Assembly: GCA_002841455.1 (NCBI GenBank)
Contig: PGZT01000001.1
Coordinates: 79,919-137,921 of the forward strand
DNA from: Firmicutes bacterium HGW-Firmicutes-21
GTDB lineage: Bacteria; Bacillota; Clostridia; Oscillospirales; CAG-382
Reading direction: 5' to 3'
Length of the DNA stretch: 58,003 nt
The first letter of the stretch is position 1; each line of letters begins with the position of its first letter. The notes under the pieces were generated by a model. The model did no database searches. It was not told the DNA's origin and saw only the letters and a program-made list of their open reading frames with translations. The position numbers were made by a program, and so were the translations under genes. This document shows positions 1 through 58,003 of this stretch, one piece after another.

Positions 1-47
1 GGAAGCGAGCTTAGTCGCTTCCCCGTTGTCGTTTTATTATAGTATAA

Positions 48-1667
48 TTACGAAGGTGTGTTTTGCAGATTAATGGGTGAATTAAATACGGCGGGATTTA
101 CAAAAATACCGTTTACGGCAACTGCATAATGAAGGATTGACAGCCCCTCGGTAAAACCGGTTGAGCCGGAAAAAGCTATTATCTCGCCCTGCTGTACAAG
201 GTCTCCGACAGCACAGTCAAAGCTCTTTAGGTTGAAGTACAAGGTCATAACGCCGAACCCGTGGTCAACTATTACGGTGTTCCCCGTTGCTGCGAGAGCC
301 TCCGCAAAAACAACCCTTCCCCGCTGAGAAGCCTTTACCGCCGTTCCCTCGGAGACCTTGTAAACGACTCCGGGAACTCTCTTTACGGTCGCATCGGTTG
401 AAATCAATACCTCTTTGCCGAATTTTGCGTGCAAGGTACCCTTTAGGGGCAAAATAAACGCCTCTCCGAAGGTAAAATAAGCTTCGTCGCCTGCGGAAGC
501 GAAAGCGGCGGAGAACGCGGCGGATGCCTCCGCAAGTACATTTGGGGAGAGCATCTCCTGATAATCCGCATCAGTAACAAACATGGTACTGCGTTCAAAA
601 TCAATCTGCTCTATCGTGAGGGTTTCGTTATAGGTCCTTCCGCCGACCTCAAGGCTTATTGAATACACACCTTGGTTGTTTTTTAGCGAAATAGGCAGCA
701 AAGCAAATGTGGTATCCTCCTGTGTGAAGCAGACTATTCCCGAGGTGTCGAGCTGGGTGTTGATGACTATCTGCTCGTTTTCGTTAAGGTGCTTTATACG
801 GACAAGCGCAATATCGCCGACATTATAAATAGTTTTCTCAAGCGATACAACGGCGCGAATATCATAGAGCAGCGGGAAGGTATATGTCGCTTCTCCGTAA
901 AAATCGGCACCGCCCAGCTCGCTCCATTTAGCGGTTATGGATACCTCGATATGCGTATCGTTGTCAAAGCTCAGAAAAGAAATGTCGCTTATGGCGAGTT
1001 TGTCACCCTGTGCGGTTAAAAAGGTTATACTCAATTCGCTCGGCTCAACCGAAAAAACCAAGGAGCTTCCGCTGTCCGGGTAAATGCTGCCGAGTGCGTT
1101 TATTGCCGGGTCATAAATGCCGGTCAGATTATCCGAGTAATAGTTGCCGTCTATCTTTTTATACAGCCAGGAATATTCCGACGGAAGTATGCGGCTCTCG
1201 CCGCTGTTTGATTTTATCGTAAGAGTAGGCAATAAACGTTCACTATAAATATATTGCAGCTCGGGACGCACCAAAACGGCAACGGCGGAGTCGGAGGTTA
1301 ACAGATAAAAAGAGTCGTTGTTATCAACCAGCATACAGCCTGTAAGGTTAAGCTGCGGATATAGCTTGTATTTAAGTATCTTATCGCCTCTGTCATACTG
1401 TAATATAATCGGCGATTCTCCCGTAATATCTCTGACGGGGGAGGATATACTTTTGGAATCCAACAGCATATCAACAAAAAAAGCTATCTGCTCGCTGTCG
1501 TTGAAGTTGTATTGCTCTCCGCTTGGCAGCGTTAGGCTGACCGAGCTGACGCTGTCGGCGGATATATTGTGAGAGGTATATGATATCGCAAAATAAACAA
1601 TAAAGGCTATTGGAATACAAAGAACTATTCCGAGCAAATGTTGAGAACTTTTTCTTCTTCTTGCCAT
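48..1667 (-). CDS. Membrane-anchored protein with C-terminal degenerate LytM/M23 peptidase-like domain
   Basis: ORF 48..1688; ATG at 1667 fits the GGGAGGA SD better. N-terminal TM, C-terminal VIVDHGFGVMTLYFNL...GEIIAFSGSTGFTEGLSILHYAV resembles M23 fold. Confidence 0.75.
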   Translation of the reverse strand: MARRRKSSQHLLGIVLCIPIAFIVYFAISYTSHNISADSVSSVSLTLPSGEQYNFNDSEQIAFFVDMLLDSKSISSPVRDITGESPIILQYDRGDKILKYKLYPQLNLTGCMLVDNNDSFYLLTSDSAVAVLVRPELQYIYSERLLPTLTIKSNSGESRILPSEYSWLYKKIDGNYYSDNLTGIYDPAINALGSIYPDSGSSLVFSVEPSELSITFLTAQGDKLAISDISFLSFDNDTHIEVSITAKWSELGGADFYGEATYTFPLLYDIRAVVSLEKTIYNVGDIALVRIKHLNENEQIVINTQLDTSGIVCFTQEDTTFALLPISLKNNQGVYSISLEVGGRTYNETLTIEQIDFERSTMFVTDADYQEMLSPNVLAEASAAFSAAFASAGDEAYFTFGEAFILPLKGTLHAKFGKEVLISTDATVKRVPGVVYKVSEGTAVKASQRGRVVFAEALAATGNTVIVDHGFGVMTLYFNLKSFDCAVGDLVQQGEIIAFSGSTGFTEGLSILHYAVAVNGIFVNPAVFNSPINLQNTPS

Positions 1668-1877
1668 AAACATTCCTCCCGTCAACAATATTCACACAGC
1701 TGCGACCATAATATATATGATAAAACACGCATATACAAATAATATTATATGCGTCTGACAGCATTATGTCAATAGAATATGTCTTAAAAATGTTATTAAT
1801 TTTTTCCTCCGAATAAAAATAGGTCATAATTGTAAAAATAAGCTAAGAGCGGAATTAAATAAAGCAAGGGAGACCCA

Positions 1878-3293
1878 ATGGACAAGAATACACTTGAGGA
1901 ATTATATAATCACCTGGCGCAGGTTTTTGCTAACTGCGACGACTTTCTGGAGCGAAGAATCAGAATAGAGGGAACGGAGGTATTGTTCTGCTTTTTCAAG
2001 GGTATAACGCAGCGAGATTATATCAGTGAAAAGCTGATAAAGCCGATGCTTGAGAATATTTCCTCACTCGGCGGGTTTGAGGGTAACTTTGACGCTCTGC
2101 TACAGAGCGCAACGATAAAGCATCCGCCCGACAGTAATGTGATATGCGAGGGCTTGCTGCGTGGTGAGGTGCTTGTTGCGGTTGAAAAAGCAGCCGAAAA
2201 CAAACTGCATATTGTTCTTGCAAACGCACAGTTTACCGTCGGCAGGAGCATTGCCGAGCCGACAAGCGATATTACCGTTAAAGGTCCTAAGGCTGGTTTC
2301 GTGGAGGATGCGGAGACAAACCTGACCGAGATTCGCCGATATATAAGAAACAGCGCTCTTAAATTTGTGCCGATTAATGTTGGTGCGATTACGGGAACGA
2401 GAACAACTATTGCTTATGTCGAAGGAAGAGCGGACATAAAGGTTGTCGATGATATAAAATCACGCATCGAAAACGCATATGCCACAGGAATAGTGGATTC
2501 CGGAAACATTGAAATGCTTATTGACACCCGCAAATTCCCTGTTTTCCCGATTATGGGGAGCAGCGAAAAGGTGGATAAGGTCGCTTCAAAGCTGCTTTCG
2601 GGACGGGTCGCCATAATAGTGGACGGCAGTCCTTTTGTGCTTACCGCACCCTATGTTTTTGCCGAGAGCATACAGTCCGCCGAGGATTATTTGAGGTCGC
2701 CGTATTATGCTACATTTATCCGCTTTCTGCGTTTTTTTGCTCTTGTTTTTGCACTCTATCTTCCTGCTCTTTTGGTTACGATTCTTACCTCGCACAATCA
2801 ACTTCTCCCCGAAACAATGCTAAAAACTGTTGAGGAAATGCGTGCCGATATGCCCTTTTCGGTTTTTTGGGAGGTATTGATTATACTGATTATTTTTGAA
2901 ATGCTCAGAGAGGTTGGCGTGCGTATGCCCCGAACGGTCGGAGACGCTATAGGTATTGTCGGCGCATTAATTTTAGGAAACGCCACTATCGAGGCAGGGT
3001 TTGCGTCTCCCCTTGTCATTATCGTGGTCGCTCTGGCAGCAGTAAGCTCCTTTATCGTACCGGTATATATGTTTTCGACCGTGCTTCTTCGTGTTATCTT
3101 CCTGTTTTTAGGATACAAGTTAGGGTTTTACGGAATCACCTTCGGTACTCTGGCATTATTGTTTTTACTTTGCAGAACAGACAGCTTCGGCTCCTCTTAT
3201 TTAACACCGCTCGCTCCGTTTGACAAGCAGGGTATGCAGGACTTTTTTGTCGCCATACCCCGCAAAACCCTGGGAAGAAAGGAACAATTGTAA
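1878..3293 (+). CDS. gerKA: Spore germination protein, GerA/GerKA family
   Basis: GerA-family motifs (DFLERRIRIEGTEVLFCFFKGI..., VDGSPFVLTAPYVFAESIQSAEDYL, C-terminal TM cluster). Confidence 0.9.
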   Translation: MDKNTLEELYNHLAQVFANCDDFLERRIRIEGTEVLFCFFKGITQRDYISEKLIKPMLENISSLGGFEGNFDALLQSATIKHPPDSNVICEGLLRGEVLVAVEKAAENKLHIVLANAQFTVGRSIAEPTSDITVKGPKAGFVEDAETNLTEIRRYIRNSALKFVPINVGAITGTRTTIAYVEGRADIKVVDDIKSRIENAYATGIVDSGNIEMLIDTRKFPVFPIMGSSEKVDKVASKLLSGRVAIIVDGSPFVLTAPYVFAESIQSAEDYLRSPYYATFIRFLRFFALVFALYLPALLVTILTSHNQLLPETMLKTVEEMRADMPFSVFWEVLIILIIFEMLREVGVRMPRTVGDAIGIVGALILGNATIEAGFASPLVIIVVALAAVSSFIVPVYMFSTVLLRVIFLFLGYKLGFYGITFGTLALLFLLCRTDSFGSSYLTPLAPFDKQGMQDFFVAIPRKTLGRKEQL

Positions 3294-3294
3294 T

Positions 3295-3990
3295 ATGTAT
3301 TTCCTGTTTACAACCGTTCTTACGGCATCTTTTCTCGTTTGCGCCGAGTTTACTGCGGTTACCTTTGCGCCCGCCGTCGTTTTGACCGCTCTGTACCTGT
3401 ATCTTTTTTCGGTCTATTTTAAGCGTTTCCGCAGAACGGCGATTTTTATACCGCTGGTATTGCTATCCGTATCAATACACATTTCATTTTTCCTTATCGA
3501 GCTTCAAAAGGATTATATTAAGGATGTAAGCATATGGATACTTGCGTCGCTTGTAATAACCGTCAGCGGAATTATGGCATACGGAACTAAGAGCATAAGT
3601 GGTATCACCGCAATTACAAATATGGCGGTTCCCATATTTATCACACTGCTGATACTTGCGGTGATAAATATCCTTTCGGGAGAAATAACAAACAATGCGG
3701 TAATCGGAAATAACATTTATCAGTATTTTATAACCGTTATATCTCCGCCCTCAACCGCTCTCGCACTGCTGTATATGCACAAGTGCAGCTTTAAAAAAAT
3801 GTTCCCCGCTTTTGTAAGCTCGATTGTGTTTGCCGTGTGCTTCTTTTTGTTCGATTCGCCCTTCTTCAGAGCAATTGCGCTTAACTTTATCGCACCCCTT
3901 ATTATAGCCGTGGAGCTGCTCGTGATAAAGGAAACCGTTCTGCCGAGTCAGGAGAGTATAAATAAGAATCAGGCGGTAAATATGCAATAA
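3295..3990 (+). CDS. Short multi-TM protein, GerAB/GerKB-like spore germination permease (truncated or compact form)
   Basis: ATG at 3295, 1 nt after gerKA stop; ~7 hydrophobic segments; SGIMAYGTKSISGITAITNMAVPIFITLLIL resembles GerAB permease core. Confidence 0.6.
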   Translation: MYFLFTTVLTASFLVCAEFTAVTFAPAVVLTALYLYLFSVYFKRFRRTAIFIPLVLLSVSIHISFFLIELQKDYIKDVSIWILASLVITVSGIMAYGTKSISGITAITNMAVPIFITLLILAVINILSGEITNNAVIGNNIYQYFITVISPPSTALALLYMHKCSFKKMFPAFVSSIVFAVCFFLFDSPFFRAIALNFIAPLIIAVELLVIKETVLPSQESINKNQAVNMQ

Positions 3991-4067
3991 ATCCTTTAAT
4001 TTGACTAACCAAAGACGCAGTCATAAATTTGTCCGAGAGCGAATAAATTTTGTACGGGTGAGATTAT

Positions 4068-4730
4068 ATGTTTTTTACAAAAAACGAGACAACCGCGCTA
4101 CAGGATGAGGTAATAAAAAAGACACTTACCGACAAGGACGGCAAAACACTGCTGTATATTAATATTACCTATCCTTCGTTCACGCTAAAGGACAAAAACA
4201 AGCTCAAGCAGAACGCACAGCCGTTTTACGAGAGGAGCGCAAAAAAATTTCTGCACTTTGCAGAGGGCGATTTGCTTGACAGAGCAAAAAAGCTGTCGGA
4301 GAGGGATGCCTTCCGTCCGCTCGGAGCGGTAATGAAGTATACAAACGCATTTGAGGATAAGCATATGCTGTCCCTTTATACCGAGATAAGCGTTTTTGAC
4401 GGAGTAAACGCTCAGAACCAGCTTCGCTCCGCACAGGTGTGGAGCAAGGATAAGGGCTATATATATTCGTTCGGGGATATTTTTTGTACAGGAACAAAGG
4501 AGTATTTGATCGAAAGGTTCTCTACCGAGGGGAACTCCGGCAACCTGTCGGCGGAGGAGTATAAGAAATGCCTAAAGCACTTTTTTAATGAGAGCAACTT
4601 CTATCTGACACAAAAAGCTGCGGCGTTCTTTTATCCCGCAGAACGGTTGGGAGGCAGACAGGGTCTGCGGGTGTTCTATGTTGATTTCGGTACATTAATC
4701 GAAAAAAAACTCCTAAAAGTTTCCGTATAA
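4068..4730 (+). CDS. Hypothetical protein (possible DUF3298-like)
   Basis: 220-aa ORF downstream of ger genes, codon usage consistent with neighbours. Confidence 0.6.
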   Translation: MFFTKNETTALQDEVIKKTLTDKDGKTLLYINITYPSFTLKDKNKLKQNAQPFYERSAKKFLHFAEGDLLDRAKKLSERDAFRPLGAVMKYTNAFEDKHMLSLYTEISVFDGVNAQNQLRSAQVWSKDKGYIYSFGDIFCTGTKEYLIERFSTEGNSGNLSAEEYKKCLKHFFNESNFYLTQKAAAFFYPAERLGGRQGLRVFYVDFGTLIEKKLLKVSV

Positions 4731-4795
4731 CCCTTTACATTTCAATTCTCTATGTTATAATGTGCCTAAAGCAAGGGAAAGGATGTATATAGTAC

Positions 4796-5860
4796 ATGAA
4801 ACAATTAAGAGTGGTAATAATGGGACAGGGCAGAAGCGGAAGGGATATCCACGGACTGCATCTGAAGAAGGATACCGAGCGATTTAAGGTGGTAGGCGTT
4901 GTTGAACCCCTAAAAAAACGCAGGGACAGAGCTGCGGAGGAGTTTGGCTGTGAGGTTTTCTCGGATTATAAGAAGCTCTACGGAAGAACGGATATAGACC
5001 TGATAATCAACGCAACACCGAGCAATCTTCACTTCAATACTACCAAGAACCTTTTAAGGCAGGGCTTTAATGTATTATGCGAGAAGCCGTGTGTTCCAAC
5101 GGTTAAAAAATTCGATATTTTAACGGAAACGGCAAAGGAAAACAACCGTCATCTTTTGGTGTTCCAGCAATCTCGTTTCGCAAATTATTTTTTAAAGGTC
5201 AAGGAGGTTATCGCATCCGGAGTTTTGGGCAGAATCGTGCATATCGGTATTCAGTTCAACGGATTTGCCCGTCGCTGGGATTGGCAGTGCTGTCTTGAGC
5301 TAAACGGCGGAAACCTTGCCAATACAGGCCCTCATCCGCTGGATCAGGCGCTAAACCTGCTCGATTATTATGATGGAAACCCAAATGTATTTTGCAAAAT
5401 GGACAGAGCGAACACCTTCGGCGACGCCGAGGATTATGTAAAGCTCATACTTACCGCTCCGGACAGACCGCTTATTGACCTCGATATTTCCTCCTGTGAC
5501 GCATATCCCTCATATGTGTATAAGGTGGAGGGAACAAACGGTTCGCTTAAGGGAACCATGTCGCACATCGACTGGAAATATTTCAAGAGCGAGGAGGCGC
5601 CCGCACAGGTTCTTGTCAAGGAGACACTGACCTCCGGGGAAGAAAAATTACCCGCTTATTGCACGGAGAAGCTAAACTGGTACGAGGAATCGTGGGACGG
5701 CGACCCGCAGGCGCCCTTTATAGCAGCCGTTCAGGTTTATTACGACCAGATTTACACGCTTTTCACAGAGGGTAAGGAGCACGAAATTAAATTGAATCAG
5801 GTTCGCCAACAGATTGAGATAATAAACAAAGCACATAAGCAGAACCCACAGATTTCATAA
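4796..5860 (+). CDS. Gfo/Idh/MocA family oxidoreductase
   Basis: N-terminal Rossmann region, NATPSNLHFNTTKNLLRQGFNVLCEKPC motif. Confidence 0.93.
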   Translation: MKQLRVVIMGQGRSGRDIHGLHLKKDTERFKVVGVVEPLKKRRDRAAEEFGCEVFSDYKKLYGRTDIDLIINATPSNLHFNTTKNLLRQGFNVLCEKPCVPTVKKFDILTETAKENNRHLLVFQQSRFANYFLKVKEVIASGVLGRIVHIGIQFNGFARRWDWQCCLELNGGNLANTGPHPLDQALNLLDYYDGNPNVFCKMDRANTFGDAEDYVKLILTAPDRPLIDLDISSCDAYPSYVYKVEGTNGSLKGTMSHIDWKYFKSEEAPAQVLVKETLTSGEEKLPAYCTEKLNWYEESWDGDPQAPFIAAVQVYYDQIYTLFTEGKEHEIKLNQVRQQIEIINKAHKQNPQIS

Positions 5861-5870
5861 AAACAGAAAA

Positions 5871-5896
5871 ACGGAGCCGCAACGCTCCGTTTTTTA
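5871..5896. terminator. Intrinsic terminator between convergent genes
   Basis: ACGGAGC-cgcaac-GCTCCGT followed by T-run. Confidence 0.85.
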
Positions 5897-5905
5897 TGCC
5901 TGTTT

Positions 5906-6334
5906 TTATTGGGAAAGCTCCTCCTTAAGAGAGAAGGTAACCGATAGGCGATGGGTGCCTGCGTCATACGCAACCGTTACGAAAAGGCTCTCGGTCTGCG
6001 CTGACTTTGGATAAGAGTCCCCGATTAGGTTAAGCTCAGACGAGGATAAGAGCGAAACATAGCTGTCGGCGGCGGCGGATTCAACATTTTGTATAAAAAC
6101 CGCCGTGCTTGTGTCGGTTACCAAAACCGCATAAACCTCACCGTTAAACTCTGGATAGCCTTTGGTATGCTCGTTATGCGGCCACTTGTCCTGAGCGGTT
6201 TTGTAATAACCGTCGGAGTCCTTTTTTTCGGTGTTGTCAATCGAGTTAATTAAAAGAATCGCAACCGATACCATAATGACGAAAACTGCGGCAATTAAAA
6301 TTATTCGAGTTCTTTTATTTATTACATATTGCAT
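5906..6334 (-). CDS. Hypothetical protein with N-terminal TM/signal anchor
   Basis: 142-aa ORF with hydrophobic N-terminus. Confidence 0.6.
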   Translation of the reverse strand: MQYVINKRTRIILIAAVFVIMVSVAILLINSIDNTEKKDSDGYYKTAQDKWPHNEHTKGYPEFNGEVYAVLVTDTSTAVFIQNVESAAADSYVSLLSSSELNLIGDSYPKSAQTESLFVTVAYDAGTHRLSVTFSLKEELSQ

Positions 6335-6346
6335 AATACATATGCC

Positions 6347-8602
6347 TTAATATTTTTCCTGACGCCATTTAATAATAAACAAAACCGCAGCGCCCGCAAC
6401 GGCAAGGAATATTATTATAAGCGACACTATAAGCCCGGAATTGGTCTCAATCGGCGGCGAGGGAGGTATATAATCCGCAAGGCGTACAAAGTTCACATGA
6501 ATCGTATGGTCTTTTGCGACAGTATTAAAGGGATAATCATAATTAGTCTCTCCGGAGGCACCTGTATGCTCAACGCCGTTTATTAACAGTGAATTTATAA
6601 CATAGCCCTCGTTTGCTGTTATGTTAAAAACAACACTTCCGCCGGTGTTTACCCGTTTATTGCCTGACGGATTGATGGTTCCGCCTGCCGAGGCAGAGGC
6701 TACAATTGTATAATAAGGGTCTAAAACATTACATAAAACAATATCCGTGCTGTTGTAAAAATAGATTGAAACCCAGCCGTCGTCGTTAATTGCCCGGACA
6801 TCATAGGCCTCGTTTCCGGCGGAATTAAGCGGATTGGTAAGCTTTTTTGTTTCTCCGTTATAAATCAGTTGCTGAACCTCCTGGTTTTCAAAATCAACAC
6901 CGATATTTAATGATAGAATGGTGCCTTTGGGAAAAGTAAAGCTGTTACCGTAGGAAATAAGCACGAAATGCAAATCCTCTACTCTGCTGTTGAGATATTG
7001 CTTGATTTCGTTGTAACGCGCGCCTCCGTCAAACATTATTGCAAGGTCTGCGTAATCTGATTCGATAGAAACATCCGCTCCCTTCGGAAGCGTCCATTTA
7101 TAGTTTGCCGCCGCAAATATGACTATCTTGTTTTTACAGTCGTCTGTTATTTTTTGAAAAACCTCGGCAGAAACCTTTGTATTCTTAGATATATCAATGG
7201 TTATTGTTGTGGGCGAGCTCCAGTTTATATCGTCAACCGAAATCGGGTCGTCGTCGTTATTTTGCTGGGTTGGCTTGAAGGTGGCGATAATATTTTGATT
7301 TGCTCCGACATTTGTAAATTTATACTGACTGTTGGTAAGCGGAACTATCGCTCCGTCAACCTTGACGGAATCTATCTCATAACCGTTGTCCGGAATAATC
7401 GTAAAGGTAATGTCCTTGCCCTCCTCAACAACATTCGTACCGGAAGGTGTAATTGTTCCGTTTGCACCTGCGCTTGAGGTTATTGTATATTGCTTTATAT
7501 TTGTAGCTGCGACAAAGGCTGCCGCAACCTTTTTGTTCTCGCTTATGGCGGAAATGGTGTAGGTGTTTTCGCCATCAAGCGAAACCGTTGCGTTTTCAAC
7601 CTTGAGCGAGGAAACGGTATACCCGAGATTCGGGGAGACCTTTATTATGACATCGCTTCCCTCGGGGACCTTTACCGCGACAGAACTGTTGTATTTTATC
7701 CCGTTTATAGTAACACTGCCGTTAGAGCCTATTGTAACCGTAAGGGTAACGGATTTTACAAAAACAGCGACAACATCTGTGTCCACATCCATTTTTACGG
7801 TATATTTGTTGGAGGAGGATACGGTTTTTGCCACTCCGTTGACGGTAAAGGAGGATAGTATATAGCCTGTTGCGGGGGTGATTGTCAATTCCCTTTCGGT
7901 ACCGGGCGCAAAGCTGCCGCCGTTCGGGGTAACGGTTCCGCTTCCGGTTATTGAAACGGTGAGTATTTTTGGCTCTACAACGACATTCTCCTCAACAGTT
8001 ACAACTATGTTATTGGTCTGAACTACGGTAAACGAATAATTGTTGCCGGAGGTAACCTCTGTTCCGTTAAAAACAATCCTTTTGACCGAATGATTTGCGA
8101 TAGGCGTTATTTTTAAAACCACGGTAGAGCCGACATCCGCCATATTGTTATTATCGGCGCCCTCCAAAACATATGTAAAAAGCTCGCTGTCGTTAACGGT
8201 TATCTCTTTTCTTTCGGGCGTAACGGCTTTGGTTGTAATGACTACATTGGTATTATCTACAAAAGGTTGTGAGTAGGTTTTTTTGCCGCTTACATTTTGC
8301 AGAATGCTGTTTGCGGTAATCGTATTTAGCTCGTAGCCGGAAGAGGTAGTTACGGTCATTGTTGCCGTTGTTCCTTTTACAAAGGTATATGTATGTACAC
8401 TACCGTTGGTTGTATGTACTCCTTCGGGATCAAAGGATACCGTCGCTCCTGTCGGAAGAGTATAAGTTATCGCAAAGGTCTCGTCCTCCTCTGCAAAAGC
8501 AGGTATTGACAGCATCGTAAAAAGCATAACAAAAACAAGCAGCAGTGCAAAAATCTTCTTATTCAGGTTCATTTTATCCTCCAAAAATAATATACAAATC
8601 AT
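6347..8602 (-). CDS. Surface protein with multiple InlB B-repeat/Flg_new-like bacterial repeat domains, signal peptide and C-terminal TM
   Basis: Repeated unit of the type YTITSSAGANGTITPSG..V..G.DITFTIIPDNGYEIDSVKVDG...; N-terminal signal peptide; C-terminal LIVSLIIIFLAVAGAAVLFIIKWRQEKY. Confidence 0.85.
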   Translation of the reverse strand: MICILFLEDKMNLNKKIFALLLVFVMLFTMLSIPAFAEEDETFAITYTLPTGATVSFDPEGVHTTNGSVHTYTFVKGTTATMTVTTSSGYELNTITANSILQNVSGKKTYSQPFVDNTNVVITTKAVTPERKEITVNDSELFTYVLEGADNNNMADVGSTVVLKITPIANHSVKRIVFNGTEVTSGNNYSFTVVQTNNIVVTVEENVVVEPKILTVSITGSGTVTPNGGSFAPGTERELTITPATGYILSSFTVNGVAKTVSSSNKYTVKMDVDTDVVAVFVKSVTLTVTIGSNGSVTINGIKYNSSVAVKVPEGSDVIIKVSPNLGYTVSSLKVENATVSLDGENTYTISAISENKKVAAAFVAATNIKQYTITSSAGANGTITPSGTNVVEEGKDITFTIIPDNGYEIDSVKVDGAIVPLTNSQYKFTNVGANQNIIATFKPTQQNNDDDPISVDDINWSSPTTITIDISKNTKVSAEVFQKITDDCKNKIVIFAAANYKWTLPKGADVSIESDYADLAIMFDGGARYNEIKQYLNSRVEDLHFVLISYGNSFTFPKGTILSLNIGVDFENQEVQQLIYNGETKKLTNPLNSAGNEAYDVRAINDDGWVSIYFYNSTDIVLCNVLDPYYTIVASASAGGTINPSGNKRVNTGGSVVFNITANEGYVINSLLINGVEHTGASGETNYDYPFNTVAKDHTIHVNFVRLADYIPPSPPIETNSGLIVSLIIIFLAVAGAAVLFIIKWRQEKY

Positions 8603-8735
8603 ACATTAAAGAAATTGACTTAGGGAAAGTTTTCTGATATACTTACCCAATAATAAGTATTATACACATTTATCATAACATTTCAAGACCGTGATAAAAA
8701 ATTTTACTAAAATAAAATGGAAGGATGTTATTGTT

Positions 8736-10172
8736 TTGGCTGAAAAAAAGCTGGTTGAGGACATAACCTCTATGGAAGAGGACTTTGCCAAATGGTACAC
8801 CGATATTGTAAAAAAGGCAGAGCTTATCGAATATACAAGCGTTAAGGGCTGTATGGTTATACGACCCTACGGCTATGCAATTTGGGAGAATATTCAGCGG
8901 ATACTCGATAAAAGATTTAAGGAAACGGGGCATGAGAATGTATGTATGCCTATGTTTATCCCCGAGAGTCTGTTGCAAAAGGAGAAGGACCATGTTAAGG
9001 GTTTTGCTCCTGAGGTTGCATGGGTAACCCGAGGAGGCGACGAGGTTCTGGAGGATAGGCTCTGTGTCCGTCCGACAAGCGAGGTTCTTTTTTGCGAGCA
9101 TTATGCGAATATAGTACATTCCTATCGTGACCTGCCCAAGCTATACAACCAATGGGTTAGCGTTGTGCGGTGGGAGAAAACCACCCGTCCCTTTCTTCGC
9201 TCAAGAGAGTTCCTTTGGCAGGAAGGACATACAATCCACGCCACCGCTGACGAAGCTATTGAAGAAACCGAAAAAATGCTTGGTGTTTATGCCGATTTCT
9301 GTGAGAAAAGCCTTGCCATGCCCGTGATAAAGGGAAAAAAGACGGAGAGCGACAAATTTGCGGGAGCCGAGGCGACCTATGCGATAGAGGCGCTTATGCA
9401 TGACGGAAAGGCGTTACAGGCAGGAACCAGTCATTATTTCGGGGATGGTTTCGCAAGAGCGTTCGACATTATGTATACCAACAAGGAAAATAAAAAGGTC
9501 TATCCCTACCAGAGCTCTTGGGGGGTTACCACCCGTCTGATAGGTGCTATTATAATGACGCACGGCGATGATAACGGGCTTGTGCTTCCGCCTGCGGTAG
9601 CTCCGATTCAAGCGGTAATAATACCAATCGCAATGCATAAAGAGGGCGTTTTGGAAAAATGCAGGGAGTTGAAAACGCTTCTTGAGGGTGAGTTCAGAGT
9701 GAAGCTGGACGACAGCGATAATTCGGCGGGTTGGAAGTTTGCCGAGTATGAGATGAAGGGTGTGCCCGTAAGGATTGAGCTTGGTCCGAAGGACATTGAG
9801 GCTGACCAATGCGTTACCGTAACCCGTCATAACCGGGAAAAAGAGCTTGTTCCTTTGTCAAATATTGTCGAATCCGTAAGGAGCAAGCTGGCGGCTGTCC
9901 AAAACGGGTTATTTGAAAAAGCGTTGAAGAACAGGGAGAAGCGTTCCTATAAATGCGGCACAACCGACGAGATTAATTCTGTCCTTGCCGAAAAGGGAGA
10001 CGGATTTATCAAGGCTATGTGGTGCGGAGACGAGAAATGCGAGGACGAGGTCAAGGAAAAAACCGGAGTTGGCTCCCGTTGCATAATCACGGAGGAAAAC
10101 CCTGTCGGCAACAGCTGTGTATGCTGCGGAAAACCCGCTAAGCACCTTGTTGTATGGGCAAAGGCGTATTAG
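8736..10172 (+). CDS. proS: Proline--tRNA ligase (archaeal/eukaryotic-type, ProS type 3)
   Basis: Class II aaRS motifs ([32 protein letters not shown]-terminal Cys-rich domain); TTG start at 8736 preceded by GGAAGG. Confidence 0.93.
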
Positions 10173-10253
10173 ATTATAATACAATAGTGGTAAAATAACC
10201 GCAAATAGTTTCATGGAAACAAATTTTTACAAACACACAACTTAAAATAAATT

Positions 10254-10284
10254 AAAAATGTCGACCGAGTGGTCGACATTTTTG
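10254..10284. terminator. Bidirectional intrinsic terminator
   Basis: AAAAATGTCGACC-gagt-GGTCGACATTTTT inverted repeat between convergent genes. Confidence 0.9.
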
Positions 10285-10287
10285 AAT

Positions 10288-10947
10288 TTAACTTATAATC
10301 GAGCGTTTTATTAAAGCACCGCACCGCTTTATCGAGCCGGAAACGATTTTTACCACGCTTTTGCGGTAATAGAAAAGGTCGTTTCCCCAATCGGTATTAT
10401 CGTCCGGCTTCTTCATAAGACCCTCGTGGACAAAATATTTGTCCAAAACATTTTCCAAATCGTTAATTGTATAATAGGAAGAATAATCTATACCGGTTTC
10501 AATGCCGCAATTATAAAGGACACTGTAAACAAACTCCAAGCAGGTGTAGGATTTCTCGATCAATATCTTTTTATGCAGAGGGGCTATTGCGAGAGCGAAA
10601 AAGTTATATATGTACTGATCCGAGTCGGCTCTGATTGATGCGATATATTCCTCCACCAGATGGTGTTGCTCGGCTGTAAGCGGTATCTTGCATATTTTAA
10701 CCGGTACATCATCCGGATTGTTGTAATAATAACGCAGAGCCGATTCCTCCACGAAACCCGCTACAAGCGGGTCGTTTATGCAGTAACGGGCAAAGGAATA
10801 CATTGTTCGTAGATTTTCGTCAAACGAAATGGCTACATGGCTGTATTTATTCTTGGTAACAAAACGAATAGTTCTGCCTATTCTTGTCGGTGCGGTTAAA
10901 AAAGCTACATATATATAACGGGTCTCTGTGTTTGTTTGATGAATCAT
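10288..10947 (-). CDS. Permuted papain-fold/NlpC-P60-like (YiiX-type) hypothetical protein
   Basis: TKNKYSHVAISFD ... SYTCLEFVYSVL, with His before Cys in the order of permuted NlpC/P60-like proteins. Confidence 0.6.
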   Translation of the reverse strand: MIHQTNTETRYIYVAFLTAPTRIGRTIRFVTKNKYSHVAISFDENLRTMYSFARYCINDPLVAGFVEESALRYYYNNPDDVPVKICKIPLTAEQHHLVEEYIASIRADSDQYIYNFFALAIAPLHKKILIEKSYTCLEFVYSVLYNCGIETGIDYSSYYTINDLENVLDKYFVHEGLMKKPDDNTDWGNDLFYYRKSVVKIVSGSIKRCGALIKRSIIS

Positions 10948-11095
10948 AACTAATCCTTTTTTAAGATGCGAGATAATTATATACTATTATATCACTTTAT
11001 TTTAGAGAAAACAATACGGAAATAAAATTAAAAGTTTTGTTTTAATTAAATCTTGACTATACTGCCAAAAAAGGTTAAAATAACCATAAGAGGAA

Positions 11096-12592
11096 GTGGT
11101 AACAATAGATATAATAAACCGACTTATTGAGAGCGGCGGTATCAGAACCGAATTCTCCTGCGAGGCTGCAGAGCAGGCAAGGATAGCTGCGAATATGCGG
11201 ATAACCGCACACAGCCGTTCAAGGCTTGACCTTAGAGGTAAGACCGTGTTTACCTTTAACAGTATGCCCATAGAAAGCACGGCTTTTAGCGGCTCTTCAA
11301 TCCAAAAAACAGATTGCGCCTACTCGCTTGACAGAAAAAGAGGCATGTTCAGGCTCGGATTGCATATCGCCGATACAAGCGAGTATGTAAGCGAGAGCTC
11401 TCCCCTTGATATTGAGGCAAAGACACGGGGTGTGAGCATAAACATTCCGGGCAGAAGCATACCTATGCTGCACGAGGGCTTGAGTAAAGGAGCCTGCTTT
11501 TTTAAGGAAGGCGAGGATAAGCTTGCCGTTTCTATATTTTTAGATATTGATGAAAAAGGAAGCTTATTAGACATAAGCTTTGAGGAGAGCGTTATAAGAA
11601 CGGCACGAAACTGCATTTTCAGCGAGATTGACACTCTTTACACAAGCACCGATTCATCCTCCGTACTGCCGCTTCGGGAGAAGTATGCCGTACTGCTCCC
11701 CAATATGAACGATATGTACGAGCTTGGCGGAATTCTCTATTCATCAAGAATGGCAAGCGAAAACACAGAGTATATCGAGCTGAAACGGCATTATTCCTTT
11801 GATACAAGCGGAGAAATTACATCCTGTGAGCTTAAGACCGATTACGACTCTAAGCTCTTGGTGCGTGAATTTTTAATTTTTACGGGCAGGGTTCTTGCAA
11901 AATATATGCAGAGGAACTCGGTGCCTTGTATCTACGCAAATCAACCCGTATTAAGCAAAGAGCATTTGTCTATAATGGCAGATATATTAAATTTAAGCGT
12001 CACAGACGAAATATCTGATGTTGAGAAACAAAAATTGATATTCGACACAGCAAAACTTACTCCCGGAACCGATATTATAAACATTCTTGCGTCTCGGGAA
12101 TTGCCGACGATGGATTATTCGGTTCTGCCGCAGCCGCATTCGCTTTTTATGGAGCCTTTAGTCAGGTTTTCAAGCCCAACGAGCAGATATTCAGACCTTG
12201 CGGTACAAAGAGTTATAAAAGAGTTTATGAAAGCAAGAGGAAACACGAACGCCCTTAATCTTACAAGGCTGAAAAAGAATGTTTCCGAAGCGGCGCAGAT
12301 AACAAGAGATGCGGAAGCAAAAGCGGCAAAATTACATTGCGAGGTATCGGATTTATTATCGTTGCGGATAATGCAGAAAAGACCGACAGACGGCTATCCG
12401 GCATATATAACCTCGCTTAACAACGGTGAAATGAGCATATTGCTCGAAAACGGAATAAAGGGCAGGATATATCCCAAGAGTGAATGCAAAAAAGAGCTAT
12501 ACTCGGTCGGTGAAAGAATAGAGGTGGAGCCGTTTGACCTCTCGGGAGGTACCGAGAACGCCCTGTTCTCGATAAAAGCAATAAAGGGTTGA
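11096..12592 (+). CDS. RNB domain (RNase II/R family) protein lacking N-terminal cold-shock domains
   Basis: RLDLRG...FRLGLHIADTSEYV, RFSSPTSRYSDLAVQRVI, SEAAQITRDAEAKA motifs; GTG start with GAGGAA upstream. Confidence 0.88.
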   Translation: MVTIDIINRLIESGGIRTEFSCEAAEQARIAANMRITAHSRSRLDLRGKTVFTFNSMPIESTAFSGSSIQKTDCAYSLDRKRGMFRLGLHIADTSEYVSESSPLDIEAKTRGVSINIPGRSIPMLHEGLSKGACFFKEGEDKLAVSIFLDIDEKGSLLDISFEESVIRTARNCIFSEIDTLYTSTDSSSVLPLREKYAVLLPNMNDMYELGGILYSSRMASENTEYIELKRHYSFDTSGEITSCELKTDYDSKLLVREFLIFTGRVLAKYMQRNSVPCIYANQPVLSKEHLSIMADILNLSVTDEISDVEKQKLIFDTAKLTPGTDIINILASRELPTMDYSVLPQPHSLFMEPLVRFSSPTSRYSDLAVQRVIKEFMKARGNTNALNLTRLKKNVSEAAQITRDAEAKAAKLHCEVSDLLSLRIMQKRPTDGYPAYITSLNNGEMSILLENGIKGRIYPKSECKKELYSVGERIEVEPFDLSGGTENALFSIKAIKG

Positions 12593-12595
12593 TAA

Positions 12596-12649
12596 TGTTT
12601 CACATGAAACATTATACTCGGATTTATCTAAAATGTTTCACATGAAACA
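12596..12649. promoter_or_regulatory. Tandem parS-like 16-mers (TGTTTCACATGAAACA x2)
   Basis: Identical copies at 12596-12611 and 12634-12649; one base different from TGTTTCACGTGAAACA. Confidence 0.6.
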
Positions 12650-12666
12650 TAAGTCGCAAAATAAAG

Positions 12667-14097
12667 GTGGTCAAATTGAAAAAAACAAGAACAACAGTTC
12701 TGTTGGCGTGCCTGGTTTTTATAAGCTTGGTGTTTACCGCTTGTGAAAACGTTTTCATGCCCCAGGAAAGCAATACAATCTCGGTAGAAAACAAGGAACG
12801 GGAACAGGTTGAGCATTTACCGGAAAAGCAGGAGTACAGCGGAACCGATTTTGTAGTTGCGGTAATTGATGAAAAAAAAGCTCTGTTTTCCACTGATGAG
12901 GTCGGCGAGAGTATTATAAAATCGGCTGTAGAACAGAGAAACAAGCTTGTAACAGATAAATACGGGATAGTACTTGAAATAAAGTATGTAAGAGCAAATG
13001 ATGTTTTAACAAAAATGAAGGCTGCGCAAGCGGCGGGGACACAATATGCCGATCTGCTGTGCTTCCCCGGGGATACCCTTGTTTCCCTTGCCGATAACAA
13101 CCTGTTGTTTAACCTTATCTCCTCGGAGGATTTCAAAATTACAGCAAAATACATTGATACGAATAACGCAAAGAGCGTTGCGGTAAACAATTCCTTATAT
13201 ATGCTTTATGAGAGCGCAACCCAATATTACGATGATGCATGGGTGGTTTTTTACGATAAGGGCTTGATTTCGGAAGCGAATCTGACCGATCCTGCGGCGC
13301 TTGTTGCAAACGGACAGTGGACATGGGGCAAATTCGCCGAATATGCGGAGACTGTTTCGTATAAGGTGATGAACAAGGGCTCGCCTGATTTAAAAACCGA
13401 CATTTTCGGGTACTCGTCCTATAACAACGATACAGAGCTGCCGCTTATTATGTGGGAGAGCTGCGGAACACCTATGTTCGGCAACACATATTTAAAGAAG
13501 GTATCTCTGGATGTCAGCCTCACTAAATTAAACGATTCGGTAGCTTTTTTCAAGGAGATATATACAAGCAAGAGCCGTTATCCTCTCGATAAAAGCAACG
13601 CTTTAGATGCGTTTAGCGACGGAAGGCTTGCGTTTTTGATGTATAAGCTCGAATATGCAGCGGCACTTGAGAGTTCCGACAGGGAGTGGGGGCTGCTGCC
13701 GTTACCGAAGTATAACGAGGAACAGAAGAGCTACTATTCCTTTGTGGATGCAAAGGCATATGCCCTTGCTATACCGTCCAATGTATCTGATCCTCAAAAG
13801 AGTGTCATTCTATTAAACGCATTCTGCGCCGCTTCCGGAGAAGCTGTTAAGGAAGCGGTAAAAACAAAGTATGTTAATCTGTTCTTCCAAAACAACACCT
13901 CTACGGTTATGCTTGGCACTATAATAGACACTGTATACCTTGATATGGCGGCATTATACGGCAGTAAAATGGAAAAGGTGTCGCAAATATCAATTGATAT
14001 TGTGGTTAATGCGATAACGAAGAACGCACCTATCAATAAAACAATAACCGATCTTACCCCCGGCTTTGATAAATTCTCGGAAGAAAAGTTCACTTAG
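12667..14097 (+). CDS. Extracellular solute-binding lipoprotein (ABC sugar-type)
   Basis: Lipobox LVFTAC; SBP-like sequence (DTLVSLADNNLLFNL..., NGQWTWGKFAEYAETV). Confidence 0.8.
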   Translation: MVKLKKTRTTVLLACLVFISLVFTACENVFMPQESNTISVENKEREQVEHLPEKQEYSGTDFVVAVIDEKKALFSTDEVGESIIKSAVEQRNKLVTDKYGIVLEIKYVRANDVLTKMKAAQAAGTQYADLLCFPGDTLVSLADNNLLFNLISSEDFKITAKYIDTNNAKSVAVNNSLYMLYESATQYYDDAWVVFYDKGLISEANLTDPAALVANGQWTWGKFAEYAETVSYKVMNKGSPDLKTDIFGYSSYNNDTELPLIMWESCGTPMFGNTYLKKVSLDVSLTKLNDSVAFFKEIYTSKSRYPLDKSNALDAFSDGRLAFLMYKLEYAAALESSDREWGLLPLPKYNEEQKSYYSFVDAKAYALAIPSNVSDPQKSVILLNAFCAASGEAVKEAVKTKYVNLFFQNNTSTVMLGTIIDTVYLDMAALYGSKMEKVSQISIDIVVNAITKNAPINKTITDLTPGFDKFSEEKFT

Positions 14098-14128
14098 TAA
14101 ATAGTGGGTTAAAAAGCAAAGAAAAAGC

Positions 14129-14157
14129 TTGCTTTTGGCTCGGGTTTGTGCTACAAT
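14129..14157 (+). promoter_or_regulatory. Predicted SigA-type promoter of pgk
   Basis: TTGCTT-17-TACAAT. Confidence 0.6.
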
Positions 14158-14205
14158 TGATTGGTTTAATATGGAATACAAATATATTACTGAGGTGAAA
14201 AATTA

Positions 14206-15390
14206 ATGCACGACAAAAAAACTATCGAGGACATTAATGTATCGGGGAAGAAGGTTCTTGTCAGATGCGATTTCAATGTTCCGTTAGAGGACGGAAGAAT
14301 TACCGATGACAACAGAATAGTCGGAGCGCTTCCTACAATCAAATATCTATTGGGGCAGAAGGCAAAAATAATACTTTGCTCTCATATGGGCAGGCCGAAG
14401 GGCGAGTTTAATATGAAGTATACGCTTGCTCCTGTCGCAAAAAGACTGTCCGAGCTGTTAAATACCACTGTTACACTTGCCGCTGATGTTATCGGTGATG
14501 ACGCAGTCGCAAAGGCTACGGCATTAAAGGAGGGCGAAATACTCCTGCTTGAGAATGTTAGATTCCATAAGGAAGAAGAAAAGAACGATGCGGAATTCTC
14601 GAAAAAGCTGGCGTCGCTTGCAGAGATATATGTAAACGATGCATTCGGAACAGCACACAGAGCGCACGCATCCACAGCCGGAGTTGCCGATTATATGCCC
14701 GCAGTGTGCGGTTACCTGATTCAAAAGGAAATAGATATAATGGGCAAAGCGTTGTCGGAACCTAAGCGTCCTTTTGTTGCAATATTGGGCGGCGCAAAGG
14801 TGTCGGACAAAATCGGCGTAATAAACAACCTGATTGAAAAGGTGGACTCGCTTATAATAGGCGGCGCAATGGCATACACCTTCGATAAGGCACTGGGCGG
14901 CAAGATAGGAAAGTCGCTCTGCGAGATAGACAAGCTCGACATGGCAAAGGAATTATTGGAAAAGGCTGAAAATAAGGGCGTTAAGTTCCTTCTGCCGGTT
15001 GATACGATATGTGCAAAGGAGTTCGCTAACGATACCGAGCAGGCTGTTTTCCCGACACAGCAGATACCCGAGGAGTGGATGGGACTGGATATAGGACCCG
15101 AAACCATAAAATTGTTCTCAGAGGAGCTTAAAAACGCAGGAACCGTGGTATGGAACGGACCGATGGGCGTGTTTGAGTTCGATAATTTTGCCAAGGGTAC
15201 AAAAGCTGTTGCCGAAGCGGTTGCGGCAAGCGGTGCAATATCCATAATAGGCGGAGGCGACAGCGCCGCAGCGGTAGAGAAGTTCGGGCTTGCCGACAAA
15301 ATAACACATATTTCGACAGGCGGCGGAGCATCGCTCGAGTTCCTTGAGGGGCTTGTGCTCCCCGGTATAGCCTGCTTAAACGATAAATAA
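14206..15390 (+). CDS. pgk: Phosphoglycerate kinase
   Basis: [62 protein letters not shown]. Confidence 0.98.
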
Positions 15391-15418
15391 CTCAAAACAA
15401 AGGAAAGGTCATAATTAA

Positions 15419-16192
15419 ATGAATAAATCGACAAGAAGAACCGTAATAGCGGGAAACTGGAAGATGAACAAGACACCCGCAGAGGCAAAGCAGCTGATAG
15501 AGGAGATAAAAGCATCCATTTCAGGCATGAATACCGACGGATGTGAGATAGTTGCGTGTGTTCCGTATATTGATATTGATATAGCGGTTAAAACCGCAGC
15601 CGGAAGCGCCGTAAAAATAGGAGCGGAGAACTGCCACTGGGCAAAAAACGGTGCGTTTACAGGCGAAATCAGCGCAGATATGTTAGTAGCCTGCGGTGTT
15701 GAATATGTTATTATCGGACACAGCGAGAGAAGACAGTATTTCGGCGAGACCGATATTACTGTCAACCAAAGAGTAAAAGCGGCTCTTGAAGCAGGGCTTA
15801 AGGTTATACTCTGCGTCGGAGAATTGCTCGAGCAAAGAGAACAGGGAATCACCGACGAAACGGTGTCCTTACAGACCAAAATCGCTCTCTTGGGTATCAC
15901 CGAGGAGCAAATGGCGGATATTATAATCGCTTACGAGCCTGTTTGGGCTATCGGAACCGGAAAAACCGCAACCAGCGAGCAGGCTGACGAGGTTTGCGGT
16001 GTTATCAGGAAGGTAATCGCCTCCCTTTATTCGGACAAGTGTGCAGAGGCAACGACAATCCAGTACGGCGGCTCCATGAACGCAAAGAACGCAAAAGAGC
16101 TGTTGGGAATGGTTAATGTAGACGGCGGACTTATAGGCGGCGCATCTCTAAAAGCAGAGGACTTTTTCTCAATTATAAGCGCAGCGCAATAA
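15419..16192 (+). CDS. tpiA: Triosephosphate isomerase
   Basis: GNWKMNKT, IIGHSERRQYFGETD, AYEPVWAIGTGKTAT, QYGGSMNAKNAKELL. Confidence 0.98.
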   Translation: MNKSTRRTVIAGNWKMNKTPAEAKQLIEEIKASISGMNTDGCEIVACVPYIDIDIAVKTAAGSAVKIGAENCHWAKNGAFTGEISADMLVACGVEYVIIGHSERRQYFGETDITVNQRVKAALEAGLKVILCVGELLEQREQGITDETVSLQTKIALLGITEEQMADIIIAYEPVWAIGTGKTATSEQADEVCGVIRKVIASLYSDKCAEATTIQYGGSMNAKNAKELLGMVNVDGGLIGGASLKAEDFFSIISAAQ

Positions 16193-16227
16193 TTGTTTTA
16201 TCAGGTATTTTGAGCTAATAAGACCTT

Positions 16228-16266
16228 GGGACGAGCATAACCTGCTCGTCCCTGTGTTTTTTTTAT
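16228..16266 (+). terminator. Intrinsic terminator after tpiA
   Basis: GGGACGAGCA-taacc-TGCTCGTCCC then T-rich tract. Confidence 0.88.
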
Positions 16267-16295
16267 ATAAAATGTATTATATAGCGCAAACGCTC

Positions 16296-16520
16296 CTACA
16301 CTCTCCAACGCCTGCCGCAGTTTTGGCAGATCGCCTCTGTGTGCGTTTTCGATTTTGTTTTACTGTTTGTCAATAAGGGTATGATTAAAATCAAACCCAG
16401 GGTCAGGCAGGCGAGTATAATCCAAAAAAACCAGCCCAAGCAACCCCTGTGCGTGGTTTTTACTTTTGTAACCGCTTGCACAAAAATCCTGTCGCTACCG
16501 CATTTGGGACAAATCATCAC
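16296..16520 (-). CDS. Small zinc-ribbon membrane protein
   Basis: CPKCGSD...TM...CQNCGRRW. Confidence 0.75.
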   Translation of the reverse strand: MMICPKCGSDRIFVQAVTKVKTTHRGCLGWFFWIILACLTLGLILIIPLLTNSKTKSKTHTEAICQNCGRRWRV

Positions 16521-16544
16521 AATGCTCCTCTCTTTTATATCATT

Positions 16545-17483
16545 TTATTCCGGCAGAATCAAATTGACCTCATTCGGGAGTATTGATATAGTCGGGTTAG
16601 TCATGGGGACTATCTCTCCGTCAAGGTTGATGTCGATTTTTTTGTCAGATATGATTTTCAGCTCCCTGCAATGCAGATGGGTGCAGTATTTCTTCATTTT
16701 ATCGAGATGCTCTCCCCTCTTGAACGAGCCGACCAAAGAGGCAAAAACAAAGCGGGAAACCGGTTTTATCCGTATAAAATCCATAAGACCGTCCCTTATG
16801 TCGCTAATCGGGGACGCCTTAAAGCCGCCGCCGTAATAACTGCCGTTTGCGCATATGGCGAATAGATACTCGTTGTTCCTGTCCGTTACCTCAACTCCGT
16901 CACAAATCAGAGTAAATTTATAACGCATTTTCGATAAAAGACACTGTAAAATAGATAAATTATACGCCGCACTTCCGTTCACGAGCGGCAGGCGTTTAAA
17001 CCTACTCATCCCCTTGCCGACAGCGGCGTCAAAGCCTGCCGAGACAATATTTATGCTTACCCGTTCGCTATTATCTGTATTATCCTTAACCGATATTATG
17101 TCGCAGCTCTCTATTCGCCCTTTAACCATTTCGGTTAAGGAACGGAACTTCTCGATGGATATTTTGACAAAATACTTGACAAAATCGTTTCCCGAGCCGA
17201 TGGGAACGACTCCAACGGCACAGTTCCTGTTCTTGGAACGGTAAACACCGTCGATAACCTCACATAGCGTGCCGTCCCCTCCGCAGGAATATATGCGCAG
17301 AAAACAATCATCTTTAATTTTGTTCAGCCTGTCCATAACGATATGCGTTGCGTTACCGACACTTGTCGTAACGGCAACCTCGTATGGGTCGACAAGCAGC
17401 AGCCTGTCAATGGCCTTTTTTATAATACCGGAGCGGTCCTTTTTCCCCGCCACCGGATTAATTATAAATAAATGCTCCTGCAT
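16545..17483 (-). CDS. Diacylglycerol/sphingosine kinase family lipid kinase
   Basis: FIINPVAGKK, YSCGGDGTLCEV, VPIGSGNDFVKY motifs. Confidence 0.92.
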   Translation of the reverse strand: MQEHLFIINPVAGKKDRSGIIKKAIDRLLLVDPYEVAVTTSVGNATHIVMDRLNKIKDDCFLRIYSCGGDGTLCEVIDGVYRSKNRNCAVGVVPIGSGNDFVKYFVKISIEKFRSLTEMVKGRIESCDIISVKDNTDNSERVSINIVSAGFDAAVGKGMSRFKRLPLVNGSAAYNLSILQCLLSKMRYKFTLICDGVEVTDRNNEYLFAICANGSYYGGGFKASPISDIRDGLMDFIRIKPVSRFVFASLVGSFKRGEHLDKMKKYCTHLHCRELKIISDKKIDINLDGEIVPMTNPTISILPNEVNLILPE

Positions 17484-17494
17484 ATTTGTCTCCT

Positions 17495-18682
17495 TTATAT
17501 AGAGTGTCTGTTTAATATAAACGGAGTCTTTTCCATTATATTAGTATTTTTACCGCCGGAACCTGCCTCGGAAAGAGCAAGCACGCTGTCAACGGTCGCT
17601 TCACGGAAAAAGTCGGCTTGCAGCTCGGCGGACTGCTTTTTTATATGTGACGGCTTGGTTATTACCGGAAGCCCGAACAGCTTTTTTCGGTTTTTCAGGA
17701 AGGCGCAGCCCTCTTCGTCCGCAGCCAATAAAAGCGAGTACAGGGGTATACATAATGCGTCTGAATGCGATACGCCAAAAACCATAGACAAAACGCTTCT
17801 GCGGACTCTTGCGGCTGTATACAAGCTGTTCTGACACACATCAACCAAGTGAGAAAAGGAAGATACCTTCTTAGAAGTAGACATAATACTATTGCGTAAA
17901 TCCACAGGAGTACCGTAAATATCGCATCGAGAGCCGTCGTCATCCATACTGTATCTACGGAGAGCGGCGATTATATACTGCGACAGGTTCTCGGTGCTCC
18001 TGGGCAGCTCGTCCTCACTCAACCCGCCGTAAACAGCGGCACTGTTCAGGGGCAGCATGGACAGGTACACGGCTCTGTCCTTCTCCCTGCGTATTACGGA
18101 GGAGGAATTAAGGGACATATCCCGTTTAACGGGGTGTGGTTTTATCGAAAAGCCGCCGTTTTTTATTGCGGACAGGTATTCTACTGTTAAAATATTATTC
18201 GGTTTTCTGATTATCTCCGCCGAAGACGCTCCCAGAATTTCCTCTATCAGCTTCTCCTTAGCTCTTGGGTAGGATAGCGTTTTCTCTTTTTTAATCAGCT
18301 CGTTGAGTCTTTGCTCAAAGGAAATATCGTTAATAACCTCGGTTATGCGTTTGAGCACCGAAAAATCGTCCTCACAGCCGAACCCGAGAGCATCAACGCC
18401 TAAATTTGCGGCAATATAGACCCCCGCAAAGGTAAAATCACGTGCAGACATCATGCAAAATGGAAAAGGCAGAGACACAACCAGGCTCGCTCCGCACATC
18501 AACGCTGCTTTGGCACGGTGATACTTGTCCGCAACCGCAACCTCGCCCCGCTGGACAAGGTTTCCGCTCATTATGCAGATAATACCGTCATATTCCTTTT
18601 TCAACAGCTCTATCTGCAATAGATGCCCGTGGTGGAACGGATTGTATTCGCAAATAATGGCGGCATATCGTTTTTTTAACAT
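17495..18682 (-). CDS. tmcAL: tRNA(Met) cytidine acetate ligase (TmcAL/YlbM family)
   Basis: IICEYNPFHHGHLLQIE, IMSGNLVQRGEVAVADKYHRAKAAL motifs. Confidence 0.92.
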   Translation of the reverse strand: MLKKRYAAIICEYNPFHHGHLLQIELLKKEYDGIICIMSGNLVQRGEVAVADKYHRAKAALMCGASLVVSLPFPFCMMSARDFTFAGVYIAANLGVDALGFGCEDDFSVLKRITEVINDISFEQRLNELIKKEKTLSYPRAKEKLIEEILGASSAEIIRKPNNILTVEYLSAIKNGGFSIKPHPVKRDMSLNSSSVIRREKDRAVYLSMLPLNSAAVYGGLSEDELPRSTENLSQYIIAALRRYSMDDDGSRCDIYGTPVDLRNSIMSTSKKVSSFSHLVDVCQNSLYTAARVRRSVLSMVFGVSHSDALCIPLYSLLLAADEEGCAFLKNRKKLFGLPVITKPSHIKKQSAELQADFFREATVDSVLALSEAGSGGKNTNIMEKTPFILNRHSI

Positions 18683-18749
18683 TTTAAGCGCTACCTTTTC
18701 TTTACATACAAAGTTAATTCGGTGTTACAGAAAACAAATAAAATTTTCC

Positions 18750-18778
18750 TTGATTTTTATATATATGAGTAGTATAAT
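18750..18778 (+). promoter_or_regulatory. Predicted SigA-type promoter of ackA
   Basis: TTGATT-17-TATAAT. Confidence 0.65.
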
Positions 18779-18822
18779 GAAATTTGGTAAAAAAGTCAAC
18801 AACTGCAAAAAGGAGATAGAAA

Positions 18823-20016
18823 ATGTTTGTTTTGGTTGTAAACGCAGGGAGCTCGTCGCTTAAATATCAGCTTTTTGATATGGATACCAAAGAGGTGATG
18901 GCAAAAGGACTCTGCGAAAGGATTGGTATTGACGGAAAGCTCAAGCATCAAACCTCGGGCAATCCGATGATTATAAAGGATATTCCGATGCCGACACACG
19001 CACAAGCGGTTTCGGCTTTAGTAGAGAGCCTTACCGATAAGGAGATCGGATGTATTTCCGACATGAGCGAGATTTCGGCTGTCGGGCACAGAGTCGTTCA
19101 CGGAGGCCCTTGGCTGACAAAGAGTGTACTTGTAAACGAGAGCGTTATCGCAGACCTTGAGAAATGCTGTGATATTGCGCCTTTGCATACGGTTCCGCAC
19201 CTTCTGGGTATAAGAGGCTGCATTCAGATAATGCCTAAAACCCCGCAGGTGCTTGTTATTGACACCGCTTTTCATCAGACAATGCCGGAATACGCATATA
19301 TGTATCCCATTCCTTACGAGATTTACGAAAAGCACAAGATTCGCCGTTACGGCTTCCACGGAACCTCGCATCGTTATGTTTCCGAAAAAGCGACCGAGCT
19401 TTTGGGAAAAGCACCGGAGGACACCAAAATAGTCACCTGCCACCTCGGTAACGGCTCCTCTGTAGCCGCCATTAACGGAGGCAAGGTTGTGGATACCAGC
19501 ATGGGCTTTACGCCTCTTGAGGGGCTTATTATGGGCTCTCGCTGCGGTGCCGTGGACCCTGCGATAATTCCTTTTCTTATGGAAAAGGAGGGTATTTCCG
19601 TCTCGGAGATAATTGTTTGGCTTAACAGAAAATGCGGCTTCCTCGGGGTCTCGGAGGTTTCGAGCGATTTGAGAGAGGTTATGGATGCTATTGATAAAGG
19701 CAACAAAAAAGCAAAGCTTGCATATGATATACTTTGCTATCAGATAAAAAAATATGTAGGAGCATATGCGGCGGCGATGAACGGCTTGGATTGCGTGGTG
19801 TTTACCGCCGGAATAGGCGAAAACAACCATTTTATACGCTATGACAGCCTCAGTAATATGGACTATCTCGGCATAAAGATTGATAAGGATAAAAACGAAC
19901 ATAAAAACGCCTGCGAAATAAGCACGGATAATTCGGCTGTAAAGGTTTTCGTTATCCCGACAAACGAGGAGCTTGTTATCGCAACCGACACGGAGGAAAT
20001 CGTAAGCAAGCTGTAA
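18823..20016 (+). CDS. ackA: Acetate kinase
   Basis: VLVVNAGSSSLKYQLFD, GHRVVHGG, YGFHGTSHRYVSE, CHLGNGSSVAAI, FTAGIGEN. Confidence 0.98.
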   Translation: MFVLVVNAGSSSLKYQLFDMDTKEVMAKGLCERIGIDGKLKHQTSGNPMIIKDIPMPTHAQAVSALVESLTDKEIGCISDMSEISAVGHRVVHGGPWLTKSVLVNESVIADLEKCCDIAPLHTVPHLLGIRGCIQIMPKTPQVLVIDTAFHQTMPEYAYMYPIPYEIYEKHKIRRYGFHGTSHRYVSEKATELLGKAPEDTKIVTCHLGNGSSVAAINGGKVVDTSMGFTPLEGLIMGSRCGAVDPAIIPFLMEKEGISVSEIIVWLNRKCGFLGVSEVSSDLREVMDAIDKGNKKAKLAYDILCYQIKKYVGAYAAAMNGLDCVVFTAGIGENNHFIRYDSLSNMDYLGIKIDKDKNEHKNACEISTDNSAVKVFVIPTNEELVIATDTEEIVSKL

Positions 20017-20047
20017 AAAGATACACATATATACGGGAAGAATGAAT

Positions 20048-20086
20048 AAGTCCGAAGTAGTTCAAACCTACTTCGGACTTTAACTT
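20048..20086. terminator. Terminator hairpin between convergent ackA and glnN
   Basis: Perfect 13-bp stem AAGTCCGAAGTAG-ttcaaac-CTACTTCGGACTT. Confidence 0.8.
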
Positions 20087-20131
20087 TATCGTTTTAGGTA
20101 TTTTCCCTAATATTTACACGGCGTTGCTTTT

Positions 20132-22234
20132 CTATACAGAATAAAGAATCTCGCCGTATGTGGGGAAGGGCCAGTACTTGGCTCCCACGAGTGTCTCAAG
20201 CTCATCTGCCGTGGCACGGAACTCCTGCATCTCGGCAAGAACCGTTTCCTTGTAGAACATTGCGTGTGCTGCTGTGTTACCGTTCTTATCGCCTGCCGAG
20301 ATAAGTGTTTTTTCTAACAAATCCGCCTTTTTAAACAATATGGAGGCAAGCCTGCCAAGCTTCTCCGCAAGTGCGACCTCGCTGTCGTCGGAAATATCTA
20401 TTCCTATCTCCTTTTTAGCTTTTGCCGCTCCCGCAAGCATCTTTCCGTATTCATAAACTGCGGGAAGAATGTCCTTGCGAACCATATCAAGCATTGTAAG
20501 CGCCTCTATGCTGATTACCTTGCAATAATTCTCGAGCAGCAGCTCGCAGCGGGAATGAATCTCAGCCTCGGTGAAAATCTTGTGCTTTGTAAACAGCTTG
20601 ATATTCTTCTCGCTGACAAAGTACGGGAGTGCCTCCGGTGTGCTCTTGAGGTTGAGCAACCCGCGTTGCTTTGCTTCAGCAACCCACTCTTTTGCATAAT
20701 TGTTGCCGTTGAAGATAATCCTTTTATGCTTAATAACGGTCTCCTTGATAAGAGCATCGACTTCCTTATTAAAATCGGATGCTTTTTCAAGACGATCGGC
20801 AAACTCGGACAGAGCCTCCGCAACTATGGTGTTGAGTATTATGTTCGGACCCGATACAGAAAAGGTCGAGCCGAGCATACGGAACTCGAATTTATTCCCC
20901 GTAAAAGCAAAGGGAGAGGTGCGGTTTCGGTCGGTGGTGTCCTTTTTAAAGTCGGGAAGAACATGGATTCCCGTCTGCATTGTATTAGCCTTGGTACAGT
21001 TATATTCGCAGCCCTTCTCTATTGAATCGAGTATTGAGGTCAACTCGTCTCCCAGGAATATGGACACGATTGCGGGAGGAGCCTCGTTAGCGCCGAGACG
21101 GTGGTCGTTACCCGCACTCGCAACGGAGATACGGAGCAAATCCTGATGCTCGTCGACCGCTTTTATAACAGCCGCAAGGAAGAGCATAAACCGTTTATTC
21201 TCTATCGGGTTTTTACCCGGCTTAAACAGATTTACACCGGTATTTGTGGCAAGCGACCAATTGTTATGCTTGCCGCTTCCGTTTACTCCGGCAAAGGGCT
21301 TCTCATGAAGCAGACACGCCATACCGTGCCGCTCGGCGACCTTTTTCATCATCTCCATGGTGAGCTGATTATGGTCGGTGGCAATGTTTGCGGTTGTATA
21401 AATAGGCGCAAGCTCGTGCTGTGCGGGAGCAACCTCGTTATGCTCGGTTTTTGCGAGTATTCCTATCTTCCACAGCTCCTTGTTAAGGTCCTGCATAAAC
21501 GCCATTACTCTGGGTCTTATTGAGCCGAAATAATGGTCCTCAAGCTCCTGTCCCTTGGGCGGCTTTGCGCCGAAAAGGGTTCTGCCCGAGAAACGGAGGT
21601 CCTTACGCTTGAGATAGCAACCCCTGTCGACAAGGAAGTATTCCTGCTCCGGACCGACCTCGGAGGTTACATGTGTTACAGCACTGTCTCCGAACAATTG
21701 CAAGACACGGCACGCTTGAGTGCTTATAACCTCCATAGAGCGGAGAAGGGGCATCTTTTTATCCAGAACCTCGCCGCTGTAGGAGCAGAAAATTGTGGGT
21801 ATGCATAGAGAGTTATCCTTTATAAACGCATATGAGGTAGGATCCCATGCGGTATAGCCTCTTGCTTCAAAGGTAGCTCTTAAGCCGCCGGAGGGGAAGG
21901 AGGAAGCATCCGGCTCGCCTTTTATCAGCTCTTTTCCGGAGAACTCCATAATAACCTTGCCGTCAGCCTGCGGAGATATAAAGCAGTCGTGCTTCTCGGC
22001 GGTAATGCCGGTCATGGGCTGGAACCAATGTGTATAATGAGTTACGCCTTTTTCGAGAGCCCAATCCTTCATCGCGGTTGCTACACTGTTAGCAACGGTG
22101 ATATCAAGATCGTTACCCTCCTCTATTGTTTTTTTGAGTGATCTGTATATTTCCTTAGGCAGCTTCTCTTTCATAACAGAGTCGCTGAAAACAAGTGAGC
22201 CGTAGATCTCCGGCACTTTCGAGTCGTTAATCAA
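20132..22234 (-). CDS. glnN: Glutamine synthetase type III
   Basis: 700-aa [51 protein letters not shown]. Confidence 0.97.
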
Positions 22235-22270
22235 ATTTATCGTCCCTCCGATTACAATTGTATATTTAGT

Positions 22271-23284
22271 TTATAAAAGTTCGATACCGGCGGCGGAACA
22301 AATACTCTTTGTCTCGCTGTCCCAAATGGATACCTGAACCTCGCCTATATGAGCTTTTCCGAGCAGCAGCATACAGAACCTCGATTGTCCGATTCCGCCG
22401 CCTATAGAGAGCGGAAGAGTTCCGTCCAATAACAGGCTGTGGAACATCATGCTCTTTCTGTCCTCCGCACCCGCTGCGGCGAGCTGTGTCTCAAGTGAAG
22501 CGCTGTCAACACGGATACCCATCGAGGAAACCTCAAAAGCCATGCCGAGCAGCTCGTTCCAGAATATTATATCACCGTTGAGTTCCCAATCGTCGTAATC
22601 GGGAGCGCGGCCGTCGTGCTTAATGCCGGACTTGAGCTTTCCGCCTATCTTCATTACAAAAACCGTTTTATGTATTTTTGTGTAAGCGTCTTCTCTCTCT
22701 CTCGGGGTGAGGTCGGGATACATATCCTCAAGCTCCTGTGTGGTTACAAAGCTGACCTGATCAGACATCTCTGTGGTAAGCTGCGGAAAGAGCTGCTTAA
22801 TGTAAGCGTTTGTGTCGCACATAGCCTTGACTTCACTGCGGACAATTTCCTTCAGGAAATCAATATTCCGTTGCTGTGCGGTGATAACCTTTTCCCAGTC
22901 CCACTGATCCACATATATGGAATGCAGATTGTCCATAATCTCGTCTCTGCGGATTGCGTTCATGTCCGTATAAAGACCCTCGCTCACCGGGAAACCGTAT
23001 TTATACAGTGCATAACGCTTCCATTTTGCAAGCGAGTGAACAACCGCTCCGTCGGTTTTGGCATCGGCTATATCAAACGACACCGCGCGTTCCGTACCGT
23101 TAAGGTCATCATTCAAACCGGTTGCAGGCTCTACGAACAGCGGAGCCGAAACTCTCTTTATGTTCAGAGCCGCACTCAGCTTATCCTCGAAGCTTCTTTT
23201 AATTATACCGATTGCCATCTGTGTTTCGTAAAGGGACAAAACAGGTTTGTAATCTTTTGGAATAAGAGTTTTGCTCATTTTCAT
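22271..23284 (-). CDS. asnA: Aspartate--ammonia ligase
   Basis: MSKTLIPKDYKPVLSLYETQMAIGIIK..., GIRVD, GGGIGQSRFCMLLLGK; start chosen at MKMSKTL downstream of the ORF start. Confidence 0.95.
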   Translation of the reverse strand: MKMSKTLIPKDYKPVLSLYETQMAIGIIKRSFEDKLSAALNIKRVSAPLFVEPATGLNDDLNGTERAVSFDIADAKTDGAVVHSLAKWKRYALYKYGFPVSEGLYTDMNAIRRDEIMDNLHSIYVDQWDWEKVITAQQRNIDFLKEIVRSEVKAMCDTNAYIKQLFPQLTTEMSDQVSFVTTQELEDMYPDLTPREREDAYTKIHKTVFVMKIGGKLKSGIKHDGRAPDYDDWELNGDIIFWNELLGMAFEVSSMGIRVDSASLETQLAAAGAEDRKSMMFHSLLLDGTLPLSIGGGIGQSRFCMLLLGKAHIGEVQVSIWDSETKSICSAAGIELL

Positions 23285-23312
23285 ACCGCCTTTTCTGTTT
23301 AATAATAAAATA

Positions 23313-23353
23313 GCAAAAGCACTGCGGGCAAGAATTTCCCACAGCGCCTTTGC
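23313..23353 (-). terminator. Terminator-like attenuator hairpin in the asnA leader
   Basis: Minus strand GCAAAGGCGCUGUGGG-aaauucuug-CCCGCAGUGCUUUUGC, 16 pairs including 3 GU, followed by UAUUUUAUUAUU. Confidence 0.75.
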
Positions 23354-23356
23354 TGT
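23341..23356 (-). promoter_or_regulatory. Candidate ANTAR-target hairpin in the asnA leader (hexaloop AAAGGC)
   Basis: Minus strand ACAGC-[AAAGGC]-GCUGU; overlaps the terminator 5' strand. Confidence 0.6.
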
Positions 23357-23365
23357 ATGCAAGGT

Positions 23366-23394
23366 ATTATAAACCTTTTTTTTTACCTTGTCAA
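23366..23394 (-). promoter_or_regulatory. Consensus SigA promoter of asnA-glnN
   Basis: Minus strand TTGACA-17-TATAAT. Confidence 0.85.
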
Positions 23395-23444
23395 TACCTT
23401 TTGTAAAAAAAAATCCCTCCGGCGGAATTTTCGGTTAAAAAGGG

Positions 23445-23473
23445 TTGACAAAATACATTTTTGTTTGTATAAT
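23445..23473 (+). promoter_or_regulatory. Consensus SigA promoter of the glutamate synthase cluster
   Basis: TTGACA-17-TATAAT. Confidence 0.88.
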
Positions 23474-23475
23474 GC

Positions 23476-23498
23476 TGTTAGGACAAAGGTGTCTGACA
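23476..23498 (+). promoter_or_regulatory. Candidate ANTAR-target hairpin in the glt leader (hexaloop AAAGGT)
   Basis: TGTTAG(g)AC-[AAAGGT]-GTCTGACA; overlaps the terminator 5' strand. Confidence 0.55.
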
Positions 23499-23549
23499 TA
23501 TTAACGCAGAGGGCTATATATTTGTGTTATCATGTCAGGCACCTTTTTT
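23485..23549 (+). terminator. Attenuator-type terminator hairpin in the glt leader
   Basis: AAAGGTGTCTGACAT ... ATGTCAGGCACCTTT followed by T-run; inner TAACGCA/TGTGTTA stem. Confidence 0.8.
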
Positions 23550-23577
23550 ATTCAATTATAATATAGGAGATATAAAT

Positions 23578-24684
23578 ATGTTAAGAGAAGGAACGAACGG
23601 ATACAGAATACCTGCCGGCTGCGCTATCTCGGGTATTTTTTCCAAGGAAGGTAAGCGTATCAGCGGCGAAAACATTATTAAATCCATCGGACTTATGCAC
23701 GAGCGTTCAAACGGCTTGGGCGGCGGATTTGCCGGATACGGAATTTATCCGGAATACAAGGACCTGTACGCATTCCATATATTTTATGATAATTTTAAAG
23801 CAAAGGACGAGTGCGAGCATTTTCTGGACCGTCATTTTGATATTGTAAATCTGTCAAAGATACCCACAAAAAAGATACAATCGATAACCAACGAGCCTCT
23901 TATATGGCGTTATTTTGTAAAGCCGTTGCCGACCAAGCTCGCAGACAGTCAGCTTGACGAGGACGAGTTCACAGCCCGTTCGGTTATCAAGGTTAATGTT
24001 AAGATAGAAGGAGCTTATATATTCTCAAGCGGAAAGAACATGGGCGTTTTTAAAGCGGTCGGTTATCCGGAGGATGTCGGCGAATTTTATAAATTGGATC
24101 AGTACGAGGGATATTGCTGGACCGCACACGGCAGGTATCCGACAAACACGCCGGGCTGGTGGGGCGGAGCCCATCCCTTCGCCCTGCTCGGCCTATCTAT
24201 AGTGCATAACGGCGAGATTTCTTCTTATGACGCAAACCGTCGATTTATCGAGATGTTTGGATATAACTGTACATTGCTGACCGATACGGAGGTTATTACA
24301 TATATTATAGATTATCTGTGCCGCAAGCAGGGATTAACAATAAAGGAAGCCGCCGAGGTCATTGCCGCTCCGTTCTGGAAGACAATCGACAAAAAGGACG
24401 AGAAGGACAGGGAGAGGCTGACCTATCTTCGCAACACCTTTGCGAGCCTGCTGATAACAGGACCTTTTTCTATACTTGTCGGCTTTGACGGCGGAATAAT
24501 GGCTCTTAATGACAGGCTCAAGCTGCGCTCTATGGTTGTAGGCGAAAAGGATGATACCGTGTACATTGCGAGCGAGGAAAGCGCCATCCGACTTATAGAG
24601 CCTAATCTTGACAGAGTTTTTGCTCCCAAGGGCGGCGAGCCGGTTATATACACCTTTAACGAGCGAATTAATTCCGAAAGATAA
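23578..24684 (+). CDS. Class II glutamine amidotransferase (GltB N-terminal domain protein of split glutamate synthase)
   Basis: CAISGIFSKEG, HERSNGLGGGFAGYG, AHGRYPTNTPGWWGGAHPFALLGLSIVHNGEISSYDANRR. Confidence 0.93.
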   Translation: MLREGTNGYRIPAGCAISGIFSKEGKRISGENIIKSIGLMHERSNGLGGGFAGYGIYPEYKDLYAFHIFYDNFKAKDECEHFLDRHFDIVNLSKIPTKKIQSITNEPLIWRYFVKPLPTKLADSQLDEDEFTARSVIKVNVKIEGAYIFSSGKNMGVFKAVGYPEDVGEFYKLDQYEGYCWTAHGRYPTNTPGWWGGAHPFALLGLSIVHNGEISSYDANRRFIEMFGYNCTLLTDTEVITYIIDYLCRKQGLTIKEAAEVIAAPFWKTIDKKDEKDRERLTYLRNTFASLLITGPFSILVGFDGGIMALNDRLKLRSMVVGEKDDTVYIASEESAIRLIEPNLDRVFAPKGGEPVIYTFNERINSER

Positions 24685-24821
24685 ATTTTTCAAATACGGT
24701 TTTGTGCCTTGTCTGCAAGAGGTGCAGTCATTTGTATTTCATACAAAACGGCACAATTCCCGCTCATTGCCGAAAGATATAGTTTTAATCTAAAAAATCC
24801 ACATAGTTAGGAAGATTTGTT

Positions 24822-26327
24822 ATGTCAATTGATTTTATATATCCCGAATACGAAATAGCGAGAAACAAAGATCGCTGTATAAACTGCCGTGTCTGCGAGA
24901 AACAATGCGCAAACGAGGTACATAAATACCACGCAGACCTAAAAATGATGCAGGCTGACGACCTTAAATGCGTCAACTGTCAGCGTTGTGTATCGTTATG
25001 CCCTACAAGAGCGTTAAAGATTGTAAAAACGGATAATACATATAAGGAAAACGCTCATTGGAAGGGACGCACCATGTCCGAGATTTATCTTCAGGCAGGA
25101 AGCGGCGGCGTTTTGCTTTCCTCGATGGGAAACCCTGTCGATTACCCTATTTACTGGGATAAAATACTTATAAACGCCTCACAGGTAACAAACCCCTCCA
25201 TTGACCCGCTCAGAGAGCCTATGGAGACCAGAACCTTTCTCGGACAACGCCCTAACAAAATCGAGAGAGACAAGGACGGCAACATTGTAAACAATATGGC
25301 TCCTCAGCTGGAGCTGTCCACACCGATTATGTTCTCCGCAATGTCCTACGGCTCAATCAGCTACAACGCACACGAGAGTCTTGCGAGAGCGGCTACGGAG
25401 CTGGGCATATATTATAACACGGGAGAGGGCGGACTCCACGAGGATTTCTACAAATACGGAGCAAACACAATTGTTCAGGTAGCTTCGGGACGGTTCGGCG
25501 TACATAAGGATTACCTAAACGCAGGAGCCGCCGTCGAGATAAAAATGGGACAGGGTGCAAAGCCGGGTATCGGCGGACACCTGCCGGGCGCTAAAATTGT
25601 GGGTGATGTGTCAAGGACCAGAATGATACCCGAGGGGTCCGACGCAATTTCACCCGCTCCTCATCACGATATTTATTCCATCGAGGATTTACATCAGCTT
25701 GTAATGTCGCTTAAAGAGGCGACCAATTATACAAAACCCGTTATCGTAAAGATAGCGGCGGTGCATAATGTTGCAGCGATTGCGTCGGGAATAGCCCGCA
25801 GCGGAGCGGATATTATATCGCTCGACGGCTTCAGAGGCGGAACAGGTGCCGCTCCGACAAGAATCAGAGACAATGTGGGTATTCCGATAGAGCTTGCGCT
25901 GGCAAGCGTTGATAAGCGGCTTCGTGACGAGGGAATAAGGAACAATGTGTCGCTTGTTGTGGGCGGCTCGGTAAGAAGCAGCGCGGATGTCGTAAAGGCG
26001 ATTGCTCTTGGTGCGGATGCGGTTTATGTTGCGACCAGCGCATTGCTTGCTCTCGGTTGTCATCTTTGCAGGAGTTGCCACGGCGGTAAATGCAACTGGG
26101 GAATAGCAACACAACGGGCTGATTTGGTAAAAAGACTTAACCCGGAAATAGGATATAAACGGCTTGTCAACCTTGTCGAGGCTTGGACACATGAGATAAA
26201 GGAAATGATGGGCGGTATGGGCATTAACTCAATCGAAGCCCTGAAGGGCAACAGGCTTATGCTCAGAGGCGTGGGGCTTAACGAGAAGGAGCTCGAAATC
26301 TTAGGCATCTATCACGCAGGGCAATAA
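24822..26327 (+). CDS. Glutamate synthase FMN-domain protein with N-terminal ferredoxin domain
   Basis: CINCRVCEKQC / CVNCQRCVSLCP clusters; PMFSAMSYGSIS-type GltB core, GFRGGTGAAPTRIRDNVGIPIELAL, CHLCRSCHGGKCNWGIATQ. Confidence 0.94.
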   Translation: MSIDFIYPEYEIARNKDRCINCRVCEKQCANEVHKYHADLKMMQADDLKCVNCQRCVSLCPTRALKIVKTDNTYKENAHWKGRTMSEIYLQAGSGGVLLSSMGNPVDYPIYWDKILINASQVTNPSIDPLREPMETRTFLGQRPNKIERDKDGNIVNNMAPQLELSTPIMFSAMSYGSISYNAHESLARAATELGIYYNTGEGGLHEDFYKYGANTIVQVASGRFGVHKDYLNAGAAVEIKMGQGAKPGIGGHLPGAKIVGDVSRTRMIPEGSDAISPAPHHDIYSIEDLHQLVMSLKEATNYTKPVIVKIAAVHNVAAIASGIARSGADIISLDGFRGGTGAAPTRIRDNVGIPIELALASVDKRLRDEGIRNNVSLVVGGSVRSSADVVKAIALGADAVYVATSALLALGCHLCRSCHGGKCNWGIATQRADLVKRLNPEIGYKRLVNLVEAWTHEIKEMMGGMGINSIEALKGNRLMLRGVGLNEKELEILGIYHAGQ

Positions 26328-26376
26328 AACCCGAACGAGGCTTGGCTTATATAAAAAATTCCGAAGGGATAAATAA

Positions 26377-26838
26377 TTGATGAAACGAATTATAGTAAAC
26401 GAAAAATGGTGCTTGGGCTGCCGCCTATGCGAATATAACTGTGCTTTCGCAAATTCTGGGAGCATCGGTACGACACCGCTCGATATGGCAAAAGCGCTTA
26501 AGGATATTGTAATAAACCCCCGAATTAAGATAGAAGAAAAGGACGACATCTGCTTTGCGGTATCCTGCCGACATTGCAAGGAGCCTCTCTGCGTCAAGAG
26601 CTGTATAACGGGTGCGCTGACAAGGGTTGACGGCGTTATCCGCATAAACAAAGAGAAATGCGTCGAGTGCCACACCTGTGTGCTCGTATGCCCCTACGGC
26701 GCAATTATGCCGAGCGACGAGGGTGTTATGCAGAAATGCGAGCTTTGTGTACAGAACACGGGAGGAGAGCCGTTCTGCGTTAAGGGCTGTCCGAACAAGG
26801 CGATTGAATTTAAAGAACTTGGAGGGGATTCGGTATGA
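26377..26838 (+). CDS. 4Fe-4S ferredoxin-type electron transfer protein
   Basis: Multiple CxxCxxxC motifs (CLGCRLCEYNC, CRHCKEPLCVKSC, CVECHTCVLVCPYG). Confidence 0.92.
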   Translation: MMKRIIVNEKWCLGCRLCEYNCAFANSGSIGTTPLDMAKALKDIVINPRIKIEEKDDICFAVSCRHCKEPLCVKSCITGALTRVDGVIRINKEKCVECHTCVLVCPYGAIMPSDEGVMQKCELCVQNTGGEPFCVKGCPNKAIEFKELGGDSV

Positions 26839-28082
26839 AATATGTGATTATAGGTAACTCGGCGGCGGCAATAGGCTGCATTGAGGGTATAAGAAGCGTT
26901 GATTCTCAAGGGAGCATTACCGTTATCTCAAAGGAAACACAGCATACATATTCCCGTCCGCTCATATCCTATCTTCTGCTTGGTAAAACCGATTCGGAAA
27001 GAATGAAATACCGAAGCGATAATTTTTATGAAGAAAACAACTGTACCGTAATGTTCGGTACGGAGGTAACAAAAATATCTCCCGATAAAAAAGAGGTTCT
27101 GCTCGATAACGGAAAAAGCGTGAAGTACGATAAGCTGCTTGTCGCAACGGGCTCAAACCCCTTTGTTCCCCCGATAGAGGGAGTAAGCACCGCAAAAAGC
27201 GTACATACTTTTATGTCGCTCGACGATGCGCTTGCTCTGGAAAAGGATTTGACGCCGGACAGCAGGGTAATTATTCTCGGCGGCGGACTTATCGGTCTGA
27301 AATGTGCGGAGGGAATTCTTAAATCCGTTAAAAAGATTACCGTTATTGATATGGCTGACAGGATTCTGCCAAGCATACTCGATTCCGAGGGCTCTTCGAT
27401 AATACAAAAGCACCTTGAATCCAAGGGTATAGAGTTTCTGCTCGGAAACAGCATTTCCAAGGTTGACGGACAGAGAGCGATTCTAAAAAGCGGAGATATA
27501 ATCGAGTTCGACAGCCTTGTAATCGCCGTCGGAGTACGGGCGAATACCGCACTTGTGGCGGAGGCGGGCGGAACAGTAAACAGGGGAATTTACACTGATT
27601 TGAGCTGTAAAACAAGCCTTCACGACATATATTCGGCGGGTGACTGCAGCGAGAGCTACGACATTACCATAGGGCAGCCGAGAGTGCTTGCGCTTTTGCC
27701 TAACGCATATATGCAGGGCGAGGTTGCCGGAGTAAATATGGCAGGCGGAGATATGCTTTATGACCACGCCATACCTATGAATGCCATCGGTTTCTTTGGG
27801 CTGCATGTTATATCGGCGGGCAGCTACGAGGGTGAGTGCTACACCGTAGCAGAGGGAAACAACTATAAGAAGCTGTTTTACAACGACAATAACCTTTTCG
27901 GATATATTCTAATCGGAGAGGTTGCGAGAGCGGGTATTTATACGGCTCTGATTCGTGAGAAAACACCTCTCGACAGCATAGATTTTGAGCTTATCAAGGA
28001 TAAGCCGCAGCTTATGGCCTTTACAAAAAAGGACAGGGCGGCGCTGCTTATAAAGGAAGCTCTGCCAGACAATTGGCAATAA
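26835..28082 (+). CDS. NAD(P)/FAD-dependent oxidoreductase (GltD/NirB-like)
   Basis: VIIGNSAAAIGCIEGIR, ATGSNPFVPPIEG, VIILGGGLIGLKCAE, YSAGDC; overlaps the upstream gene by 4 nt. Confidence 0.93.
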   Translation: MKYVIIGNSAAAIGCIEGIRSVDSQGSITVISKETQHTYSRPLISYLLLGKTDSERMKYRSDNFYEENNCTVMFGTEVTKISPDKKEVLLDNGKSVKYDKLLVATGSNPFVPPIEGVSTAKSVHTFMSLDDALALEKDLTPDSRVIILGGGLIGLKCAEGILKSVKKITVIDMADRILPSILDSEGSSIIQKHLESKGIEFLLGNSISKVDGQRAILKSGDIIEFDSLVIAVGVRANTALVAEAGGTVNRGIYTDLSCKTSLHDIYSAGDCSESYDITIGQPRVLALLPNAYMQGEVAGVNMAGGDMLYDHAIPMNAIGFFGLHVISAGSYEGECYTVAEGNNYKKLFYNDNNLFGYILIGEVARAGIYTALIREKTPLDSIDFELIKDKPQLMAFTKKDRAALLIKEALPDNWQ

Positions 28083-28107
28083 ATAATAAGTATAAGGGAT
28101 TGGTATT

Positions 28108-28755
28108 ATGGAAAGAAACTGTATGGGCGAAAGGTATCTGGGCTGCGGCAGTGCGGGAGAGAGGATTATCCTCAACGGAACCCCCGGCAACGCACTCGGC
28201 GCATATCTTGACGGCTCGGAAATAATAATAAACGGAAACGCACAGGACGCTACGGGCGATACCATGAACGGCGGAAGCATAACCATCCACGGCAGCACCG
28301 GGGATGCTTGCGGTTATGCGATGCGCGGCGGCGAGATTTATGTCAGAGACAGTGCGGGCTACCGTGCCGGTATCCATATGAAGGCATATAAAGAGAAGCT
28401 GCCGGTGCTTGTAATCGGCGGCAGAGCGGGCAGCTTCCTCGGCGAATATCAGGCGGGCGGAATTATCATCGTACTCGGACTCGGCTTTGAGGGCAAGAGC
28501 GTGGTGGGATATTTTTGCGGAACGGGTATGCACGGAGGCAAGATTTATCTCCGCACAGAGGAGATGCCGCAGGACCTTCCCGAGCAGGTTATGGTCCGTC
28601 TTGCCACGGAAGAGGATATGAAGGATATCGACAGATATATTACAAGCTATTCGGAAAAGTTCGGGGTAAATAAAGAGGATATAACAAGCAGCGGCTTCTA
28701 TGTCTTGACTCCAAACACAAAAAATCCTTACAAAAGGCTTTACTGTTATAATTAA
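28108..28755 (+). CDS. GltB C-terminal (GXGXG) domain protein of split glutamate synthase
   Basis: Beta-helix repeats GTPGNALGAYLDGSEIIINGNAQDATGDTMNGGSITIHGSTGDACGYAMRGGEIYVRDSAG. Confidence 0.93.
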   Translation: MERNCMGERYLGCGSAGERIILNGTPGNALGAYLDGSEIIINGNAQDATGDTMNGGSITIHGSTGDACGYAMRGGEIYVRDSAGYRAGIHMKAYKEKLPVLVIGGRAGSFLGEYQAGGIIIVLGLGFEGKSVVGYFCGTGMHGGKIYLRTEEMPQDLPEQVMVRLATEEDMKDIDRYITSYSEKFGVNKEDITSSGFYVLTPNTKNPYKRLYCYN

Positions 28756-28761
28756 TTGGTG

Positions 28762-28767
28762 TATAAT
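28762..28767 (+). promoter_or_regulatory. Predicted -10 box upstream of glnA (GSI)
   Basis: TATAAT with TTTACT 17 bp upstream. Confidence 0.55.
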
Positions 28768-28773
28768 AGCAGT

Positions 28774-28805
28774 GTTATGAGGGTTATAAAGGTTAAACCC
28801 TTAAC
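28774..28805 (+). promoter_or_regulatory. Candidate ANTAR-target-like hairpin in the glnA leader (AAAGGU in apical loop)
   Basis: GTTA-tg-AGGGTT-[AT-AAAGGT-TA]-AACCCT-TAAC, starting at predicted +1. Confidence 0.45.
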
Positions 28806-28838
28806 AAGCCGTTTCGCCGGCGAGAAACGGCTTTGTTT
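28806..28838 (+). terminator. Terminator/attenuator hairpin upstream of glnA
   Basis: AAGCCGTTTC-gccggcga-GAAACGGCTT followed by TGTTTT. Confidence 0.8.
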
Positions 28839-28878
28839 TACATTGTGTATTTTACAACCGGAGAAACGGACGAGGCAT

Positions 28879-30114
28879 ATGTTTTACACCGATAATGAGG
28901 TAATTGATTTTATAACGGAGAACGATGTTAAGTTTATCCGTCTTTCTTATTGCGATATTTACGGAGTACAAAAGAATATATCAATTATGCCGTCGGAGCT
29001 TAGACGAGCGTTCAGGGACGGAATATCCTTCGACGCTTCGGCTGTACGGGGCTTTGGCGACGAGGTAAGGTCGGATTTATTGCTGTTCCCCGATCCGTCG
29101 ACCCTCGCTCTTTTACCCTGGAGACCGTCACACGGCAGAGTTGTGCGGTTTTTTTGTGATATAAAGCATCCCGACGGCAGAACCTTTGAGATGGACAGCC
29201 GTCATATATTGAAAAAGGCGGTCCGCTATGCGGCGGGCAGGGGTTATACGGTCAGCTTCGGTGCGGAATGTGAGTTTTATCTTTTCAAGTGCGATGCGGA
29301 GGGAAACCCCACCGACATTCCCTTTGACAACGCCGGGTATATGGATGTTTCCCCGCTTGACAAGGGCGAGAATGTAAGACGGGAGATCTGTCTTACGCTT
29401 GAGGAAATGGGTATTATCCCCGAGGCCTCTCATCACGAGGAGGGACCCGGACAAAATGAGATTGATTTCAGATACAGCGAGCCGCTTGTCTCCGCCGATA
29501 ATGTTACAACCTTTAAGTGGGTTGTGAAAACGGTTGCGGCGAGAAACGGACTGTTTGCCACCTTTGACCCTAAACCGATTCCGGACAAGAGCGGAAACGG
29601 CTTCCATATAAATATGGCTCCCAAGCTAATCGGCGGAGTAACCGAGCAGGCTGTGTATGACAGCTTCATGGCGGGTGTTCTCGACCGTGCGGCGGAGCTA
29701 TGTGCTTTTCTTAACCCGACAGAGGCATCCTTCCTCCGTTTGGGAGAGAATAAAGCACCCAAATATATTACCTGGTCCGAGCAGAACCGCTCACAGCTGA
29801 TAAGAATACCTGCCGGAGACGGCGAATACAAGCGTATCGAGCTGCGTTCTCCCGATTGCAGAACCAATCACTATATCGCATATGCATTGCTTATATATGC
29901 GGGCATGGAAGGCATTGAGAATAAAAAAGTCCCACCCGTTCCGATTGACCTAAATCTTTACAAAGCGGATAAGGAGATTATAGATAAGCTAAGCAAGCTG
30001 CCCGAGAGTCTTTCCGAGGCTGTCGAGATAGCCTGCCGCAGCGAATTCATCGGCAGAGTGCTGCCCAAGCGGGTAGCCGAGGCGTATAATCCGCTTTACG
30101 AGAAGCAGGAATAG
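28879..30114 (+). CDS. glnA: Glutamine synthetase type I
   Basis: FGAECEFYLFKCDAEG, ASHHEEGPGQNEIDFRY, NGFHINMAPKL; internal ATG 28879 chosen as the MFYTDNEV start. Confidence 0.95.
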   Translation: MFYTDNEVIDFITENDVKFIRLSYCDIYGVQKNISIMPSELRRAFRDGISFDASAVRGFGDEVRSDLLLFPDPSTLALLPWRPSHGRVVRFFCDIKHPDGRTFEMDSRHILKKAVRYAAGRGYTVSFGAECEFYLFKCDAEGNPTDIPFDNAGYMDVSPLDKGENVRREICLTLEEMGIIPEASHHEEGPGQNEIDFRYSEPLVSADNVTTFKWVVKTVAARNGLFATFDPKPIPDKSGNGFHINMAPKLIGGVTEQAVYDSFMAGVLDRAAELCAFLNPTEASFLRLGENKAPKYITWSEQNRSQLIRIPAGDGEYKRIELRSPDCRTNHYIAYALLIYAGMEGIENKKVPPVPIDLNLYKADKEIIDKLSKLPESLSEAVEIACRSEFIGRVLPKRVAEAYNPLYEKQE

Positions 30115-30125
30115 GGGGCGTTGGT

Positions 30126-30713
30126 ATGTTGTTCGGTAAAACGCCGTACAGCGTGCTGGTCGTTTCGAGCGGAGAAAAAATTAACGATTTTCTAAACGAG
30201 GTTCTTGGGTCAAATATGTACTCGCCCGTCATATTCACAAAAAACGGGGGGGAGGCAAGAAACATTCTTATATCACAGAGCTTTGACCTTGTTATAATAA
30301 ACTCCCCTCTTAGTGATGAATTCGGCAGCGAGCTTGCCTTTAAGCTCACCGAAAATGCGGTATGCGGTGTAATAATGATTATAAAAAGCGATGTGTTCGA
30401 CGAGGTCAGCGAACGGGTTGAGCAATACGGAGTTCTTGCGGTGAGCAAGCCGATTTCCCGTGTGCTTTTCTTGCAGATTCTGAAAATATCCATCGCTACT
30501 CTCGAGCGGTTGAAAAGGCTTGAGCGGGAAAATAAAAAGTTATCGTTTAAAATAGAGGAAATAAGGCTTATTGACAGAGCAAAATGGGTTCTTATAGAGT
30601 ATCTGAAAATGAGCGAGCCGCAAGCGCACCGATATATCGAAAAACAGGCTATGGATATGCGGATAACACGGCGTGAGGTTGCCGAGAGCATTATAAAAAC
30701 ATATGAAAATTAG
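30126..30713 (+). CDS. Response regulator-like protein with C-terminal ANTAR RNA-binding domain
   Basis: Receiver-like N-terminus, coiled coil, C-terminal IEEIRLIDRAKWVLIEYLKMSEPQAHRYIEKQAMDMRITRREVAESII. Confidence 0.93.
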   Translation: MLFGKTPYSVLVVSSGEKINDFLNEVLGSNMYSPVIFTKNGGEARNILISQSFDLVIINSPLSDEFGSELAFKLTENAVCGVIMIIKSDVFDEVSERVEQYGVLAVSKPISRVLFLQILKISIATLERLKRLERENKKLSFKIEEIRLIDRAKWVLIEYLKMSEPQAHRYIEKQAMDMRITRREVAESIIKTYEN

Positions 30714-30739
30714 TTGCTTTTCATATGTTTTTATAAAAG

Positions 30740-30796
30740 AAAAGTCCTTAAAAGTCAGAGTGACCTTCAGTTATCTTCGGTAAAAACGGACTTTTC
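30740..30796 (+). terminator. Branched terminator-like structure between the ANTAR gene and guaA
   Basis: Closing stem AAAAGTCC/GGACTTTT with two internal hairpins, including C(UUCG)G. Confidence 0.6.
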
Positions 30797-30906
30797 CGTT
30801 GGTAATTTTCCATATACGATATTCATAATTTAAAAACAAAAAAGGTTTGACAAGAACGGTTTTTTGCTGTAGATTTATAAGATAAGATTTATTAAGGAGA
30901 AAATAT

Positions 30907-34087
<3,181 letters not shown>

Positions 34088-34103
34088 TGGGAGTTGCTTT
34101 TAG

Positions 34104-34832
34104 ATGAGAGATTATAAAAAGGAAACGGCGAGTCGTGTCGCTTTTATCAAGGAAGTTCTGCGTGACAGCGGAGCGAAGGGCATTATTTACGGAAACAGCG
34201 GCGGCAAGGACAGTGCGCTTGTAGGCATTTTGTGCAAAAAGGCTTGTGTAGATACGGTCGGCGTTATGATGCCCTGCCAGTCCAAACGAAATTTCGGCGA
34301 GGACATGGACGACGCCTGTGCCGTTGCCAATCAGTACGGTGTGGAATGCCGTGCAATCGATTTAAGCGAATTAAAGGTACTTGCGGTCAAGCTTTACGGC
34401 GAGTACACAGAGCTTTCCGAAGCTGCGATCGCAAATATCGCACCCCGCTTAAGGATGCTCACCCTTTACACGCTTGCGGCTTCGGAGAACCGCATTGTTG
34501 CAGGTACAGGTAACCGCAGCGAGGGATATATGGGTTATTTTACCAAGTGGGGGGACGGCGCATTTGATTTTAATCCGATTGCGGACCTTACCGTTACAGA
34601 GATATATGAGTTTCTCGAATATCTCGGAGCACCTGAGAATATCCGTACCAAGGCTCCGTCGGCGGGGCTGTTTGAGGGGCAGACCGATGAGAAGGAGATG
34701 GGCGTTTCCTATGCTGCGATAGATAATTATCTGCTCAACGGTATTGCGGACGATAAGGATCTTGCAATAATCGAAAGGCTCCATAACAGAAGCGAGCATA
34801 AACGCTGTATGCCGAGTATATACGGCGACTGA
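34104..34832 (+). CDS. nadE: NAD(+) synthase, ammonia-dependent type
   Basis: GNSGGKDSALVG, GTGNRSEGYMGYFTKWGDGAFDFNPIADLTVTEIYEF. Confidence 0.9.
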   Translation: MRDYKKETASRVAFIKEVLRDSGAKGIIYGNSGGKDSALVGILCKKACVDTVGVMMPCQSKRNFGEDMDDACAVANQYGVECRAIDLSELKVLAVKLYGEYTELSEAAIANIAPRLRMLTLYTLAASENRIVAGTGNRSEGYMGYFTKWGDGAFDFNPIADLTVTEIYEFLEYLGAPENIRTKAPSAGLFEGQTDEKEMGVSYAAIDNYLLNGIADDKDLAIIERLHNRSEHKRCMPSIYGD

Positions 34833-34856
34833 AAAACGCAAAAATAAAGCTCTACG

Positions 34857-34891
34857 GCTCGGACGGAATTGACATTCCGCCGAGCTTTTTC
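34857..34891 (+). terminator. Intrinsic terminator after nadE
   Basis: GCTCGG(a)CGGAAT-tgac-ATTCCGCCGAGC then TTTTT. Confidence 0.88.
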
Positions 34892-34993
34892 ATGCAGACT
34901 CTGTGAACTATTGACAGCAAAATAAAAACATGATAAAATATGGTATAAAAAGGGGCATAATAGGCTTATTATATATGTCGGAGGCGTGGTTGA

Positions 34994-36256
34994 ATGGGTA
35001 CGAAAAGAACCTATATAATCTTACTTGTTTTAACCGTAACCCTGACTTTTACAATGTCCTCCTGTCGGATAGGCTCTGATTCGTATAAAGAGCCTTGGGA
35101 GATAGACGACAGCTTTGTTTACTGTGTTGTTTACAACGCAATGGGCGGCACAATTAACAACTCGGGGGAGCGAACCACCTATTATTCGGGCGGCTCTCTG
35201 ATAAAGGAACCTAACAGACGGTCGGGTATGCTTGTAGAACCCGTTAACGGTAACAAGCTCGTTTTCGGCTGGTACACCTCATATATAAACATCGGAACGG
35301 AGGAAAACCCCGTTTATTCATTCGATGAGGCGAACAGATGGGATTTTACCGACGACAGAATAAACGACGAAAATACAGACGGGAACAAAACACTGACCTT
35401 ATATGCCCGTTGGACAGACCCGCCCTCCGTTTATTTTGTGGATGCGTCCGAGACGGACAATGTCCTGCTTAAATGGGAGGATGTTGTTGTAAAGAAACCA
35501 TTATCCCGACCTACGACCACCGAAAAAGCAACTATACAAAAAGTTTCGCAGGGGACACCGACGACCTATTCGTTGCTTGATTATTTTTTTGATAAGGACT
35601 GCACCGTTAAGGTAGTATGGGACACGGATACGGTCGAGGATATTATTTACAGGCAGGACAAGGAGAGTATAATATATATCTATTGTAAATATATAGAGGG
35701 AAATTATAAAAGGATAAGGAACGCATCAGACCTGCGTAATATTAATGAACATGACGGAAAATATATACTGGCAAACGACATTTATTTAGGCTCTGTAATC
35801 TGGACACCTTTATGCGACAAGCAGCCCTTTTCCGGCGTTTTTATAGGAAACGGCTATACCATATCCGATTTTAATATAGATGCTGTGAACAGGGAGAGCG
35901 GTGTGGGGCTTATTAACGCAAGGGAAAAATCGTTCGGGCTGTTTTCGGAGCTGTCCGGTGCGTTCTTTTCGGGAATAAACCTGCAGAATGTAACCGTAAC
36001 GGTAAACAAAACCAGCAATGTTCCGCTCTGTATCGGCGTTTTCGGCGGCAGAGCAGCCGACACTGTTTTTGTAAATTGCGGCATTGATGCTTATAAAGTA
36101 AGCTCCGACGGTGAGGTAAAGACAGACCTGTTCCTCGGAACCGCCGCATTTGCTGACAGCACCTGTACTTTAACCGACAATAGCTTTAACGAACCCGATA
36201 TAAGCAATCTTGATATAAAACAAACGCATTTATTTAAGAACACTAAACAAAACTGA
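34994..36256 (+). CDS. Lipoprotein with InlB-repeat and GLUG-like segments
   Basis: Lipobox TMSSC; LTLYARWTDPPS; FSGVFIGNGYTISDFNID...FGLFSELSGAFFSGINLQNVTV. Confidence 0.7.
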   Translation: MGTKRTYIILLVLTVTLTFTMSSCRIGSDSYKEPWEIDDSFVYCVVYNAMGGTINNSGERTTYYSGGSLIKEPNRRSGMLVEPVNGNKLVFGWYTSYINIGTEENPVYSFDEANRWDFTDDRINDENTDGNKTLTLYARWTDPPSVYFVDASETDNVLLKWEDVVVKKPLSRPTTTEKATIQKVSQGTPTTYSLLDYFFDKDCTVKVVWDTDTVEDIIYRQDKESIIYIYCKYIEGNYKRIRNASDLRNINEHDGKYILANDIYLGSVIWTPLCDKQPFSGVFIGNGYTISDFNIDAVNRESGVGLINAREKSFGLFSELSGAFFSGINLQNVTVTVNKTSNVPLCIGVFGGRAADTVFVNCGIDAYKVSSDGEVKTDLFLGTAAFADSTCTLTDNSFNEPDISNLDIKQTHLFKNTKQN

Positions 36257-36316
36257 ATATCCGGGGAACTATTCCCGCTTACGGCATAAATGCCGGGAAA
36301 GGAACGATTATAACTA

Positions 36317-38731
36317 ATGAAAAGATTATTAATACTTTTAATTAGCTTGGCTATTGTTTTCAGCTTTATCTCCTGCGGTAAAACACCCGCAGATAATTCC
36401 ACCGACGATACATCGGGTACTGTCAGGGTTAACCCCGATGTACCCTCCGGCAGACGGGGTGTAATCGAACGAACTGGCAAAAACGCCACCAATCCGCTCA
36501 TTATCGCCATAAACACTATGGACGGAAAGTTCAATCCCTTTTATGCTACAAGCGGATACGACGCCACCATTGTCGATATGACGCAGATAAAGCTTATCAC
36601 TTCAAACGAAAACGCCGAGCCTGTCGCCTCGATTAACGCACGGTCGTTTGCGCTTAACCTTAATATGACGGTGAATGACGATCAGACAGAGAGCAAATAC
36701 GAGTTTGTGCTTAAAAACGGCATTACCTTCAGCGACGGCACTCCCGTAACCGGCAAGGATGTATTGTTCAACCTATACACATACCTTGACCCTGCATACA
36801 GCGGCTCAAGCACTCTTTATTCGATGGATATTAAGGGGCTCAGGTCGTACAGAACACAGGTTCTCGACGAAGCGGAGCTGGAGGCTATGTACGAGGAGAA
36901 CCTTGCAAAGGCACAGGCGGCTGTAGAGGCATACCTTGCGGGCGAGGAAATTGGCGAGACCGAGCTTGATGCAATCTGGGCTGCCGTTAAGGACTGTATA
37001 ACAGCAGACAGTAATCTTCTTATTGAATACGGTTATATGCCGAGTGATTTGGAATTAGACCAGCCCGATGATTACCTTGCAAAATATGCGAGAACAATTA
37101 TACTGTCATATGTCGGTGCGCTTACCTATGACGCCGTGAAGGCTGAATGGAGCGTTAATGAAGCAACGGGTCTTGAACGGAGCAAGCTCTCGGATTATAC
37201 CGAGGAGGAGTGTATAAATGCCGCCTTGTTGTATGTCAAGGCAAATATGACGGCAAACGAGTATGACGCTTCCTTTGCGCATGATACCGTTATGGAGGAT
37301 ACCGCTCAAACAGCGGTAGCTAAAATTATAAAGAGCTATGAGAACTCTTATATAAAAGAAAACAAGGGTATTGTATCATCTATTTCCGGTATTACACTCG
37401 GAAAGGTTATTGACCAAAACGGTGTCGAGAGGGAAAAGCTAACGGTTATTATTAACGGAGTCGACCCAAAGGCTATCTGGAACTTCGCCTTTAATATAGC
37501 ACCAATGCACTATTATTCGACACAGGAGCTTGCCGACAAGGCAAACGGTGTCGATGCCTTTGGAGTTGATTTTGCAAGCATTGATTTTCAGAATCAGCTT
37601 AAGCAAAAGGTAGTTCCGTTAGGAGCGGGACCTTATATACCTGCGGATAATCAGGGCAACGAGACAACCGAATTTACTAAGTTCTTTAAGGACGGTATCG
37701 TCAACTTTGTGGCAAACGACGACTTTATGCTTGCCGCACCGCTTATAAAGTATGTGCGTTATCAAACAATCTCAAGCGGAAGCGAGCTTTCCGTCCTACA
37801 GAGCGGAGCGGTTCATTTTGCGGAGCCTGCCGCTCAGGTTGATACGATCAATCAGATAGCGGGAACAAATTTTTCCGGAATATTAGTGGATGCGCTCGGA
37901 TACGGTTATATCGGGATGAACGCAAAGCTAATACCCGATATTAACGCACGCAGAGCAATAACCTCGGCGTTTGATACGAGCCTTGCGCTTGAGTATTATT
38001 CGAGCGGACTCGCATCGACAATTTATCGCAGTATGTCGAAGGTGTCCTGGGCATACCCGAAAAATGCAACGAATATGTACCCCTTCGACGAAACGGGTGA
38101 AAAATCAAAGGAATACTTCCTCGCCTCCGATAACTTTATCGAACAGGACGGCAGGATTGTTTATGCGGACGGCTCTGCGGTAACCTACACCTTTTCGCTT
38201 CCCGATGATGCGGCAGACCATCCGGCAGGTCAGATATTCCTAAAGGCAAAACAGGTTCTGGCGTTAATAGGAGTTGAGGTTACGATTGACGACACAGATC
38301 CTAATATGATAAATAATCTGCAGGACGACAAGATTTCTGTCTGGGCAGCCGCATGGGGAGCGGAAATAGACCCCGATATGTTCCAGGTGTTTTATTCCGA
38401 CCCGGACGAGAACAACGCAGGCTCGCCCAAGAGCCTTGGCTTGTATTGGATGTTTGAAAACGGTACGGAGGACGAAAAAGGTCTTCTTGTACAAATAAAC
38501 GAGCTTATTAAGCAGGCGCGCGGCTCGTTGAACCCGAATGAAAGAAAGCCTGTTTATACAGAGGCACTCGATTTGATTATGGAGCTGTGCGTTGAGGTTC
38601 CGACCTATCAACGGAAGGATATGTTCGTATACAATACGAGCGTTATAAAGAGCAATACGCTTTGGCAGAATGTTACCCCGTATAAGGGACCTCTCTCCGA
38701 GCTTTGGAATGTCAGCCTTGTGCTTGAATAA
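36317..38731 (+). CDS. oppA: Oligopeptide/dipeptide ABC transporter substrate-binding lipoprotein with large helical insertion
   Basis: Lipobox SFISC; FVLKNGITFSDGTPVTGKDVLFNLYTY typical of SBP family 5. Confidence 0.9.
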   Translation: MKRLLILLISLAIVFSFISCGKTPADNSTDDTSGTVRVNPDVPSGRRGVIERTGKNATNPLIIAINTMDGKFNPFYATSGYDATIVDMTQIKLITSNENAEPVASINARSFALNLNMTVNDDQTESKYEFVLKNGITFSDGTPVTGKDVLFNLYTYLDPAYSGSSTLYSMDIKGLRSYRTQVLDEAELEAMYEENLAKAQAAVEAYLAGEEIGETELDAIWAAVKDCITADSNLLIEYGYMPSDLELDQPDDYLAKYARTIILSYVGALTYDAVKAEWSVNEATGLERSKLSDYTEEECINAALLYVKANMTANEYDASFAHDTVMEDTAQTAVAKIIKSYENSYIKENKGIVSSISGITLGKVIDQNGVEREKLTVIINGVDPKAIWNFAFNIAPMHYYSTQELADKANGVDAFGVDFASIDFQNQLKQKVVPLGAGPYIPADNQGNETTEFTKFFKDGIVNFVANDDFMLAAPLIKYVRYQTISSGSELSVLQSGAVHFAEPAAQVDTINQIAGTNFSGILVDALGYGYIGMNAKLIPDINARRAITSAFDTSLALEYYSSGLASTIYRSMSKVSWAYPKNATNMYPFDETGEKSKEYFLASDNFIEQDGRIVYADGSAVTYTFSLPDDAADHPAGQIFLKAKQVLALIGVEVTIDDTDPNMINNLQDDKISVWAAAWGAEIDPDMFQVFYSDPDENNAGSPKSLGLYWMFENGTEDEKGLLVQINELIKQARGSLNPNERKPVYTEALDLIMELCVEVPTYQRKDMFVYNTSVIKSNTLWQNVTPYKGPLSELWNVSLVLE

Positions 38732-38844
38732 TTCAACAAAAATCATATAAAAACCTGTAAAAGAGGGGGTTAATAGTCTGCTATTAAGCCTCTCTTTCCG
38801 CTCATTATTTTTGAAGGATATATTATTTACTAATTCAGGAGGGA

Positions 38845-39840
38845 ATGCCGTTGCTTAAGTATATCGTTAAAAGGCTGCTGCTCGGGCTGTTGATTCTGTT
38901 CGGCACCTCTGTAATAATATATTTTTTGGTTCGTTCCATGCCTGCCGACTATATCGATATAAATACTGCGGCACAGGTATCGCAGGGGAAGCTGAGCGCC
39001 GAGGATGTCGCCCGTATGAAGGAGCTGTACGGTATAGGCGATAATTCGCTTTGGGGCATTATCGGCAGCTATTTTACATGGCTGGGCAACCTTTTTAAGG
39101 GTGATCTCGGTATATCCTTTATATACGGAAGATCGGTTGCCGAGGTTATCAGACAATATATGTGGGTCTCCTTCGGTATCGCCTTCGTCGCATTGATTTT
39201 TCAAATAATCATCGCTATTCCTCTCGGTATATATGCGGCGACTAAGCAATACAGCGTATCGGATTATTCGGTAACGGTGCTGGCAATGATGGGCATCTCC
39301 CTGCCCTCGTTCTTTTTTGCCGCTCTGCTCTTGCGGGTGTTCTCGGTCGGACTCGGGTGGTTTCCGCTTGTGGGCTTGCGTTCGGCAGAGACCATGCAGT
39401 CGGGTTTTCCCGCCTTTTTAGACCTTGCGCACCATTTGGTTCTGCCCATAATAACGCTCGTGGTTTTATCTATCGGCGGACTTATGCGTTATACGAGGAC
39501 AAATATGCTTGAGGTGCTTAACTCCGATTATATACGGACAGCAAGGGCAAAAGGATTATCCGAAAAAACGGTAATCTACAAGCACGCATTCAGGAACACG
39601 CTCATTCCTATCGTAACAATGCTCGGAGGAGTTCTGCCCACTCTGTTTGGTGGCGCAATGATTGTCGAGAGCGTTTTTGCGATTAACGGTATCGGGTTTA
39701 TTGCTTATAAAGCCGTCTTACAAGCCGATGTTCCCTTTGTAATGGGGTATAATATGTTTCTTGCGGTGCTTACGGTGCTGGGCATTCTGATATCCGACAT
39801 TTTATATATGGTTGTTGACCCTCGTGTCAAGCTGAAGTAG
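38845..39840 (+). CDS. oppB: Peptide ABC transporter permease
   Basis: LLKYIVKRLLLGLLILFGTSVIIYFLVRSMPAD; YIRTARAKGLSEKTVIYKHAFRNTLIPIVT. Confidence 0.95.
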   Translation: MPLLKYIVKRLLLGLLILFGTSVIIYFLVRSMPADYIDINTAAQVSQGKLSAEDVARMKELYGIGDNSLWGIIGSYFTWLGNLFKGDLGISFIYGRSVAEVIRQYMWVSFGIAFVALIFQIIIAIPLGIYAATKQYSVSDYSVTVLAMMGISLPSFFFAALLLRVFSVGLGWFPLVGLRSAETMQSGFPAFLDLAHHLVLPIITLVVLSIGGLMRYTRTNMLEVLNSDYIRTARAKGLSEKTVIYKHAFRNTLIPIVTMLGGVLPTLFGGAMIVESVFAINGIGFIAYKAVLQADVPFVMGYNMFLAVLTVLGILISDILYMVVDPRVKLK

Positions 39841-39843
39841 GGG

Positions 39844-40860
39844 GTGAGCGATATAGTAAGCAAAACGGATAGCTCATATGACGGTGTAAGGGTTTTATCT
39901 CCGACAAGGCTGGTATTGCGGCGATTTTTCAGGAGCCGGCTCTCTATAATCGGGCTGAGCATGCTCGTTTTCCTGTTTGTTTTCAGCTTTATCGGACCCT
40001 TGTTTACCGATTACAACGATGAGACAATGTTCTACATTCCCCGTACCGTTCCGATGGTCTCGGAGGAAAATTTTATAGGTGCCGACGGGATAGAATACCG
40101 ATTCTTCGATATTTCCAAGGACATTGTAACCGACAAGGCTCCGCCGTCAAGCAAGCATTGGCTTGGTACGGACGCAAACCGAATGGATGTATTTACCCGT
40201 CTTATGTACGGCGGCAGAATATCGCTCACAATAAGCCTTATCGTTGTATTTCTCGAGACCTTCCTCGGTGTTGTTTTCGGGGGATTGGCAGGGTATTTCG
40301 GCAGATGGGTGGATACGCTTATAATGCGTATTGTCGATATATTTATATGCCTACCCGGCTTGCCTATATTGTTGATATCATCTCAAATAATCAGATCTAT
40401 AGGCGTTGACCCAAACCATCGGATTTATTGGCTGATGGGAATATTAACCGTTTTCGGCTGGGCGGGGACCGCCCGTCTTGTAAGGGGGCAGATTTTGTCC
40501 CTGCGGGAGCAGGAATATATGACCGCAGCAGAGGCAACGGGTATAAAAACGAGTGCTAAAATCGTAAAGCACCTGCTTCCGAATGTAATGCCGCAGTTGA
40601 TTGTGGCTATGACGCTCGGCTTGGGCGGTATTATTCTGTACGAATCCGCTCTGTCCTTCCTCGGTCTCGGTGTTCAGTTCCCGAGAGCGGCTTGGGGAAC
40701 AATGATTTCCGCCGCCGATCCGTCAAAGGGGAGCGATATTCTTGCGAATTACCCCAATCTTTGGATACCCCCAGGTATTTTAATCGTTACGGCTGTGCTT
40801 GGCTTCAATTTTGTGGGTGACGGACTGAGAGACGCCTTTGACCCGAAAATGAAACGGTAG
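39844..40860 (+). CDS. oppC: Peptide ABC transporter permease
   Basis: FFRSRLSIIGL; HWLGTDANRMDVFTRLMYGGRISL; EYMTAAEATGIKTSAKIVKHLLPN; GTG start. Confidence 0.95.
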   Translation: MSDIVSKTDSSYDGVRVLSPTRLVLRRFFRSRLSIIGLSMLVFLFVFSFIGPLFTDYNDETMFYIPRTVPMVSEENFIGADGIEYRFFDISKDIVTDKAPPSSKHWLGTDANRMDVFTRLMYGGRISLTISLIVVFLETFLGVVFGGLAGYFGRWVDTLIMRIVDIFICLPGLPILLISSQIIRSIGVDPNHRIYWLMGILTVFGWAGTARLVRGQILSLREQEYMTAAEATGIKTSAKIVKHLLPNVMPQLIVAMTLGLGGIILYESALSFLGLGVQFPRAAWGTMISAADPSKGSDILANYPNLWIPPGILIVTAVLGFNFVGDGLRDAFDPKMKR

Positions 40861-40886
40861 AGTATTATCGAAGGGAATGGTCTAAA

Positions 40887-42038
40887 ATGAGCAATGACAA
40901 TAACAAGAACCCATATACCCTGACACGCAAGGAAGAAAGGGCAATAAATAAAAACAACAGAAAAGCGATGAAGCTCTTTGAGGACATAAAGAAGCAGAAG
41001 CATGTAAGCGAGAGCGAATATATGTCGCAGATGAAAAACCGAAATAATGTAATAGAGTTCGATAACCTGCACACATATTTCTATACCGATACAGGCACGG
41101 TAAAAGCGGTAAACGGTGTTTCCTTCGAGATTCCCTCGGGCAGCACTGTCGGTGTCGTGGGCGAATCGGGCTGCGGAAAGAGCGTTACCGCTCTGTCGCT
41201 TATGCAGCTGGTTCAAGCACCTCAGGGGCAGATTGCAAAGGGTGCGATAAGATATAACGCAGGAGATAAATGCTACGATGTCGTAAAAATGCCGACAGAG
41301 GCGATGCGGAAAATCAGAGGAAACGATATTACAATGATTTTTCAGGAGCCTATGACAAGTCTTAATCCCGTACTGACAGTCGGCAGTCAGATAGACGAGG
41401 TTATTCTGTTGCACCTTGAGGGATACACCGCTAAAAAAGCGGCTGAAAAATCGGTGGAAATGCTCAGAGCGGTAGGTATTGCAAGACCTGAGGAGGTCTA
41501 CGGCAGCTATGCGCACGAGCTGTCGGGCGGGATGCGGCAGAGGGTTATGATAGCGATGGCTCTCGCCTGTAAACCCAAGCTCATTATTGCGGACGAGCCT
41601 ACAACCGCGCTGGATGTTACCATTCAGGCGCAGATTCTCGACCTTTTAAGAGAGGTAAAGAGGAATACGCTCAGCAGTATAATGCTGATAACACACGACC
41701 TCGGGGTTGTTGCAGAAACGGCGGATTATGTGGTGGTTATGTATGCCGGCAGGATAGTGGAAAAGGGAACCGTCAGGGAGATATTTATGCAGCCCAAGCA
41801 TCCGTATACCGTCGGACTTATGAGGAGCAAGCCCTCGGTGAGCAAGACCTCCGACCGTCTATACAGCATTCCCGGACAGGTACCTAACCCGATAAATATG
41901 CCGGACTGCTGTTATTTTAGGGACAGGTGCGAAAAAAGGTCGGATAAATGCGATGGCACATATCCCAAGCCGATAAGCTTCAGTGACACACACAATACCG
42001 CTTGCTATCTGTATGAAGATTGCGGAGAGGTAAGGTAA
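40887..42038 (+). CDS. oppD: Peptide ABC transporter ATPase with charged N-terminal extension
   Basis: [31 protein letters not shown]-terminal Opp/Dpp FeS-like Cys region. Confidence 0.95.
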
Positions 42039-43015
42039 TGGAAAACAGGTACAGCATACAGGTAAAGGACCTGAAAAAGTATTATCCGACAGGAAAAACC
42101 TTCTTAGGTACACCGAACAGGTTTTTAAAAGCGGTTGACGGCGTTTCCCTTGATATAGAGAGGGGTACTACACTCGGGCTTGTCGGCGAATCGGGCTGCG
42201 GCAAGACAACCGTCGGACGCAGTATTCTCCGCCTGCATGAGAACACCTCGGGAAGAATTATCTTTAGCGGACAGGATATAACCGAATTATCCCGCGAGAG
42301 GCTGAGGAAGCTGCGACCTAAGATGCAGATTATTTTTCAAGACCCGTACTCCAGCCTCAGCCCCCGTATGCATGTCGGGGAGATAATAGGCGAGGCGGTC
42401 AGGACGCACCGCATTGTTCCGAAGAAGCAATACAAGGATTACATTTTGGGGGTAATGAAGAGCTGCGGATTACAGACGCATTATTTTGACAGGTATCCGC
42501 ATGAGTTCTCCGGAGGTCAGCGGCAACGAATCTGTATTGCCCGTGCGCTTGCGCTAAAGCCCGAATTTATCGTTTGCGATGAGCCCGTTTCCGCTCTCGA
42601 TGTTTCGATACAGGCGCAGATAATCAACCTTTTAAAGGATTTACAGGAGGAATACAACTTTTCGTACCTGTTTATTTCCCACGACCTGTCGGTGGTGGAG
42701 CATATCTCGCACCGTGTGGGCGTTATGTATCTCGGGAGCATTATTGAGCTGGGTACAAAGAAACAGATTTTCGGCAACCCGATGCATCCATACACAAGAG
42801 CGCTTTTAAGTGCGGTTCCTACTCCCGACCCTATGGTAAAAATGAACAGAATTGTCCTGAAGGGCGATATTCCGTCCCCGTCCGAGCCGCCAGACGGATG
42901 TAAATTCAATACAAGATGCCCCGAATGCATGGACATTTGCAGAGCTGTCGCACCCGTTTTTAGGGAATACGAGCGGGGACACAGTGTTGCCTGTCACCTG
43001 TATCCGCAGGATTAA
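42038..43015 (+). CDS. oppF: Peptide ABC transporter ATPase
   Basis: GESGCGKTTVGRSIL, FSGGQRQRICIARAL; TAATG overlap with oppD. Confidence 0.95.
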   Translation: MENRYSIQVKDLKKYYPTGKTFLGTPNRFLKAVDGVSLDIERGTTLGLVGESGCGKTTVGRSILRLHENTSGRIIFSGQDITELSRERLRKLRPKMQIIFQDPYSSLSPRMHVGEIIGEAVRTHRIVPKKQYKDYILGVMKSCGLQTHYFDRYPHEFSGGQRQRICIARALALKPEFIVCDEPVSALDVSIQAQIINLLKDLQEEYNFSYLFISHDLSVVEHISHRVGVMYLGSIIELGTKKQIFGNPMHPYTRALLSAVPTPDPMVKMNRIVLKGDIPSPSEPPDGCKFNTRCPECMDICRAVAPVFREYERGHSVACHLYPQD

Positions 43016-43024
43016 GGAGCGGTT

Positions 43025-43306
43025 ATGAGCAAAAAGAATACAAAAAACACAAAAAAAAGCACCTATATGGCGGAGGGAGCTGTTGACGACGGCAGAGCTG
43101 TCGCCGATATGAATGTCGAGGGCTTCCGTTGGTTTATTCCCGCACGGAATAAACGCCACCGCAAGGAGCTTGCGGAGCTGAACATTACCAAAGCGGAACG
43201 CCGTGCTATGATAAGGGGCGCTCTGCTCGCCGTGCTTCCCGTCGCCTTTGCGTTTATCGGTATGTTTGCCTCGATATTGCTGATTATACATTTTTGGCTG
43301 AGTTGA
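43025..43306 (+). CDS. Small basic single/double-TM protein at the end of the opp operon
   Basis: 93-aa ORF 9 nt after oppF stop; hydrophobic C-terminus GALLAVLPVAFAFIGMFASILLIIHFWLS. Confidence 0.65.
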   Translation: MSKKNTKNTKKSTYMAEGAVDDGRAVADMNVEGFRWFIPARNKRHRKELAELNITKAERRAMIRGALLAVLPVAFAFIGMFASILLIIHFWLS

Positions 43307-43325
43307 ATGATTTATTTAAAAATCA

Positions 43326-43348
43326 AGGACGGCGTTTTGCCGTCCTAA
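43326..43348. terminator. Intrinsic terminator after the opp operon
   Basis: AGGACGGC-gttt-tGCCGTCCT, A/T flanks. Confidence 0.85.
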
Positions 43349-43357
43349 TTTTATAGG

Positions 43358-43852
43358 TTAACCTAACCTTTTCAACTTTTCCGCAAAGCTCTCAATTCTT
43401 TCGGGCAGAACACGGGGCAGAGGATTCCCCTTTTTTTCGGATGCGGCCAACATCTTCTTTAAGAAGAATTTAAACAGACCTTTTTGCTTGTTTATATCCA
43501 TTTCACCGCCAAAGCTCTCTGCGCAGACGGCAGCCGTAAGCACCTCCGCCGGTACATTTGCTTTTAGAAACTCGTCTGCTCTTTCGGCATCGGCACTGCA
43601 TACGAATAACGCAACCTTTTTGGTTTTCAACAGCTCGGTGTTGATCTTTATGTATTTTTTTGCCGGTTTGTCAAGCATACCCGCTCTTATTCCGCCGCCG
43701 ATAATAACCAGCTCATAGCCGCTCAAATCGGGGCTGCCGCTTCTCAGGTCAAAAACATCCGCACCGTTAAGCTGTGCGGCGAGTTCCCTTGCGCACCTTT
43801 CGGTAGTACCTGTTTTACTTGCATATGCGATAAGTGTTTTCATATTCCACAT
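43358..43852 (-). CDS. Flavodoxin domain protein
   Basis: TLIAYASKTGTTERCARELAAQL; YELVIIGGGIRAGML. Confidence 0.9.
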   Translation of the reverse strand: MWNMKTLIAYASKTGTTERCARELAAQLNGADVFDLRSGSPDLSGYELVIIGGGIRAGMLDKPAKKYIKINTELLKTKKVALFVCSADAERADEFLKANVPAEVLTAAVCAESFGGEMDINKQKGLFKFFLKKMLAASEKKGNPLPRVLPERIESFAEKLKRLG

Positions 43853-43921
43853 CCTTTTTATGGTTTTAAGTGGATTCTATCACATAAAAAGGTGATATTC
43901 AATACAATTTAACAAAAAATG

Positions 43922-44416
43922 CTATCGTATAACCCCACAGGCTATTTTTGCACCCGCAGCACCCGAGGGCTGTGTGGTAAAATCGTCCACATCACGGTGG
44001 ATAATAACGGTACGCCCCAAAATCTCGTCAACCGTAAATCGGTCTGTAAGCACCGCACTCCACGCATAACCGTCGTTATCGAACAACGGCGGCAGATCCC
44101 CCGCATGATGAGGATGCTCGCAATCCTGCGGATTATAATGCCCCGCCGCATCCGCAAACGCGTCCTCCTCGTTGCCTGTGCAGCTCCTTCCCTCGTGGAT
44201 ATGAAAGGCGAACACGCCGCCCTCACAAGGGCCTCGACTGTGTGGGAGCCCGTACACCTCCGCAACAACAAGAACACCCTGATTTGTGGGGTAAAAGTTT
44301 ACGGTTCCGCTTATCTCTGGGTAATCGGGCGCACCCTTTACCACCGCCTTTGCCGCCGGACGGGATTTTTCCATCATACGCGCATAACGCCATGTGTTTC
44401 CAAAATTAATACTCAT
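43922..44416 (-). CDS. Cu/Zn superoxide dismutase family protein, no signal peptide
   Basis: FHIHEG, AGHYNP, HPHHAGDLP, VIIHRDVDDFTTQPSGAAGAKIACGVI. Confidence 0.92.
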   Translation of the reverse strand: MSINFGNTWRYARMMEKSRPAAKAVVKGAPDYPEISGTVNFYPTNQGVLVVAEVYGLPHSRGPCEGGVFAFHIHEGRSCTGNEEDAFADAAGHYNPQDCEHPHHAGDLPPLFDNDGYAWSAVLTDRFTVDEILGRTVIIHRDVDDFTTQPSGAAGAKIACGVIR

Positions 44417-44421
44417 ATGTA

Positions 44422-44488
44422 AACCTCCGATTATAATTTATAATGGTATGTATACCTTTTCAAGTATATGCCGCTTGTATCGGAGGTT
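44422..44488. repeat. 10-bp perfect inverted repeat upstream of the SOD gene, one arm containing its SD
   Basis: AACCTCCGAT (44422-44431) and ATCGGAGGTT (44479-44488). Confidence 0.7.
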
Positions 44489-44716
44489 ATGAATTGACAG
44501 GTGATAATTATTCCTCTGTCCTGATTATGCATATTTACTTTATATTACAAGGAAAAAAACTGGTACTAAACAAGCACATTCGTTTATCTTTTAAGTAGAT
44601 GCAATAAGGAAGGTAAAAGTATATATTTTCGATAAGTTAAATAAATATTATTGCAATTTATAATTCTGTATGGTATAAACACTTAGTGTAGATTACTTAT
44701 TTTGGAGGGGAAAGCA

Positions 44717-47700
44717 TTGAAAAAGGTTGCATTTTTAATAGCTGTCGTTATGCTGTTTACACTTTTTACCACCTCGTGCTACAAAACGGAGGAGGATTCC
44801 AGCGAGGATGAGTCGATTGACGACACATCAACACCGGTTACACAAATCGAGGAGATTACACCTGAATTTTCTACTGTAATCAGCATTGGAAAAGCATATA
44901 CAGTAAACGCAGAGCCGGGTGAAGCTTACCCTGATACATACGGAAAAGAGCTCACCGACGGAATATTTACGGCGGACGGTGCCGGCTATACCGATTCGAA
45001 ATTAAGCGGATGGACTGCCGACCCGCTTATTGTTACGATAGATTTGGGCGAAACATTTGATAAAATATACGCATTTGAGGCAAGCTATCTCTCAACGAGG
45101 TTGGCAGGAATTGCGCCCCCCTCAAGCGTTACAATTAAATATTCGGAGGACAACAAGAATTGGAGCTCCCTAAACACCGCCAAAATGCCCGAATTTGAGG
45201 AGGGCGTTATGAAGGTCGCCCGTGCGGAGCTGAAGAAGTATGCAAAGGCACGCTATATAATGTTCACATTAAGAAAAGGCTCGGCATGGCTGTTCTTGGA
45301 CGAGCTCTCGGTTATTGCCGATATAGACGGCGGATATAAAAACATACAGTTTATTCAAACACTTACCGAAAGGTACGGTGAGGATGATATGTCTCATGAC
45401 GAGAGAATCCGTTTACTGAACTCCGTTTCCACCGTGCCGATTGACAGAACCTTATATAAGACATCCGTTTCAAAAGGAAAAAATTATACCGTTTCCAGAG
45501 ATGCAGACACAAACTGGTTTACTGATGATAATACGAAGCTTACGGACGGTAAGCCTATCGAGGCTCATTACGAGAGCGGAGACTGGGTCGGATTTAAGGG
45601 CGGACAGCCTTTGGATATTGTTGTCGACCTGGGTGTAAAGATAAACGATGCGGCGGACTTTGAGATAAGCTTTTTCAACAATTTCGAAGCGGGAATCTCT
45701 CTGCCCGACTTTATTACCTTCAGTGTTTCCGAGGACAATAAGAACTTTGTGGAGATAGGTCGCATTTACGGACCGAGCGACAGAGCCTGCACCACCTTCA
45801 ATTATGCGCTCAAGCTGCAATATGCGGTCTCGGCGAGGTATGTTAAGTTTTCCGCTCCCTCCTCGGAATTTGAGTGGTATTTGACGGAGGAAGCCGCTGT
45901 TTACAGATACGGAACAGAGGAGGAGGCAAAGGACAGTCTTTACCCTGATATAATACTTCCCGTTATTACAAAAGAGGAATTCTGGAGCTCATCCGAATCC
46001 GATTACAGCAAGAAGATTAACCTGATAAAGGGACTATATCCTCAGATTATGTCAGCTGTGCCGCTTGATTCCTCCGAAAAGGAATACAATTCAGCAATCA
46101 CAAAGAATATGCTGACAGACGGGTTATATTCGCCGAACACGGATATTCATAACGGCTCCTTCTTCAAATTCCATTTCGGAGCGCATAGAGATGTTGTTTT
46201 TGACCTTACAAAAACGAGTACGGTAACCGGATTTACCGCAAGCTTTGTCCGCCGTAACGAATGGGCGGTAACATTGCCCCCCAGGATACTTTATTATCTC
46301 TCCGACGACGGTATTGACTGGTATATGGTAGGCTCCTCGAGCTTTCCGGAATCCGATAAAATCGAAACTGTAAAGGTAACCTTTAACCTGACAACAACCT
46401 GTAAGGCTCGATTTGTCCGCTTTTCCTTTGATGTAGGCGGATGGGCAGGATGCGACGAGCTGGAGGTCTTCGGTACAAAAAAGGTTGATTCCGGGACAAA
46501 GGCGTTATCTTCACTGGGAATAAAAGCGACAAAGTTTTTGGCAGGCGAATACCTTAAGCCAGGTCCGGATGTGCTCGGCGGCGCCAAAGACATATTGCTC
46601 TCATACCATTGCAGCTATGGAAGCGGAGAAAAGGCGGGGCTTGTTTCTGTTGAGCAATATATGCCTTATGTTGCGTATATCGACAGAGACGGAAACATGA
46701 TAGATGTAATGTTTGACGGTTACCTTTATCTTCCCTCCGGTGGGATGCCCTCGGGCGGGCAGTCTCACAAGAATTCAATTAAATCGGACTGGGAATATGT
46801 TCTGGGCAATATGTTCACCAAGGACTATAATATAGACGCACTTAATCAAGCGGCTCAGATTGTAAAGGATACGCTTAAGCTTGATTCGGACTACAAATAC
46901 AAGGTTTATGTAGCTCTGCTTTACCCCTCGGAGAATGTTCAGTTCGGGGATATCGACGGCGACGGTGTTAGCGACAAGCTTACCGATGTCAAAAAAAGAG
47001 TTCAAGCGATAGAATGGTATATAGACGCTTTCTTTGACAGGTTCGAGTCCGGTAACTATACAAACCTTGAGTTCGCAGGCTTCTATTGGCACCATGAAGC
47101 AATGGAGCGCCATGCAGACGAGATGGAGCTGCTTAACAGCGTATCTAAGCTGGTTCATTCGGTGGGCTATCAATTCTTTTGGATACCTTATTACACCGCC
47201 ACCGGATACAATAAATACAAGGAGTATGGTTTTGATTTTGCCTGTATGCAGCCGAATTACGCATTTAAGGAGTCTACCCCCTACTCGTATCTGACAAATT
47301 GCGCCACATTGGCAAAGCTCTACAATATGTGTGTTGAGATGGAGCTGGAAGCAATGGCGCTGTATAACGATACATTTTATAAGCGCTGGATGGACTACCT
47401 CAAGGGCGGTGTTTACTACGGATATATGGATGCTCTTCATATGTATTATCAGGGTGGAATGCCGGGAGCCTTTTACAGGGCTGCAATATCCGAGGACCCA
47501 AAAGCAAGGCTGATTTACGAATATACCTATGATTTTATCAAGGGTACGCTAAAATTAAAGCCCGATACCGTCGGCGACCTCTCTTTTAACGGAAGCAAGG
47601 ACACAATTCTATCGGACACCCTTATTTCTTCCAAGGATAAAATAAAAAAGTTTATAATATTCGAGTCGCCTAAAAACGGAACGGTTACGATAAACGAAGA

Positions 47701-47821
47701 CGGCAGCTTTATGTATTACCCCAACAAAGGCTTTACGGGGACAGACAGCTTTTCATATGCATATTCGGAGCAGCTCGATTATTCTGATCCTTGTCGTGTA
47801 AATATAAATATAGGCAACTGA
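44717..47821 (+). CDS. Large lipoprotein with discoidin-like repeats, DUF4855-like region and C-terminal cadherin/Big-like domain
   Basis: Lipobox TLFTTSC; repeats of F5/8C type (ITIDLGETFDKIYAFEASYLS...SVTIKYSEDNKNW); YMPYVAYIDRDG...MFDGYLYLPSGGMPSGGQSH; C-terminal GTVTINEDGSFMYYPNKGFTGTDSFSYAYS. TTG start with GGAGGGG SD. Confidence 0.8.
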   Translation: MKKVAFLIAVVMLFTLFTTSCYKTEEDSSEDESIDDTSTPVTQIEEITPEFSTVISIGKAYTVNAEPGEAYPDTYGKELTDGIFTADGAGYTDSKLSGWTADPLIVTIDLGETFDKIYAFEASYLSTRLAGIAPPSSVTIKYSEDNKNWSSLNTAKMPEFEEGVMKVARAELKKYAKARYIMFTLRKGSAWLFLDELSVIADIDGGYKNIQFIQTLTERYGEDDMSHDERIRLLNSVSTVPIDRTLYKTSVSKGKNYTVSRDADTNWFTDDNTKLTDGKPIEAHYESGDWVGFKGGQPLDIVVDLGVKINDAADFEISFFNNFEAGISLPDFITFSVSEDNKNFVEIGRIYGPSDRACTTFNYALKLQYAVSARYVKFSAPSSEFEWYLTEEAAVYRYGTEEEAKDSLYPDIILPVITKEEFWSSSESDYSKKINLIKGLYPQIMSAVPLDSSEKEYNSAITKNMLTDGLYSPNTDIHNGSFFKFHFGAHRDVVFDLTKTSTVTGFTASFVRRNEWAVTLPPRILYYLSDDGIDWYMVGSSSFPESDKIETVKVTFNLTTTCKARFVRFSFDVGGWAGCDELEVFGTKKVDSGTKALSSLGIKATKFLAGEYLKPGPDVLGGAKDILLSYHCSYGSGEKAGLVSVEQYMPYVAYIDRDGNMIDVMFDGYLYLPSGGMPSGGQSHKNSIKSDWEYVLGNMFTKDYNIDALNQAAQIVKDTLKLDSDYKYKVYVALLYPSENVQFGDIDGDGVSDKLTDVKKRVQAIEWYIDAFFDRFESGNYTNLEFAGFYWHHEAMERHADEMELLNSVSKLVHSVGYQFFWIPYYTATGYNKYKEYGFDFACMQPNYAFKESTPYSYLTNCATLAKLYNMCVEMELEAMALYNDTFYKRWMDYLKGGVYYGYMDALHMYYQGGMPGAFYRAAISEDPKARLIYEYTYDFIKGTLKLKPDTVGDLSFNGSKDTILSDTLISSKDKIKKFIIFESPKNGTVTINEDGSFMYYPNKGFTGTDSFSYAYSEQLDYSDPCRVNINIGN

Positions 47822-47877
47822 TAAAAAGGCTATTTCCTCACTACAATTTTCATAGAGCTACATAAAATAAGCAAGTT

Positions 47878-47912
47878 AAAAAAAAGTAAGAGTTTTGCTC
47901 TTGCTTTTTTTA
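47878..47912 (+). terminator. Intrinsic terminator
   Basis: AAAAAGTAAGAG-ttttg-CTCTTGCTTTTT. Confidence 0.85.
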
Positions 47913-48002
47913 CTTTTTTATCATAAAATAAGGGGACGAAAAATATTTTTTGCAAATGAAACAAAACGGCGAAAAAAAACCATTATTATAGTAGGAGGCA
48001 GT

Positions 48003-48539
48003 ATGATGAGCCGGACTGACCCCAACCGGTATATTGAAAAAGTCTACGAGGAGACCAGCTCATACCTTATAAAATACATAACCGTTAAGTGCCGCTGTAC
48101 AGAGGATATACAGGATATATTGCAAAACACCTATCTCGGATTTATCGATACTATACAAAAACACGGTTATGCGGGTATTTTTAATCCCAAGCATTATCTT
48201 TTAAGAATCGCAAAAAGAGAGATAGCAAAGTATTACGGGGAAAAAGCAGAGCATGACAAGGTCGTTGTCGCTTCAACGAGCGACGAGGATTATATAGAAA
48301 AGGATTTGGAACACTTTTTGGAGCAGGATTTTTGCAACGAAAATGGCTTTTCGGTAGAGATTTGGGATAGCATAGAGAGCCTAGGAGTGCTTACCGCAAA
48401 AATATTCACCCTGCGATTTGTTTATGACCAAACAATAGAGAAAATCGCAAAACAGCTTGAAATCACACCCTCGCAGGTTAAGAACCTCCTTTACAGAGGG
48501 ATTAAGCTATTGAGAGAGGAAATGCTTAATGAAGAATAA
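48003..48539 (+). CDS. Sigma-70 family (ECF-like) RNA polymerase sigma factor
   Basis: Region 2 CTEDIQDILQNTYLGFIDTI; region 4 FTLRFVYDQTIEKIAKQLEITPSQVKNLLYRGIKLL; AGGAGG SD. Confidence 0.88.
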   Translation: MMSRTDPNRYIEKVYEETSSYLIKYITVKCRCTEDIQDILQNTYLGFIDTIQKHGYAGIFNPKHYLLRIAKREIAKYYGEKAEHDKVVVASTSDEDYIEKDLEHFLEQDFCNENGFSVEIWDSIESLGVLTAKIFTLRFVYDQTIEKIAKQLEITPSQVKNLLYRGIKLLREEMLNEE

Positions 48540-49422
48540 GGATTGCATTAAAAAAAGCATACAAGAGAATATAGTTGACCACACTGCGGTGCTTAATAAC
48601 CTAAAAGCGAGAGCATCATCTGCTGGGAGCGGTAAAGCGGCGGGGAATCGGGCTGCTTACTTTGGTTATAAGAGAGCCGTGATCGCAGTGATGCTAATGG
48701 CGATTATCGGAGCAGGCGCAGTAGGAGCGGCTCATCTTTTTGATTCGGGCAACGGCATTTTTCCACCTCAGGATATTTCCGGTTACCCAAATGACAATAC
48801 CGGTTCCGCAGGAAACAATTCCTCCTCTTATGACCAGTATAATAGCATAACAAGTCCCGATGAATACTCTCAAACCGATAACTCATGTGAGAGCGAGAGC
48901 AGAGAGCCGCACAGCGGCGATGAAAGCGGAGGTATAATCACAAGCGACCCGCTTGACCCGATCACCGCAGAATTCTTTGCCGACTTTGCGGGAAAATATA
49001 TTACCTACCGCCAATTGATAGGCACACTCCTGGAGTACCAATATAATTATAATCTAAACTATAACAGCTTAAGCCCGTATTGCTTGGTAACCAATGAAAG
49101 ATTCAGATCCTTGAGTGAGATAGAGAGCTTTCTGTATGATATGATGGTACCTGTGCTTGCGGCGGACATTTATGCCTCTCTTGCGCTTGTCGACAACCCT
49201 AAATATATCGAGAGAAACGGCGAGCTTTATATGGATACCACCTCAGCGGGAAGCAGAGCACCGAGCGTAAACACCGCCTCCGCTTATTTTGTATCAAACA
49301 AAACAGACAAAATGGCTATAGCGGTAATGCTAAGCTGCTGCGAAGAGGGTCAGGATTATTATACAACCTTCCATTTTACAAGGGTTAACGGCAGATGGCT
49401 ATTGGACACCAAGCCCGGGTAA
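48529..49422 (+). CDS. Membrane protein, probable anti-sigma/partner of upstream sigma factor
   Basis: Overlaps the sigma gene; single TM (AVIAVMLMAIIGAGAVGAAHLF), Ser/Asn-rich linker. Confidence 0.65.
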   Translation: MKNKDCIKKSIQENIVDHTAVLNNLKARASSAGSGKAAGNRAAYFGYKRAVIAVMLMAIIGAGAVGAAHLFDSGNGIFPPQDISGYPNDNTGSAGNNSSSYDQYNSITSPDEYSQTDNSCESESREPHSGDESGGIITSDPLDPITAEFFADFAGKYITYRQLIGTLLEYQYNYNLNYNSLSPYCLVTNERFRSLSEIESFLYDMMVPVLAADIYASLALVDNPKYIERNGELYMDTTSAGSRAPSVNTASAYFVSNKTDKMAIAVMLSCCEEGQDYYTTFHFTRVNGRWLLDTKPG

Positions 49423-49517
49423 AAATGGTTTTGGGTATTTCGAGCTATTAAAGTTAAGTATAACAAAGTAATTTTAGCATTATTTAATATTGATTTATCC
49501 GCAATTTAATATATAAT

Positions 49518-49690
49518 GGGGCTGTAGCTGATAAACTACCGCCTCATATTTGTTTACGGATGGAATAGGTTGATAGTATACTCAACCGTGAGATGTTTAC
49601 TAAATAAACTTTATAAACCAAAATGCAGTTGATGAATGCATTTTGCATGGTGTACACATACACCGCAGCCATTTGTACGGCGACAAACGG
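49518..49690 (+). ncRNA. Highly structured RNA/leader of unknown class (possible raiA-like ncRNA)
   Basis: Six inverted repeats in about 170 bp of intergenic DNA (listed in findings). Confidence 0.5.
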
Positions 49691-49725
49691 CAGTATATTT
49701 ATTTCAATTTTGTATCACCGGAGAA

Positions 49726-51072
49726 ATGGGACTTGAAATGACGGATCTTAGGACGGCGTGGAATAATTCGGCCTTAAAAAGGCTCTTCAATTTAAGATCG
49801 GACGAGGCTAAGGGGCGGAGCTGTATGCTTGCCTCTGCTGTGCTGTCGGGTATTGTTGTAAACATTACCGGCGGTATTTTTTATACCGGTTATCTTGTGG
49901 AATACGGAATAACAATAATAAATATAGGTATTTTAACCTTCATTCCCTTTATCGCCACCGTGTTCAGTCTGCTCTCCCCGATGATATTGGAACGCATACC
50001 AAAAAGAAGAAATATTCTTGCGATAAGCAGAGCTCTGTCCTATACAATCAGAATTTTGGGTATGATTTTACTCCCTCTGCTCGTGCGGAGCGAGAGCGGA
50101 CGGAATATCGGCTTTGCGATTATCGTTTTTTCGGCAAGCGCAATAAGCTCGTTATTCTCTACGGGATATTCTGTCTGGCATATCAATTTCCTGCCGGAGA
50201 GCATGAGAGCGGATTATTTTAACATTTCCAGCGCCATAGCCAACTTTATTGTGGGTGTTGTAACCCTTGTCGGAGCGTTTGCCACCGATGCTCTTGCCGG
50301 AAGCGATAACAGGATTCAGATAATAACAATGCTATATATAATCGGCTTTGTGTTTGCGCTTATAGATGTACTTGTTCTGAGCCTGCCTAAGGAGTTTGAG
50401 TACGAGCATACATGCAACGGAAAACCTCGTTTATCGGATACACTGCGGCTTGCATTCGGGCAGAAAAAGTTTATGCTTACCATGTGCATTATGTTCGGCT
50501 ATACTTTTGCCTCCAACCTGATAGCTTCGGTCATAAATGTGTATCTGCTTGAAGATATCGGTGTTTCCTATTCGTTTATAACCGCTTTAAACTCGTCTTA
50601 TTTTCTGTTTTTTATCCTGTTCGGAGCGCTTGCAAAAAGGCTGATTATGCGATTTGCCTGGTTCAAGACCTTTGCGTATGCGGTGCTGCTGCTCTTGCCC
50701 TCGTATATTTTGTATTCCTTTATAGACAGTACAAATTACCACTGGCTGATGCCGATTGTACGCCTGTCGCAGCACTTTTTGAGTGTTATGATAGCCATAA
50801 CATATTCAAACTTTCCATACATTAATCTGCCCGCGGGCGATCGTACAAACTATATGTCGTTTTATGTTGTGTTTGTAAACCTAGCCGCATTACTGGCTAT
50901 GCTTTTGGGAACGGGCTTTGTTGCCCGTCTCGGAGAACGCAGTTTATCCCTATTGGGCAAACAGCTTGGCAGCATACAGATTCTTATGATAGTAACAGGG
51001 TTACTGCTCGGGCTGCTTGCCGTTGCGGTATTGCGGCTTATACCTCGTATTACGCCCGATAGGAATGATTAA
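49726..51072 (+). CDS. MFS transporter
   Basis: Multi-TM protein, MFS-like; ATG 49726 preceded by CCGGAG. Confidence 0.85.
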   Translation: MGLEMTDLRTAWNNSALKRLFNLRSDEAKGRSCMLASAVLSGIVVNITGGIFYTGYLVEYGITIINIGILTFIPFIATVFSLLSPMILERIPKRRNILAISRALSYTIRILGMILLPLLVRSESGRNIGFAIIVFSASAISSLFSTGYSVWHINFLPESMRADYFNISSAIANFIVGVVTLVGAFATDALAGSDNRIQIITMLYIIGFVFALIDVLVLSLPKEFEYEHTCNGKPRLSDTLRLAFGQKKFMLTMCIMFGYTFASNLIASVINVYLLEDIGVSYSFITALNSSYFLFFILFGALAKRLIMRFAWFKTFAYAVLLLLPSYILYSFIDSTNYHWLMPIVRLSQHFLSVMIAITYSNFPYINLPAGDRTNYMSFYVVFVNLAALLAMLLGTGFVARLGERSLSLLGKQLGSIQILMIVTGLLLGLLAVAVLRLIPRITPDRND

Positions 51073-51088
51073 CACAATAAAACGCAAA

Positions 51089-51118
51089 ACAGGATGCACC
51101 GGTGACGGTGCATCCTGT
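51089..51118. terminator. Bidirectional terminator
   Basis: Perfect 12-bp stem ACAGGATGCACC-ggtgac-GGTGCATCCTGT. Confidence 0.85.
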
Positions 51119-51132
51119 AAAATTGTATGGTT

Positions 51133-52611
51133 TTATTCTAAAACAGTAAATCCATATTCAAGGCGGTGATACGGTAAAACAAATGTATCGTACACCTTGA
51201 CAATTTGTTTGTCCGTGTTCTGCATTACCAAATCGCTGATAGAGCCGGAGAAATAGTTGTTTAACACCCAAACCCTGCCCTCGTTTGCATACACCTCCGA
51301 TAGCTCCCGCACTGTTTTCATCTGTGGGCTATATGCTTTATACGCAAGCTCAAGGTTCCAACCCTCACGATTATAAAAATATGTTTTCGTTTCGGGGAAT
51401 TTAACAGCAATTACCGATATAAGACCGATATTGTCACTTACTATAATGTCCCCATCCTTGATGTTTTCGCTTATAAAAACATCGAGTTGGTCATTCTCTT
51501 TCGAATAAACTAACTCCCGCAGCGGAATTATCCGCAGAATAAGAACAGTAGCTAAAAGAAGAATGATAAACGGTTTTATGTAATTTTTAACCTTATCAAA
51601 CGCAAATGCGAGGAAGAAAACCATCAGCCCCGAAAGCACCGTAAGGTAGCGTACATAAAATAAAGGGCGGATAAGAGAAACCCCAAAATAAAAACCGATA
51701 ACAAGCCCCAGTACCTTAAGGACAAGAATTGCCGGCTCCGCTTTAACTTTGTTCTGCCGATAATATAGTACAAAATAATAGATACAAATACCCCAGAACA
51801 AAACAGAAATACCGTCATATATTTTTGCCGTTACTTCGGTAAGGTTTATCATATCCTCAGGCACATCACCTACCAAAAAGAAAGAGAGTGTTTTGTAAAT
51901 AACATCAGGGTATACAATTGTAATCCAAAATGACCCGACAACTCTGAGAGATTGTGTTATCAAGCAATAAAAGCCGAAAACATACGATACACATTGAATT
52001 ACAGCCATTCTTTTCCATATGGGTAATAAATCGTTCCTTCTACAGTAAACAAGCAATAAAAAGTTTATCGCTCCTGTGGCTACAAGGGCATAATAATGAG
52101 TATAAGCACCTAATATACCAAAAACCAAAAACAATATTCTGCTTTTTTTGTCTGTTAAGCCCGATTTATAATAGCGATATGCGTAAATTGCCGTTAGCAT
52201 AACGAGATATGGAGCGAGGGTATACATTCTAATCTCAATTGCATATCTGTAGGTAAAAGCAAATAAAAACATTAGCGTCGTGTACCAAAGTCCGATTCTG
52301 TCACCGAAGTCCTTACGAAGGTGCGTAAATCCGATTCCCGCAAGCAAAGAGGCGAACAAAACCGAGAATAAGCGGAGCGATAAAAGACTTTTTCCGAATA
52401 CAAGGGTAAAGATTTTTAGCAGTAAATAATAAAACGGAGGATGCACATCACCTGAGCTGAAAACACTTATATCAAATAAATTATGATTAATTATTCCGAC
52501 AGTATAGCTCTCGTCGAACCATAAGCAGGTTGCAAACGCACCCGTTATCAAAAAAACGGTTCCTGCAATCCATACCGCTATATGCAGGATGGGAAAAAGA
52601 CATTTTTTCAT
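51133..52611 (-). CDS. GT-C fold glycosyltransferase (family 39-like) membrane protein
   Basis: N-terminal LWFDESYTVGII, SSGDVHPPFYYLLLK motif, many TM segments. Confidence 0.85.
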   Translation of the reverse strand: MKKCLFPILHIAVWIAGTVFLITGAFATCLWFDESYTVGIINHNLFDISVFSSGDVHPPFYYLLLKIFTLVFGKSLLSLRLFSVLFASLLAGIGFTHLRKDFGDRIGLWYTTLMFLFAFTYRYAIEIRMYTLAPYLVMLTAIYAYRYYKSGLTDKKSRILFLVFGILGAYTHYYALVATGAINFLLLVYCRRNDLLPIWKRMAVIQCVSYVFGFYCLITQSLRVVGSFWITIVYPDVIYKTLSFFLVGDVPEDMINLTEVTAKIYDGISVLFWGICIYYFVLYYRQNKVKAEPAILVLKVLGLVIGFYFGVSLIRPLFYVRYLTVLSGLMVFFLAFAFDKVKNYIKPFIILLLATVLILRIIPLRELVYSKENDQLDVFISENIKDGDIIVSDNIGLISVIAVKFPETKTYFYNREGWNLELAYKAYSPQMKTVRELSEVYANEGRVWVLNNYFSGSISDLVMQNTDKQIVKVYDTFVLPYHRLEYGFTVLE

Positions 52612-52723
52612 TTAGAACCCTTTCGGCAACCAAATTAACAATATCTACATTCAGTATAACATTGAAAATTATATTTAAATATTCCTGTCAATTTACGACG
52701 AAAAAAAGCACATTTATATAACT

Positions 52724-54010
52724 CTAATTCCCGTTTGGGGTAATATCGGGAATATCGACTTTTTTTATGTCTGCGCCGACGGCACGCAGCTTCTCGATAA
52801 GGTCAACATACCCTCTCTCGATATGGTATATATCGTCTATCCAGGTAACTCCCTTTGTTGCCAATCCGGCTATAACCATAGCCGCTCCGCCCCTAAGGTC
52901 CACTGCTCTTATATTGGCGCAGTGCAGCTCGGGCTTGCCCTCTATCGTTGCGGTTCTGCCCTGAACGGTTATATTTGCACCCATTCTGATAAGCTCGTCG
53001 GTATATTTGAAGCGGTTGTCAAAAACGCCCTCCGTAAGCGTGCTTTGTCCCTCCGCAAGGCATAACAAAACACAAATCTGCGGCTGCATATCGGTTGGAA
53101 ACCCCGGATAGAAAATTGTCTTAACCCTTATTCTTTTAAGCGGGGTTCCGTTCCGTGATACAATAACGGCATCATCAAGTTCGGTTACGGTAACGCCCAT
53201 CTCTAAAAGCTTTGCGGTTATGGATTCAAGGTGCTTTGGGATAACATTGGTTATGGTCAGAGTGCTGTTAGTTGCGGCGGCGGCTATCATAAATGTCCCC
53301 GCCTCTATCATATCGGGGATAATGGCATAGCTCACGCCATGCAGGGTTTTTACTCCCCTTATTTTAATTACCTCGGTTCCCGCACCGGATATATCCGCTC
53401 CGCAGCTGTTTAAAAAGTTGGCAAGGTCGACGACATGCGGCTCTCTTGCGGCATTATCTATAATGGTAAGCCCTTCAAGCTTTGTTGCGGCGAGCATAAT
53501 ATTGATTGTTGCGCCCACCGACGCCACATCGAGATATACCGAAGCCGCCTTGAGTCCGTTCTCGGAGCTGCATTTAATGGAGTCCTCATTTTCAATAACC
53601 GTTGCGCCCAAAGCCTCAAAACCCTTGATATGCTGATCCATAGGTCTTGAACCGAAATCGCAGCCTCCGGGAAACGCCGCCTCGGACCATCCGAATCTGC
53701 CAAGCTCCGCTCCCAGAACATAATAGGAGCCTCTCATTGTATGTGCAAGCTCATCCGGCATAGAGCCGCAATTGATAACCTTTGTATCAACTTCTATCGA
53801 ACCGTTTGAGAGTTCCCGTATTTTAGCTCCCATTGCGGTAAGTATATTTAATGTTGTTTTAATATCGCTGATTTTGGGTAAATTCTCTATTATACACTTA
53901 TCTTCAACAAGTATGGTGGAAAATAAAATAGGCAGCGCAGCATTCTTCATACCTCCCACCTCAATGCTTCCGAGCAGCGGCTTTCCGCCGTTGATGTAGA
54001 TTTTCTTCAT
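52724..54010 (-). CDS. murA: UDP-N-acetylglucosamine 1-carboxyvinyltransferase
   Basis: MKKIYINGGKPLLGSIEVGGMKNAALPIL; GFPTDMQPQ; DLRGGAAMVIAGL. Confidence 0.97.
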   Translation of the reverse strand: MKKIYINGGKPLLGSIEVGGMKNAALPILFSTILVEDKCIIENLPKISDIKTTLNILTAMGAKIRELSNGSIEVDTKVINCGSMPDELAHTMRGSYYVLGAELGRFGWSEAAFPGGCDFGSRPMDQHIKGFEALGATVIENEDSIKCSSENGLKAASVYLDVASVGATINIMLAATKLEGLTIIDNAAREPHVVDLANFLNSCGADISGAGTEVIKIRGVKTLHGVSYAIIPDMIEAGTFMIAAAATNSTLTITNVIPKHLESITAKLLEMGVTVTELDDAVIVSRNGTPLKRIRVKTIFYPGFPTDMQPQICVLLCLAEGQSTLTEGVFDNRFKYTDELIRMGANITVQGRTATIEGKPELHCANIRAVDLRGGAAMVIAGLATKGVTWIDDIYHIERGYVDLIEKLRAVGADIKKVDIPDITPNGN

Positions 54011-54175
54011 TTTATAATAACCTCCATGCCCCACCGGGCATAAGTAATAATAAGCAATTCGTTGAGGTACGCAACGACATACCTCTGTTTTTTTTATATA
54101 TCACGCCGAAACCATTCGGCTGTATTGTGTATTCACGCTATCGTGCATTAGTATGTACGCACATATTACATAATA
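54011..54175 (-). promoter_or_regulatory. Structured 5' leader of murA
   Basis: Several inverted repeats, including mutually exclusive GAGGUA/UACCUC and CGUUG/CAACG, and AUGCCC/GGGCAU next to the SD. Confidence 0.5.
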
Positions 54176-54269
54176 CCATTTTTTTGTAAAAAGTCAAGCA
54201 AGATTTCTTTATAAAAGACCTCCGAAAGCATATAATAACAACATTACATTATATGTTCATTTTTAACTA

Positions 54270-54298
54270 TTGACAAAAGTACATAATAACGGCATAAT
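54270..54298 (+). promoter_or_regulatory. Predicted SigA promoter of the RNase J gene
   Basis: TTGACA-17-CATAAT. Confidence 0.75.
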
Positions 54299-54325
54299 AT
54301 AATTAAGAAAAGAAAGGAAATATTT

Positions 54326-55993
54326 ATGACAAAAAACTCAAAAGTAAAAATTATTCCGCTCGGAGGCGTTGACGGAATAGGCATGAACATCACCGTCTTC
54401 GAATACGAGAACGATATAATAGTCGTTGACTGCGGCATCTCCTTCCCCGAGAACGATATGCTGGGAGTCGACCTTGTTATTCCGGATACGACCTATCTTC
54501 AGAAGAACGCCGACAAGGTTCGTGCGGTTATACTGACACACGGACATGAGGACCACATAGGTGCGGTACCCTATTTTTTAAAGCAATTAAATACCAAAAT
54601 ATACGGTACAAGGCTTACATTAGGGATTCTGGAGAGCAAGCTGACCGAGCACGGTCTGACCAAAACGGCAACCTTGGTTGAGGTTAAGGCGGGTGACAAG
54701 TCCACCATCGGACAATTCTCGATAGAATACATCAATGTAAATCATTCCATGCCGGATGCCGTGGCGTTGTGTATAACGACCCCGGTCGGAAAAATATTAT
54801 ATACCGGTGATTTTAAAATAGATTTCACCCCCATTGGCGACAAGCCCATCGACCTTGGCAGAATAGCCGATTTGGGCAATAAAGGAATTAAGCTGTTAAT
54901 GTGCGATTCCACAAACTCCGAGCGTCCCGGATACACCCCGAGCGAGAGAACAATTGCAGCCTCCTTTGACAGAATATTCTATAATCTCGAAAAGCGTGTC
55001 GTTATTGCGACATTTTCCTCCAATGTTCACAGAGTTCAGCAAATTATTAACGCTTCGATAAAATATAACCGCAAGGTCGCCATAACCGGCAGAAGCATGC
55101 TGAATGTTGTCAAAGCGGCAAACAGGCTTGGGTATATAGACATCCCCGAGGGGCTTATTATCGATGTATCCGATATGAAAAGGTACAGTCCTAACCAGAT
55201 AACATTGGTAACCACGGGCAGTCAGGGCGAGCCTATGAGCGGTCTTTACAGAATGGCGTTCGGAGAGCATCCGACAATCAGCCTCGGTGCAAGCGATTTG
55301 GTTATACTGTCCGCTTCCGCAATTCCGGGCAACGAAAAGCTGATAACAAAAATCATAAACGAGCTTTGCAAAAGAGGCGTTGAGGTTATGAACGACAGCA
55401 ATGAGGTTCATGTAACCGGTCACGCCTGCCGTGAGGAGCTTAAAATAATGCACTCACTGGTCAAAGCGGAGTTTTTTATACCGATACACGGCGAATACAA
55501 GCATCTTACAAGGCACGCCCTGCTCGCAAAGGAGCTGGGTATGGAGGGCAGAAATATATTCCTGCCGGAAGCCGGCAAGGTTTTTGAGCTGTCAAAGCGC
55601 GGGATAAGGATAAACGGGAGCGTTGAGGCGGGTCAGATTATGGTTGACGGCTACGGTGTTGGAGATGTCGGCAGCGTTGTTCTGCGGGACAGAAAGCATC
55701 TGTCCGAGGATGGAATTATCATTGTTGTGGCAAGCATCGATACCGAGAACAAGGAGCTTCTGAGCAAACCCGAGATAGTTTCAAGGGGATTTGTATATGT
55801 CAAGGAGAGCGAGGCTCTTCTGGACGAGCTTGAGAACACGGCGGCGAACATTATCGGTAAATATCTTAATAAGGGCGTAACAGATATAGGAACTCTCAAA
55901 AACAAAATGAGGGACGAACTGTCGGCGGTCATATATTCCAAAATAAAACGCAAGCCCATGATTCTTCCGATATTCTCCCGTATCGTTTTGTAA
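54326..55993 (+). CDS. rnj: Ribonuclease J
   Basis: IIPLGGVDGIGMNITVFEYENDIIVVDCGISFPENDMLGVDLVIPD; LTHGHEDHIGAVPYFL; HVTGHACREELK; PIHGEYKHL. Confidence 0.96.
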   Translation: MTKNSKVKIIPLGGVDGIGMNITVFEYENDIIVVDCGISFPENDMLGVDLVIPDTTYLQKNADKVRAVILTHGHEDHIGAVPYFLKQLNTKIYGTRLTLGILESKLTEHGLTKTATLVEVKAGDKSTIGQFSIEYINVNHSMPDAVALCITTPVGKILYTGDFKIDFTPIGDKPIDLGRIADLGNKGIKLLMCDSTNSERPGYTPSERTIAASFDRIFYNLEKRVVIATFSSNVHRVQQIINASIKYNRKVAITGRSMLNVVKAANRLGYIDIPEGLIIDVSDMKRYSPNQITLVTTGSQGEPMSGLYRMAFGEHPTISLGASDLVILSASAIPGNEKLITKIINELCKRGVEVMNDSNEVHVTGHACREELKIMHSLVKAEFFIPIHGEYKHLTRHALLAKELGMEGRNIFLPEAGKVFELSKRGIRINGSVEAGQIMVDGYGVGDVGSVVLRDRKHLSEDGIIIVVASIDTENKELLSKPEIVSRGFVYVKESEALLDELENTAANIIGKYLNKGVTDIGTLKNKMRDELSAVIYSKIKRKPMILPIFSRIVL

Positions 55994-56697
55994 TGAAGAC
56001 CGTGCTTGTAACCGGAGGCTCACGAGGCATCGGCAAGGCGATCTGCGAGTCGTTTTCCGCCGCAGGCTATTTTGTCGTCATAAATTATAATAAAAGCGAG
56101 AAAGAGGCGGTGGCGCTCTGCAAGTCCCTAAAGAACGCCGTCGCCTATAAAGCCGATGTGTCAAAAAAGGACGAGGTCGCCGCCATGCTGACAGCGTTTC
56201 CGGATATTGATGTGCTGGTCAATAACGCAGGAGTGTCGCTCTTCGGAGTTTTCCACGGAGCGAACGACGAGGATATAAGACGGCTCTACGAGGTTAATCT
56301 GTTTGGTACGCTGAACATTTCGAGAGCGGTATTGCCCTCAATGATAAGGAAAAAAAGCGGCGTAATAATAAACATTTCGTCTGTTTGGGGCGAGTGCGGA
56401 GCTTCCTGCGAGGTTGATTACTCCGCATCTAAAGCGGCGATAATCGGCTTCACCAGAGCTCTTGCCAAGGAAGCGGGACCTAGCGGAATAAGAGTAAACT
56501 GCGTTTGCCCGGGGGTAATAAACACCGATATGAACGCACGGCTGTCCATTGAAGAGACCGAGTCGCTGGTGGAAAATATCCCTTTGGAACGCTTGGGAAC
56601 TCCGCAGGATGTCGCAAACTCCGTATTGTTTTTGGCGGGTGACAGAGCTGAATATATTACCGGAGCGGTGCTTTCGGTTAACGGCGGTTTTTATTAA
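55993..56697 (+). CDS. SDR family oxidoreductase (FabG-like)
   Basis: VLVTGGSRGIGKAICE, NNAGVS, YSASKAAIIGFTRALAKE, VNCVCPGVINTDMN. Confidence 0.92.
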   Translation: MKTVLVTGGSRGIGKAICESFSAAGYFVVINYNKSEKEAVALCKSLKNAVAYKADVSKKDEVAAMLTAFPDIDVLVNNAGVSLFGVFHGANDEDIRRLYEVNLFGTLNISRAVLPSMIRKKSGVIINISSVWGECGASCEVDYSASKAAIIGFTRALAKEAGPSGIRVNCVCPGVINTDMNARLSIEETESLVENIPLERLGTPQDVANSVLFLAGDRAEYITGAVLSVNGGFY

Positions 56698-56757
56698 CCG
56701 TTCTGTTCCGAGAGCTTTTTTCTGTAATTTTTTGTGTAAAGCTGGAGAGATGTTTTT

Positions 56758-57759
56758 ATGCCAAGATCAAAAAACCAAAAGCTTAAGATTCTATACATAT
56801 TGGAAGCCCTAAAAAAGACCGACGAGAACAACATAATCACCGTCAACGCTCTTATCGAGCTGCTCGCATCCAACGGTATCATCGCAGAGAGAAAAAGTGT
56901 TTATGCCGACCTTGAAGCGCTTGAGCTGTTCGGATACGATATAATCCGCACCAAGGGTAAAAACTGCGGTGTGTTTTTAGGTCAGCGGGAGTTTGAGCTG
57001 CCCGAGCTGAAGCTGCTTGTGGATGCAGTGCAGTCAAGCAAATTTATTACAGAGCAAAAGAGCGCAAGGCTGATCGAAAAGCTTGCCGCTCTTGCGGGAG
57101 GCGGTAATCAAACCGCAATTTTAAAGCGTCAGGTGGTTATTCACGGCAGAATAAAAACACAAAACGAGAGTATTTTTAACAGCATAGACCGTATACATAC
57201 AGCAATCTCAGAGAATAGGATGATTAGCTTCTCCTACTACACCTATAAAGTCGAGAACGGTAAAATAAAAAAAATACCCCGTCAAGACGGCAAAAAGTAC
57301 ATTGTAAGCCCTTGGTCGCTGACCTGGGACGACGAGTTTTATTATCTGCTCGCACACGACGAAAAAGCTAATATGATAAAGCATTTTCGGGTTGACAAAA
57401 TGGCAGACATCTGTCCTACCCGCCGAGAACGCAGGGGGAAGCTCCTGTTTGGTGTTTCGGGTATATCCGGCTACACCAAAAGCACCTTTTCAATGTTCGG
57501 AGGAGAGGATGAGAGCGTCCGTATCTCCTGCGATAATGATCTGATAAGCGTTATAATCGACAGATACGGGAGCGATATTACCATACTTAAGGAGAGCGAC
57601 GACCGTTTTGTGGTTACCGCAAAAGTAAAGGTGAGCCCGCAGTTTCTGGCATGGGTGTTCTCGTTCGGAAAAGGCATGGAAATTGTTTATCCCGATAATG
57701 TAGTTATGAGGATGAAACAGCTGCTGGAGGAGTCAAGCAAGCTATATTCTGACAAATAA
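56758..57759 (+). CDS. WYL-domain transcriptional regulator (YafY-type)
   Basis: N-terminal HTH; WSLTWDDEFYYLLAHDEKANMIKHFRVDKM; SFSYY. Confidence 0.9.
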   Translation: MPRSKNQKLKILYILEALKKTDENNIITVNALIELLASNGIIAERKSVYADLEALELFGYDIIRTKGKNCGVFLGQREFELPELKLLVDAVQSSKFITEQKSARLIEKLAALAGGGNQTAILKRQVVIHGRIKTQNESIFNSIDRIHTAISENRMISFSYYTYKVENGKIKKIPRQDGKKYIVSPWSLTWDDEFYYLLAHDEKANMIKHFRVDKMADICPTRRERRGKLLFGVSGISGYTKSTFSMFGGEDESVRISCDNDLISVIIDRYGSDITILKESDDRFVVTAKVKVSPQFLAWVFSFGKGMEIVYPDNVVMRMKQLLEESSKLYSDK

Positions 57760-58003
57760 AACGACTTGGATAATAATACCGACTCTTTTCGTCATTATAC
57801 TGTTTAATTATACAAATAAAGATAGTCAAAAAAAGTGATTTTTGCCCGAAAAGCTCATTTTTTGTAGTATTTTTACAAATAACAACGCTTATTTTCGTGC
57901 AAACAGCATATAATACCTCCGACAAAAGGCTCTATGTCAATAGTTGGGGTAAAGAAAACCTAAAATAAATCTACATGATCCGGAGTGGTGTTAAACTGCT
58001 CCG

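Follow-up and report, generated by a model that had tools for sequence, protein, structure and literature searches.

The characterised targets of ANTAR antitermination carry two hairpins, P1 and P2, and for EutV both hairpins and a fixed linker are required: antitermination is lost when P1 is deleted or the linker is made longer (PMC3369931, PMC8934654). In the eut targets of Enterococcus faecalis (Ramesh et al. 2012, PMC3369931), which lie at nitrogen-related genes, each hexaloop has A at position 1 and G at position 4 (A1/G4) and is closed by a short stem, and the loop and 3' half of P2 form the 5' arm of a terminator. Walshe et al. (2022) identified one hexaloop as the minimal binding unit of EutV in vitro and predicted natural single-hexaloop sites, expected where no terminator race exists; P1 was still needed for antitermination, and the role of natural single hexaloops was left open (PMC8934654). 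In Pseudomonas aeruginosa, AmiR combines a pseudo-receiver with an ANTAR antiterminator and is signalled through binding of its ligand-binding partner AmiC rather than through phosphate; its amiE target was also described by Ramesh et al. as having two hairpins.

ANTAR-type control has also been connected with nitrogen assimilation. Dual-hairpin matches at the glutamate synthase and other nitrogen genes of Desulfotomaculum (Ramesh et al. 2012, PMC3369931) indicate a nitrogen regulon like the one proposed here, but a two-hairpin model by design does not describe single-hairpin leaders. For Clostridium acetobutylicum, NitR was proposed as an antiterminator in the control of ammonia assimilation (Fierro-Monti, Reid and Woods 1992, cited in PMC4676874); unlike the present case, the published description involves an antisense RNA at the gene for glutamine synthetase, and as far as the citing paper shows no single-hexaloop leader was defined in it. 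RNA-seq of C. thermocellum revealed that the glt cluster, including its ANTAR gene, changes together with an unlinked glutamine synthetase gene, and an antiterminator role for this ANTAR gene was proposed by the authors (PMC4676874).

The leader analysed here, upstream of a glutamate synthase (glt) cluster, shares with the eut targets the A1/G4 hexaloop on a short stem, the re-use of the loop and 3' half in a terminator, and the nitrogen-related target genes. Unlike them, it contains only the P2 equivalent, which starts at about +1. Judging from its sequence, we read it as a promoter-proximal, ANTAR-type transcription attenuator with a single, 5'-terminal recognition hairpin and no P1, at a probability of about 77%. 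In the open-access literature searched, neither a single-hexaloop ANTAR attenuator nor an association of ANTAR with type III glutamine synthetase (GSIII) was described; Table S2 of Ramesh et al. could list some loci under the dual model.

The glt and asnA leaders

The window, that is, the whole 58-kb stretch of DNA that was analysed, belongs to a 1.55-Mb draft genome (MAG) related to uncultured Clostridia. On its forward strand the glt leader runs from promoter through hairpin, terminator, U run and Shine-Dalgarno sequence to the ATG at 23578 of a split glutamate synthase cluster, and direct re-reading recovered the promoter, the AAAGGU hairpin, the overlapping 15-pair terminator and the U-tract of the initial annotation. 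The promoter (23445–23473) consists of TTGACA at 23445–23450, a 17-nt spacer and TATAAT at 23468–23473. A transcription start at 23480 is predicted from the spacing to the -10 box, and the modal stem start among relatives also coincides with +1. The candidate antiterminator hairpin, which resembles an ANTAR P2, follows at 23481–23494, with GGAC (23481–23484) and GUCU (23491–23494) flanking the A1/G4 hexaloop AAAGGU (23485–23490). Its loop and 3' strand are re-used in the 5' arm of the intrinsic terminator, which fold and covariation predict at 23485–23549, U run included. The terminator arms, AAAGGUGUCUGACAU (23485–23499) and AUGUCAGGCACCUUU (23532–23546), form 15 pairs and are capped by an inner 9-bp stem (23502–23510/23521–23529), and a ribosome-binding site, AGGAG, lies at 23565–23569.

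For the RNA beginning at 23480, the terminator fold reached -32.9 kcal/mol (z = -8.5 relative to shuffles). When the growing transcript was folded, the 5' hairpin persisted in most transcripts until about 56 nt, after which the structure switched to the terminator. In the glt copy RNAfold favours a 5-bp stem with an AAGG tetraloop, because A1 of the loop can pair with U6; most relatives have C at position 6, and pairing between positions 1 and 6 is impossible there. It had been cautioned that a start at exactly 23480 would leave only four base pairs of the stem in the transcript, and that a longer stem with a bulged G needs an upstream start. The start does remain a prediction, and the bulged 8-bp stem from 23475 does require an earlier one, but neither poses a problem: stems span 4–7 bp in most relatives and 3–4 bp in the sister species, and a 4-bp stem at the predicted +1 is a normal length among these leaders. 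The bulged alternative was rejected as unnecessary for the same reason.

The back-to-back asnA leader on the reverse strand repeats this architecture, as had been claimed. Its promoter (23366–23394) combines TTGACA at 23394–23389 and TATAAT at 23371–23366 with the same 17-nt spacing. Within 23313–23357, a hairpin with strands UACAGC and GCUGUG and the loop AAAGGC (23351–23346) overlaps a 17-pair terminator, which extends to 23313 and is followed by a U-rich tract. The asnA loop sequence, AGCAAAGGCGCUG, is close to the eut 13-mer AGCAANGRRGCUY (PMC3369931). The leader precedes asnA, encoding aspartate–ammonia ligase (22271–23278, reverse strand; Pfam AsnA, 7.7e-103), and downstream of it the GSIII gene (20132–22234, reverse strand; Pfam GSIII_N, 1.3e-81).

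Both leaders stand out in the window and in the genome. A composite scan of both strands of the 58 kb, requiring an A..G.. hexaloop, a stem of at least 4 bp and an overlapping terminator, returned only these two sites, compared with none in six dinucleotide shuffles and one in total for 11 other loop patterns. Similarly, a covariance model built from the leaders of relatives and run on the whole MAG retrieved exactly the glt and asnA leaders (asnA, E = 6.8e-6), with no other match below E = 4. Among known Rfam cis-regulators (T-box, PyrR, glutamine riboswitch and others), none reached its gathering cut-off in the window; weak PyrR-like scores under relaxed thresholds, the best at 27.1 bits against a cut-off of 54, were judged to be chance.

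The proposal that the two leaders form a coordinated divergent attenuator pair is supported by relatives: among 59 gltB leaders with enough upstream sequence, a matching unit on the opposite strand was present at 45 and none was found at 14. The gene divergent from gltB in these genomes is usually that for GSIII, and such a placement would couple glutamate synthase to glutamine synthetase.

Conservation and covariation among relatives

The regions upstream of 102 gltB orthologues were collected, comprising 22 genomes from the window's own order and 80 named genomes. In a promoter-anchored test, designed to avoid selecting for the expected answer, the best consensus promoter of each region was chosen first, and a G4-hexaloop hairpin was then sought in the following 4–20 nt. 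Such a hairpin was found in 60 of 84 cases; 200 shuffles gave 2.4 on average and 7 at most. Loops with any base other than G at position 4 amounted to seven in total. Position 1 was A in 57 of the 60 leaders, and the stem began 5–9 nt past the -10 box in 48 of them, with a mode of 6 nt that corresponds to +1. Overlapping terminators, defined by a strand further downstream that can pair with the loop and 3' arm and is followed by a T run, occurred in 56 of the 60 (2.3 in shuffles). Three gltB leaders have G1 loops (GAAGGC, GATGGT and GATGGC) within 300 nt upstream of the gene and keep G4; as far as these otherwise typical leaders can be read, A1 is not strictly required.

Covariation was assessed in an alignment of 34 leaders. 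The hairpin is paired in 87% of alignment cells, with two-sided changes in 55 cells, and the terminator in 94%, with such changes in 124; this set was picked by a scanner demanding both structures, so that its pairing arises partly by construction, unlike that in the promoter-anchored tests. In the number of paired cells, in two-sided changes and in covariation score, both helices surpassed all shuffles and all slid versions, and the two covarying helices are mutually exclusive. In the sister species, AAAGGU/ACCUUU is replaced by AAAGAU/AUCUUU.

These patterns bear on a reading in which a transcription factor uses the inverted repeat at +1 as its operator in the DNA, with the terminator there by coincidence. 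A repressor could well act at a site overlapping positions +1 to +15; nevertheless, we regard this as extremely improbable, given that the loop is asymmetric and conserved (AAAGGC), that a distal 3' strand 40–70 nt downstream covaries with the same bases, and that second copies in tandem lie apart from promoters and each have a terminator of their own.

The missing P1 hairpin

Between +1 and the P2 equivalent, neither leader in the window contains a P1, and with transcription starting, as predicted, at the base of the hairpin there would be no room for one. Three other features by which Ramesh et al. (2012) recognise ANTAR targets are present, namely an A1/G4 hexaloop with a stem of at least 3 bp, overlap of P2 with a terminator and an ANTAR gene in the genome; what differs is the lack of two tandem hexaloop hairpins with a short linker. 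Across 210 non-eut (nitrogen) units, P1-like matches were detected at 11, near chance (shuffle mean 5.6, maximum 10), and several of the 11 fall inside the promoter. Loci around EutV-like genes from the same class served as a positive control, and there a P1 hexaloop was located 4–10 nt upstream of P2 in four of four eut-type attenuators. A second hexaloop within the terminator loop was sought by reading, and none was consistent across relatives. Lack of P1 is typical of the whole group and no peculiarity of the glt locus, a point that goes beyond the initial annotation, and the single hexaloops overlapping a predicted terminator are a departure from known ANTAR targets.

These loci could nonetheless be canonical dual-hairpin targets, with an unrecognised P1 transcribed from a second promoter further upstream. 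This would agree with the characterised targets, which carry both P1 and P2 (PMC3369931, PMC8934654), and with the longer 5' regions of a few leaders (L147, L158 and L138). We consider it very unlikely, as the scan that detects P1 in all four eut units places P1-like hexaloops upstream of the nitrogen units at chance level, most leaders have a strong consensus promoter at a near-fixed distance from the hairpin, and the upstream space is shared with the divergent promoter. Alternatively, P1 might be supplied in trans, with one ANTAR dimer bridging the hexaloops of two divergent nascent transcripts. Divergent pairing is indeed common (45/59), and in the EutV crystal one dimer holds two hexaloops from different RNA molecules (PMC8934654). 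Against this stand the 14 gltB leaders at which no partner unit was found and the many solitary units, such as those at amtB, asnB, purF and gltA; moreover, Walshe et al. judged trans contacts unlikely on the transcription time scale (PMC8934654), and we give this bridging arrangement only a slim chance.

With the single-hairpin attenuator as the preferred reading, these leaders would put the role of natural single hexaloops, left open by the two-hairpin model (PMC8934654), to a direct test: here natural single sites, class-wide and at the predicted +1, overlap a terminator. If the ANTAR protein is of the EutV kind, one hairpin might be too weak, given the need of EutV for two. Leaders of this design are likely to escape searches modelled on two hairpins.

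The ANTAR protein and its proposed regulon and switch

The glt leader is followed on the forward strand by genes for a gltB-type class-II glutamine amidotransferase subunit of glutamate synthase (23578–24684; Pfam GATase_2) and for the FMN/Fe-S subunit (24822–26327; Pfam Glu_synthase, 2.7e-142). The rest of the cluster (26377–30114), as assigned by Pfam, encodes an Fe-S protein, a pyridine nucleotide oxidoreductase, a GXGXG subunit and a type I glutamine synthetase. Next to these lies the gene of a pseudo-receiver/ANTAR protein, the proposed regulator (30126–30713, forward strand; Pfam ANTAR, 1.6e-17), whose ANTAR domain scores 63.5 bits against a curated cut-off of 27.3. A genome-wide search found it to be the sole ANTAR gene of the MAG. 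In many relatives, too, the ANTAR gene belongs to the same cluster, about 5–7 kb downstream of gltB. Adjacency of glnA and the ANTAR gene was considered as a clue to the signal; it holds in the window, but glnA lies near the ANTAR gene in only three of the named loci, and the clue was set aside.

The modelled protein comprises a receiver, a long helix and an ANTAR bundle. Its closest structural match is RNA-bound EutV (6ww6_B, TM 0.78), and it also matches the fold of AmiR (1qo0). Of the residues with which EutV binds RNA, Met172 is retained as M176, which is invariant, and Lys143 and Lys147 have the likewise basic R147 and R151 as counterparts; among the other hexaloop contacts, H168 replaces Tyr164, and Arg142 is not kept (I146). 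EutV is phosphorylated, with an acceptor Asp and an acidic pocket in its type of receiver, whereas the present protein has Asn59 at the phospho-acceptor position and Ser14-Ser15 in place of the acidic pair. Phosphorylation is therefore an unlikely input. In the manner of AmiR, nitrogen status is probably signalled through the binding of a protein or metabolite rather than by a kinase; AmiR has AmiC as its partner, and none is evident here. Asn occupies the acceptor position in most homologues, and the degenerate pseudo-receiver is conserved in most of them.

The suggested link between the leaders and ANTAR proteins is supported by the position of the gene within the glt cluster and by co-occurrence of motif and gene. 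Among 60 relatives, 18 of 22 motif-carrying genomes had an ANTAR gene (p = 4e-4, shared ancestry ignored); among 196 genomes of the class, the gene was present in 35 of 37 with the motif compared with 65 of 159 without it (Fisher p = 5e-10, uncorrected for ancestry). Many of the genomes compared are drafts. Convincing leaders were nevertheless found in three draft genomes with no ANTAR gene by Pfam, G030 (L040), G041 (L197) and G097 (L239), where either the gene is missing from the assembly or a different regulator operates; G101 likewise carries the motif with no ANTAR gene found. G011 and G053, at first candidates for the same group, gave model matches in which the scanner saw no hexaloop hairpin and were treated as chance terminators. 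Conversely, an ANTAR gene without a hexaloop unit by our criteria was seen in about 12 of the 59 named glt clusters for which long downstream sequence was available, some of them showing a unit on looser inspection.

Leaders in genomes without a detected ANTAR gene are what one would expect if the hairpin were held by a factor other than ANTAR, whether a small molecule, as in terminator-embedded riboswitches of the guanidine-IV or HMP-PP types, or another RNA-binding protein. We judge this decidedly unlikely: A1/G4 loops with a conserved C-G closing pair fit the ANTAR consensus, motif and ANTAR gene co-occur strongly, no Rfam family reaches threshold, and a 4-bp hairpin with a 6-nt loop would make a poor ligand pocket.

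The targets in relatives are mostly nitrogen genes, with gltB, GSIII and asnA identified by BLAST to the window proteins and the others, asnB, glnA, amtB, full-length gltA and gdhA together with some purF, purB and purC, read from translated starts. A few units precede genes of no obvious nitrogen role. In four cases (L196, L197, L237 and L242), a hexaloop-terminator unit lies before an apparent purF, purB, purC and purB gene, respectively, identified by reading the sequence, which suggests that purine synthesis may be part of the regulon in some species.

In the switch that we infer, with respect to start site, ANTAR binding, termination in vivo, polarity and signal alike, RNA polymerase would start at about 23480 and the nascent RNA would open with the short A1/G4 hexaloop hairpin. 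With nothing bound, the loop and 3' strand would re-pair with 23532–23546 to form the terminator, releasing an RNA of about 60–70 nt. Active ANTAR protein would instead bind the hexaloop and keep the hairpin closed, allowing read-through into gltB and the rest of the cluster, and the asnA-GSIII operon would be switched likewise from the opposite strand. Positive feedback is to be expected in this circuit, since the ANTAR gene itself follows the leader on which its product is proposed to act. A hexaloop that emerges first, together with the long terminator loop of several glt leaders, may buy the time that P1 gives EutV.

Extended to Clostridia and some Spirochaetes, the proposal is that pseudo-receiver ANTAR proteins run nitrogen regulons through single-hexaloop attenuators at +1 and need no recruitment hairpin, P1 being replaced by the 5'-end position, aided in some of the leaders by a long terminator loop. 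We consider this broader proposal reasonably probable. It would point to a candidate system of nitrogen control in many Clostridia, one that would act on glutamate synthase, glutamine synthetase, ammonium uptake and asparagine synthesis and, in certain species, on purine genes as well.

Two further observations concern the distribution of these units. Tandem attenuators, the second without its own promoter, occur in ten leaders before GSIII, amtB and other genes. In addition, gltB leaders of the same design were found in Spirochaetes, two in Sphaerochaeta (L170, L179) and two in Treponema and relatives (L174, L181), which suggests that the cluster and its leader were transferred together.
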